Source of the DNA: Alphaproteobacteria bacterium
GTDB lineage: Bacteria > Pseudomonadota > Alphaproteobacteria > ATCC43930 > CGMCC-115725
Length of the DNA: 46,084 nt
Assembly: GCA_030041385.1 (NCBI GenBank)
Contig: JASHNY010000066.1
Coordinates: 1 to 46,084 of the forward strand
Direction: 5' to 3'
Under the pieces are notes generated by a model. That model did not search any database. It saw nothing but the letters and a program-made list of their open reading frames with translations, and was not told the origin of the DNA. Position 1 is the first letter of the stretch; every line of letters starts with the position of its first letter. Of the stretch, positions 1-46,084 are shown piece after piece. The translations under genes were made by a program, and so were the position numbers.

Positions 1-461
1 GTGCGCGACGCCAGGACCGAAGTGACGTTGATGATGCGTCCCGGCCGCTTGCGCTCGACCAGGTGGTGGGCGAAGGCGCGGGCGACGAGCCAGGCGCCCT
101 TCAGGTTGGTGTCGAGCACATGGTCCCAATCCGCCTCGGTATGCTCGAAGAACGGCTTGGAGACGACAACGCCGGCATTGTTGACGAGGATCGACACCGG
201 CCCGAGCCCGTCTTCGGCTGCGGCGACGGCGCCCGCAACGCTGGCGTTATCGGTGACGTCGCAGGCGACCACCCGGCATTTGCCGCCCGCGCGCTCGATC
301 CCGCCGACGACTTCGGCCAGCAAATCCGTGCGCCGCGCGGCGAGCGCGACCTTCGCCCCGGCCGCGGCCAACACCTCGGCGAAGTACCGGCCGATCCCGC
401 TCGACGCGCCGGTGACCAGGGCGACCTGCCCGGTGATGTCGAAGCTCGGCAGCGCGGTCAC
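1..461 (-). CDS. SDR-family oxidoreductase, 3' part cut by window edge
   Basis: N-terminal 153 residues of a classical short-chain dehydrogenase/reductase; the C-terminal part lies beyond position 1. The Rossmann motif TGASSGIG is at residues 17-24, a CDVTD acidic segment near 67-71 and NNAG at 94-97. The catalytic Tyr-x-x-x-Lys is outside the window, so activity cannot be judged. The start is taken as GTG at 461, with a weak GCGAGG about ten bases upstream and no ATG nearby. Such enzymes perform NAD(P)-linked alcohol/ketone or 3-hydroxyacyl conversions in the cytoplasm. Its position beside an acyl-CoA ligase and two acyl-CoA dehydrogenases suggests a 3-hydroxyacyl or related alcohol step, which is inference. 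Confidence 0.85.
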   Translation of the reverse strand, partial: MTALPSFDITGQVALVTGASSGIGRYFAEVLAAAGAKVALAARRTDLLAEVVGGIERAGGKCRVVACDVTDNASVAGAVAAAEDGLGPVSILVNNAGVVVSKPFFEHTEADWDHVLDTNLKGAWLVARAFAHHLVERKRPGRIINVTSVLASR

Positions 462-479
462 AGCCGAACCTCGCGCCGA

Positions 480-622
480 AAGGCTGAGCCTCGCCCCTCA
501 CCCTTCCCATCTTCGCGGGTCGAGCCCGCGGGCTTGCAGCTCATGGCGCGATGGGCCCCTTCCCTCTCCGGCAATGGGGAAGAGGGTGGCGAGTGGCGGC
601 CCCGCCGCAAGACGGGTGAGGG
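480..622. repeat. Interspersed palindromic repeat between SDR and ligase genes
   Basis: The gap holds inverted segments of the type CCCCTCACCCTTCCC ... GGGTGAGGGC, with an inner CCCTCTCC/GGGGAAGAGGG pair. This is the look of a dispersed, probably transcribed, palindromic repeat. No protein is supported here. Confidence 0.55.
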
Positions 623-624
623 CT

Positions 625-2253
625 TCACCGTTCCGCCTCCTTCGCCTGCTCGCGCAACGTGAATTTCTGAATCTTGCCGGTCGAGGTCTTCGGCAGCGGG
701 CCGAACACGACGTGCTTCGGCGCCTTGTAATGCGCCATGCGCTCGCGGCAGAAGGCGATGATCTCGTCGGCCTCGGCCGTGACCCCGTCCTTCAAGGTCA
801 CGAAGGCGCACGGCGTCTCGCCCCAGAATTCGTCGGGCCGGGCGACGACGGCCGCTTCCATGACCGCGGGATGCCGGTACAGCACCTCCTCGACCTCGAT
901 CGACGAGATGTTTTCGCCGCCGGAGATGATGATGTCCTTCGAGCGGTCCTTGACCTCCATGTACCGGTCCGGGTGCAGCACCGCGAGATCGCCGGTATGG
1001 AACCAGCCGTGGGCGAAGGCCGCCGCCGTCGCTGCCGGGTTTTTCAGATAGCCTTTCATCAAGGTGTTGCTGCGCACGACGACCTCGCCGATCGTCGCGC
1101 CGTCGGCCGGCACGTCCTCCATCGTTTCCGGGTCGACGACACGCTGGCGGTCGAGCATCACGTGCTGGACCCCCTGCCGCGCCATCTTTTCGACCCGGCC
1201 GGCGAGCGGCAACGCATCCCACTCCGCCTGCCAGGCGCACACGGTGGTCGGCCCGTAGCTTTCGGTCAGGCCGTAGAGATGGGTGACGCGAAACCCCATC
1301 CCCTCCATCGCCTCGATGACGGCCGAGGGCGGCGCCGCGCCGCCGGTCGAGACCTCGACGACATGGTCGAAGCGGCGCTTCACCGCATCGGGCGCGTGCA
1401 CCAGCATGTTCAGCACGATCGGCGCCCCAGCCATGTGGGTGACGCGATGCTCGGCGATGGCGGCGAAGATCGCCGCCGGATCGACCCGGCGCAGGCAGAC
1501 ATGGGTGCCGGCGACGGCGGAGAGCGCCCAGGTATAGGTCCACCCGTTGCAGTGAAACATCGGCAAAGTCCACAGGAACACCGAATGCCGGTCCATGCCG
1601 AAGGTGATCGCATTGCCGAGCGCGTTCAGGAACGCGCCGCGATGGTGATAGACGACGCCTTTCGGGTTGCCGGTCGTGCCCGAAGTGTAGTTGAGCGCGA
1701 TCGCCGCCCATTCGTCTTCGGGCGGCGACCACCCGGCCCGCGCGTCGCCCTCGGCCAGCAATTCCTCGTACTCGACCGCGCCCAGCGCCGTTTCGCCGGC
1801 CGGTCCCGCGATCTCGACGACCGGCAAGTCGTGGCCGAACTGCTTCAGCGCCTCCTTGACGACGGGGGCGAACTCGTGGTCGGCGATCAGCAATTTGGCC
1901 TCGCCGTGACCGAGGATGAAGGCGATCGTCGCGGCGTCGAGGCGATAGTTCAGCGCGTTCAGGACTGCTCCCGCCATCGGCACCCCGTAATGCGCCTCGA
2001 GCAGGGCCGGCACGTTAGGCGCCATCACCGCCACCGTATCCCCGTTGCCGATGCCGCGCTGGCGCAGCGCATCGGCGAGCCGGAGGCAGCGCTGGCACAT
2101 CTCATGATAGGTGAAGCGCCGCGCCCCATCGACAACCGCGATCTTGTCGGGATAGACCGCGGCGGCACGTATCAGAAAATTGAGCGGCGTCAGTGCCGCG
2201 AAATTCGCCGCATTGCGGCCGAGATGCGCCGCCTCGTAGGGATGATCGCTCAT
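625..2253 (-). CDS. Acyl-CoA synthetase (AMP-binding, ANL superfamily)
   Basis: A 542-residue adenylate-forming ligase that activates a carboxylic acid to its CoA thioester through an acyl-AMP. The phosphate-binding motif YTSGTTGNPKG is at about residues 189-199, followed by HHRGAFLNALGN. LYGLTES marks the adenine-binding A5 region, GWFHTGDLA and DRSKDIIISGGENIS the hinge region, and KTSTGKIQKF carries the C-terminal catalytic lysine. The overall look is of the short/medium-chain and methylmercaptopropionate (DmdB-like) branch; the substrate is not known. The start at 2253 is chosen because GGGAGGA lies 7 bases upstream; a longer open frame upstream has no comparable site. It runs toward the SDR gene and away from the epimerase gene. 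Confidence 0.93.
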   Translation of the reverse strand: MSDHPYEAAHLGRNAANFAALTPLNFLIRAAAVYPDKIAVVDGARRFTYHEMCQRCLRLADALRQRGIGNGDTVAVMAPNVPALLEAHYGVPMAGAVLNALNYRLDAATIAFILGHGEAKLLIADHEFAPVVKEALKQFGHDLPVVEIAGPAGETALGAVEYEELLAEGDARAGWSPPEDEWAAIALNYTSGTTGNPKGVVYHHRGAFLNALGNAITFGMDRHSVFLWTLPMFHCNGWTYTWALSAVAGTHVCLRRVDPAAIFAAIAEHRVTHMAGAPIVLNMLVHAPDAVKRRFDHVVEVSTGGAAPPSAVIEAMEGMGFRVTHLYGLTESYGPTTVCAWQAEWDALPLAGRVEKMARQGVQHVMLDRQRVVDPETMEDVPADGATIGEVVVRSNTLMKGYLKNPAATAAAFAHGWFHTGDLAVLHPDRYMEVKDRSKDIIISGGENISSIEVEEVLYRHPAVMEAAVVARPDEFWGETPCAFVTLKDGVTAEADEIIAFCRERMAHYKAPKHVVFGPLPKTSTGKIQKFTLREQAKEAER

Positions 2254-2355
2254 GCCGCCATCCTCCCGACAGCAACGCTCAGGGTCAAGCCCGCGGCAAC
2301 GGTTGGCGTGCGGCTCTGTTGCGCGGGTACGGACCGCGAATTCATGAGGTCTCGC

Positions 2356-3285
2356 ATGAGGATATTCGTCACCGGCGGCACCGGGGTCATCGGCCGGCGC
2401 CTCCTTCCGGCACTGGTCGAGCGCGGGCATTCCGTCGCGGCGCTGGCGCGCTCGCCGGACGGCCAGGATCGGCTGGCGCGGCTCGGTGCCGAGCCGATGC
2501 GTTCGACCCTGTTCGACGAGAACACGCTGAAGCCGGCCCTCGCCGGCTGCGAGGTCGTCATCAACCTGGCGACCCATATGCCGCCGTCAAGCGCCGGCGC
2601 CCTGCTGCCCGGCGCCTGGGCCGAGAACGACCGAATCCGCAAGACCGGCAGCGCCACGATCGCGCGGGCCGCGACCGATGCCGGGGTGCGGGTTTTCGTG
2701 CAGGAGAGCTTTGCCCCCGTCTATCCCGATTGCGGCGCGGCATGGATCGACGAGACCGTGCCGATCGCGCCGGCACGATACAATCGCACGGTCGCCGATG
2801 CCGAGCGGGCGGCGCTCGCCTTCACCGAACGCGGCGGGCGCGGGATCGTGCTGCGGTTCGGAATGTTTTACGGCCCCGACGCGCTGCAGGTTTCCGACCT
2901 GGTCCGCTTCATCCGCAAGGGCTGGGTGCCGCTGCCCGGGCGGCCGGAAGCCTACACCTCGGCAATTTCGCATGATGATGCGGCAGAAGCCGTGATCGCG
3001 GCACTCGGCGCCGATCCGGGCATCTACAACGTCGTCGATGACGAGCCGGTGCGGCGCCGGGAATTCTACGACCTGCTTGCCGGCGCCCTCGGCGTCGCGC
3101 CGCCGAAAATCCCGCCGGCGTGGCTGGCGCCGCTGATGGGGTCGCTCGGCCCGCTGCTTGGCCGCTCGCAACGCATCTCCAATCGCAAATTGCGCGACGC
3201 GACCGGGTGGGCGCCGCGTTACCCCAGCGTCCGCGAGGGTTGGCCGGCAACATTGCACGAAATGGGCGAACCCGCGCACGCCTAG
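2356..3285 (+). CDS. NAD-dependent epimerase/dehydratase-like protein (atypical extended SDR)
   Basis: A 309-residue Rossmann protein with the nucleotide-binding motif GGTGVIG at residues 7-13 and the extended-SDR features VVINLA near 67-72 and VLRFGMFYGP further on. The usual YxxxK pair is not evident: the tyrosine in the expected place (Y142, in RYNRTV) is followed by valine, not lysine, at +4. It may be a divergent reductase or a non-catalytic NAD(P)-binding protein. The start at 2356 is preferred over ATG 2344 because GAGGT lies 5 bases upstream and MRIFVTGGTG is the natural beginning of this fold. Its stop overlaps that of the convergent GNAT gene by four bases. Confidence 0.85.
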   Translation: MRIFVTGGTGVIGRRLLPALVERGHSVAALARSPDGQDRLARLGAEPMRSTLFDENTLKPALAGCEVVINLATHMPPSSAGALLPGAWAENDRIRKTGSATIARAATDAGVRVFVQESFAPVYPDCGAAWIDETVPIAPARYNRTVADAERAALAFTERGGRGIVLRFGMFYGPDALQVSDLVRFIRKGWVPLPGRPEAYTSAISHDDAAEAVIAALGADPGIYNVVDDEPVRRREFYDLLAGALGVAPPKIPPAWLAPLMGSLGPLLGRSQRISNRKLRDATGWAPRYPSVREGWPATLHEMGEPAHA

Positions 3286-3842
3286 TGTGGCGGGCGGGTT
3301 TCGGTTTCGAGATCGATCCGGAAGGACAATTTCGTCTCGCCGGTCGCCGCCGGATAGCGGTGTTCGAATATTCCGCCATTGGCCAGGATGACGCGGCGCG
3401 ACGCCTCGTTGTCGTCGTCGCAGGTAATCGTAAGCCGCCGCAACCCGACCGCGCGCGCCACCGGCAGGATCAGAGCCAGCGCACGCGTCGCATAGCCGCG
3501 CCGGCGCTTCCACGGCACCACGGCATAGCCGACATGGCCGTTGCAATGCGGCGGCAGCGCATCGGTTCCAGGCTGCCAGCGCAGGTTGATGACGCCGCAG
3601 AACTCGCCGTCGTCGAGCCAGAACACCCGCGACGGCAGGCGCGGCACGACGAGCCCCGTACCGGTCGTGATCGTGCCGTCCTGCCGGGTCAATTCGTGCA
3701 GCAACTGGGCCGGGTCGCGGCGATAGAGCGCGAGCTGCTCGCCCGAAACGTCGCGCTCGTTGCTGGGTGACCAGCCGGTTTCTAGCGCGGCTGCGTATTC
3801 CGGCAGCCGGTCGAGAGTGGGCGAAGCCAGCCGCAGGGTCAT
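3282..3842 (-). CDS. GNAT family N-acetyltransferase
   Basis: A 186-residue GNAT protein that would transfer an acetyl group from acetyl-CoA to an amine. The acetyl-CoA pyrophosphate loop is visible as RRRGYA at residues 113-118, after the beta-strand HVGYAVVP. The closing segment ITCDDDNEASRRVILANGG is typical of motif B. The acceptor substrate is unknown. Its ATG overlaps the TGA of the upstream acyl-CoA dehydrogenase gene by four bases, so it is probably translationally coupled to it. Confidence 0.88.
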   Translation of the reverse strand: MTLRLASPTLDRLPEYAAALETGWSPSNERDVSGEQLALYRRDPAQLLHELTRQDGTITTGTGLVVPRLPSRVFWLDDGEFCGVINLRWQPGTDALPPHCNGHVGYAVVPWKRRRGYATRALALILPVARAVGLRRLTITCDDDNEASRRVILANGGIFEHRYPAATGETKLSFRIDLETETRPPH

Positions 3843-4978
3843 GCCCCCATCAGCCGGGCAACGCGCTCGCGGTGCCAGGTGGCGTCGCCGAACGCAACCT
3901 CGCAGGCCTTGGCGCGCTTCAGGTAGAGCTGCAGATCGTGCTCCCAGGTCATGCCGATGCCGCCATGCAACTGGATGCCCGCGGCGGCGACCTTGCGGCT
4001 GGCGTCCGAAGCATAGGCCTTGGCCATCGACACGGCGAGCGGCGCGTCGGCCTCGCCCTCATCGACGGCCCAGGCGGCGTAGTAAGTCAGCGACTTGGCG
4101 TTCTCGATCTCGACCAGCATGTCGGCACATTTGTGCTTGACCCCCTGGTAGCTGCCGATCGGCTTGCCGAAGGTCGTGCGCAACTTTGCGTACTCGACGG
4201 TCATGTCCAGCACGCGCTGGGCGCCGCCGCACATCTCGGCCGACAGCGCCACCGCGGCGCGGTCGATGACGCGCCCCAGCGCCGACCAGCCATTGTGCAA
4301 CTCGCCGAGCAATGCCGTTTCCGGCACCGCAACGTTGTCGAGCCGCACTTCGCACAATTTGCGGGTCGCATCGACCGAGGGCAGTACGGTGATGGACAGG
4401 CCCGGCACGCCGCGCGGCACCAGGAACAGGCTGACCCCGTCTTCCATCGTGCTCCCGTCGCGGGTTCGGGCGGCGACGACCAGCACATCGGCGAGGTGCG
4501 CGTCCGGCACGAACATCTTGGTCCCGGACAGGACGAACCCGCCCGGTGCCGCCCGCGCGGTCATGGTGATCCCGGCGGCGTCCCAGCGCGCGTTGGGCTC
4601 GGTCAGCGCCAATGTCGCCTTCAGCGAGCCGTCGGCGATCCGCGGCAGGTATTCGCGGCGCTGCGCCGGCGACCCGGAAGCGGCGATCGCGCCGCCGCCG
4701 AGCAACACCGTCGCAAAAAACGGCCCCGGCATCACCGCCCGGCCCATCTCTTCGAGCAGCACGACGAGGTCGAGGAGGCCGAGCCCGCTGCCCCCATCCT
4801 CCTCGGCAAAATTGATGCCGAGCCAGCCTTGCTCGGCAAGCTGGGCCCAGAATTCGGGTGTGCACGCCGCCTCGGTTTCCATCTGCCGGCGCACGAACGT
4901 GGTCGGGCACTCATCGTCGAGAAATTTGCACGCCGCCGCGCGCAGCATTTCCTGCTCTTCGCTGAAACCGATATCCAT
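3839..4978 (-). CDS. Acyl-CoA dehydrogenase family protein (shorter paralog)
   Basis: A 379-residue FAD-dependent acyl-CoA dehydrogenase that would introduce the alpha-beta double bond in an acyl-CoA. It begins with the all-helical N-terminal domain (MDIGFSEEQEMLR), has LALTEPNARWD in the FAD/substrate-binding middle domain and ends with QLHGGIGMTWEHD. The C-terminal glutamate in TWEHD is near where a catalytic base can sit. It lies 57 bases downstream of a second, different acyl-CoA dehydrogenase. Such pairs are common in steroid, terpenoid and aromatic-side-chain catabolism, where some form heteromers; whether these two do is inference. Confidence 0.92.
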   Translation of the reverse strand: MDIGFSEEQEMLRAAACKFLDDECPTTFVRRQMETEAACTPEFWAQLAEQGWLGINFAEEDGGSGLGLLDLVVLLEEMGRAVMPGPFFATVLLGGGAIAASGSPAQRREYLPRIADGSLKATLALTEPNARWDAAGITMTARAAPGGFVLSGTKMFVPDAHLADVLVVAARTRDGSTMEDGVSLFLVPRGVPGLSITVLPSVDATRKLCEVRLDNVAVPETALLGELHNGWSALGRVIDRAAVALSAEMCGGAQRVLDMTVEYAKLRTTFGKPIGSYQGVKHKCADMLVEIENAKSLTYYAAWAVDEGEADAPLAVSMAKAYASDASRKVAAAGIQLHGGIGMTWEHDLQLYLKRAKACEVAFGDATWHRERVARLMGA

Positions 4979-4993
4979 TCTGTCCTCCGGACC

Positions 4994-5029
4994 GCGGGCG
5001 CCTCGCCCGCGTGCGGCCGGGACGGCCGC
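4994..5029. repeat. Twin perfect hairpins between acyl-CoA dehydrogenase genes
   Basis: Two 7-bp stem-loops stand side by side: GCGGGCG/CGCCCGC (4994-5000 and 5004-5010) and GCGGCCG/CGGCCGC (5013-5019 and 5023-5029), each with a three-base loop. They have no T-run and look like a dispersed REP-type element. They could act as an RNA stabiliser or attenuator between the two genes. Confidence 0.6.
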
Positions 5030-5035
5030 GCTCCC

Positions 5036-6226
5036 CTACCCCTTCGGCAAACCCAGCACCCGCTCGCCGATGATGTTGCGCTGGATTTCGCTGGTGCCGC
5101 CGGCGATCGTGTATTGCCGGGCGCCGGTCACGCGGTTGAGCCAGCGCGGCGCGTCGGGCACCGCCTCGGTCGGGGTGTCGAGCGTCGCGTAGGGGCCGAG
5201 CAGGGTGCTAGAGAAATCGGCGATCCGCCCGGCCAATTCCGAGCCGAACAGTTTGAGGATCGAGCCTTCCGGCCCCGGCGGCTCGCCGCGCAGGCGCCGC
5301 GTCAACCCGCGCAATCGCGTCATCTGCAGCGCCTTGGTCTCGATCGCAAGCTGGGCCAATTGCTGGCGGATATGGCTTTGCGCCCAGGCCGGCTCCTGCC
5401 GGTTGGGGAACTGCTTGGCCAATTCGACGAGCCGGGCGATCTGCGCCGCGTGGTCGCGGCCGCCGGCGCCGCCGCGCTCGAACATCAGCGTCGTCGTGGT
5501 GACCTTCCAGCCCTCGTTCAACTTGCCGACCAGGTTCTCCTTCGGCACCACGACATCCTCGAAGAACACCTCGTTGAAATGCCGGTGGCCGTTGAGCAGC
5601 ACGAGCGGGCGGACGGTGACGCCCGGCGTCTTCATGTCGACAAGCAGGTACGAGATGCCGTGATGCTTCGGCGCGTCGGGATCGGTGCGGACCAACAGAA
5701 AGCACCAATCGGCGAAATGCGCACCGGAGGTCCACACCTTCTGGCCGTTGACGACGAAATGATCGCCGCGATCGACCGCGCGGGTCCTGAGGCTGGCGAG
5801 GTCGGAGCCGGCGCCGGGCTCGGAATAGCCCTGGCACCAGATCTCGTCGGCGCTGAGGATTTTCGGCAGGTAGCGCTTCTTCTGCGCCTCGGTGCCCCAG
5901 TGAATGAGCGTCGGGCCGAGCAGGTTGAGCCCGCTCTGGCACGGCAGGATCGGCGCGCGGGCGCGAAAATACTCTTCGTCCCAGATTACCTGCTGCATGA
6001 AATTGGCGCCGCGGCCGCCGTATTCCTTGGGCCAGGAAATGCCGACCCAGCCGGCCGCATGCATCTTCTTCTGCCAGGCGATCCGCCTTTCGAGAATTTC
6101 GCGGTCGGGCGCGATGCGCTGGTCCTGGGCGTCCTCGACCTTGAGGTCGTCGTCGAGATTGGTGTCGAGCCAGGCGCGAAACTCGTGCCGAAACGCCGCA
6201 TGCTCAGGAGAATCGGAAAAATCCAT
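5036..6226 (-). CDS. Acyl-CoA dehydrogenase family protein (longer paralog)
   Basis: A 396-residue flavoprotein of the acyl-CoA dehydrogenase family. CQGYSEPGAGSDLASLRTRA is the conserved FAD/acyl-binding segment of the middle domain. KVWTSGAHFADWCFLLVRT follows, and the C-terminus carries YTIAGGTSEIQRNIIGERVLGLP, the standard flavin-binding end. It is upstream of the shorter paralog in the same direction and downstream of the glutathione transferase gene. The two dehydrogenases are clearly different proteins, not a recent duplication. Confidence 0.94.
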   Translation of the reverse strand: MDFSDSPEHAAFRHEFRAWLDTNLDDDLKVEDAQDQRIAPDREILERRIAWQKKMHAAGWVGISWPKEYGGRGANFMQQVIWDEEYFRARAPILPCQSGLNLLGPTLIHWGTEAQKKRYLPKILSADEIWCQGYSEPGAGSDLASLRTRAVDRGDHFVVNGQKVWTSGAHFADWCFLLVRTDPDAPKHHGISYLLVDMKTPGVTVRPLVLLNGHRHFNEVFFEDVVVPKENLVGKLNEGWKVTTTTLMFERGGAGGRDHAAQIARLVELAKQFPNRQEPAWAQSHIRQQLAQLAIETKALQMTRLRGLTRRLRGEPPGPEGSILKLFGSELAGRIADFSSTLLGPYATLDTPTEAVPDAPRWLNRVTGARQYTIAGGTSEIQRNIIGERVLGLPKG

Positions 6227-6262
6227 GCTGCCCTCTCTGGCCGACGGGTCGGCGGAACGGGA

Positions 6263-6919
6263 TCAGAATTCGGCGTCGAGTTCGGGCACTTCCTCGGGCT
6301 CGCGCCTGGCTGCCTCGATCCATTCGACCATTGTCGGCAAGGTCATGATGCGCTCGCAATAGGCCTCGGCCTCCGCGTCGAGCTTGACGCAATAGGTGCG
6401 AAACCGCGTGCAGACCGGGGCATACATCGCATCCGCCATCGACAGGCGGTCGCCGAACAGGTACGGCCCCTTCCAGCGTGCGAAGCATTCATGCCAGATC
6501 GTCAGAATCCGGTCGATATCGGCCTGCGCCGCCGACCATACGACAAAGCCCGGCCGCGTGCGCCGCAAATTGACCGGCAGGGCCGAGCGGAGTGCGGTAA
6601 ACCCGGAATGCATCTCGCCGCAGATCGACCGGCAGCGCGCCCGCGCCTCCGGGTCGCTGGGCAGCAGGCCGGCATCCGGGTAGAGCTCGTTCAGGTATTC
6701 GCCGATCGCCAGCGTATCCCAGACCGACACGCCGTTGTGAATCAGCGTCGGCACCAGGATCGACGAGGATTTCAGCAGCAGTTCCGCCTGCACCGCCGGG
6801 TCGTCGAACGGGGCGATCTGCTCGTCGAAATCGAGCCCGGCCCACTTCGCCAACAGCCAGCCGCGCAGCGACCACGACGAGTAGTTCTTGCTGCTGATGA
6901 TCAATATGGCTTTGGCCAT
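6263..6919 (-). CDS. Glutathione S-transferase family protein
   Basis: A 218-residue cytosolic GST. The thioredoxin-like N-terminal domain contains NYSSWSLRGWL near residues 12-22, including the serine region that binds the glutathione thiol, and VPTLIHNG with the cis-proline near residue 60. The all-helical C-terminal domain has the N-capping motif LSMADAMYAP. It could conjugate or isomerise an electrophilic intermediate. The start at 6919 follows AAAGGTG by seven bases; longer upstream starts run into the phaZ promoter gap. It leads the minus-strand run GST, two dehydrogenases, GNAT, divergent from phaZ. Confidence 0.9.
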   Translation of the reverse strand: MAKAILIISSKNYSSWSLRGWLLAKWAGLDFDEQIAPFDDPAVQAELLLKSSSILVPTLIHNGVSVWDTLAIGEYLNELYPDAGLLPSDPEARARCRSICGEMHSGFTALRSALPVNLRRTRPGFVVWSAAQADIDRILTIWHECFARWKGPYLFGDRLSMADAMYAPVCTRFRTYCVKLDAEAEAYCERIMTLPTMVEWIEAARREPEEVPELDAEF

Positions 6920-7007
6920 GGCCGCACCTTTGGGGGAGTGGCGCCGCACGGGCAATTTATCAGGATCGGGCGCCGCGGAGAAACCGCGTCCGCGGCGGCA
7001 GCGCCGC

Positions 7008-7030
7008 TGCAACAGAACTGCAATGGTGCA
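7008..7030. promoter_or_regulatory. Triple TGCA cluster in GST-phaZ divergent gap (candidate PHA regulator site)
   Basis: The 227-bp gap between the divergent GST and phaZ genes contains TGCA at 7008, 7019 and 7027, set in CTGCAACAGAACTGCAATGG. PhaR-type regulators of polyhydroxyalkanoate genes in alphaproteobacteria bind CTGC/TGCA-rich inverted sites, so this is a plausible operator. The sites do not form an exact CTGC-N3/4-GCAG palindrome, so the call is weak. No clear -35/-10 pair was found in the gap. Confidence 0.3.
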
Positions 7031-7146
7031 TAGCACAATAATCTCGCACCGCAGCGCGCGCGATACTATGTTGACTGCGAGGGTTCTGTCGACCTGCGGT
7101 TTCCTGCACCCCCTGTCGACAGCACAACGGGAGCGGGAAGCACGCG

Positions 7147-8370
7147 TTGCTGTACCAGTTCTATCAAGCCTACACCGATGCCCTGACCCCGTGGCGCGAC
7201 CTGGCGATGGGCTTTGCCGACAACCTCCAGCAGCCATGGCCCGGCTTGCCGCAGAGCCGGTACCGGCGCGGCATCGCCGCGGCCTGCAAATTGTTTGCCG
7301 AGGGGCGGCTGCACCACACGCGGCCGGATTTCGGCATCGACAGCATCGTGACCGGCAACCGCGCCGTCGCGGTGCGCGAGGAAAAGGTGCGGGTGTCGCC
7401 GTTCGCCACGCTGCTGCACTTCGCCAAGGCGGAGCCGTCGCCGCAGCCGCGCGTGTTGCTGGTGGCGCCGATGTCGGGGCATTTCGCGACGCTGCTGCGC
7501 CACACGGTGCGCACGATGCTGCCCGAGCACGACATCTACCTGACCGATTGGCACAACGCGCGCGACGTGCCGCTCTCGGCCGGCGATTTCGATTTCGACG
7601 ACTATATCGACTACGTCATCGAATATCTCGAAGTCCTCGGTCCCGGCGCGCACGTCGTCGCGGTGTGCCAGCCGGCGGTCGCCGTGCTGGCCGCCGTCGC
7701 GCTGATGGCGGCCGAGGAGCACCCGTGCGTGCCGCGCAGCATGACGTTGATGGCCGGGCCGATCGACACGCGGATCAACCCGACCAGCGTCGACGATCTG
7801 GCGATGCAGCATCCGATCGAGTGGTTCGAGGCCAATCTGATCGACTGCGTCCCGCCCTGCCACAGCGGGGCGTTCCGCCGCGTCTATCCGGGCTTTCTGC
7901 AGATCGCCGCGTTCATGATGATGAACCTCAAGCGGCACGCGCGGGCCTTCGCGCGGCAGTACGAGCACCTGGTCGAAGGCGACGAGGCCGGCATCGCGGC
8001 GCACCGGGCGTTCTATGACGAATATTTCACGGTCATGGATTTGCCGGCGCCGTTCTACCTGCAGACGGTCGAGCGGATTTTCCAGAAGCACGAATTGGCC
8101 CGCGGCAAGCTGGTTTCCCGCGGCCGCCCGGTCGAGCCGGCAGCGATCCGGCACACGGCGCTGCTGACCGTCGAAGGCGAAAACGACGACATCTGCGCGG
8201 TCGGGCAGACCCTGGCCGCGCAGGAGCTGTGCACCGGGTTGCCTGCCTCGCGCAAATTCCAGCATCTGCAGACGGGGGTCGGGCATTACGGCGTGTTCAG
8301 CGGGCGGCGCTGGGCGGCCGAGATCTACCCGCGCCTGCGCGAACTGATCTGGTCGCACAACCAGCCCTGA
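7147..8370 (+). CDS. phaZ: Intracellular polyhydroxyalkanoate depolymerase
   Basis: A 407-residue intracellular PHA depolymerase of the alpha/beta-hydrolase type, which mobilises stored poly-3-hydroxybutyrate from granules. It has no signal peptide. The family uses a cysteine nucleophile in a lipase-box-like VCQP motif; here that is C174 in VAVCQPAV. The acid/base partners are likely D347/D348 in VEGENDD and H380 in GVGHYGVFSG. Length and the opening MLYQFYQAY fit the PhaZ1 family. The start is TTG at 7147, with GGGAAG six bases upstream; no ATG or GTG fits. It is divergent from the GST gene, and no PHA synthase gene is in the window. Confidence 0.95.
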   Translation: MLYQFYQAYTDALTPWRDLAMGFADNLQQPWPGLPQSRYRRGIAAACKLFAEGRLHHTRPDFGIDSIVTGNRAVAVREEKVRVSPFATLLHFAKAEPSPQPRVLLVAPMSGHFATLLRHTVRTMLPEHDIYLTDWHNARDVPLSAGDFDFDDYIDYVIEYLEVLGPGAHVVAVCQPAVAVLAAVALMAAEEHPCVPRSMTLMAGPIDTRINPTSVDDLAMQHPIEWFEANLIDCVPPCHSGAFRRVYPGFLQIAAFMMMNLKRHARAFARQYEHLVEGDEAGIAAHRAFYDEYFTVMDLPAPFYLQTVERIFQKHELARGKLVSRGRPVEPAAIRHTALLTVEGENDDICAVGQTLAAQELCTGLPASRKFQHLQTGVGHYGVFSGRRWAAEIYPRLRELIWSHNQP

Positions 8371-8413
8371 CCGGCGTGCGGCCGAGCAGTGTTCCATTTT
8401 GAAAATTCGAGCG

Positions 8414-8600
8414 CAGACCGCTGATGGGGCGTCATTCCGGGGCGCGGCGAAGCCGTGAGCCCGGCAATCGATCGACACCGGCTTTTCCGGTCGTGCGGCA
8501 GGGCTGAGCCTTCTCTGTTCGCCGATCGTGTTCATGGCTTCCGGGCCCCTCCCCGGCTGTTGCCGTGGGCATCCCGGAACGACCGGACATTTGAAGCTGA
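8414..8600. repeat. Interspersed repeat, copy split by 92 bp
   Basis: The 318-bp gap between phaZ and the next gene holds no supported CDS. It carries a repeat whose two halves, 8414-8465 and 8558-8600, match the continuous 94-bp copy at 24969-25062. The extra 92 bp (8466-8557) is flanked by the direct repeat CCCGGC. It includes a small hairpin, ACCGG-CTTTT-CCGGT. Either this copy took an insert or the other lost it by recombination between the short repeats. Confidence 0.75.
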
Positions 8601-8688
8601 GAGATTAGCTGCGGCCGCCGCGCATCGACTCGGCGGCGGCGCGGGGTTACGCTCCGGTCCGGCGTGCGCAACGGAGCAGGAGGCGGCG

Positions 8689-9606
8689 ATGTTGAGCCAG
8701 GATCAGATCGCGCATTACCGGCACCACGGATACTCGTTCCCGCACGCCGCGCTCGACGAGGCCGAGCTTGCCGCATGCCGCGACGGCCTCGCGCGCTACG
8801 AAGCCTGGCTCGGCAAGCCGGTCAACGCGGCCGACTGGCGCTGGCGCTCGGCCGCCTATGCGTTTCTGCCGTGGCTCGATGCGCTGATCCGCCACCCGCG
8901 CATCCTCGACGCCGTCGAAGACCTGGTCGGCCCCGACATCCTGACCTTCACGACGACATTCTTCATCAAGGACCCGCACAGCCCGACCTTCGCCGCCTGG
9001 CACCAGGACGCGACCTATTTCGGCATCACCCCGCACGAGCACGTGACCGCCTGGGTCGCCTTGAGCGATGCGACCGAGGAGGCCGGCTGCATGGAGGTGG
9101 TGTCGTCGCGCGGGGCGCCGCGCCAGCTCCATCATGCCGCGCTCGGCCTCAAGGACAGCATCAACGGCGGCGGACAGGCGATCGTCGAGCCGTTCGAGGA
9201 GAGCGACGCGGTGATGATGGCGGTTCCCGCCGGCAGCTTTTCGTTGCACCACACGCTGTGCCGGCACCGCTCGGCGCCCAACCGCGCCGACCATCGCCGG
9301 GTCGGCATCGGCATCAGCTACATCCCGGCGCATTGCCGGCTCGAAAGCTCGGTGCGGATGTGCGTTCCGCTGGTCAGAGGGCGCAACACCGGCGGGCATT
9401 TCGACGTGCTGCCGCGGCCCGAGAGCGAATTCGATCCGGCGGCGCTGGCCCGGCACGAAGACGCCTACCGCCGCTACCGTGCCAATTATGCCGAGATGAT
9501 CGAGGCGCACGATCGTGCCTTCGCGGCCCATCCCGCCACGATTTCCGGCAATGTCAGGCGCGAGCTCGACCCCGGCCGCTATCTGGTCGGCCGAGCCGCA
9601 GAATAG
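8689..9606 (+). CDS. Phytanoyl-CoA dioxygenase (PhyH) family protein
   Basis: A 305-residue non-haem Fe(II)/2-oxoglutarate oxygenase of the PhyH family, which hydroxylates an unactivated carbon, often alpha to a carbonyl. The iron-binding HxD is visible as WHQDATYF (H105, D107). The distal histidine is probably H193 in CRHRSAPN, and the arginine that binds 2-oxoglutarate is in DHRRVGI (about R203-204). AGCMEVVSS is also a family hallmark. ATG at 8689 has AGGAGG five bases ahead, deciding the start. The substrate is unknown; the neighbouring acyl-CoA genes make a branched acyl-CoA or a related acid possible. Confidence 0.9.
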   Translation: MLSQDQIAHYRHHGYSFPHAALDEAELAACRDGLARYEAWLGKPVNAADWRWRSAAYAFLPWLDALIRHPRILDAVEDLVGPDILTFTTTFFIKDPHSPTFAAWHQDATYFGITPHEHVTAWVALSDATEEAGCMEVVSSRGAPRQLHHAALGLKDSINGGGQAIVEPFEESDAVMMAVPAGSFSLHHTLCRHRSAPNRADHRRVGIGISYIPAHCRLESSVRMCVPLVRGRNTGGHFDVLPRPESEFDPAALARHEDAYRRYRANYAEMIEAHDRAFAAHPATISGNVRRELDPGRYLVGRAAE

Positions 9607-9628
9607 GCGTCGGCGCTTCGGATCCGTC

Positions 9629-9688
9629 GCCCCCGCGAAAGCGGGGGCAGCGGCCCAATCGTCGCTCCGGTTCCCGCCTGCGCGGGAA
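9629..9688. repeat. REP-like double hairpin between convergent genes
   Basis: GCCCCCGC and GCGGGGGC close a GAAA tetraloop (9629-9648). About 22 bases later TTCCCGC and GCGGGAA close a second loop (9671-9688), followed by ATGACGG. This paired form is common in dispersed repeats of high-GC alphaproteobacteria. It sits between two convergent genes and could also stop or protect transcripts. Confidence 0.65.
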
Positions 9689-9701
9689 TGACGGAGTTAT
9701 T

Positions 9702-10826
9702 TCAGTTCATGCCGTAAAAGCCGAGCGCACCCCCGGCCATGACCTGATGCCTGGTCTCGGCCGACAGGCCTTCGAGCTGCTTTCCCACCATCGCCGGCGC
9801 GCCGGGGAAGAAGCCGTCGGGGTGGGGATAATCGGTTGCCCACATGATCTTGTGCGGGCCGATATAGTCGGCGAGCACATGCAGGCTCTTCTCGACCGGC
9901 TCGAACGAAATCCAGCAGTTTTTCTGGAAGATCTCGCTGGGCCGCGTCTTCAACCCGGAATCGTTGAAGCCCTGGTCGTCGAAATGCCGGTCCATGCGGT
10001 CGAGCCAGGGCGCGATCCAGCCGCCGCCCGATTCGAGGAAGCCGACCCGCAATTTCGGGTGCCGCTCGCACACGCCGCCCCAGATCATGCTGAGACACGC
10101 CAGCATCATCTCCATCGTATGGGTGATGATGTGCCGGGCGCCGCGGGTGTTGAAGCGGTCGATGCCGACCTGCGGCATGCCGGCGCTGGCGCCCTCGTGG
10201 AACCCGATCGAGAAATCGAGGTCCTCCGCCGCGCTCCAGAACGGCTCGTAGACCGGGTCGTGGATCAGCCGGTCGTTATAGGGGTTCGGGCGCAGGAACC
10301 CGCCCTTGAAGCCGAGGTCGCGCCGGGCAAAGCGCATCTCCTGGATCGCCAGGTCGACATCCTGCAACGGCAGCATCGCCACCCCGAACAGCCGGTCGGG
10401 ATAGGGCGCGCAGTAATCGGCGAGCCAGCGGTTGTAGGCGCGGCATGTCGCGGCAGCGAGCGGCGGATCGTGGATCGCGCCCGAGAACAGGCCGAGGCTC
10501 GGATAGAGAAAGGCGGCGTCGATGCCGTCGGCATCCATGTCGGGGATGCGCTTGTGCGGGTCGAAGCCGCCCGGCTTGCCGTCCTTGTAGGCCATCGTGT
10601 CGGCCTCGACGACGCCCTGCCGCGCGCCGACCGCGCCGATCCGCCCGATGCCGAGCCGGCCGTCGCCGACCGTGTGCTCCTCGATGACCAGCTGCTCCTT
10701 GCCGTTCTGGCCCTTGACGATGCGCGGCGCGCGATCGCGAAAGCCCGGGTCGATATAGCGGTCCCACAAATCCAACGGTTCGAGGATATGGCCGTCGGCA
10801 TCGACGCAATTGTAGGTGCGAGGCAT
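9702..10826 (-). CDS. Amidohydrolase family protein (tandem copy 1)
   Basis: A 374-residue protein of the amidohydrolase-2 / 2-amino-3-carboxymuconate semialdehyde decarboxylase-like family, a metal-dependent TIM barrel. The N-terminal metal-binding strand is DADGHILEP (H13), a second metal histidine is likely in GFHEG, and the distal acidic site is WATDYPHPDGFFPG. Members hydrolyse or decarboxylate cyclic or aromatic acids; this branch, frequent in soil alphaproteobacteria, has no assigned substrate that I can name. It is 22 bases downstream of a close paralog in the same direction, with long stretches identical in DNA. Confidence 0.9.
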   Translation of the reverse strand: MPRTYNCVDADGHILEPLDLWDRYIDPGFRDRAPRIVKGQNGKEQLVIEEHTVGDGRLGIGRIGAVGARQGVVEADTMAYKDGKPGGFDPHKRIPDMDADGIDAAFLYPSLGLFSGAIHDPPLAAATCRAYNRWLADYCAPYPDRLFGVAMLPLQDVDLAIQEMRFARRDLGFKGGFLRPNPYNDRLIHDPVYEPFWSAAEDLDFSIGFHEGASAGMPQVGIDRFNTRGARHIITHTMEMMLACLSMIWGGVCERHPKLRVGFLESGGGWIAPWLDRMDRHFDDQGFNDSGLKTRPSEIFQKNCWISFEPVEKSLHVLADYIGPHKIMWATDYPHPDGFFPGAPAMVGKQLEGLSAETRHQVMAGGALGFYGMN

Positions 10827-10848
10827 CCGTCGTCTCCTTCCACAGCCG

Positions 10849-11970
10849 TCAATTCAAGCCATAGAAGCCCATCGCGCCGCCGGCGAAGACGCCGTGGCGG
10901 GTCTCGGGCGAGGCGTTCTCCAGCAGCTTTTCGATCATCGCCGGCGCACCGGGGAAGAACCCGTCGCGGTGCGGATAGTCGGTTGCCCACAGAATCTTGT
11001 TGGCGCCGATATAATCGGCCAGCACGCCGAGGCTGCCCTCGACCGGCTCGAACGAGATCCAGCACTGCCGCCGGAAGATGTCGCTCGGGCGGTTCTTGAG
11101 CCCGCTGTCGTTGAAGCCCTGGTCGTCGAAATGCCGGTCCATGCGGTCGAGCCACGGCGCGATCCAGCCGCCGCCCGATTCGAGAAAGCCGACCCGCAAT
11201 TTCGGGTGCCGCTCGCACACGCCGCCCCAGATCATGCTGAGGCAGGCGAGCATCATCTCCATGGTATGGCTGATGATGTGCTGCGCGCCGCGGCCCTTGA
11301 AGCGGTCGATGCCGACCGTCGGCATGCCGCTCGACCCGCCCTCGTGGAAGCCGATCGCGAAATCGAGATCTTCCGCCGCGCTCCAGAACGAATCGTAGAC
11401 CGGGTCGTGGATCAGCCGGTCGTTATAGGGGTTCGGGCGCAGGAACCCGCCGCGCATGCCCAGTTCCTGGCGGGCGAAGGTCATTTCCTTGATCGCCGCA
11501 TCGACATCCTGCATCGGCAGCATGGCGATGCCGAACAGGCGGTCGGGATAGGGCTTGCAGTAATCGGCGAGCCAGCGGTTATAGGCGCGGCACAGCGCGC
11601 CCGCCAGCGCCGGGTCGTGCACCGCGCCGGAAAACAGACCCATGCTGGGATAGAGAAACGCGGCGTCGATGCCGTCGAGGTCCATGTCGGGAATGCGCTT
11701 GTGCGGGTCGAACCCGCCGGGCCGGCCGTCCTCGTATTTCATTGTCTCGGCCTTGATCACGCCCTGGCGCGCGCCCACGCCTCCGATCCCGCCCATGCCC
11801 TGCTGGCTGCCGAGCACCTGGTTTTCCAGGAACAGCTTTTCTTTGCCGTCCTCGTCAATGATCAGCTTCGGCGCGCGGTCGCGGAACGCCGGGTCCATAT
11901 AGTCGTTCCACAGCGTCACCGGCTCGAGGATATGCCCATCGGAATCGATGCGGTTGTAGACGCGGCTCAT
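10849..11970 (-). CDS. Amidohydrolase family protein (tandem copy 2)
   Basis: A 373-residue paralog of the next gene downstream, with the same metal-site motifs: DSDGHILEP at the N-terminus, GFHEGGSSGMP in the middle and WATDYPHRDGFFPG near the end. The aspartate-histidine pair YPHPD of copy 1 is YPHRD here. The start at 11970 follows GGAGGAG by five bases, which decides against the longer open frame upstream. Identity between the copies is near complete over roughly residues 220-290 but low around residues 40-65, so they may differ in substrate. It is divergent from the MFS transporter gene. Confidence 0.9.
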   Translation of the reverse strand: MSRVYNRIDSDGHILEPVTLWNDYMDPAFRDRAPKLIIDEDGKEKLFLENQVLGSQQGMGGIGGVGARQGVIKAETMKYEDGRPGGFDPHKRIPDMDLDGIDAAFLYPSMGLFSGAVHDPALAGALCRAYNRWLADYCKPYPDRLFGIAMLPMQDVDAAIKEMTFARQELGMRGGFLRPNPYNDRLIHDPVYDSFWSAAEDLDFAIGFHEGGSSGMPTVGIDRFKGRGAQHIISHTMEMMLACLSMIWGGVCERHPKLRVGFLESGGGWIAPWLDRMDRHFDDQGFNDSGLKNRPSDIFRRQCWISFEPVEGSLGVLADYIGANKILWATDYPHRDGFFPGAPAMIEKLLENASPETRHGVFAGGAMGFYGLN

Positions 11971-12214
11971 GAGTTCTCCTCCACAAGGCAAGCTCGGCAA
12001 TCCTAACCCAGGGATTTCAGCGAGGCGAGATCGTAAGCATCGCTTATCAAGCAGGCCGACATGCGTTTCTCGCAAGCCCGCGCTCCGCCGTCTGCCGTCG
12101 CACGGGCATCGCATTACCGCAAGTTGACCGGATGTGGTATAAAGTGCGTGGCTGCGACAGCATCCGGCTGCCTGCGTATAAAGGGGAAAGCAGGCGTCGA
12201 GGGGGAGGAGCGCT

Positions 12215-13555
12215 TTGGCCCAGACAATCGAATCGTTTGTCGGCGAAGTCATGGACGAAGCACCGATGGGGCGGACCCATTGGTGGGTGCTGGGGCTTGT
12301 CGCAGCCGGCTATTTCGTCGACGTGATCGATTACACGATGTTCGGGGCGATGACCCCGGACATGATCCATAGCGGCTTCCTGACCGCGGGCGGGGCAGCC
12401 TCGGTCAATAGCGTCACGTTGATCGGATTGTTCATCGGCGCGCTCGGCCAGGGCGAGTTCACCGACCGGTTCGGCCGCAAGGCGGTGTACCAGTTCAACC
12501 TGCTATTGTTCGGGCTGGCGACGATCGCCGGCGCCTGGATGCCGAACCTGTCGCTGCTTCTCGTCTGCCGGTTTCTCGCCGGCGTGGGGCTCGGCGCCGA
12601 GCAGCCGTTATGCTTCTCCTACACGACCGAATACGCGCCCAAGCGGATTCGCGGGCGCATCACCGCCTTGATGCAATTCATCGGCGGCGCCTGGCCATGG
12701 CCGGTCGGGGCGCTGTTCGTGCTGTATTTCCGCGACATCATCCACTGGCGCGGGATCTGGACGGTGGTCGGCATCCTCGCCTTGATCATCTTCGTGTTGC
12801 GCTTCTCGTTGCCGGAGTCGCCGCGCTGGCTGGCGACGCACGGCCAGGGTCAGCGAGCCCTCGAACTGTTGCGGCGGATGGGGCTGCGCACGGTGCCGCT
12901 CGAAACGTTGAGCACCGATGCTGCCAGCGACACCAAGAGCGATCCGTTCGCCATCGTCTTCCGCGCGTTCCCGACGCGGGTGATCTCGGGGATGATCTGC
13001 TTCGTCGCGTTTTTCGGCGTCGCCCTCGGGCTCGGCGCGTGGCTGCCCAACATGATGGCGACGGCGCACGGCTTCACGATCAAGACCTCGCTGGTCTACA
13101 CCGTGGGCATGACCCTCGCCTTTCCGTGCGCCAGCGGGTTCATGATGTATTCGCTGGAAAAATTCGGCCGCAAGCCGACGGCGGTCGCCGCTTTCGTGCT
13201 GGCCGGGCTGGCCGCGGCGTGCTTTGCCTTCGCCACCTCCAACCTGCTGTTCTTCGCCGTCGGGTTCGTGATGATCTTCTTCATCCAGCTCGCCGGGAAT
13301 TCGTCGCAGATTTTCATCGCCGAAGTGTTTCCGACCAATGCCCGCGCCTCGGGCTTCGGCATCTCTCAGTCGGCCGGGCGCATTGCCAGCGCCTTCATCA
13401 TCCCGGCGATCCTGATCATCCAATTGCACTACGGATTGCCGGCGGTGTTCATCGCGATCGCGATATCGCTGGTGATCGCCGCCGCCGCGGTGATCAGCGT
13501 CGGACCCGAGGCGCGCAACCTGGCCCTCGACGAGGTCGCCGCGCCGACCGGCTGA
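12215..13555 (+). CDS. MFS transporter (metabolite:proton symporter type)
   Basis: A 446-residue major facilitator protein with about 12 membrane helices. The loop between helices 2 and 3 has the MFS signature as GEFTDRFGRKAVYQ, and the matching loop of the second half reads SLEKFGRKPTAV. The segment RIRGRITALMQFIGGAWPWPVGAL lies around helices 4-5. The sugar-porter-like PESPRWLATHG follows helix 6. It probably imports an organic acid or similar compound, perhaps the substrate of the divergent amidohydrolases, which is inference. The start is TTG at 12215, four bases after a strong GGGGGAGGAG; no ATG fits. The 244-bp upstream gap has TTGACC and TATAAA at too short a spacing for a standard promoter. 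Confidence 0.9.
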   Translation: MAQTIESFVGEVMDEAPMGRTHWWVLGLVAAGYFVDVIDYTMFGAMTPDMIHSGFLTAGGAASVNSVTLIGLFIGALGQGEFTDRFGRKAVYQFNLLLFGLATIAGAWMPNLSLLLVCRFLAGVGLGAEQPLCFSYTTEYAPKRIRGRITALMQFIGGAWPWPVGALFVLYFRDIIHWRGIWTVVGILALIIFVLRFSLPESPRWLATHGQGQRALELLRRMGLRTVPLETLSTDAASDTKSDPFAIVFRAFPTRVISGMICFVAFFGVALGLGAWLPNMMATAHGFTIKTSLVYTVGMTLAFPCASGFMMYSLEKFGRKPTAVAAFVLAGLAAACFAFATSNLLFFAVGFVMIFFIQLAGNSSQIFIAEVFPTNARASGFGISQSAGRIASAFIIPAILIIQLHYGLPAVFIAIAISLVIAAAAVISVGPEARNLALDEVAAPTG

Positions 13556-13581
13556 TTTTAGTTCCGGCACCAGCACCGACA

Positions 13582-13610
13582 CCCCGGGCCGGTCACCGGT
13601 CCGGGGTTTT
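13582..13610 (+). terminator. Rho-independent terminator after the MFS gene
   Basis: A long GC stem, CCCCGGGCCGGT pairing with ACCGGTCCGGGG (one G-T wobble), is followed by TTTT. It ends the plus-strand MFS transcript and reaches into the 3' end of the convergent minus-strand gene at 13593. Confidence 0.75.
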
Positions 13611-14111
13611 CGTTGCCGCCGCGGCGACGGCAATCCGCACCACATCGCGGACGCTCCGGCCGCCATGCCGATCGAGCGGAACCACGATTCGGAGATGGCC
13701 GGGCGTGAGCGGCTTACCGTCCATCTCGTCGGCGAGGATCACTTGCTTGTCTTCGAAAGCCGGCGAAATCTCGCCGATGGCCAGCGCCGCGATATAACCG
13801 TCGGCGCCGGTGACGACGATGATCTCCCGCGCCGTTCCCCGCGGTTTGCCCGAATCGACCGCCCCGGCCCGAACCAGCACATCCCACAGCAGCGGGCCGG
13901 CAAAGTCGGCGCTGCTCGTGCCATGCTCCGCCAGAAACGACACGTGCAGCCGGACCGACGGCAGTTTGGCAAGGTCATCGCTCGTCAGCGCGATTTGCCG
14001 CCCGGTCGGGCCGACGAAAACCGGGCCCGCGGCCCCGGCCGAGATGCCGGACGCGAGCGCGCCCGACAGCAGCACCGCGCCGGCAAGCGCGGCAACCAGC
14101 CGCCCAGTCAC
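13593..14111 (-). CDS. Secreted molybdopterin-oxidoreductase-fold protein lacking cysteine
   Basis: A 172-residue protein with a Sec signal peptide (about residues 1-28: GRLVAALAGAVLLSGALASG, then small residues). The rest resembles the sulfite-oxidase/YedY molybdopterin-binding fold in its small stand-alone form: FAGPLLWDVLVRAGA, then VTGADGYIAALAIGEI and PGHLRIVVPLDRHGGRSVRDV. Sulfite-oxidase-type enzymes bind molybdenum through a conserved cysteine, but this protein contains no cysteine at all, so a normal Mo active site is impossible. It may be a binding or scaffold protein. It starts 9 bases after the Mop gene and is probably co-transcribed with it. Confidence 0.7.
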   Translation of the reverse strand: MTGRLVAALAGAVLLSGALASGISAGAAGPVFVGPTGRQIALTSDDLAKLPSVRLHVSFLAEHGTSSADFAGPLLWDVLVRAGAVDSGKPRGTAREIIVVTGADGYIAALAIGEISPAFEDKQVILADEMDGKPLTPGHLRIVVPLDRHGGRSVRDVVRIAVAAAATKTPDR

Positions 14112-14120
14112 CGGCCGCCG

Positions 14121-14327
14121 CTACTTTGCGACCATGACGTCGGAGGCCTTGATGACGGCGATAACCTCGTCGCCGGTGCGGATCGCCAATTCGTCGATCG
14201 CTTCGTTGGTGATCGACGAGGTAACGACATTGCCGCCGCCGATATCGATGCGGACATGGCCGGTCGTCGCACCCTTCTGGACAGCGAGGACCTTGCCTTT
14301 GATCTGGTTGCGCGCACTGAGCTTCAT
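14121..14327 (-). CDS. Molybdate-binding TOBE/Mop protein
   Basis: A 68-residue single TOBE domain of the molybdenum-pterin-binding (Mop) family, which oligomerises to store or sense molybdate in the cytoplasm. The pattern LSARNQIKGKVLAVQKGATTGHVRIDIGG followed by TSSITNEAIDELAIRTGDEVIAVIKASDVMV covers the whole family length. ATG at 14327 follows AAGGGGG by five bases. It precedes the molybdopterin-fold gene. No modABC transporter or Mo-cofactor synthesis gene is in the window. Confidence 0.88.
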   Translation of the reverse strand: MKLSARNQIKGKVLAVQKGATTGHVRIDIGGGNVVTSSITNEAIDELAIRTGDEVIAVIKASDVMVAK

Positions 14328-14395
14328 GGCGACCCCCTTCCTGCAGAAAGTGGAGTTCGCAGCAATATATACGACTGAATACAGCCGATGTCGGC

Positions 14396-15718
14396 TCAAT
14401 GCGCCCGTTGGCGATGGCGAAGCCGGCCGAGGTCGGCCGACGAAAGACGGACCGACAAATGGGCCGCCTCGGTGTCGTCGCGGCGGCCCAGCACCTCGCC
14501 GTGCGCATAGACCCAGGCCAGGGTTTTGCCGTCGGCCAGCGGGATATCGAGCCTCACCGGCGGCGCACCGCCATCGAGCCGGGCCTCGATCAGCCGCGAC
14601 AACTCCTCGCAGCCCTCGCCCGTCGCCGCCGACAGCGCCACGACCGCCTCGTTGCGCCCGGCCTGGTTGACGAGTGCGGCACGCGCGACCGGATCGAGCA
14701 GATCGATCTTGTTGAGCGCCTCGATCAATCCGTCCGCAACCAGGGCGCCGAGCCCGAGATCGCCGAGCACGGCCAGCACGTCTGCGCGCTGGGCCGCGCT
14801 GTCAGGGTGGTGGGCGTCGCGCACATGCACGACGATGTCGGCCTCGGTGACCTCTTCGAGGGTCGCGCGAAACGCGGCGACCAGATGGGTCGGCAAATCG
14901 GAGATGAAGCCGACCGTGTCCGACAGGATCGCGGTCTTGCCCGACGGCAGGTCAATGCGCCGCATCGTTGGATCGAGCGTCGCAAACAGCATGTCCTCGG
15001 CCGTCACCCGGGCATGGGTCAGCCGGTTGAACAGCGTCGACTTGCCGGCATTGGTGTAGCCGACCAGGGCGACCACCGGATAGGGCACCCGCCGCCGCGC
15101 TTCGCGGTGCAGTGCGCGGGTGCGCTTGACGTCATCGAGCTCGCGCCGAAGCCGGGCGATGCGCTCACCGATCAGCCGCCGGTCGATTTCAAGCTGGCTT
15201 TCGCCGGGCCCGCCGAGAAACCCGAACCCGCCGCGCTGCCGCTCAAGATGCGTCCACGACCGCACCAGCCGGGAGCGCTGGTAGGTCAGCGCCGCCAGCT
15301 CGACCTGAAGCCGCCCCTCATGGGTGCGGGCGCGCGCCCCGAAAATTTCGAGGATCAGCCCGGTGCGGTCGATCACCTTGGCCTGCCAGCGCCGTTCGAG
15401 GTTGCGCTGCTGCACCGGCGACAGCGCGGCATCGACGACGACAAGGCCGATGTTGTTCTCGGCGATCGTCGCCCCGAGGCTGGCAACCGTGCCGCTGCCG
15501 AGCAGGGTGCTGGGCACCGGCCGGGCCAGCCGCACGATCGCCGACGAGACGATATCGAGGTCGATCGCGCGGGCCAGGCTCACCGCTTCGCCGAGCCTGG
15601 CCTCGCTGGTGCGCGCCGGCCCGTCGCCGCCGCGGCGGGTCGGCAACTCCCTCAGCACAGGGTGAACAACTAACGCCCGCCCGGTCGCTCCGCCGGTTGC
15701 GATATGCGCTTCGCTCAG
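14396..15718 (-). CDS. hflX: GTPase HflX
   Basis: A ribosome-associated GTPase that splits stalled 70S ribosomes. From the proposed start it has 440 residues: an N-terminal HflX domain with [10 protein letters not shown] and [14 protein letters not shown], then the G domain with G1 GYTNAGKST at about residues 220-228, G3 DTVGF and G4 NKID. The conserved RALVVHPV block must be included, yet no ATG, GTG or TTG lies between it and the hfq stop. The best start is CTG at 15718, which overlaps the hfq TGA and has GGGAGG ten bases upstream. The alternative, ATG at 15835 inside hfq, would add 39 residues without family resemblance. Confidence 0.93.
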
Positions 15719-15966
15719 AGTTCTTCGCCCTCCCGGCTGCCTTCGAACAGCTGGATCGGCTGGGCCGGCATCACGGTCGAGATCGCATGCTTGTAAACCA
15801 GCTGCGAATGGGCGTCTCGCCGAAGCAATACGCAAAAATTGTCAAACCACGTTATGATTCCTTGTAGTTTGACTCCGTTCACAAGAAAAATTGTGACTGG
15901 GGTCTTGTTCTTCCGCACGTGGTTCAAGAACACATCTTGAACGTTCTGGGCTTTTTCGGTCGACAT
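15715..15966 (-). CDS. hfq: RNA chaperone Hfq
   Basis: An 83-residue Hfq, which forms a hexameric ring and pairs small RNAs with mRNAs. The Sm1 region runs through [20 protein letters not shown] to [11 protein letters not shown], and the Sm2 motif is [10 protein letters not shown]. The length is normal for alphaproteobacterial Hfq, which lacks the long tail of enterobacteria. It is followed with overlap by hflX, the usual order. The 110-bp upstream gap has no convincing promoter pair, although GATAAT occurs near 16040. Confidence 0.97.
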
Positions 15967-16076
15967 GACTAGTCCCCGTTTGGATTCTTTGGTGGCGACA
16001 GGGGCAGCTGGCTCAACACCATGCGTTCGCTCTATTATCATGAATTCGGGTACGAAGATGGGACCGCACCGGTGAT

Positions 16077-16745
16077 TCACAACCCCTGCACGTGACGAAA
16101 CAGTGCGGTCGGGTCCGCAAAAATGAAACGCGGAATATGGCGAAAGAATTCCGCGGCCTCGCCCGAACCACCCAGCAAAACCGGCACGCAGCCGCTGGCG
16201 ATGGCGCATTCCATGTCGATGGCCGTGTCGCCGACGAACCACACATCCTCGCCGGGGGCGATGCCGCTCGGTGCCAGCGCCAGCGTAACCGGCTCGCACG
16301 CGGGCTTGTCGACCGCGGCGTCGCCGGCCCCGACGATGTTGCCGAACAGGTGCGCCCAGCCGAGATAGGCCGCCTCGCGCCGCAATATCTCGCCGGTCTT
16401 GTTGCTGACGACGGCGAGGTAGATGCCTTGCGCGGCGAGGTTTTCGAGCAATTCCCGGCGTCCCGACAGCGGTTTCAGACGTTCGAGATGGATGGCGCGA
16501 AAGCGGTCGAGATAGATCGTCTGCGCCTCGCGCCAGCGCTCGCCGAAATGGTGCGGAAACGCCTCGCGCAGGCTCAGCCGCACCTTCTCCATCGTTTCCG
16601 CCAACGACCACAGCGGCTTGTCCATCGCCGCCATGCAATGGTTCAGCGCCTCGTGGATCGTCGGCCAGCTATCGACCAGGGTGTTGTCCCAATCGAACAG
16701 CACCGCGCGCGGGCGCGGCACCGCATTGCCCGAAATCGTGGTCAC
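16077..16745 (-). CDS. HAD-family phosphatase (phosphoglycolate-phosphatase-like)
   Basis: A 222-residue haloacid-dehalogenase-type hydrolase. Motif I is [10 protein letters not shown] with nucleophile D18 and acid/base D20. The helical cap follows. Motif II is VVSNKTG, motif III the lysine in VDKPACEP, and motif [15 protein letters not shown]. It is probably a small phosphate-ester phosphatase; phosphoglycolate is one family substrate, not proven here. The start is GTG at 16745, overlapping the TGA of the aminotransferase gene (GTGA), which suggests coupled translation. Confidence 0.88.
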
Positions 16746-17593
16746 GCCGCCGACGCGTGGGTCAGATAGGCCGCCAGCAATTTCCCGCTCAGCGGCCCGG
16801 GTTTGCCGTCGGCAACCGGCTCGCCGTCGATGCGCACCACCGGCAGCAGGTTGGACGTGGTGCTGGTCAGAAAAGCTTCGCGCGCGGACCGCGCCTCGGC
16901 GACGGTAAAGGCGCGCTCGACAAATTCGTAGCCTTCGCTGCGAATGATCGCGAGCACGGCACAGCGGGTGATGCCGTTCAAAATTGCGTGATCGGCGGCG
17001 CGGGTCACCACCTCGCCCGCTGCGGTGACGATCCATGCGTTGGTGGAGGTGCCCTCGGTCACCCTGCCTTCGCGATCGACTTGCCAGGCTTCATAGGCGC
17101 CGGCCTCACGCGCCCGCTGCTTGCCGAGCACGTTCGGCAACAGGCCGACCGCCTTGATGTCGCAACGCTGCCAGCGGATGTCGGGGATCGTGATCACCGA
17201 GATTCCGTCGCGCGCGAGGCTGGGGTTGGGCGGACGGGTGCGGCGGGCGGTGACGACCAGCACCGGCTTCGCGGCCTTCGGAAAACCGTGGTCGCGCGGC
17301 GCCGCGCCGCGGGTGATCTGGAGATAGACGATGCCGTTATCGACGCCGTTGCGGCGGATGGTTTCGCGCATCACGATCTTCAAGGCCGCCTCGCCCATCG
17401 GCGGCGTAATGCGCAGTTCGCCCAGCGAACGGGCGAGGCGGGCGAGGTGCGGTTCCTCATCGACGAGATGACCGCCCTTGACCGCGACGACCTCGTAAAC
17501 GCCATCGGAAAACTGGTAGCCGCGGTCTTCGATGTGAACCGCAGCCTGGAGGTGCGGCACGTAGCGGCCGGCGACGTAGGCGATGCGCGACAT
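16742..17593 (-). CDS. dat: D-amino-acid transaminase (class IV PLP aminotransferase)
   Basis: A 283-residue fold-type IV PLP enzyme. The catalytic lysine is K147 in RCDIKAVGLLPNVLGKQ, which matches the D-amino-acid aminotransferase consensus better than the branched-chain one. EDRGYQFSDGVYEVV and GRVTEGTSTNAWIV are further family hallmarks. It interconverts D-alanine, D-glutamate and their keto acids for peptidoglycan supply. It lies 4 bases downstream of ntrX, a placement usual in the alphaproteobacterial ntr-hfq neighbourhood. Confidence 0.93.
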   Translation of the reverse strand: MSRIAYVAGRYVPHLQAAVHIEDRGYQFSDGVYEVVAVKGGHLVDEEPHLARLARSLGELRITPPMGEAALKIVMRETIRRNGVDNGIVYLQITRGAAPRDHGFPKAAKPVLVVTARRTRPPNPSLARDGISVITIPDIRWQRCDIKAVGLLPNVLGKQRAREAGAYEAWQVDREGRVTEGTSTNAWIVTAAGEVVTRAADHAILNGITRCAVLAIIRSEGYEFVERAFTVAEARSAREAFLTSTTSNLLPVVRIDGEPVADGKPGPLSGKLLAAYLTHASAA

Positions 17594-17597
17594 GGGG

Positions 17598-18998
17598 TCA
17601 GATCCCGTTCTTGGCCGGACGGTCGTTGCCGAAGACCCCGAGGGATTTCAGCTTGCGGTGCAAGGCCGAGCGCTCCATGCCGACGAACGCGGCGGTGCGC
17701 GAGATGTTGCCGCCGAATCGGGTCACCTGCGCGATCAGGTATTCGCGTTCGAACACCTCGCGCGCGTCGCGCAGCGGCAGGGTCATGATCTCGCTGCCCT
17801 TGTCCCATTTCACCACGGTCGGCGCGATCGCGGTGATTTCGTTGGGCAGCATATCGGCGCGTACCGGCTCGCGCGGGTCTCCCGGCGCCATGATCAGCAG
17901 CCAGTCGATAACGTTGCGGAGCTGGCGCACATTGCCGGGCCATGGATAGGCCTGCAAGGCCGCCAGCGCGTCCTCGCCAAACTCGCGCGGCGGCACGCGC
18001 GCCGCTTCCGCGCCGCGGGCCATGAAGTGCCGGGCCAAGAGCGGGATGTCTTCACGCCGCTCGCGCAAGGGCGGCACTTTTATCGGCACGACGCTCAGCC
18101 GGTAGAACAGATCCTCGCGAAAGCGGCCGGCGGCGATTTCAGCCGCCAGCTCACGGTTCGAGGAGGCGACGACCCGCACATCGACCTCGACCCGGTGCGC
18201 GCCCCCGACCCGCTCGAAGGTCTGCTCCTGCAAAACGCGGACGATCTTGCCCTGGGTTTCCAGCGGCATGTCGGCAACCTCGTCGAGGAACAAGGTGCCG
18301 CCATGGGCGCGCTCGAACGTGCCAATCTTGCGCGCGCCGCCGTCATTGGCCACCTCGCAGCCGAACAATTCCGCTTCGAGCCGGTCGGGATGCATCGTCG
18401 CGCAGTTGATCGCGACAAACGGGCCCTGGGCGCGGCGCGAACGCGCATGCAACAGCCGGCCGACGATCTCCTTGCCGGCGCCGGGCAGCCCGGTGATCAA
18501 CACCCGGCTGCCGGTCGGCGCGACGCGATCGATCTGCTGGCGCAATTGGTTCGCCGCCGAAGAGGCGCCGACGAGGTCGAGCTCGCCGCCGGCGCGCAGC
18601 CGCAATTCCTCGTTTTCCCGGCGCAGCAGCGCCGCCTCGATCGCCCGCGCGATCAGCAGCAGCAGCCGGTCGGCCTTGAACGGCTTTTCGATGAAGTCGT
18701 AGGCGCCGATCTTGATCGCCTCGACCGCGGTTTCGATGGTGCCGTGGCCGCTGATCATGACCACCGGCACCGACGGCATCTCGGTGTGCAGCCGCCGCAG
18801 AATCTCGATCCCGTCAAGCTCGCTGCCCTGCAGCCAGATATCGAGGATGACCAGGGTCGGCTGGCGCGCCCGGATCGCGGCAAAGGTCTCGGCGCTGTCG
18901 GCGGCTTCTCGCGTCGAGTAGCCCTCATCCTTCAGCACACCCGCGATCAGCATGCGGATGTCCACCTCGTCGTCGACGATCAGGATGTCATGCGCCAT
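17598..18998 (-). CDS. ntrX: Nitrogen regulation response regulator NtrX
   Basis: A 466-residue response regulator partnered with NtrY. The receiver domain has the acidic pocket VDDE (residues 9-12) and phospho-acceptor D53 in ILDIW. The AAA+ domain follows, with the Walker A variant GLPGAGKE at 170-177 and Walker B GGTLFLDE at 233-240. A Fis-type helix-turn-helix closes the protein (ISRTAAFVGMERSALHRKLKSLGV). The sigma-54 contact loop GAFTGA is absent, replaced by FGCEVANDGGARKIG, as in many alphaproteobacterial NtrX, so it may act without sigma-54. It overlaps ntrY by 11 bases. Confidence 0.96.
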   Translation of the reverse strand: MAHDILIVDDEVDIRMLIAGVLKDEGYSTREAADSAETFAAIRARQPTLVILDIWLQGSELDGIEILRRLHTEMPSVPVVMISGHGTIETAVEAIKIGAYDFIEKPFKADRLLLLIARAIEAALLRRENEELRLRAGGELDLVGASSAANQLRQQIDRVAPTGSRVLITGLPGAGKEIVGRLLHARSRRAQGPFVAINCATMHPDRLEAELFGCEVANDGGARKIGTFERAHGGTLFLDEVADMPLETQGKIVRVLQEQTFERVGGAHRVEVDVRVVASSNRELAAEIAAGRFREDLFYRLSVVPIKVPPLRERREDIPLLARHFMARGAEAARVPPREFGEDALAALQAYPWPGNVRQLRNVIDWLLIMAPGDPREPVRADMLPNEITAIAPTVVKWDKGSEIMTLPLRDAREVFEREYLIAQVTRFGGNISRTAAFVGMERSALHRKLKSLGVFGNDRPAKNGI

Positions 18999-21255
18999 GG
19001 GCGATGGTGCTCAATTCGGCCGGCGAATCGGGCGCATCCAAGCGCGGGAAGGCGCGGGCATCGCGCGCAAACAGCAGCTTGACGCGCGCTCCGCTGGGTT
19101 CCCGATCCTCGAGCGTCAATTCGCCCTGGTGATCTTCCATGATCTTCTTGACGATGGCGAGGCCCAACCCCGTGCCCTTGGCGCGGGTCGTCACATAAGG
19201 CTCGGTCAGCCGTTCGCGCCCCTGCTGCGGCAGCCCCTTGCCGTCGTCCTCGACCGACACCACGAGCTGGCCGCCGGCATCGTCGACCGCCACGACGATC
19301 CGGCCCAGGATTTTCGAACCCGGGCGGCCGGACGCGGCTGTGCCCTCCTCGGCGGTGCGAGCCTCGATCGATTCGATCGCGTTCTTGACGATGTTGACGA
19401 CCGCCTGGCCGACGAGGCGGGCATCGCAATGCAACGGCACTGGATGTGCCGGGAAACGGGTCTCGAAGGCGATCTCGGGGTGGGCGGTGCGCTGCAGCAC
19501 GACCGCGCCTTCGACGATCGCGACCAAATCCTCGGGCTTCAACACCGGCGCCGGCATGCGCGCGAACGACGAGAACTCGTCGACCATCCGGCCGATATCC
19601 TCGACATGACGAACGATCGTATCGGTACAGCTCTCGAAGACTTCGCGGTCGCGGCGAATCTCCTTCAGGTATTTCCGCCGCAACCGCTCGGCGGCAAGCT
19701 GGATCGGCGTCAGCGGGTTCTTGATCTCGTGGGCGATGCGGCGGGCGATGTCGGCCCACGCGGCCTTGCGCTGCGCCGACAGCAACTCGGTGATGTCGTC
19801 GAAGGTGACGACAAAGCCGCTGACCTCCCGGTTGTGCTGCTCGGCGGCGATGCGCACGAGCAGGGTGCGGGTGCTGTTGTTGCCGGCGATCTGGACCTGC
19901 GCCTGGGCCAGCCGCTCCGGCCGGCGCGCCGCCTCGTCGAGCAGTGCCGCCATCTCCGGCGCCACCTCGGCGAGGTCTTCGCCGATCGACTGGTCGAGAT
20001 CGACGCCGAGCAAGGCAGAGGCCGACCGGTTGGGCAGGTTGATGCGGCCGTTGCGGTCAAGCCCGATCACGCCGGCCGACACGCCGGTCAGAACCGTTTC
20101 GGTAAATCGTCGTCGCTCGTCGAGCTGGCGGTTGGCCTCGATCAACTCGCGCTGCTGGGTTTGCAGCTGGTTGGTCATGCGGTTGAACGCGCGGCTCAGC
20201 GAAGCAAGCTCGTCGTCTTTCGGTCCTTCGGGCACACGGGCGGCAAGGTCGCCGGCGCTGACCTGCTCGGTCGCCGTGACGAGGCGGCTGATCGGGTTGG
20301 CAAGCTGCGCGGCAAAATGAATCCCGATCGACACCGCCGCAGCCAGGAACAGCATCGCCACCAGAATGAAGATCACGGCAAAGGTGATCTGAAAGCCTGA
20401 TCGCTGCCCTTCAAGCTGTTCGTATTGCGCGGCGGCAAGCCGGGTCTCCTGGCGGTGCTTCAGCACCTTGGCCTCGATGAACCGGCCGACATAGAGGTAG
20501 AGGTCGCTGAACTGGTCGAGCCGGACCAGTGCGCGCACCCGCTGGTCCTGGTCGTCGGTCATGATGACGACCTCGCCCTCCGAGGCGCGGCGGATCGCGT
20601 CCTTGCTGACATCCTCGAAGCCGAGCGCGAAGGCGAGCCCGGTGCGCACCAGCATGTGCCCGCGGCTGTCGACGATCGCGGCCTCGGTCAGCCCGCGCAT
20701 CGCCGCCTGCATGGTCAAAACCGGGGCGATGTATTGCGGGTTCAGCGACAGCACCGAGGCGTTGTGGTTGAGGTTGTTGGCCATCGCCAGGGCGTCGGCG
20801 CGGATCGCCTGCTGGTGCTCCTTGACGTAGGCGTCGGCGACCGCGACCGATTCGGTGATCGCCGTGCGCACCTTGTCGCTGAACCAGGATTCGATCCCGA
20901 AGCTGAAGAACAGGTACGAAAACACCGCGACGATGATCGTCGGCAGTACCGCGATCAGGCTGAACAGGGCGACGAGCCTGATCTGCAGCCGCGATCCGGC
21001 AAGCCCGCGGCGCCGTTCCGCCCACACCTCGACGAGGCGCTTCAGCACCAGCGCCGCCAACAGCAGCAACAGGCTCAGGTCGAGATACAGCAGCGGCAGC
21101 ACCGCGTCGGGGTGCGCGCCGAAGGGCGGCGACTTGGTCAGCGCCAGATAGGTGGCGATGCCGGATGCCGGCGCAGCGACCGCCAGCGTGATCGTGATCT
21201 TGCGCCACAAGCCGATTCGGCCGGCCCAGTTTCGAACCTGTCGCGGCAGGCTCAT
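18988..21255 (-). CDS. ntrY: Sensor histidine kinase NtrY
   Basis: A 755-residue membrane kinase of the NtrY family. It has an N-terminal set of membrane helices (about 20-40, 52-72 and 92-118), a periplasmic sensor part, a further helix near 288-312, and a HAMP domain with NPISRLVTATEQVSAGDL. A PAS domain (about 380-490) follows, then the dimerisation box RRIAHEIKNPLTPI with H509. The ATPase domain shows NIVKNAIESIE, DDGKGLP and GTGLGLAIVKKIMEDHQG. It responds to redox or nitrogen signals in relatives and phosphorylates NtrX. Confidence 0.97.
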   Translation of the reverse strand: MSLPRQVRNWAGRIGLWRKITITLAVAAPASGIATYLALTKSPPFGAHPDAVLPLLYLDLSLLLLLAALVLKRLVEVWAERRRGLAGSRLQIRLVALFSLIAVLPTIIVAVFSYLFFSFGIESWFSDKVRTAITESVAVADAYVKEHQQAIRADALAMANNLNHNASVLSLNPQYIAPVLTMQAAMRGLTEAAIVDSRGHMLVRTGLAFALGFEDVSKDAIRRASEGEVVIMTDDQDQRVRALVRLDQFSDLYLYVGRFIEAKVLKHRQETRLAAAQYEQLEGQRSGFQITFAVIFILVAMLFLAAAVSIGIHFAAQLANPISRLVTATEQVSAGDLAARVPEGPKDDELASLSRAFNRMTNQLQTQQRELIEANRQLDERRRFTETVLTGVSAGVIGLDRNGRINLPNRSASALLGVDLDQSIGEDLAEVAPEMAALLDEAARRPERLAQAQVQIAGNNSTRTLLVRIAAEQHNREVSGFVVTFDDITELLSAQRKAAWADIARRIAHEIKNPLTPIQLAAERLRRKYLKEIRRDREVFESCTDTIVRHVEDIGRMVDEFSSFARMPAPVLKPEDLVAIVEGAVVLQRTAHPEIAFETRFPAHPVPLHCDARLVGQAVVNIVKNAIESIEARTAEEGTAASGRPGSKILGRIVVAVDDAGGQLVVSVEDDGKGLPQQGRERLTEPYVTTRAKGTGLGLAIVKKIMEDHQGELTLEDREPSGARVKLLFARDARAFPRLDAPDSPAELSTIAHGA

Positions 21256-21334
21256 TCGGCGATCCCCAACAGACCTTGTATCAGCCGCATTGAAATGCGT
21301 TTGGCAACAGCCGTTCGATCCCGATATCCCGGAA

Positions 21335-21354
21335 GCCGCCTGGCGCCGGGCGGC
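21335..21354 (-). terminator. GC hairpin in the ntrC-ntrY gap
   Basis: GCCGCC (21335-21340) pairs with GGCGGC (21349-21354) in the 111-bp gap just after the ntrC stop. There is no T-run, so it may be a weak attenuator between ntrBC and ntrYX rather than a full terminator. Confidence 0.3.
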
Positions 21355-21366
21355 CCTCAGCGGCGC

Positions 21367-22799
<1,433 letters not shown>

Positions 22800-22800
<1 letters not shown>

Positions 22801-23903
22801 CAGCGATACCCGTCTTGCGGGACCACCGGCAGGAACACCCGGAACACGGTTTTCCGGGGCTGGCTGTCAAACTCGATAACCCCGCCGTGGTCGCCGATCA
22901 CCTTGGCCACCAGTGCAAGACCAAGGCCACTCCCGTTGCGCTTGGTGGTGACGAACGGATCGAACAGATGCGGGGCGAGATCGTCGGGGATGCCGGCGCC
23001 GTTGTCCGCGACCGAGACCATCAGCGGCAGATGCAGGCGGCTTTCGCCCCCCTGCACGGCCACCCTGAGGCCATGCCGGTAGGCGGTCGTCAGCACGATC
23101 TCGCCGCCGGTCGCGGGCACCGCCTCTGCCGCGTTCTTGACCAGGTTCAGGAACACCTGGACCAGCAGGTCGCGGTTGCCGTGGACCGGCGGCAATGACG
23201 GGTCGTATTCCTCGGCGATGCGGACGTGGCGGGCAAAGCCGGACAGGGCAAGCCGGCGGACCCGCTCCAGCACCTCGTGGATGTTGACTGCTTCGCGCGC
23301 GACCGGACGATGGTCGGAAAACGCCTCCATGCGGTCGAGGAGCGCGACGATGCGGTCGGTCTCGTCGCAGATCAGCCGGGTCAGCTCCCGGCCCGCCGCA
23401 TCGGCGTCCTGTTCCAGCAGCTGCGCCGCGCCGCGAATTCCGGACAGCGGGTTCTTGACCTCGTGCGCCAGCATCGCCGCCATCGCCGTGACCGAGCGCG
23501 CGGCGTTGCGGTGGGTCAGCTGGCGGTCGACCTTGTCGGCCATCGAGCGCTCGTGAAAACTCAGCACCAACAGGTCGGGAATGTCCCCGGCCGGGGCACC
23601 CTCGACCGTTACCGTGCGCGGCGGAAAGCGCGGCCCTTCGACCAATACGTCGTATTCGGCGATCGACCCGCCGCTCTTCCATACCGCATCGACCAGGCCG
23701 AACACCGGGCTGTGCGGATGCACGAAGTCGTCGAGCGCACTGCCCTGAAGCGCGGCGGCGCCGGCGCCGAGAAACTGCTCGGCTGCCGGGTTGACGAAGC
23801 GCATCCGGCGCGCGCGGTCGATGGCGACGACCGGGTTCGGCAAGGCCGCCAGCAGCGCCGCGGCATCGGGCGCCAAACCCGAGCGCCGCGGGCGCAGCAT
23901 CAC
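22800..23903 (-). CDS. ntrB: Nitrogen regulation sensor histidine kinase NtrB
   Basis: A 367-residue soluble kinase that phosphorylates or dephosphorylates NtrC, normally under PII control. An N-terminal PAS domain begins [24 protein letters not shown]. The phospho-acceptor is H147 in [19 protein letters not shown]. The ATPase domain has [19 protein letters not shown] and [15 protein letters not shown]. It has no membrane helices. The start codon overlaps the dusB stop (ATGA), so dusB-ntrB-ntrC form one operon. Confidence 0.96.
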
Positions 23904-24886
23904 GCCGCCTCGCGCGCCAAGAGCGGCTCGTAGAATGCCCGCAGCAGCTCCTTTACCAGGCCGACCTCCTCGGTCTGGTTGACCGCGGCGCGAAACTCGG
24001 CCGAGCCGGGCAGCCCCTTCGAATACCAGCCGAGATGCTTGCGCGCGATCTTGACCCCGACGGCGCTGCCGTAATGCGCCAGCATGTCGTCATAGTGCTC
24101 GCACACGGTTTCGTATTGCGCCGCCAGCGGCGGGTCGGGCAGGCGCCGGCGCGACCGCAGCCAGGCGATGACCTGGCGCGGAAACCATGGCCGGCCATAG
24201 GCGCCGCGGCCGATCATGACCCCGTCGGCGCCCGATTCCTGCAGCGCGCGCTCGGCGTCTTCGAGCGTGTTGATGTCGCCGTTGACGATGACCGGGATCG
24301 CCACCGCCTCCTTGACCCGGCGCACGAAGCCCCAATCGGCGCTGCCGCCATAGAACTGGCAGCGGGTGCGGCCATGCACGCTGATCATGCGGATGCCGCA
24401 GGATTCGGCGATCCGCGCCAAGGCCGGCGCGTTGCGGTTCCGGTCGTCCCAGCCGGTGCGCATCTTCAAGGTGACGGGCAGGTCGACCGCCTTGACCGTC
24501 GCCTCGAGGATGCGTGCGGCATGAACCTCGTCGCGCATCAGCGCCGAACCGGCATGGCCGTTGACCACCTTCTTGACCGGGCAGCCGAAATTGATGTCGA
24601 TTAGGCTGGCGCCGCGATCGGCGTTGAGCTTCGCCGCATCGGCCATCACCGCCGGCTCGCAGCCGGCAAGCTGCACCGCCATCGGCTGTTCCTCGGCGCA
24701 GGTCTTCGCCATCGTCAGCGATTGCCGCGTCTCCCGAATCGCCGCCTGGCTGGCGATCATCTCAGACACCACCAGCGCCGCGCCTTCGCGCTTGACGAGG
24801 CGGCGAAACGGCAGATCGGTGACGCCGGACATCGGCGCCAGGATCACGGCGTCTTCGAGCCGCAAGTTCGAGACTGAAATGCCCAC
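23900..24886 (-). CDS. dusB: tRNA-dihydrouridine synthase DusB
   Basis: A 328-residue FMN enzyme that reduces uridines in the tRNA D-loop. It begins with [15 protein letters not shown], has MAVQLAG and the catalytic cysteine C102 in [17 protein letters not shown], then [11 protein letters not shown] and [32 protein letters not shown] is the phosphate-binding end of the barrel. Its place directly ahead of ntrBC is the standard alphaproteobacterial arrangement. It is the first gene of the operon and has a good promoter 42 bases upstream. Confidence 0.96.
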
Positions 24887-24927
24887 GGATTAATCAGATT
24901 CACTGAATGCTCACCAATTAGGCAATG

Positions 24928-24956
24928 ATTTTAAGTGAGCAGATTTTGCAATGCAA
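24928..24956 (-). promoter_or_regulatory. Sigma-70-type promoter of the dusB-ntrBC operon
   Basis: Reading on the minus strand, TTGCAT (-35, 24951-24956) and TAAAAT (-10, 24928-24933) are separated by exactly 17 bases. The -10 box ends 41 bases before the dusB start, leaving a short untranslated leader. The surrounding sequence is AT-richer than the rest of the window. Confidence 0.65.
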
Positions 24957-24968
24957 TAGCCGCGGGCT

Positions 24969-25062
24969 CAGACCGCCGATCGGGGTGTCGTTCCGGCGCG
25001 GTGAAGCCGTGAGCCCGGCTGTTGCCGTGGGCATCCCGGAGTGACCGAACAGTTCAAGCTGA
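24969..25062. repeat. Interspersed repeat, continuous copy
   Basis: A 94-bp element starting CAGACCGCCGATCGGGGTGT and ending in CAAGCTGA, matching the two halves of the split copy at 8414-8600. Its middle contains GTGAGCCCGGCTGTTGCC, the join at which the other copy carries 92 extra bases. It lies between dusB and the convergent end of the DUF2189 gene. The rest of this 214-bp gap is the dusB promoter. Confidence 0.75.
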
Positions 25063-25100
25063 AGCCTCTATCCGGCGGAGGCGTGCCGGCAATCCGCGGC

Positions 25101-25958
25101 TCAGTCGGTGACCAGGACCCTGCGGTAGAGATGCCAAGTGGCGTGGCCCAGCACCGGCATCACCACGATCAGGCCCAGGAACACCGGGATCGAGCCGAGC
25201 ACCAGCCCCGCTGCGACGACAAAGCCCCACAGCGCCATCGTCTGCGGGTTCGTCCTCACCGCCCTGACCGAGGTCCGCACTGCCGTCGCAAGCCTCACGT
25301 CGCGGTCGATCAGCAGCGGAAACGACACGACGCTGATCGACAGGGCCAGCACCGCAAAGACAAAGCCGACGCCGACGCCGATCACGATCAGCGCCCAGCC
25401 GCGATCCGTCGTCAAGACGTCGCGCACGAACCCCATGACCGACACCGGCGGCGCCGGGCCGAGCGTCAATACATAGATCGCCGCCGCCGCGCCCAGCCAC
25501 ACCAGGAACAGCACCACCAGGATCAGGCCCAGCGCCAGGATCGCGCCGCAGGCAGGCGAATGCACGAGGGCGAACCCGTCGCCCCAGGTCACGCTGAGGC
25601 CTCGTTCCCGCCGCCGGCTCATCTCGTAGAGCAAAACCGCCGCAAACGGGCCGATCAGCGCAAAGCCCGATGCCAGCGGGAACAACAATGGCAGCATGTC
25701 GTAGCCGAACGCCAGCCGCGCCAGCAACAGCCCGACGACCGGATAGATCACGCAGAGAAAGGCAACATCGGTGCGGAACGCGGCGAAATCGTCGAAGCCT
25801 TTGGCCAGCGCCTCCCACACATCGGCGGCGCCGATGCGGCGCACCTCCGGGGGAAAGTCCCAAGCCCCCGCTGCGCGCCCGGCGCCCAAGGAGCCAATAG
25901 CCGAGCCGACCAGCCGAAGCTGGTCGAGGCTCCATTCGACAGGGTTTCGGATATACAT
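25101..25958 (-). CDS. DUF2189 family integral membrane protein
   Basis: A 285-residue membrane protein of the DUF2189 type with about six hydrophobic helices. The soluble N-terminal part contains VRRIGAADVWEALAKGFDDF. Hydrophobic runs follow at VAFLCVIYPVVGLLLARLAF, PLASGFALIGPFAAVLLYEM, ILALGLILVVLFLVWLGAAA, IVIGVGVGFVFAVLALSISV and the last VAAGLVLGSIPVFLGLIVV. FPLLIDRDV is also typical. The function is unknown; some relatives lie near respiratory genes. ATG at 25958 follows GGGAGGG by six bases and is preferred over ATG 26036. Confidence 0.88.
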   Translation of the reverse strand: MYIRNPVEWSLDQLRLVGSAIGSLGAGRAAGAWDFPPEVRRIGAADVWEALAKGFDDFAAFRTDVAFLCVIYPVVGLLLARLAFGYDMLPLLFPLASGFALIGPFAAVLLYEMSRRRERGLSVTWGDGFALVHSPACGAILALGLILVVLFLVWLGAAAAIYVLTLGPAPPVSVMGFVRDVLTTDRGWALIVIGVGVGFVFAVLALSISVVSFPLLIDRDVRLATAVRTSVRAVRTNPQTMALWGFVVAAGLVLGSIPVFLGLIVVMPVLGHATWHLYRRVLVTD

Positions 25959-26109
25959 CGCCGCCCTCCCGAACCATGGTGCGACAAATTGTACTACCAT
26001 TAATCCTTGACGTCTTTTTGATTCTGTGAACGTCACAACTGAAACCGAGTCGGGCTCGCTCGCGCTTTTGCCGTTGGGGGGTGGTGCGAGAGCCGGGTAA
26101 GATGCGGCG

Positions 26110-27264
26110 ATGGCAGGGGTTTACGCAGTTGTGGTTGCGGCCGGACGCGGCATCCGGTTCGGCGGCGAATTGCCCAAGCAGTATCTCGGGCTCGGCGGAA
26201 CGGCGGTGTTGCATCACGCGGCCGCGACGTTCGCCCGGCACCCGCGGATTGCCGGCGTGCAGGCCGTGATCCGGCCCGAGGATCGCGCCCGCTACGACGA
26301 GGCGGTGTCCGGGCTCGGCCTCTTGCCGCCGATCGCAGGCGGCGCCGAGCGGCAGGATTCGGTACGGCTTGGGCTTGAGGCGCTGATCCCGCGCGCTCCC
26401 GACCGGGTGCTGATCCACGACGGCGCGCGGCCGTTTCCCGGTCACGACCTGATCGATCGGGTCATCGACGCGCTGGACGAGGCCCCGGCGGCGATCCCGG
26501 CCCTGCCGCTCGGGGACACGATTAAGCGGGTCGAAGGCGGCCATATCCGCGCGACGGTCGATCGCGCACAACTGTGGCGGGCGCAGACGCCGCAGGGGTT
26601 TCGCTTTGAGGCGATCCTCGCCGCACACCGGGCCGCCCAGGGCCGCACCTTGACCGACGACGCAGCGGTCGCCGAGGCGGCGGGGATTGCGCCGCTGGTC
26701 GTCGCCGGCAACGAGGAGAACATCAAGGTGACGACCGTGCAGGACCTCGCCGCCGCCGAGCGGCTGCTCGCGGCGCGGCTCGGCGATATCCGGGTCGGCC
26801 AGGGCTTCGACGTGCACCCGTTCGGCCCCGGCGGCGGGGTCGTGATCTGCGGCGTCGCGATCCCGCACACGGCAGCGCTCGTTGGCCATTCCGACGCCGA
26901 TGTCGGGCTCCACGCGATCACCGATGCAGTGCTCGGCGCGATCGGCGCCGGCGATATCGGCCAGCATTTTCCGCCCGGCGACGCGCGGTGGAAGGGCGCC
27001 GGTTCCGACCGTTTCCTCGCGCATGCCGCCAGTCTTGTCGCCGCCAAGGGCGGCGTCGTCGCCGCAGTCGACGTGACGATCGTCTGCGAGCGGCCCAGGA
27101 TCGCCCCGCACCGGGCGGCGATGACCGAGCGCGTCGCCGCGATCCTCGGCATCGCCACCGACCGGGTCAGCGTCAAGGCGACGACGACCGAAAAGCTCGG
27201 CTTTACCGGCCGCGGCGAAGGCATCGCCGCGCAGGCGGTCGCCACGATCCGGCTGCCGCTCTGA
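26110..27264 (+). CDS. ispDF: Bifunctional IspD/IspF (MEP isoprenoid pathway)
   Basis: A 384-residue fusion typical of alphaproteobacteria. The IspD half (1 to about 223) makes CDP-methylerythritol: VVVAAGRGIRFGGELPKQY is the CTP-binding loop, with HDGARPF and QTPQGF later. The IspF half (about 227-384) makes the cyclodiphosphate: the metal site is D234 and H236 in GQGFDVHPF, followed by GHSDADVGLHAITDA and TTTEKLGFTGRGEGIAA. The start at 26110 gives the natural IspD beginning MAGVYAVVVAAG. It heads a plus-strand run with pgpA and the CinA-type gene. Confidence 0.97.
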   Translation: MAGVYAVVVAAGRGIRFGGELPKQYLGLGGTAVLHHAAATFARHPRIAGVQAVIRPEDRARYDEAVSGLGLLPPIAGGAERQDSVRLGLEALIPRAPDRVLIHDGARPFPGHDLIDRVIDALDEAPAAIPALPLGDTIKRVEGGHIRATVDRAQLWRAQTPQGFRFEAILAAHRAAQGRTLTDDAAVAEAAGIAPLVVAGNEENIKVTTVQDLAAAERLLAARLGDIRVGQGFDVHPFGPGGGVVICGVAIPHTAALVGHSDADVGLHAITDAVLGAIGAGDIGQHFPPGDARWKGAGSDRFLAHAASLVAAKGGVVAAVDVTIVCERPRIAPHRAAMTERVAAILGIATDRVSVKATTTEKLGFTGRGEGIAAQAVATIRLPL

Positions 27265-27280
27265 GCCGGCGCAGAACCGC

Positions 27281-27342
27281 CGCGCTGCGCTGGCAATGAC
27301 AAAAGAGCGCGCCACCGCGAGGAGCGAAGCGACGAAGCAACC
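27281..27342. repeat. Family-A interspersed repeat covering the pgpA start
   Basis: A partial copy of the GTCATTGCGAG...CTCGCAATGAC palindrome family: CGCGCTGCGCTGGCAATGAC followed by CGCGAGGAGCGAAGCGACGAAGCAA. The ATG inside GCAATGAC is the apparent start codon of pgpA, and the second part is read as its first codons. Confidence 0.65.
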
Positions 27343-27853
27343 CCCCTCAGCCGAGGCGCAGGGCACAACGTCCCGCCTCAACCTGCCGTTCGGCCACCCG
27401 GCTTTACTGCTCGCGACCTGGTTCGGCGCCGGGTTATTGCCGTGGACACCGGGCACCTGGGGTTCGCTCGCCGCCCTGCCCTGCGCCTGGGCGATCCGGC
27501 TGTTGTGGGGCGATCCCGGCCTGGCGGCGGCGGCCGTCTTGGTGTTTGCGCTCGGCTGCTGGGCGGCCTCGGTCGCCGCCGCGGCGAGCGGGCGAGACGA
27601 TCCCGGCGCGATCGTCATCGACGAGGTCGCGGCGCAGTTTCTGGCATTGCTGGCGGCGCCGGCCGATTGGCGCGGCTACGCTGCGGCGTTTGTGCTGTTT
27701 CGCCTGTTCGATATCTGGAAGCCGTTTCCGATCAGGCGGCTCGAGCGCAGCGTGCCGGGCGGACTCGGCATCATGCTCGACGACGTGCTGGCCGCCGTCT
27801 ACGCTATGATCGTGCTGTTGCTCGCCGGAGGAGCGCTCGGTGTTCGACCCTGA
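27296..27853 (+). CDS. pgpA: Phosphatidylglycerophosphatase A
   Basis: A 185-residue membrane phosphatase that dephosphorylates phosphatidylglycerol phosphate. Family motifs are present: LPWTPGTWGSL near residues 45-55, DPGAIVIDEVAAQF, FRLFDIWKPFPI and GIMLDDVLAAVYA. The first roughly 30 residues (TARSEATKQ...) are not PgpA-like; they are translated from an interspersed repeat, and the ATG at 27296 lies in that repeat. No ATG, GTG or TTG occurs between it and the conserved domain, and there is no good ribosome-binding site. It overlaps the CinA-type gene by 14 bases. Confidence 0.9.
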   Translation: MTKERATARSEATKQPPSAEAQGTTSRLNLPFGHPALLLATWFGAGLLPWTPGTWGSLAALPCAWAIRLLWGDPGLAAAAVLVFALGCWAASVAAAASGRDDPGAIVIDEVAAQFLALLAAPADWRGYAAAFVLFRLFDIWKPFPIRRLERSVPGGLGIMLDDVLAAVYAMIVLLLAGGALGVRP

Positions 27854-28328
27854 GATTCTCGAACTGGCGGAAGCGGTGCTCGAGGCCTATCGCCGCCGCG
27901 GCTGGAAGCTCGCCACTGCCGAGAGCTGCACCGGCGGCCTCGTCGCCGCCGCGCTGACCGCGATCGCCGGCTCCTCGGATGTGGTCGAGCGCGGCTATGT
28001 GACCTATTCCAACGCCGCCAAGATCGAACTGCTCGGCGTGCCTGAGACGACGCTCCTCGCCCACGGCGCGGTCAGCGCCGAGACCGCCGCGGCGATGGCG
28101 GCCGGGGCCGCGCGCCGCGCCGGGGTCGATGTCGCGGTGTCGATCACCGGAGTCGCCGGCCCAGGCGGCGGCAGCGACGAGAAGCCGGTCGGGCTCGTCT
28201 ATCTCGGGACCGCCCGGCGCGGCCAGGGCGGGAAGAGCGAGCGCCAGATGTTTCGCGGCGACCGCACCGGCATCCGCCGCGCCGCGCTGGTGCGGGCGCT
28301 CGAACTGCTGAAGGCCGGGGCCGCATAG
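27840..28328 (+). CDS. pncC: CinA C-terminal family nicotinamide-nucleotide amidase
   Basis: A 162-residue stand-alone CinA C-terminal domain, which deamidates nicotinamide mononucleotide to recycle NAD. The signature AESCTGG is at residues 27-33, with catalytic serine S29 by family knowledge. ITGVAGPGGGSDEKPVGLVY follows. GTG at 27840 is preceded by GGAGGAG, inside the end of pgpA, pointing to coupled translation. The N-terminal CinA nucleotidase domain is absent, as is usual in this group. Confidence 0.92.
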   Translation: MFDPEILELAEAVLEAYRRRGWKLATAESCTGGLVAAALTAIAGSSDVVERGYVTYSNAAKIELLGVPETTLLAHGAVSAETAAAMAAGAARRAGVDVAVSITGVAGPGGGSDEKPVGLVYLGTARRGQGGKSERQMFRGDRTGIRRAALVRALELLKAGAA

Positions 28329-28334
28329 GCCGCA

Positions 28335-28354
28335 GGGCGCCTACGCCGGCGCCC
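28335..28354. terminator. Hairpin between convergent pncC and RatA-like genes
   Basis: GGGCGCC (28335-28341) pairs with GGCGCCC (28348-28354), and flanking GCAGG/CCTGC lengthens the stem with one bulge. It lies just past the pncC stop and at the RatA-like stop codon. No T-run follows, so termination is only possible. Confidence 0.35.
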
Positions 28355-28802
28355 CTGCCGAACCGGGCGCCGGCTTGCCGTAAAGATCGCGGGCGCGGCC
28401 CTCGAACGCGGCGACCATGCGCCGGACCGCCTCGCCGAACAGCAGCTCGATCGCCTTCTGCAGAAGGCGCGACTTGAACTCGAAATCGACGAAGAAGTCG
28501 ATGCGGCAGCCGCCCGCCACCGCCTCGAACCCCCAATGGTTGTTGAGGTAGCGGAACGGGCCCTCGGCATAGGTTACGTCGATCCGGTCCGGCGGGGCGA
28601 GCGCGACCCGCGAGGTAAAGCGCTCGCGAAACACGCGGAAGCCGATGATCAGGTCGGCGACGATCAGGTCCGGCCGGCGTTCGCGAATGCGCGCGCCGAT
28701 GCACCACGGCAGGAATTCCGGGTAGCGCTCGACATCGGCGACCAGTGCAAACATCTGCTCGGGGGTATACGGCAGCAGGCGCCGCTCGGCATGGGTCGGC
28801 AT
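28341..28802 (-). CDS. RatA/COQ10-like SRPBCC (START-fold) protein
   Basis: A 153-residue protein of the polyketide-cyclase/START family that includes COQ10 and RatA. LPYTPEQMFALVADVERYPEFLPWC at the N-terminus is the family hallmark, followed by FRERFTSRV and FFVDFEFKSRLLQKAIELLFGEA. COQ10 homologs bind ubiquinone and support respiration, and the RatA toxin role is reported in E. coli. In alphaproteobacteria next to lipA the quinone-binding role is more likely, which is inference. It runs in the same direction as lipA, downstream of it. Confidence 0.88.
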   Translation of the reverse strand: MPTHAERRLLPYTPEQMFALVADVERYPEFLPWCIGARIRERRPDLIVADLIIGFRVFRERFTSRVALAPPDRIDVTYAEGPFRYLNNHWGFEAVAGGCRIDFFVDFEFKSRLLQKAIELLFGEAVRRMVAAFEGRARDLYGKPAPGSAGAPA

Positions 28803-28847
28803 CGGGGCTCGCGGCCGCCCTACCCGAGCACCCCAGCCCGCCGGCCC

Positions 28848-28910
28848 GTCACGGCCGGGCTCGACCCGGCCATCCCAGCAAATCCCTGGGTCAAGCCCGG
28901 GGATGACGGC
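28848..28910. repeat. Interspersed repeat with GACCCGGCC and CAAGCCCGG arms
   Basis: Short palindrome GTCACGGCCGGGCTCGACCC ... GGTCAAGCCCGGGGATGAC, one of several copies of a dispersed family in the window (compare 31396-31476 and 44017-44139). It lies between lipA and the RatA-like gene. Confidence 0.6.
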
Positions 28911-28943
28911 TGAAGGGGTGGAAGCGACATAGGTGGGCCCAGC

Positions 28944-29882
28944 CTAGTCGCCCGCAAGCTGCGCGCTGCGCGCCGCCTTGAGCCGGGCGAAATCGTCGCC
29001 GGCGTGATAGGACGACCGCGTCAGCGGCGATGCCGCGACCATCAGAAAGCCCTTGCCGAGGGCGAGCCGGCGATAGCTGCCGAATTCCTCGGGCGGCACA
29101 AAGCGATCGACCCGGTGGTGCTTCGGCGTCGGCTGGAGGTATTGGCCGATGGTCAGGAAATCGACCTCGGCGGCGCGCAGATCGTCCATGACCTGGGCCA
29201 CCTCTTCCCGCCCCTCGCCGAGCCCGACCATCAGCCCGGATTTGGTGAACATCGCCGGGTCGATGCGCTTGACCCGGTCCAACAGCCGCAGCGAGGCGAA
29301 ATAGCGCGCACCCGGCCGCACCTCGGCATAAAGCCGCGGCACGGTTTCGAGGTTGTGGTTAATGACATCGGGCCGCGCCGCGACGACGGTCTCGATCGCG
29401 CCGTCCTTGCGCAGGAAGTCGGGCACCAATACCTCGATCGTCGTCGCCGGCGCGGCGGCGCGGATCGCCGCGATCGTGCGGGCGAAATGGCCGGCGCCGC
29501 CGTCGTCGAGATCGTCGCGATCGACCGAGGTGACGACGATGTGGTTAAGCCCGAGCCGCCCCACCGCCTCGCCGACCCGCTCCGGCTCGTGTGGATCGAC
29601 AAGGTCGGGCCGCCCGGTCGCGACGTTGCAGAAGGTGCAGGCGCGGGTGCACACGCTGCCGAGGATCATCACGGTCGCGTGCTTTTCCTTCCAGCACTCG
29701 CCGATATTGGGGCACGCCGCCTCTTCGCACACGGTATGCAGGTCGAGCTCGCGCATCAGCCGGCGGGTCGCATGATATTCCGGCGAGCCCGGCGCCTTGA
29801 CGCGGATCCAGGGCGGTTTGCGCGGGCTTTCCTGGTCGGGCAGCGCAGCCTTTTCCGGGTGGCGCAACGGCACGGCGGTCAT
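28944..29882 (-). CDS. lipA: Lipoyl synthase
   Basis: A 312-residue radical-SAM enzyme that inserts two sulfurs into octanoyl-lysine to make lipoate. The auxiliary [4Fe-4S] cysteines are C52, C57 and C63 in [12 protein letters not shown]; the radical-SAM CxxxCxxC is C78, C82 and C85 in CTRACTFC. The conserved serine near the end is in TRSSYHAG (about 290-291). It sits beside the pyruvate dehydrogenase genes, whose lipoyl domains it modifies. The ATG at 29882 is the first possible start in frame and lies in a repeat arm (GCAATGAC), with only a weak AAGG upstream. Confidence 0.96.
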
Positions 29883-29964
29883 TGCGAGGAGCCTTCGGGC
29901 GACGCGGCAATCTCGGTCCGGTTACACAGTTTCATCGAGATTGCTTCGCTGCGCTCGCAATGAC
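29878..29964. repeat. Family-A repeat at the lipA start
   Basis: A full palindromic copy, GTCATTGCGAGGAGCC ... GAGATTGCTTCGCTGCGCTC plus GCAATGAC. It fills nearly all of the gap between lpdA and lipA. The lipA start codon is the ATG of one arm. Confidence 0.75.
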
Positions 29965-29971
29965 GTGAACC

Positions 29972-31372
29972 CTAGAAATGGAGCGCGCGGCCATAGGCAT
30001 CAAGCACGCTCTCGTGCATCATCTCGCTCAGCGTCGGGTGCGGGAACACGGTCGCCATCAATTCGCTCTCGGTGGTTTCGAGCGTCTTGGCAATCGTGTA
30101 GCCCTGGATCAATTCGGTGACCTCGGCGCCCACCATATGCGCACCAAGCAACTCGCCGGTCTTGGCGTCGAACACGGTCTTGACCATGCCCTCGGGCTCG
30201 CCGAGCGCGATCGCCTTGCCATTGCCGATAAACGGGAAATGCCCGATCCGGACCTCGCGCCCGCCCTCGCGCGCCGCCTTTTCGGTCAGGCCGACGCTGG
30301 CGATTTGCGGGCGGCAATAGGTGCAGCCGGGGATGTTGCGCAGGTTGAGCGGATGCACCTCGTTGAGCCCGGCGATCTTTTCGACGCAGATCACCCCCTC
30401 GTGCATCGCCTTGTGGGCGAGCCAGGGCGGCCCGACCAGATCGCCGATCGCGTAAACGCCCACCTCGCCGGTGCGCAGCCATTCATCGACGACGACGTGG
30501 CCGCGGTCGACTTTGATCCTGGTGCCGTCGAGGCCGATATCCTCGGTATTGCCGGTGATGCCGACCGCCGAGATCACCCGCTCGACCGTAACCTCCGACA
30601 CCTTGCCGCCGGCGTCGATCTGCGCCGTCACCCGGTCCCGGCCGCGCTTCAACGCTTTCACGGTAGCCCCGGTGTGGATCGCGATCCCCTGCTTTTCGAA
30701 CGCCTTGCGGGCAAAGGCGGAAATCTCCTCGTCCTCGACCGGCAAGATGCGGTCGAGCACCTCGACCACGGTCACCTCGGCGCCCATGTCGCGGTAAAAG
30801 CTGGCGAATTCGATGCCGATCGCGCCCGAGCCGATGACCAGCAGCGACTTCGGGATCGCCGCCGGCACCATCGCCTCCTTGTAGGTCCAGACGAGCTTGC
30901 CGTCGGGCTCGATCCCCGGCAATGAGCGCGCCCGCGCCCCGGTCGCCAGGATGATGTGCTTGGCGGAAAGCTCGGCGACCGGCTTGCCGTCCTTTGCGAC
31001 GGCGAGCTTGCCCTGGCCGGCGAGCCTCCCCTGTCCGTCGAACACGGCGACCTTGTTCTTGCGCAGCAGAAACCCGACACCGTTCGACAATTGCTTGGCG
31101 ACGGCGCGCGAGCGCGCGACCACCTTGCCGGCATCGAATTTGATGTCCTTCGCCGAAAACCCGTATTCGTCGAGCCGGTGCAGCAGGTGGTAAATCTCCG
31201 ACGCGCGCAGCAAGGCCTTCGTCGGGATGCAGCCCCAGTTGAGGCAGATGCCGCCCAGATGCTCGCGCTCGACGACCGCGGTCTTCATGCCGAGCTGCGC
31301 GGCGCGGATCGCCGCGACATAACCGCCCGGCCCGCCGCCGAGCACAACGAGATCGAACGAGGTTTCGGGCAC
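29972..31372 (-). CDS. lpdA: Dihydrolipoyl dehydrogenase (E3)
   Basis: A 466-residue FAD-dependent E3 that reoxidises the lipoyl groups of PdhC. VVLGGGPGGYVAA is the FAD motif. The redox disulfide is C43-C48 in GGICLNWGCIPTKAL, GSGAIGIEFASF is the NAD motif and the catalytic His-Glu pair is H445/E450 in FPHPTLSEMMHE. The start is set at GTG 31372 because it gives the family N-terminus PETSFDLVVLGGG; the open frame continues upstream but there it reads repeat sequence (DPRVKPAGGEAG). The ribosome-binding site is weak. It follows pdhC in the operon. Confidence 0.95.
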   Translation of the reverse strand: MPETSFDLVVLGGGPGGYVAAIRAAQLGMKTAVVEREHLGGICLNWGCIPTKALLRASEIYHLLHRLDEYGFSAKDIKFDAGKVVARSRAVAKQLSNGVGFLLRKNKVAVFDGQGRLAGQGKLAVAKDGKPVAELSAKHIILATGARARSLPGIEPDGKLVWTYKEAMVPAAIPKSLLVIGSGAIGIEFASFYRDMGAEVTVVEVLDRILPVEDEEISAFARKAFEKQGIAIHTGATVKALKRGRDRVTAQIDAGGKVSEVTVERVISAVGITGNTEDIGLDGTRIKVDRGHVVVDEWLRTGEVGVYAIGDLVGPPWLAHKAMHEGVICVEKIAGLNEVHPLNLRNIPGCTYCRPQIASVGLTEKAAREGGREVRIGHFPFIGNGKAIALGEPEGMVKTVFDAKTGELLGAHMVGAEVTELIQGYTIAKTLETTESELMATVFPHPTLSEMMHESVLDAYGRALHF

Positions 31373-31395
31373 TAGAATAATTCCAGCTTCGCCTC

Positions 31396-31476
31396 CCGCG
31401 GGCTTGACCCGCGGGTCCACGTCTTTGCGCCATCCGCAACAAGACGTGGATGGCCGGGACAAGCCCGGCCAAGGTG
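31396..31476. repeat. Interspersed repeat with 9-bp inner stem, pdhC-lpdA gap
   Basis: Outer arms are of the CGGGCTTGACCCGCGGGTCC and GGCCGGGACAAGCCCGGCC type. They enclose a perfect stem CCACGTCTT (31417-31425) / AAGACGTGG (31441-31449) with a 15-base loop. It could shape the mRNA between pdhC and lpdA. Confidence 0.65.
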
Positions 31477-31509
31477 ATGAGTGGGGAAACGGTGAAACAC
31501 CAACCGGGC

Positions 31510-32841
31510 CTAAAGCAGCATTGCCACCGGCTCCTCGACCAGCCGCTTGAAGGCTGAGAGGAAGCGCGCGCCGACCGCACCATCGACGGCACGATGGTCG
31601 CAGGACAGCGTGCAGCTCATCACCGTCGCGACCGCGAGCTGGCCGTCCTTGACGACCGGCCGTTCCTCGCCGGCGCCGACTGCGAGGATGCAGCCATGCG
31701 GCGGGTTGATCACCGCGGCGAATTCCCTGACCCCGAACATGCCGAGGTTGGAGATCGAGAACGTGCCGCCCTGATATTCTTCGAGCTTCAATTTTCCGGC
31801 GCGGGCGCGGGCGGCGAGGTCGCGCGTCTCGGCCGCGATCTGCGCCAGCCCTTTAAGGTCGGCGCCGCGGATGATCGGCGTGATCAGCCCGTCATCGAGC
31901 GCGACCGCGACGGCGATATCGGCCCGTTGCCACAGGATGATCGCATCCTCGCTCCACGACGCGTTGGCCGCCGGCACCTGGCGCAAGGCCAAGGCCGCGG
32001 CGCGGATCACGAAATCGTTGACCGAGATGCGGTTGCTCTCGGACATCGCGTTCAAAGCCTTGCGCGCGCGCAATAACTCGTCGATGCGGCAATCGACGGT
32101 CAGGTAGAAATGCGGGACGGTCTGCTTCGATTCGGTCAGCCGCCGCGCGATCACGCGGCGCATCGCGCTGTGCGGCTTCTCGGTAAAGGGCGCATCGCCG
32201 GCGACGGGCACGAACGGCACCGCCGGGGCGCGCGCGACCGCGGGGGAAGGAGCGGCAGGCTGCGCCGGCGGCCGCGCCCCGCCGCTGAGCGCGGCGTCGA
32301 TATCGGCCTTGACGATGCGGCCCTGCGGCCCCGAGCCGCGCAATGCCGCCAGATCGAGCCCGGCCTGCGCCGCCATGCGGCGGGCGAGCGGGCTGGCAAA
32401 GATGCGGGCGCCGTTATGCTGCGCCGCCGGCGCCGGAGAAGACGCCTCTGCCCGCGGCCGCGGGGAGAGCGAGGGACCCGCGTCAGCGGGGGGGCGAGGG
32501 GCAGGTTCGGGCGGTCCGGTTTCCGCCGGTGCCGTTTTCGGAGTTTCTGCCGCCGGTGCCGCCGATGGCTGGAACCCGCTGAGGCTCGACGCATCCTCGC
32601 CCTCGCCGAGCAACAGGGCGATCGCCTGGTTGACCTTGATCCCCTGGGCGCCCTCGGGCACCAGGATCTTGCCGATGCGCCCCTCGTCGACCGCCTCGAC
32701 CTCCATCGTCGCCTTGTCGGTTTCGATCTCGGCAAGCACGTCGCCCGAATGCACCTCGTCGCCTTCCTTCTTCAGCCACCGGGCGAGGTTGCCTTCGGTC
32801 ATCGTCGGCGACAGGGCGGGCATCAGGATTTCAGTCGGCAT
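31510..32841 (-). CDS. pdhC: Pyruvate dehydrogenase E2 (dihydrolipoamide acetyltransferase)
   Basis: A 443-residue E2 core protein. A single lipoyl domain (1-80) carries K43 in [11 protein letters not shown] Pro/Ala-rich linker (about 92-142) follows, then the peripheral-subunit-binding domain (about 145-183, [20 protein letters not shown]). The catalytic acetyltransferase domain contains HFYLTVD and the active-site [11 protein letters not shown] (H416, D420). It moves acetyl groups from E1 to CoA. It is between pdhB and lpdA on the same strand. Confidence 0.96.
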
Positions 32842-32865
32842 GGGTCAGGTCACATCGAATGGCGG

Positions 32866-32950
32866 GTCATTGCGCGGAAGCGAAGCCGACGCGGCAATCT
32901 CGACGGGGCGGATCCTGTGCACGAGATTGCTTCGCTGCGCTCGCAATGAC
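32866..32950. repeat. Family-A repeat, pdhB-pdhC gap
   Basis: A copy of the family-A palindrome, GGGTCATTGCGCGGAAGCGA ... GAGATTGCTTCGCTGCGCTC plus GCAATGAC, lying 25 bases upstream of the pdhC start codon. It fills most of the gap after pdhB. Confidence 0.75.
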
Positions 32951-32959
32951 ATTGAGGAT

Positions 32960-34339
<1,380 letters not shown>

Positions 34340-34396
34340 CTCGCCCCCGGCATCGCTCTCGCCCCGGCGCCGCTTTCAGCCTTGCCCATCGCCGGA

Positions 34397-35407
34397 TCAC
34401 GCCTCGGCCAATACATCCGTCCACAGCTCGTCGGCATCGGGTTCGGGGCAGTCCTGGGCAAACTGCGCCGCCTCGGCGACGATATCGCGCACCTTTTTCT
34501 CAACCTCGCGCAGGGCCGCCTCCGTCGCCACGCCGCCGTCGATCAGCCGCTGGCGCAGATGGTCGATCGGGTCGTGCTCGCTGCGCACCCGGTTGACCTC
34601 GTCGCGGGTCCGGTATTTCGCCGGATCCGACATCGAGTGGCCGCGATAGCGGTAGGTCAGCATTTCGAGAATGATCGGCCCTTCGCCCGAACGGACATGC
34701 TCGGCCGCCGCGATGCCGGCGTGATGGACCGCGACCACGTCCATGCCGTCGACCTGCTCGCCGGGAATGCCGTAAGCGGTGCCGCGGTGGTAGAGATCGG
34801 TGCGTGCCGAGGCCCGGTCTACCGAAGTGCCCATCCCGTAGCGGTTGTTCTCGATCACATAGACGACCGGCAGCTTCCACAGCGACGCCATGTTGAAGCT
34901 TTCATAGACCTGGCCCTGGTTGATTGCGCCGTCGCCGAGATAGGTGACCGAGATGAACCCGTCGTCGCGGTAATGATGGGCAAAGCCGAGGCCGGTGCCG
35001 ATCGGCACCTGGGCGCCGACGATGCCGTGCCCGCCGAAGAAATTTTTCTCGCGGCTGAACATGTGCATCGAGCCGCCCTTGCCGTGGGAATAGCCGTCGC
35101 GGCGCCCCGCCAGCTCGGCCATCACCCCCTTGGGGTCCATGCCGCAGGCCAGCATGTGGCCGTGGTCGCGATAGGAGGTCACGATCGTGTCGCCCTCCGT
35201 CAGCGCCGCCTGCATGCCGACGACGACCGCCTCCTGCCCGATATAGAGGTGGCAGAACCCGCCGATCAGCCCCATCCCGTATAATTGGCCGGCGCGCTCC
35301 TCGAAGCGCCGGATCAGCAGCATGTCGTGAAAGAATTGCTTGAGCGTCTCAGGCGTAACGTCAGGCTCCGCGGGCTTGACCGGTTTAGCCTTGCGCTTCG
35401 CTACCAT
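34397..35407 (-). CDS. pdhA: Pyruvate dehydrogenase E1 alpha
   Basis: A 336-residue E1 alpha subunit. The ThDP-binding motif is GDGAINQGQVYESFNMASLW, continuing to YVIENN. The phosphorylation-loop region YRYRGHSMSDPAKYRTRDE and the opening FHDMLLIRRFEERAGQLYG are standard. It is the first gene of the pdh group here and follows ftsB with a 137-base gap. It decarboxylates pyruvate and passes acetyl groups to PdhC. Confidence 0.97.
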   Translation of the reverse strand: MVAKRKAKPVKPAEPDVTPETLKQFFHDMLLIRRFEERAGQLYGMGLIGGFCHLYIGQEAVVVGMQAALTEGDTIVTSYRDHGHMLACGMDPKGVMAELAGRRDGYSHGKGGSMHMFSREKNFFGGHGIVGAQVPIGTGLGFAHHYRDDGFISVTYLGDGAINQGQVYESFNMASLWKLPVVYVIENNRYGMGTSVDRASARTDLYHRGTAYGIPGEQVDGMDVVAVHHAGIAAAEHVRSGEGPIILEMLTYRYRGHSMSDPAKYRTRDEVNRVRSEHDPIDHLRQRLIDGGVATEAALREVEKKVRDIVAEAAQFAQDCPEPDADELWTDVLAEA

Positions 35408-35544
35408 GCGTTCCCTCCGGGCTGGCCTAGCAGGATGGTGTCAAACGCCGCGGTTTGCAACTGCACGGGCGCCGATTCAACGGAAACGCAACAGGAACGT
35501 TTGGCGCGACACGATGGCCCGCCGCGCCGCCGCGCCAGCCTTGG

Positions 35545-35871
35545 CTAATGCGGGTTGGCCGGCTGTTGGGGAATGACGATTTCGTTCGGGGAAACCAGGT
35601 CGAGCGTGCGCCGGACCTCTTCGTCGAGCAGGTCGGGATCGACGTGGTTGGGCTGCATGTCGCCGACCCGGCGGTCGAGCGCCTGGCGCTCTGCATCCAC
35701 CGCCGCGAGGTTGCCCTCGGCCACGCGCACCTGGTGATTGAGCCGCACCCACGCCCGCAATCCGCGGTCCCCCTCGACCAGGTTGTACGCGAAATACGCG
35801 GTCGCCGCCAATCCCAGCACGGGGCCGACGAGGAACCGCGCCCGGCGGCGCATTTCGCGCAACACGACCAT
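35545..35871 (-). CDS. ftsB: FtsB/DivIC-family septum formation initiator
   Basis: A 108-residue bitopic membrane protein. One membrane helix lies at about residues 14-31 (FLVGPVLGLAATAYFAYNLV), followed by a periplasmic coiled-coil (LNHQVRVAEGNLAAVDAERQALDRRV). The end, DLLDEEVRRTLDLVSPNEIVI, matches the septum-initiator family (ending P-x-E/D-V-V). FtsB links FtsL and FtsQ in the divisome. Its place between eno and pdhA is conserved in alphaproteobacteria. Confidence 0.93.
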   Translation of the reverse strand: MVVLREMRRRARFLVGPVLGLAATAYFAYNLVEGDRGLRAWVRLNHQVRVAEGNLAAVDAERQALDRRVGDMQPNHVDPDLLDEEVRRTLDLVSPNEIVIPQQPANPH

Positions 35872-36056
35872 AGCGAGAGAGAATCACGCGGCGGGGCCGG
35901 CGTCAACGCGCATCGGCCGGGGGCCGCCGACACGGTTACAGGCCGTGCCGAGCCGGGTTCGCGCAGAGGATTCGAAACCCTGCCGCAAGCATCTGATGTA
36001 CAGATATAAAGAACGCGGCTTCGGCGCCGGCAGATGGCCAGGCGAGCCCGTTGCGC

Positions 36057-37714
<1,658 letters not shown>

Positions 37715-37962
37715 GCGGTTCTGCTCTCCATGCGGAGATGATGTGGCGTTCGTCACCGTCCCGGTCGGTATAGATCACCGTGATCTCAACGCCGTTCACC
37801 ACTCCGATCGATATACCCGAATTTCGTCATAGTCGAATCGATCGTCTTCGCGCTCAACGGTGGGGTCATCGAATATCCGGGTCGCGTCGGCGAAGGCAAT
37901 CGCGTGCCTCCGGATGTTCGCCAGGTTCTTGTCTGGGTCCCAGGTAAACCGCACATTTGTAT

Positions 37963-38829
37963 CTAGTCACCGCGATTGCCCGGCTCAACAGCCGGCAGCG
38001 GCCGCGCCTTGGCGATGCGGTCGAATTCGGCGAGGGTTTCGAGCAGCGCCGGCAGGGATTTCAGCGGCAGCATGGTCTGGCCTTCGCACGGCGCGCGGTC
38101 GGGGTCCTCGTGGGTTTCGAGGAACATCGCCGCGACTCCGACCGCGGCGGCGGCGCGCGCCAAGACGGGGCCGAATTCCCGCTGCCCGCCCGAGCGGTCG
38201 CCAAGCCCGCCCGGCTCGGCCACCGCATGGGTGGCGTCGAACACCACCGGATAGCCGGTCCGCGCCATGATCGGCAGCGCGCGCATATCGACGACGAGCG
38301 TGTTGTAGCCGAAGCTGGCGCCGCGCTCGCACAGCAGGATCTGGTCGTTGCCGGTCGAGGCGACCTTGCCGGCGGCGTTCCACATGTCGTGCGGCGCGAC
38401 GAACTGGCCCTTCTTGATGTTGACCGGTTTCCCGGTCTTGCCGGCTGCGACGAGAAGGTCGGTCTGGCGGCACAAAAACGCCGGGGTTTGCAGGATATCG
38501 ACGATTTCGGCGACGGGCGCACATTGCTCGGGCGTGTGGATGTCGGTCAAAACCGGCAGCCCCGAACTCTCCCGCACCTCGGCAAGGATCGGCAATCCGG
38601 CCTTCAGCCCGATGCCGCGCGCCCCGGCAATCGACGAGCGGTTGGCCTTGTCAAACGAGGTCTTGTAGATCAGCGGAATCGCAAGCCTGCCGGCAATCTC
38701 CTTCAGCGCCGCGCTCATCTCCAGCGCGTGGCTGCGCGATTCGAGCGTGTTCGGCCCGACGATGAAGACCATCGGCAAATCATTGCCGATGGTGATGCTG
38801 CCGACCGAAACGTGACGTGACGCATTCAT
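37963..38829 (-). CDS. kdsA: 3-deoxy-8-phosphooctulonate synthase (KDO8P synthase)
   Basis: A 288-residue aldolase-type enzyme condensing phosphoenolpyruvate and arabinose-5-phosphate for lipopolysaccharide KDO. Conserved segments are SFDKANRSSIAGARGIG, VLTDIHTPEQC, NIKKGQFVAPHDM and VFDATHAV. The metal-type enzymes have cysteine in GPCAIES; here it is N27 in GPNTLES, so this is the metal-independent class. A family-A repeat lies 11 bases upstream of its ATG. It is between pyrG and the inserted brnTA pair. Confidence 0.96.
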   Translation of the reverse strand: MNASRHVSVGSITIGNDLPMVFIVGPNTLESRSHALEMSAALKEIAGRLAIPLIYKTSFDKANRSSIAGARGIGLKAGLPILAEVRESSGLPVLTDIHTPEQCAPVAEIVDILQTPAFLCRQTDLLVAAGKTGKPVNIKKGQFVAPHDMWNAAGKVASTGNDQILLCERGASFGYNTLVVDMRALPIMARTGYPVVFDATHAVAEPGGLGDRSGGQREFGPVLARAAAAVGVAAMFLETHEDPDRAPCEGQTMLPLKSLPALLETLAEFDRIAKARPLPAVEPGNRGD

Positions 38830-38840
38830 TGGTTCAGTCC

Positions 38841-38926
38841 GTCATTGCGAGCGCAGCGAAGCAATCTCATGCGGTAGGAGATTCCGTTGCACGAGATTGC
38901 TTCGTCGCCGCGCTCCTCGCAATGCC
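38841..38926. repeat. Family-A repeat upstream of kdsA
   Basis: A palindromic copy, GTCATTGCGAGCGCAGCGAA ... GAGATTGCTTCGTCGCCGCG plus CTCCTCGCAATG, fills the pyrG-kdsA gap. On the minus strand its ATGAC forms a 3-codon frame (ATG ACG GAC TGA) that ends 4 bases before the kdsA ATG. Confidence 0.75.
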
Positions 38927-38934
38927 ATCCCGGC

Positions 38935-40569
<1,635 letters not shown>

Positions 40570-40778
40570 TCAGTGTATAGCAACCTCCGGCCGTGTCCCA
40601 CGGGAAACTGGGGCGTCGCCGCGCAAGGTTTGAAAATCTTGTCGAATCAGCCTTTTACGAACCAGTGTTTAGACATGCGATACAATCGCGAAGGCGCCGA
40701 GGCCGGCGCCGGACCCCGGCGCGACGGTCGGAATGGCGCGGAATCGCTGGCGTTCCGGCGATTCGCGCCGGCTCGCGT

Positions 40779-41132
40779 TCACTTGGCGAGCGGCACGCTG
40801 GGCCCGGGCGGCGCCGCGGGAGCGGCCGGCGCCTTCGGCGCTTTCGGTGCGGCCGGCACTGCGGGGCCGGAAGGCATGTCCTGCAGGATCGAATGCTGGG
40901 TGTGGCCGCTGTAGCTCAGCTTGACCAGCAGGATGCTCGTCACCATGAAGACCGCCGCCAGGATCGCCGTCGTCCGGGTCAGCAGGTTCGCGGTCGAGCG
41001 GCCGGTCATGAACCCCGACATCCCGCCGCCCCCGCCCATGCCGAAGGCGCCGCCTTCGCTCTTCTGCAGCAGAATGACGCCGACCAGGGCGATCGCGATC
41101 AGCACATGGACGACAAACAGCAGGATGATCAT
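40779..41132 (-). CDS. secG: Preprotein translocase subunit SecG
   Basis: A 117-residue SecG, part of the SecYEG channel. Two membrane helices are visible (IILLFVVHVLIAIALVGVIL and TAILAAVFMVTSILLVKL), joined by a loop with the family motif LLQKSEGGAFGMGGGGG, then LTRTT. The C-terminal 30 residues form an Ala/Pro-rich tail (PAVPAAPKAPKAPAAPAAPP) common in alphaproteobacterial SecG. It is between tpiA and pyrG. Confidence 0.95.
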   Translation of the reverse strand: MIILLFVVHVLIAIALVGVILLQKSEGGAFGMGGGGGMSGFMTGRSTANLLTRTTAILAAVFMVTSILLVKLSYSGHTQHSILQDMPSGPAVPAAPKAPKAPAAPAAPPGPSVPLAK

Positions 41133-41223
41133 GGACGGTCCGGCGCGGTGAAGTCGGAGATTCGACCTCTATCTAATGCGTCCGGCCCGATCTGGCTATC
41201 GCCGCGCGCGGCAACCCGGCGCA

Positions 41224-41958
41224 TCAGCCGCAGGCCTGCGCGATCGCCCAGAAATCCTCGGCCTTGAGGCTGGCGCCGCCGACCAGCGCGCCGGCGACAT
41301 CGGGCAGGGCGAGGATGTCCCGGGCGTTGCCGGGGTTGACCGAGCCGCCGTACAGCACCCGCGTGCCGGCCGCCACCCGGGCGCGGATTCCGCCGTGGAT
41401 TTCGGCGATGTCGCCGAGGGTCGGGGTCAGCCCGGTGCCGATCGCCCATACCGGCTCATAGGCGACGACGAGGTTGGCGGCCGATGCGGCTTCCGGCACC
41501 GAGCCGGCAAGCTGCGCCGAGACAACCGCCAGCGCCGTGCCGGCCTCGCGCTGCTCGCGGGTTTCGCCGACGCAAACGATCGCGGCAAGCCCGGCGCGCC
41601 ATGCCGCGGCGACCTTGGCGCGGACCTCCGCGTCGGTCTCGCCATGGCCGTGGCGGCGCTCGGAATGGCCGAGGATGACGAAGCTGCAGCCGGCGTCCTT
41701 CAGCATTTCGGCGCTGACGTCGCCGGTGAAGGCACCCTTTTCCGCGGCATGGCAATCCTGCCCGCCGAGAGCGATGCCGCTGCCGCCGAGCACGGCGCCG
41801 ACCGCGGCCAGCACGGTCGCCGGCGGGCACACGAGCATGTCGCAGCCGCCGGCTGCGGTCCGCGCCCGTGCCGCGAGATCGCCTGCGAGCCGCTCGGCCT
41901 CCGCTCGCAGCCCGTTCATCTTCCAGTTGCCGGCAACCAGATGTCTGCGCTGTGCCAT
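41224..41958 (-). CDS. tpiA: Triosephosphate isomerase
   Basis: A 244-residue TIM barrel interconverting dihydroxyacetone phosphate and glyceraldehyde-3-phosphate. Catalytic residues are K13 in AGNWKMNG, H98 in ILGHSERR and E168 in [11 protein letters not shown]. The phosphate loop is [10 protein letters not shown]. It leads the minus-strand run to secG, pyrG, kdsA and eno, and is divergent from ppiD across a 143-bp gap. Confidence 0.97.
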
Positions 41959-41991
41959 GGTCGCTCCCCGGCCTGCCGGCGGGAGGAATGG

Positions 41992-42020
41992 TTGCGGCCC
42001 CGCCGGCCCGTCTCTATCAT
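41992..42020 (+). promoter_or_regulatory. Candidate promoter for ppiD
   Basis: TTGCGG (41992-41997) and TATCAT (42015-42020) are spaced by exactly 17 bases in the tpiA-ppiD divergent gap. The -10 box matches five of six sigma-70 positions and the -35 box is weaker. The leader to the ATG is about 75 bases. Confidence 0.45.
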
Positions 42021-42101
42021 CCGCGCACGATCACACCGGCACTCGGGCCGGTCAACCTGCGCCGAGGGTTCGGCGCAGACGGAGTCGGTCCGTACGCCGC
42101 C

Positions 42102-43988
42102 ATGCTGCAAGCCATCCGCACCAAAGCGGGCTCGATCATCGTCAAGGTGCTGTTCGCCTTGCTGATCGTGTCCTTCGGGTTCTGGGGGATCTACACACGG
42201 TCGCCCTATTACCAGAGCAAATCGCCCGATACCGCGATCGCCACCGTCGGCGGTGACACGATTCGCGTCCAGGACCTGCAGGACGTGCTGCAGCCGGCGG
42301 TGGAACAGCTCAGCAACCAGCTCGGCACGACGATCGACCGCCAGCAGATGAAGCAGCTCGGCATCGTCGATACGTTGCTCGGCCAGCTCGTCGACCGCAG
42401 CCTCCTCGACCAGGAGGCGCAGCGGCTCGGCCTTGAGGTTTCCGACACGGTGGTGCGCGACGCGATCGCCGGAAACCCGATGTTCCGCGACCCCGACGGG
42501 CGCTTCGATCGCGACCGGTTCAACCAGATTCTCGCGGCCAACCACCTTTCCGAAGACCAGTTCGTGGCCAAGATGCGCGATCAGATACCGCGCAGCGACC
42601 TGCTGATCGCGATCACCACCGGGGTCACGCCCTCGCCCGACGTGGTCGATGCGCTCTACCGCTATCGCAACGAGACGCGGACCGCCGACATCGTCTCATT
42701 GCCAGTATCGGCTGCCACGGGTGTGGGCCAGCCGAGCGAAGCCGATCTGACCAAGTTCTACGACGCCCACCATGACCTGTTTCAGGCCCCGGAATATCGC
42801 GGCTTCACGCTGGTGAGCCTGACCGCCGCCGACCTCGCCGCGGGGATCAAGGTTCCCGACGACAAGCTCAGGGCCGAATACGCGGAGCGCAAGGGCGATT
42901 TCGCGATCCCCGAGCAGCGCGACATCCAGCAGATCCTGGCTCCCAGCGAAGCCAAGGCCAAGGCGGCGCAAGCGGCGCTCGCCGCCGGCAAGGACTGGAA
43001 CCAGGTGGCGACGACGATCGTCGGCCAGAGCCCGGACACGATCGAAATCGGCCTGATGCAGCGCTCGGAGATGCCGAAGGTGCTTGCCGATGCCGCCTTC
43101 TCGCTGCCGCTTAACCAGCCGAGCCAGCCGATCCAGACCTCGCTCGGCTGGCACATCCTGCGCGTGGTCAAGATCGTACCGGCCTCGACCGCGAGTTTCG
43201 CCGATGCCAAGCCCAAACTGACCGCGGAATTCGCCCGGAACGAGGCGCTCGACCGGATCGACACGATCGGCAACAAGGCGGATGACGCGCTTGCCGGCGG
43301 CGCGACCCTGGCCCAGGTCGCGGCCAAGTTCGGGCTCAAGACCACCGTGGTGAAGGCCGCCGATGTCGGCGGTCGCGACCCCGACGGCAAGCCGATCGCC
43401 CTGCCGATCAATTCGCCGCAGGTGCTGAAGACGCTGTTCGCCACCGACCAGGGCGAGATCAGCCGCGTCATCAACACCGAGGACGGCACGATCTTCGCGC
43501 TGCGCACCGACAAGATCACGCCGCCGCAGGTGCGCCCGCTCGCCGCGGTCAAGGCCAAGGCAAGTGCCGGCTGGCAGCAGGAGCAGAAGCGCGCCGCGGT
43601 AGCCAACGAGGCGAAGGCGCTGGCCGCCGCGGTCTCGCCCTCCAATCCGCTGAAAGCGGCGGCTGCGGCGAAGAAACTGGCGGCAACCGCGTCGCCGCCG
43701 TTGTCGCGCCAGGCTGCCCCCGATGGGCCGGTCCCGCCGGCGCTTGTCGCCAAGCTGTTCTCGGCGAAGCAGGGCCAGGTGGTGACAGCGGAGGACGCCC
43801 GCGGCGCCTATGTCGCCGAGTTGACCCAGATCAAGGATCCCGGGGCGCCGTCGAAGGCCGCAGCGGCGGCGCTCGCCAATGCGCTGACCGGGGCCTCGCG
43901 GCTCGACTTTGCCGCCGAGTTTACCGCCGGACTGCGCAACCGCTTTCCGGTCAAGATCGACCAGCAGGAGGTCGACCGCGCGTTTTAG
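42102..43988 (+). CDS. ppiD: PpiD-like membrane-anchored peptidyl-prolyl isomerase/chaperone
   Basis: A 628-residue inner-membrane protein with its bulk in the periplasm. The cytoplasmic start [21 protein letters not shown] leads into a membrane helix (about 12-32). A SurA-like N-terminal chaperone domain follows, with [20 protein letters not shown] and [21 protein letters not shown] parvulin-type domain is seen around [20 protein letters not shown] to [12 protein letters not shown]. It assists folding of exported proteins near SecYEG. The start at 42102 is chosen because the open frame before it is not PpiD-like. It is convergent with trpE(G). Confidence 0.92.
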
Positions 43989-44016
43989 CGCGGCATCCGA
44001 TCAGATCGCATCAATC

Positions 44017-44139
44017 GTCATGGCCGCCCCGGAACGCCCGCAGCGGCCATCCGGGGGGTGACCCGGCCATCCGGGGAACAGGTGAGGCGATGCGACACCT
44101 GTCGCAGATGCCCCGATCAAGTCTGGGCATGGCGACGGG
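44017..44139. repeat. Interspersed repeat between ppiD and trpE(G)
   Basis: GTCATGGCCGCCCCGGAACG ... CCGATCAAGTCTGGGCATGG plus CGACGGG with internal copies of GGCCATCCGGGG, related to the repeats at 28848 and 31396. It occupies most of the 195-bp gap between the convergent genes. Confidence 0.55.
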
Positions 44140-44183
44140 TAAAGGCGTGTCAACATCAACGGACCACGCTTTAGCCTGGGCGC

Positions 44184-46084
44184 TCAGCCGGCGGCGTCCG
44201 CGACCTTGCGGGCGGCGCACAGCGTGGCAAAGACCGCCTCGATGATCGGCATGCCGACCGCGCCGGCAAGCGTCATCACCGATTCGGGGTGGAATTGCAC
44301 CGCGGCGATCGGCAATGTCTTGTGCTCGATCGCCATGATCACCCCGTCTGCGGTCTCGGCGGTGATGCGCAATACCGCCGGCAGGTCGCTGCGCCGCGCG
44401 TAAAGCGAATGGTAGCGCCCGACGGTGAACCGCTCGGGCAGCCCGCGCAGCACGACGCCGCCCAGCCCGCGGACTTCGGACGGCTTGCCGTGCATCGGGA
44501 TGTCGAGCAGGTCGAGGGTGCCGCCGAAATACTCGACGAGCGCCTGCAACCCCAGGCACACGCCGAACACCGGTATTTCCCGGCGGATCAGCAGGTCGAG
44601 GGTTTCCGCGGCGGCAAAATCCTGCGGCCGCCCCGGCCCCGGCGACATCACCGCGAGATCGGGCCGCGCCCCGCCGCGCAATTCCGCCCGTGCCAGATCC
44701 GGCCGCATCGTCACCACCTCGGCCCCGGTCGTGCGGATGTACGAGGCGAGGGTGTGGACGAACGAATCCTCGTGGTCGATCAGCACTACCTTGCGCCCTG
44801 CCCCGGCCGTGGATCGCGCCGCGGCGCCGCCCGACGCGGTGCGATTGCCGCGGATCGCGGCGAACATCGCCGACGCCTTGAGCCGGCATTCCGCCTCCTC
44901 GGCCTCGGGATCGCTGTCGAACAGCAACGTCGCGCCGGCGCGGATTTCGGCGATCCCGTCCTTCATGCGGATCGTGCGCAGCGTGAGGCCGGTGTTCATG
45001 TTGCCGTCGAAGGTCACCCGCCCGATCGCGCCGCCGTACCAGCGCCGCGCCGAGCGTTCCTCCTGCTCGACAAAGCGGATCGCCCAGCGTTTCGGCGCGC
45101 CGGTCACCGTCACCGCCCAGGCGTGCGAGAGAAATCCGTCGAGCGCGTCATATCCGGGCGCCAATTCGCCCTCGACATGATCGACCGTGTGAATGAGGCG
45201 CGAATACATCTCGATCTGGCGGCGCCCGATCACCTTGACGCTGCCCGGCACGCAGACCCGCGACTTGTCGTTGCGGTCGACATCGGTGCACATCGTCAAC
45301 TCGCTCTCGTCCTTGACCGAGTTGAGCAATTCGCGGATGCGCTCGGCATCTTCGATGGCGTCGCGCCCGCGCGCGATCGTGCCGCTGATCGGGCAGGTCT
45401 CGATCCGCCGGCCTTCGACGCGCACGAACATCTCGGGCGAGGCCGAGACCAGGAATTCGCCGTCGCCGAGGTTGATCAGCGCCCCGTAAGGCGCCGGGTT
45501 GCTTTGGCGCAATCGGCGAAACACGGCGCTCGGCGAATCGGTGCAGGTTTCGGCAAACATCTCGCCGAGCACGACCTCGAACAGATCGCCGCGCACGAAC
45601 GCCTCCTTGGCCCGTTGTACCAAGGCGGCGTATTCGCCCGGCCCGTGGTCGCAGGTCTCCACCCGCGGCGCGCCGGCATCGCCGGGCAGATAGGGCGCCG
45701 GCGCATTGCCGCGGCCGCGCCCGACGCTCGATTGCCCGCCAACGGCAAACTCATAGCGGTGCACGGCCGAAACCTGGCGCATGTGATCGACGATCAGGAT
45801 TTCGTCGGGCAGGTACAGAACGAGGTCGCGATGGTCGGCGGCGCGTTGCTGCACCAGCGCCATCGGCTCGAACTGGTAGACGAGGTCGTAGCCGAACGCG
45901 CCGTAAAACCCGAGATGCTCGTCTTCCGGGCTGGCGAACAGGTCGATCAGCACCCGCAACGCCGAAAACACCGAGGATTGGCGGCTGCGCTGCTCCTCGG
46001 GGAAATGCCCGGTCGGCTCGGCGATGTCGGCGACAAAGCGGCCGGCCGCGCGGTCGCGGATCGTGGTTCCGGCCAGCGCCGCGA
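44184..46084 (-). CDS. trpE: Fused anthranilate synthase TrpE-TrpG, 5' end cut by window edge
   Basis: The C-terminal 632 residues of a TrpE(G) fusion, which makes anthranilate from chorismate and glutamine. About 100 N-terminal residues lie beyond 46084. The TrpE part shows [36 protein letters not shown] and [18 protein letters not shown] linker near [13 protein letters not shown] precedes the glutaminase part with [33 protein letters not shown], nucleophile cysteine in GVCLGLQAL and the histidine in VQFHPES. The fusion is usual in rhizobia and relatives. It is convergent with ppiD. Confidence 0.95.

Follow-up and report, generated by a model that had tools for sequence, protein, structure and literature searches.

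A dispersed REP-like palindromic repeat avoids gene starts and probably supplies the start codon of a few alphaproteobacterial genes

The REP and BIME sequences of E. coli, as described in the accessible passages of PMC12306157 and PMC5082802, are short extragenic palindromes that occur in many copies, often at most 15 nt past a stop codon, and in these respects the repeat reported here is like them. E. coli REPs within 15 nt of the upstream stop numbered 260/496 according to Liang, Rudd and Deutscher 2015, as quoted in PMC12306157, and 446/4,072 (~11%) in the wider REP set of the quoting paper itself. Br-REP1 and Br-REP2 of Bradyrhizobium japonicum are palindromes of 3' UTRs and intergenic DNA; the consensus printed for Br-REP2 ends in ...CCGGAATGA, giving an outward ATGA as in the present repeat, but both have other stems, and the term "start codon" is absent from the accessible main text on the Br-REPs (PMC5082802). 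According to the accessible text of PMC10969869 and PMC2229807, coding MITEs, among them the Rickettsia palindromic elements (Ogata and others), are repeats inside conserved proteins. Fusions with ERIC/RU-1 and RU-2 extend proteins by residues or new ends, the N-terminal case of YP_0349 among them, and are longer than the start donation considered here; neither "start codon" nor "initiation codon" occurs in the accessible text of that report (Delihas 2007, PMC2759123). In the literature searched, with subscription papers outside reach, no description of a repeat that supplies start codons was found.

The window (the whole stretch of DNA analysed, 46,084 nt) belongs to a genome of 4.39 Mb (G000), in which the exact 11-mer GTCATTGCGAG gave 159 matches and its reversed control 0. 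An arm model detected 169 arms of at least 9 bits in 502 kb and none in the reversed sequence. The typical copy has two arms, is ~87 nt long and carries an outward-reading ATG at either end, each end of a +/- element reading CAATGAC outward; both exact ends were present in 38 copies of G000, at a length of 65-113 nt. Outward ATGA(C) ends are common to this repeat, to one end of a further palindrome present in the window, which reads ATGA, and to Br-REP2 as printed. The repeat is extragenic, clusters within called genes numbering 3/105 in G000 and 0/60 and 2/52 in G022 and G001, the other genomes used for placement tests. With only 5/217 clusters inside genes, assignment to the Rickettsia type was rejected: those elements, in the accessible text, often lie in reading frames, whereas the usual contribution here is apparently a start codon, and the likeness lies in repeat sequence within a protein, as at the N-terminus of PgpA. 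The repeat is a dispersed REP-like palindromic element. From the E. coli REP/BIME sequences, as far as their accessible descriptions go, it differs in its unrelated sequence and in the outward ATG at both ends, which is apparently the start of the next gene in several operons.

Four copies were located in the window and are given here with the genes that probably or plausibly begin in two of them:

27274..27335 (about), plus strand: degraded element with the arms in reversed layout; boundaries set by hand, below the arm-model threshold
27296..27853, plus strand: pgpA as read from the repeat ATG; Pfam PF04608, residues 39-177
28944..29882, minus strand: lipA (lipoyl synthase) as read from the repeat ATG; open reading frame, NCBIfam NF004019/TIGR00510
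29878..29964, minus strand: full repeat element of 87 nt, between the upstream gene and lipA
about 32866..32950, minus strand: element ahead of pdhC, one arm intact and the other decayed (8.6 bits)
38841..38924, minus strand: element ahead of kdsA, whose ATG opens the frame ATG ACG GAC TGA

A sequence-only reading had placed all four copies at a gene start. This holds locally, but each copy also begins 7-10 nt past an upstream stop, and elsewhere copies avoid starts. The lipA element lies 7 nt past the stop 29972-29974 of a gene that is presumably lpd-like, and the pgpA element ~9 nt (measured by hand) past the stop 27262-27264 of what we take to be ispDF. Between genes assumed to be pdhB and pdhC, the element is 9 nt past the stop 32960-32962 and ~25 nt ahead of the ATG at 32841; the fourth copy follows a 542-aa ORF (stop 38935-38937) at 10 nt and lies 11 nt ahead of the start at 38829, presumably that of kdsA. 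The two latter distances to the starts agree with the earlier reading.

The ATG of lipA (29880-29882, minus strand) sits in the GCAATGAC end of its element and is, as had been claimed, the only usable ATG, but an in-frame GTG at codon 4 and a TTG at codon 6 leave it unproven as the only usable start; judged from the sequence, it is likely the start of the gene. lipA carries the repeat in two genera, and an element-borne ATG was found in four genomes (G000, G001, G002 and G035), being retained in the decayed copies of G002 and G035, while in G001 a further ATG lies 24 nt downstream. Compared with shuffles, the lipA leader had no extra predicted stability (z -1.1). At pgpA the ATG at 27296 closes the first arm and the second arm encodes ATARSEATKQ; parts of this element match other genomic copies at 76-96%. 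The repeat ATG is plausibly the only start of pgpA, since neither ATG, GTG nor TTG follows until the TTG of codon 48 (27437), which lies within the conserved region and was the start placed by the gene finder. PgpA has 29 residues ahead of LPFGHPA, compared with ~5-10 in relatives with an evident start. The absence of a ribosome-binding site was also upheld, no SD-like motif being found, yet the AUG is predicted to be open (unpaired 0.98).

Placement was examined in regions picked by the exact 11-mer, a choice that favours intact ATG ends and catches too few decayed copies (e.g. the pgpA one). These were, for G000, the places up to contig C154 and some later ones (beyond C170 only arms with GAGG), for G022 the first 100 of 118 places, and for G001 the first 100 of 146, several of which were omitted. 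Genes were called by a small purpose-written Markov script, which misplaced the starts of pgpA, kdsA and a monooxygenase gene. In the main test, two-armed clusters were compared with uniform placement in 2000 draws, with and without 15 nt reserved before starts as room for ribosome binding. The enrichment at starts suggested by the sequence-only reading was contradicted, two-armed copies falling below the uniform null in all three genomes: among the matches listed, start edges at -6 to 15 nt numbered 16/61 in G000, 0/24 in G022 and 3/42 in G001, against 26.0, 4.4 and 13.2 expected, and counts as low arose in 3, 8 and 0 of 2000 draws. For stop edges at 0-15 nt the figures, again among the matches listed, were 38/61, 51/64 and 24/44 against 30.3, 38.7 and 15.4 (reached in 16, 0 and 6 of 2000). 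With the reserve the excess disappeared in G000 (38 against 38.2, reached in 1221/2000) and G001 (24 against 22.6, 698/2000), and stayed in G022, where 51/64 was never reached. The stop was nearer than the start in 32/43, 16/18 and 29/36 tandem pairs of G000, G022 and G001, respectively, among the matches listed. The repeat does not target starts; it avoids them and tends to follow gene ends.

That copies are strongly anchored to stops in all three genomes was considered and upheld only in part: it had rested on a null that included single-arm clusters, in which an undetected second arm inflates the spacer, and only G022 exceeds the reserve null. With single-arm clusters included, stop edges within 15 nt were 50/92, 53/72 and 27/48 against 34.0, 38.9 and 15.9 (0/2000 each), and near-start edges 19, 0 and 3 against 30.9, 4.3 and 13.8; in the 60-120 nt gaps of G000 the apparent stop proximity was nearly all single-arm (two-armed only 2/16). 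Unlike in E. coli REPs, stop anchoring beyond start avoidance was thus seen here in G022 alone. The outward ATG was in the downstream frame in 33/118 cases among the matches listed (p=0.24 versus one third), which is no enrichment, and decayed arms kept the ATG without preference for start-facing ends (14/17 versus 14/21 at other ends, p=0.46).

Starts apparently captured by the repeat recur across genes and genomes. In G000 those of dnaE2, an SDR gene, a flavin (FAD) monooxygenase gene and pgpA have no good alternative, while those of lipA, paaC and an OppD-like ATPase gene do; in G001 a LivF-like gene has a captured start with the next candidate 57 nt on. By sequence, capture appears firm at dnaE2 (next candidate 84 nt downstream), SDR (no alternative within the next 30 codons) and the monooxygenase (sole alternative a GTG that falls within the first Rossmann strand), and profile matches in all three cover residues that internal starts would cut off. 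It appears softer at paaC, a 63-residue fragment ending at the contig edge with an alternative GTG at codon 10, and at the OppD-like ATPase (TTG at codon 9). Six captured G000 copies begin 7-19 nt past the upstream stop (13, 8, 16, 19, 7 and 9), the 9-nt value being that of locus L232, measured by hand, whose second arm was undetected. For five of the six captured AUGs complete pairing within the element hairpin is predicted (unpaired 0.001-0.005, compared with a median of 0.45 for 150 other genes), and an SD-like motif is missing from 5/6 but present in 261/479 called genes, so that their use as starts is uncertain.

Junctions were compared with those of relatives for dnaE2, lipA, SDR and pgpA, and in repeat-free relatives the starts of these genes appear to be tight or nearby. 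At dnaE2 the upstream TGA overlaps the start or lies within ~4 nt of it in 12/22 relatives listed (by eye, upstream frame unchecked), and a start is present 1-7 codons ahead of the conserved Y-A-E in 21/22. Nine of ten SDR relatives start 4-6 codons later (3 with GTG, 1 with TTG) and one at the same place; lipA of G004 and G006 starts 3 nt past a stop. The LipA tree covered 22/30 loci, with absence of the element judged by eye. In relatives without the repeat, the start position differs by no more than a few codons at dnaE2 and mostly at lipA, which on the terms set by the sequence-only reading counts against it and suggests that the repeat replaced a start and did not create a new N-terminus, except at pgpA, which differs.

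The preferred reading, to which we assign a probability of about 0.68, is that a REP-like intergenic element overruns the next start in tight junctions and that mainly in-frame ATG insertions survive. The repeat would sit downstream of a stop codon, in the stretch that reaches to the ribosome-binding region of the next gene; where operon genes overlap or nearly touch, insertion just past the stop would overrun the next start. As both ends read CAATGAC outward, about one third of such insertions would bring the ATG in frame, and were mainly these to survive, the repeat ATG would have replaced the native start in a few genes. We infer that insertion was the first step, that in-frame copies were kept by selection and that cells do initiate at this AUG. 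Spacers below 8 nt occur in 51/248 element-free tandem pairs; a rough, post hoc scaling of this share to 63 tandem copies without capture (69 minus 6) gives ~16 start hits, and 6 were seen.

A possible though clearly less probable account is an active 3'-end element, with copies targeted to or kept 5-15 nt past stops and start capture as a by-product; by analogy, its role might resemble the ribosome stalling or mRNA protection of E. coli REPs. The stop excess of G022, which survives the reserve, points this way, as does the finding that 28/50 G022 clusters with two called neighbours sit between convergent stops versus 16/112 element-free pairs, a position shared by a copy on a Methylosinus plasmid, whose distances to the annotated stops on either side are 19 and 21 nt. 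The loss of that excess in G000 and G001 argues against it, and of the two-armed copies in tandem gaps of at least 60 nt, only 3/7 (G000) and 3/12 (G001) had the stop no more than 15 nt away, but 8/12 did in G022. It is rather unlikely that the repeat ATGs are annotation illusions, with native GTG, TTG or rarer starts just downstream and the repeat an ordinary 5' leader. The other candidate starts of lipA, paaC and the OppD-like gene, the second ATG of G001 lipA, the GTG and TTG starts of SDR relatives and the paired, SD-poor AUGs would suit it; the distant or missing candidates in pgpA, dnaE2, the LivF-like gene and SDR would not, and later starts would cut profile-matched residues in pgpA, dnaE2, SDR and the monooxygenase. 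The sequence-only reading had raised the possibility that the repeat gives rise to new starts again and again; on this view, copies would be placed or retained at gene starts to that end. Captured starts do recur, lipA has the repeat in two genera, and the ends of Br-REP2 (as printed) and of the second palindrome are similar, but depletion near starts in three genomes (0/26 start edges within 15 nt in G022, among the matches listed), frame neutrality and the lack of preferential ATG retention already contradict it as a general rule, and we consider it very improbable.

Mobilisation by a RAYT transposase was rejected, its presence being uncorrelated with the repeat: PF01797 (Y1 transposase) had no match at E<=0.001 in 8 of 12 genomes with at least 30 exact motifs (7 of them at least 95% complete), and the 3-kb stretch around the G000 match held no exact motif piece. 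A classical MITE was likewise rejected, as no target-site duplication (direct flank match of at least 4 nt) was found in 49 G000 and 43 G022 copies with intact ends. As to an intrinsic terminator, which would have a T run right behind the hairpin, the G022 flanks have pyrimidines before the hairpin, hence purines after. Rfam gave 0 matches at E<=1 in window positions 27000-39500, and searches for the repeat letters in the full text of papers gave 8 and 13 matches, which look unrelated by title. The repeat was found in five plasmid records (Novosphingobium 2, Methylosinus 2, Halomonas 1) and, among phages, as a single 37-nt match in an unannotated 4.5-kb record. The stretch around the Novosphingobium plasmid copy carries no annotated genes.

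The preferred reading would offer a route by which a non-coding repeat replaces the starts of conserved genes (dnaE2, pgpA, perhaps lipA) with no bias of the repeat towards starts, and automated start calls beside REP-like repeats need checking. If the stop spacing of G022 is general, the 15-nt stop rule of E. coli REPs, as given in the accessible sources, would hold for an unrelated alphaproteobacterial repeat. A more speculative and improbable extension is that the outward ATGA(C) ends evolved as a portable operon junction, with the captured gene translationally coupled to its neighbour. A selfish repeat could then insert into overlapping gene pairs and leave the downstream gene functional, and a terminating ribosome that rests on the hairpin's 5' base, 7-13 nt past the stop, would free the AUG on the 3' base. 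The three-codon frame that had been described ahead of kdsA (ATG-ACG-GAC-TGA), with the suggestion that it may couple translation, is present and ends four bases short of the kdsA ATG. Of the out-of-frame repeat ATGs across the three genomes, 12/47, 0/9 and 7/16 open frames that terminate no more than 10 nt from the called start (a count without a null).

The dispersed two-armed repeat appears to be REP-like and intergenic, persisting in the space from a stop codon to the next ribosome-binding region, and some of the outward ATGs at its ends are putative start codons of downstream genes. Arm A, GTCATTGCGAGCGcAGCGAAGCAATC (26 nt), and arm B in reverse complement (about 32 nt) flank a spacer of about 30 nt. 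In the source genome (G000; 4.39 Mb, 264 contigs, the window being contig C30) both exact ends were present in 38 copies, of 65-113 nt. The exact 11-mer GTCATTGCGAG occurred 79 + 80 times and its reversed pattern not once. An arm model applied to 81 regions (502 kb) scored 169 arms at 9 bits or more, and no arm once those regions were reversed. The 11-mer was present in 44 of 61 genomes, G000 among them, at 0 to 159 copies per genome. Searches for a mobilising enzyme and for target duplication at repeat copies found neither.

Genes were called with a simple finder written for this analysis, on which the start positions depend. Clusters were placed in G000 (105), in G022 of another genus (60) and in the congener G001 (52), with 3, 0 and 2, respectively, lying within called genes. 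Stop edges were 5-14 nt away in 44/96, 57/84 and 24/50 cases, and the four copies in the window lie 7, 9, 10 and about 9 nt downstream of the upstream stop. Start distances were broadly spread in G000 and G022, and peaked at 18-28 nt in G001 (27/47).

Two-armed clusters with two called neighbours (n = 61, 44 and 43 in G000, G022 and G001) were compared with 2000 draws of uniform placement within the same gap. Stop edges within 15 nt numbered 38/61, 51/64 and 24/44 against uniform expectations of 30.3, 38.7 and 15.4, counts which the null attained in 16, 0 and 6 draws. The sequence-only reading had placed the copies at gene starts; start edges from -6 to 15 nt were in fact below the uniform expectation in all three genomes (16/61, 0/24 and 3/42 against 26.0, 4.4 and 13.2), the null being as low in 3, 8 and 0 draws. 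With the 15 nt before starts reserved, the expected stop counts became 38.2, 40.3 and 22.6 and the observed ones were attained in 1221, 0 and 698 of 2000 draws; start avoidance thus suffices for stop proximity in G000 and G001, but not in G022. G022 also showed a strong convergent bias: clusters with two called neighbours lay between two stops in 28/50 cases there and in 13/99 in G000, against 16/112 element-free pairs. Ribosome stalling is reported for E. coli REPs at most 15 nt from a stop (Liang et al. 2015, cited through PMC12306157 and PMC5082802), and by analogy G022 is the best candidate for a putative stalling role of the present repeat. In G022 regions L272-L326 the bases between stop codon and repeat were pyrimidine-rich, with C at -1 in 79/86 flanks, and the stops were mostly TAA or TAG by appearance.

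Among outward repeat ATGs with a gene start at most 400 nt ahead, 33/118 were in frame, which is no excess (p = 0.24 versus one third), the counts being 22/72 in G000, 6/21 in G022 and 5/25 in G001. Five called starts coincided with a repeat ATG in G000 (dnaE2, OppD/DppD-like ATPase, SDR, paaC and lipA), a single one in G001 and none in G022 (0/26 start edges); two were added by hand.

Putative captured starts
L179, G000: dnaE2, called start
L232, G000: OppD/DppD-like ATPase, called start
L248, G000: SDR, called start
L256, G000: paaC, called start, 63-residue fragment
L251, G000: FAD monooxygenase, added by hand, the GTG chosen by the finder falling inside the Rossmann strand
Window, 27296-27853, G000: pgpA, added by hand
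Window, 28944-29882, minus strand, G000: lipA, ATG within the end of a full element
L378, G001: LivF-like (named by eye), called start

Repeat ATGs that are in frame but followed 3-18 codons later by an ordinary start were excluded, for example L197, L208, L210, L236 and L268, and in G001 L390 and L392. Residues 4-14 of the five G000 captured proteins other than LipA aligned at NCBIfam profile positions 1-6. The next possible start lay 84 nt after the repeat ATG in dnaE2 and 33 nt in the monooxygenase, with none within 30 codons in the SDR; it was near in paaC (27 nt) and the OppD-like gene (24 nt), which makes both captures softer, like that of lipA. Relatives were compared by eye for dnaE2 and the SDR; the paaC, OppD-like, monooxygenase and LivF-like captures are candidates from G000 or G001 sequence. 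DnaE2 has a start 1-7 codons before the conserved Y-A-E in 21 of 22 displayed relatives, as in G000, and the upstream TGA overlaps or almost abuts the start in 12 of the 22; the SDR starts 4-6 codons later in 9/10 relatives. In several congeners (G001, G002, G005, G007) the match to DnaE2 is interrupted around residues 289-293, as if an insertion lay there. Retention of the ATG in decayed arms gave no sign of selection (start-facing 14/17, stop-facing 14/21).

For pgpA, proposed to take its start from the repeat, the repeat ATG is the only plausible start: no ATG, GTG or TTG follows it until a TTG at codon 48. PgpA carries 29 residues before LPFGHPA, ten of them from the second repeat arm, and relatives with an evident start about 5-10 (by eye). 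For lipA the ATG does lie inside the repeat end; it may not be the sole usable start, an in-frame GTG (codon 4) and TTG (codon 6) being possible alternatives. The closest named LipA records were an Alphaproteobacteria MAG (86%) and a Stellaceae MAG (82%), and G000 may belong to Stellaceae. In element-free relatives the LipA start mostly precedes the conserved RHPEKA by 3 to about 16 residues, and a few frames are longer, so the window lipA has an N-terminus of ordinary length. At the lipA junction, G001 has the element with the lipA ATG within its end (the finder favoured a second ATG, 24 nt further on), the congener G002 and G035 of another genus have a decayed element carrying that ATG, and G004, G006 and G007 have none. 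Three changes, whether gains or losses, were needed to place the element label on the LipA tree, and well-supported branches force two of them; the label was no more clustered than shuffled labels (99/500 as low).

In tight operons, where the space from stop to ribosome-binding region is missing, the element would overrun the start of the next gene, and its terminal ATG, when in frame, could rescue that gene. Six captured starts were seen versus about 16 expected if every frame survived, a rough and post hoc comparison compatible with one-third survival. Captured AUGs were predicted to be paired in the hairpin in 5/6 cases and lacked a Shine-Dalgarno sequence in 5/6, so initiation should be weak unless the hairpin is opened at its 5' base by a terminating ribosome, a speculative step.

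The reversed arm layout, with ATG ends inward, was seen in 18/52 clusters of G001 (L377-L416), 4/105 of G000 and 0/60 of G022, and the degraded pgpA copy shares it. Five copies stand in tandem with a 91-92 nt period at a contig end of G001 (C89; L389 1996-2386). Exact repeat motifs start 2-44 nt from the starts of G022 contigs C8, C12, C24, C41 and C42, where the repeat has probably interrupted assembly. A pgpA match at E<=0.001 was absent from G001 and G002 (completeness 94% and 99%). In the congener G006 a different palindromic repeat, GCAGTCCCGGCGAAAGCCGGGATCC..., ends just before the pgpA ATGACC (L151 about 1400-1495), so that two different repeats have struck this junction. The window itself holds another palindrome.

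Second palindrome
28848-28909: distinct palindromic repeat, GTCACGGCCGGGCTCGACCCGG ... GGTCAAGCCCGGGGATGACGG, in the gap from the gene at 28341-28802 to lipA

It reads outward as ATGAC at one end and GTGAC at the other, and a scan of 525 kb gave 4 and 7 occurrences of its core motifs, against 0 in the reversed control.
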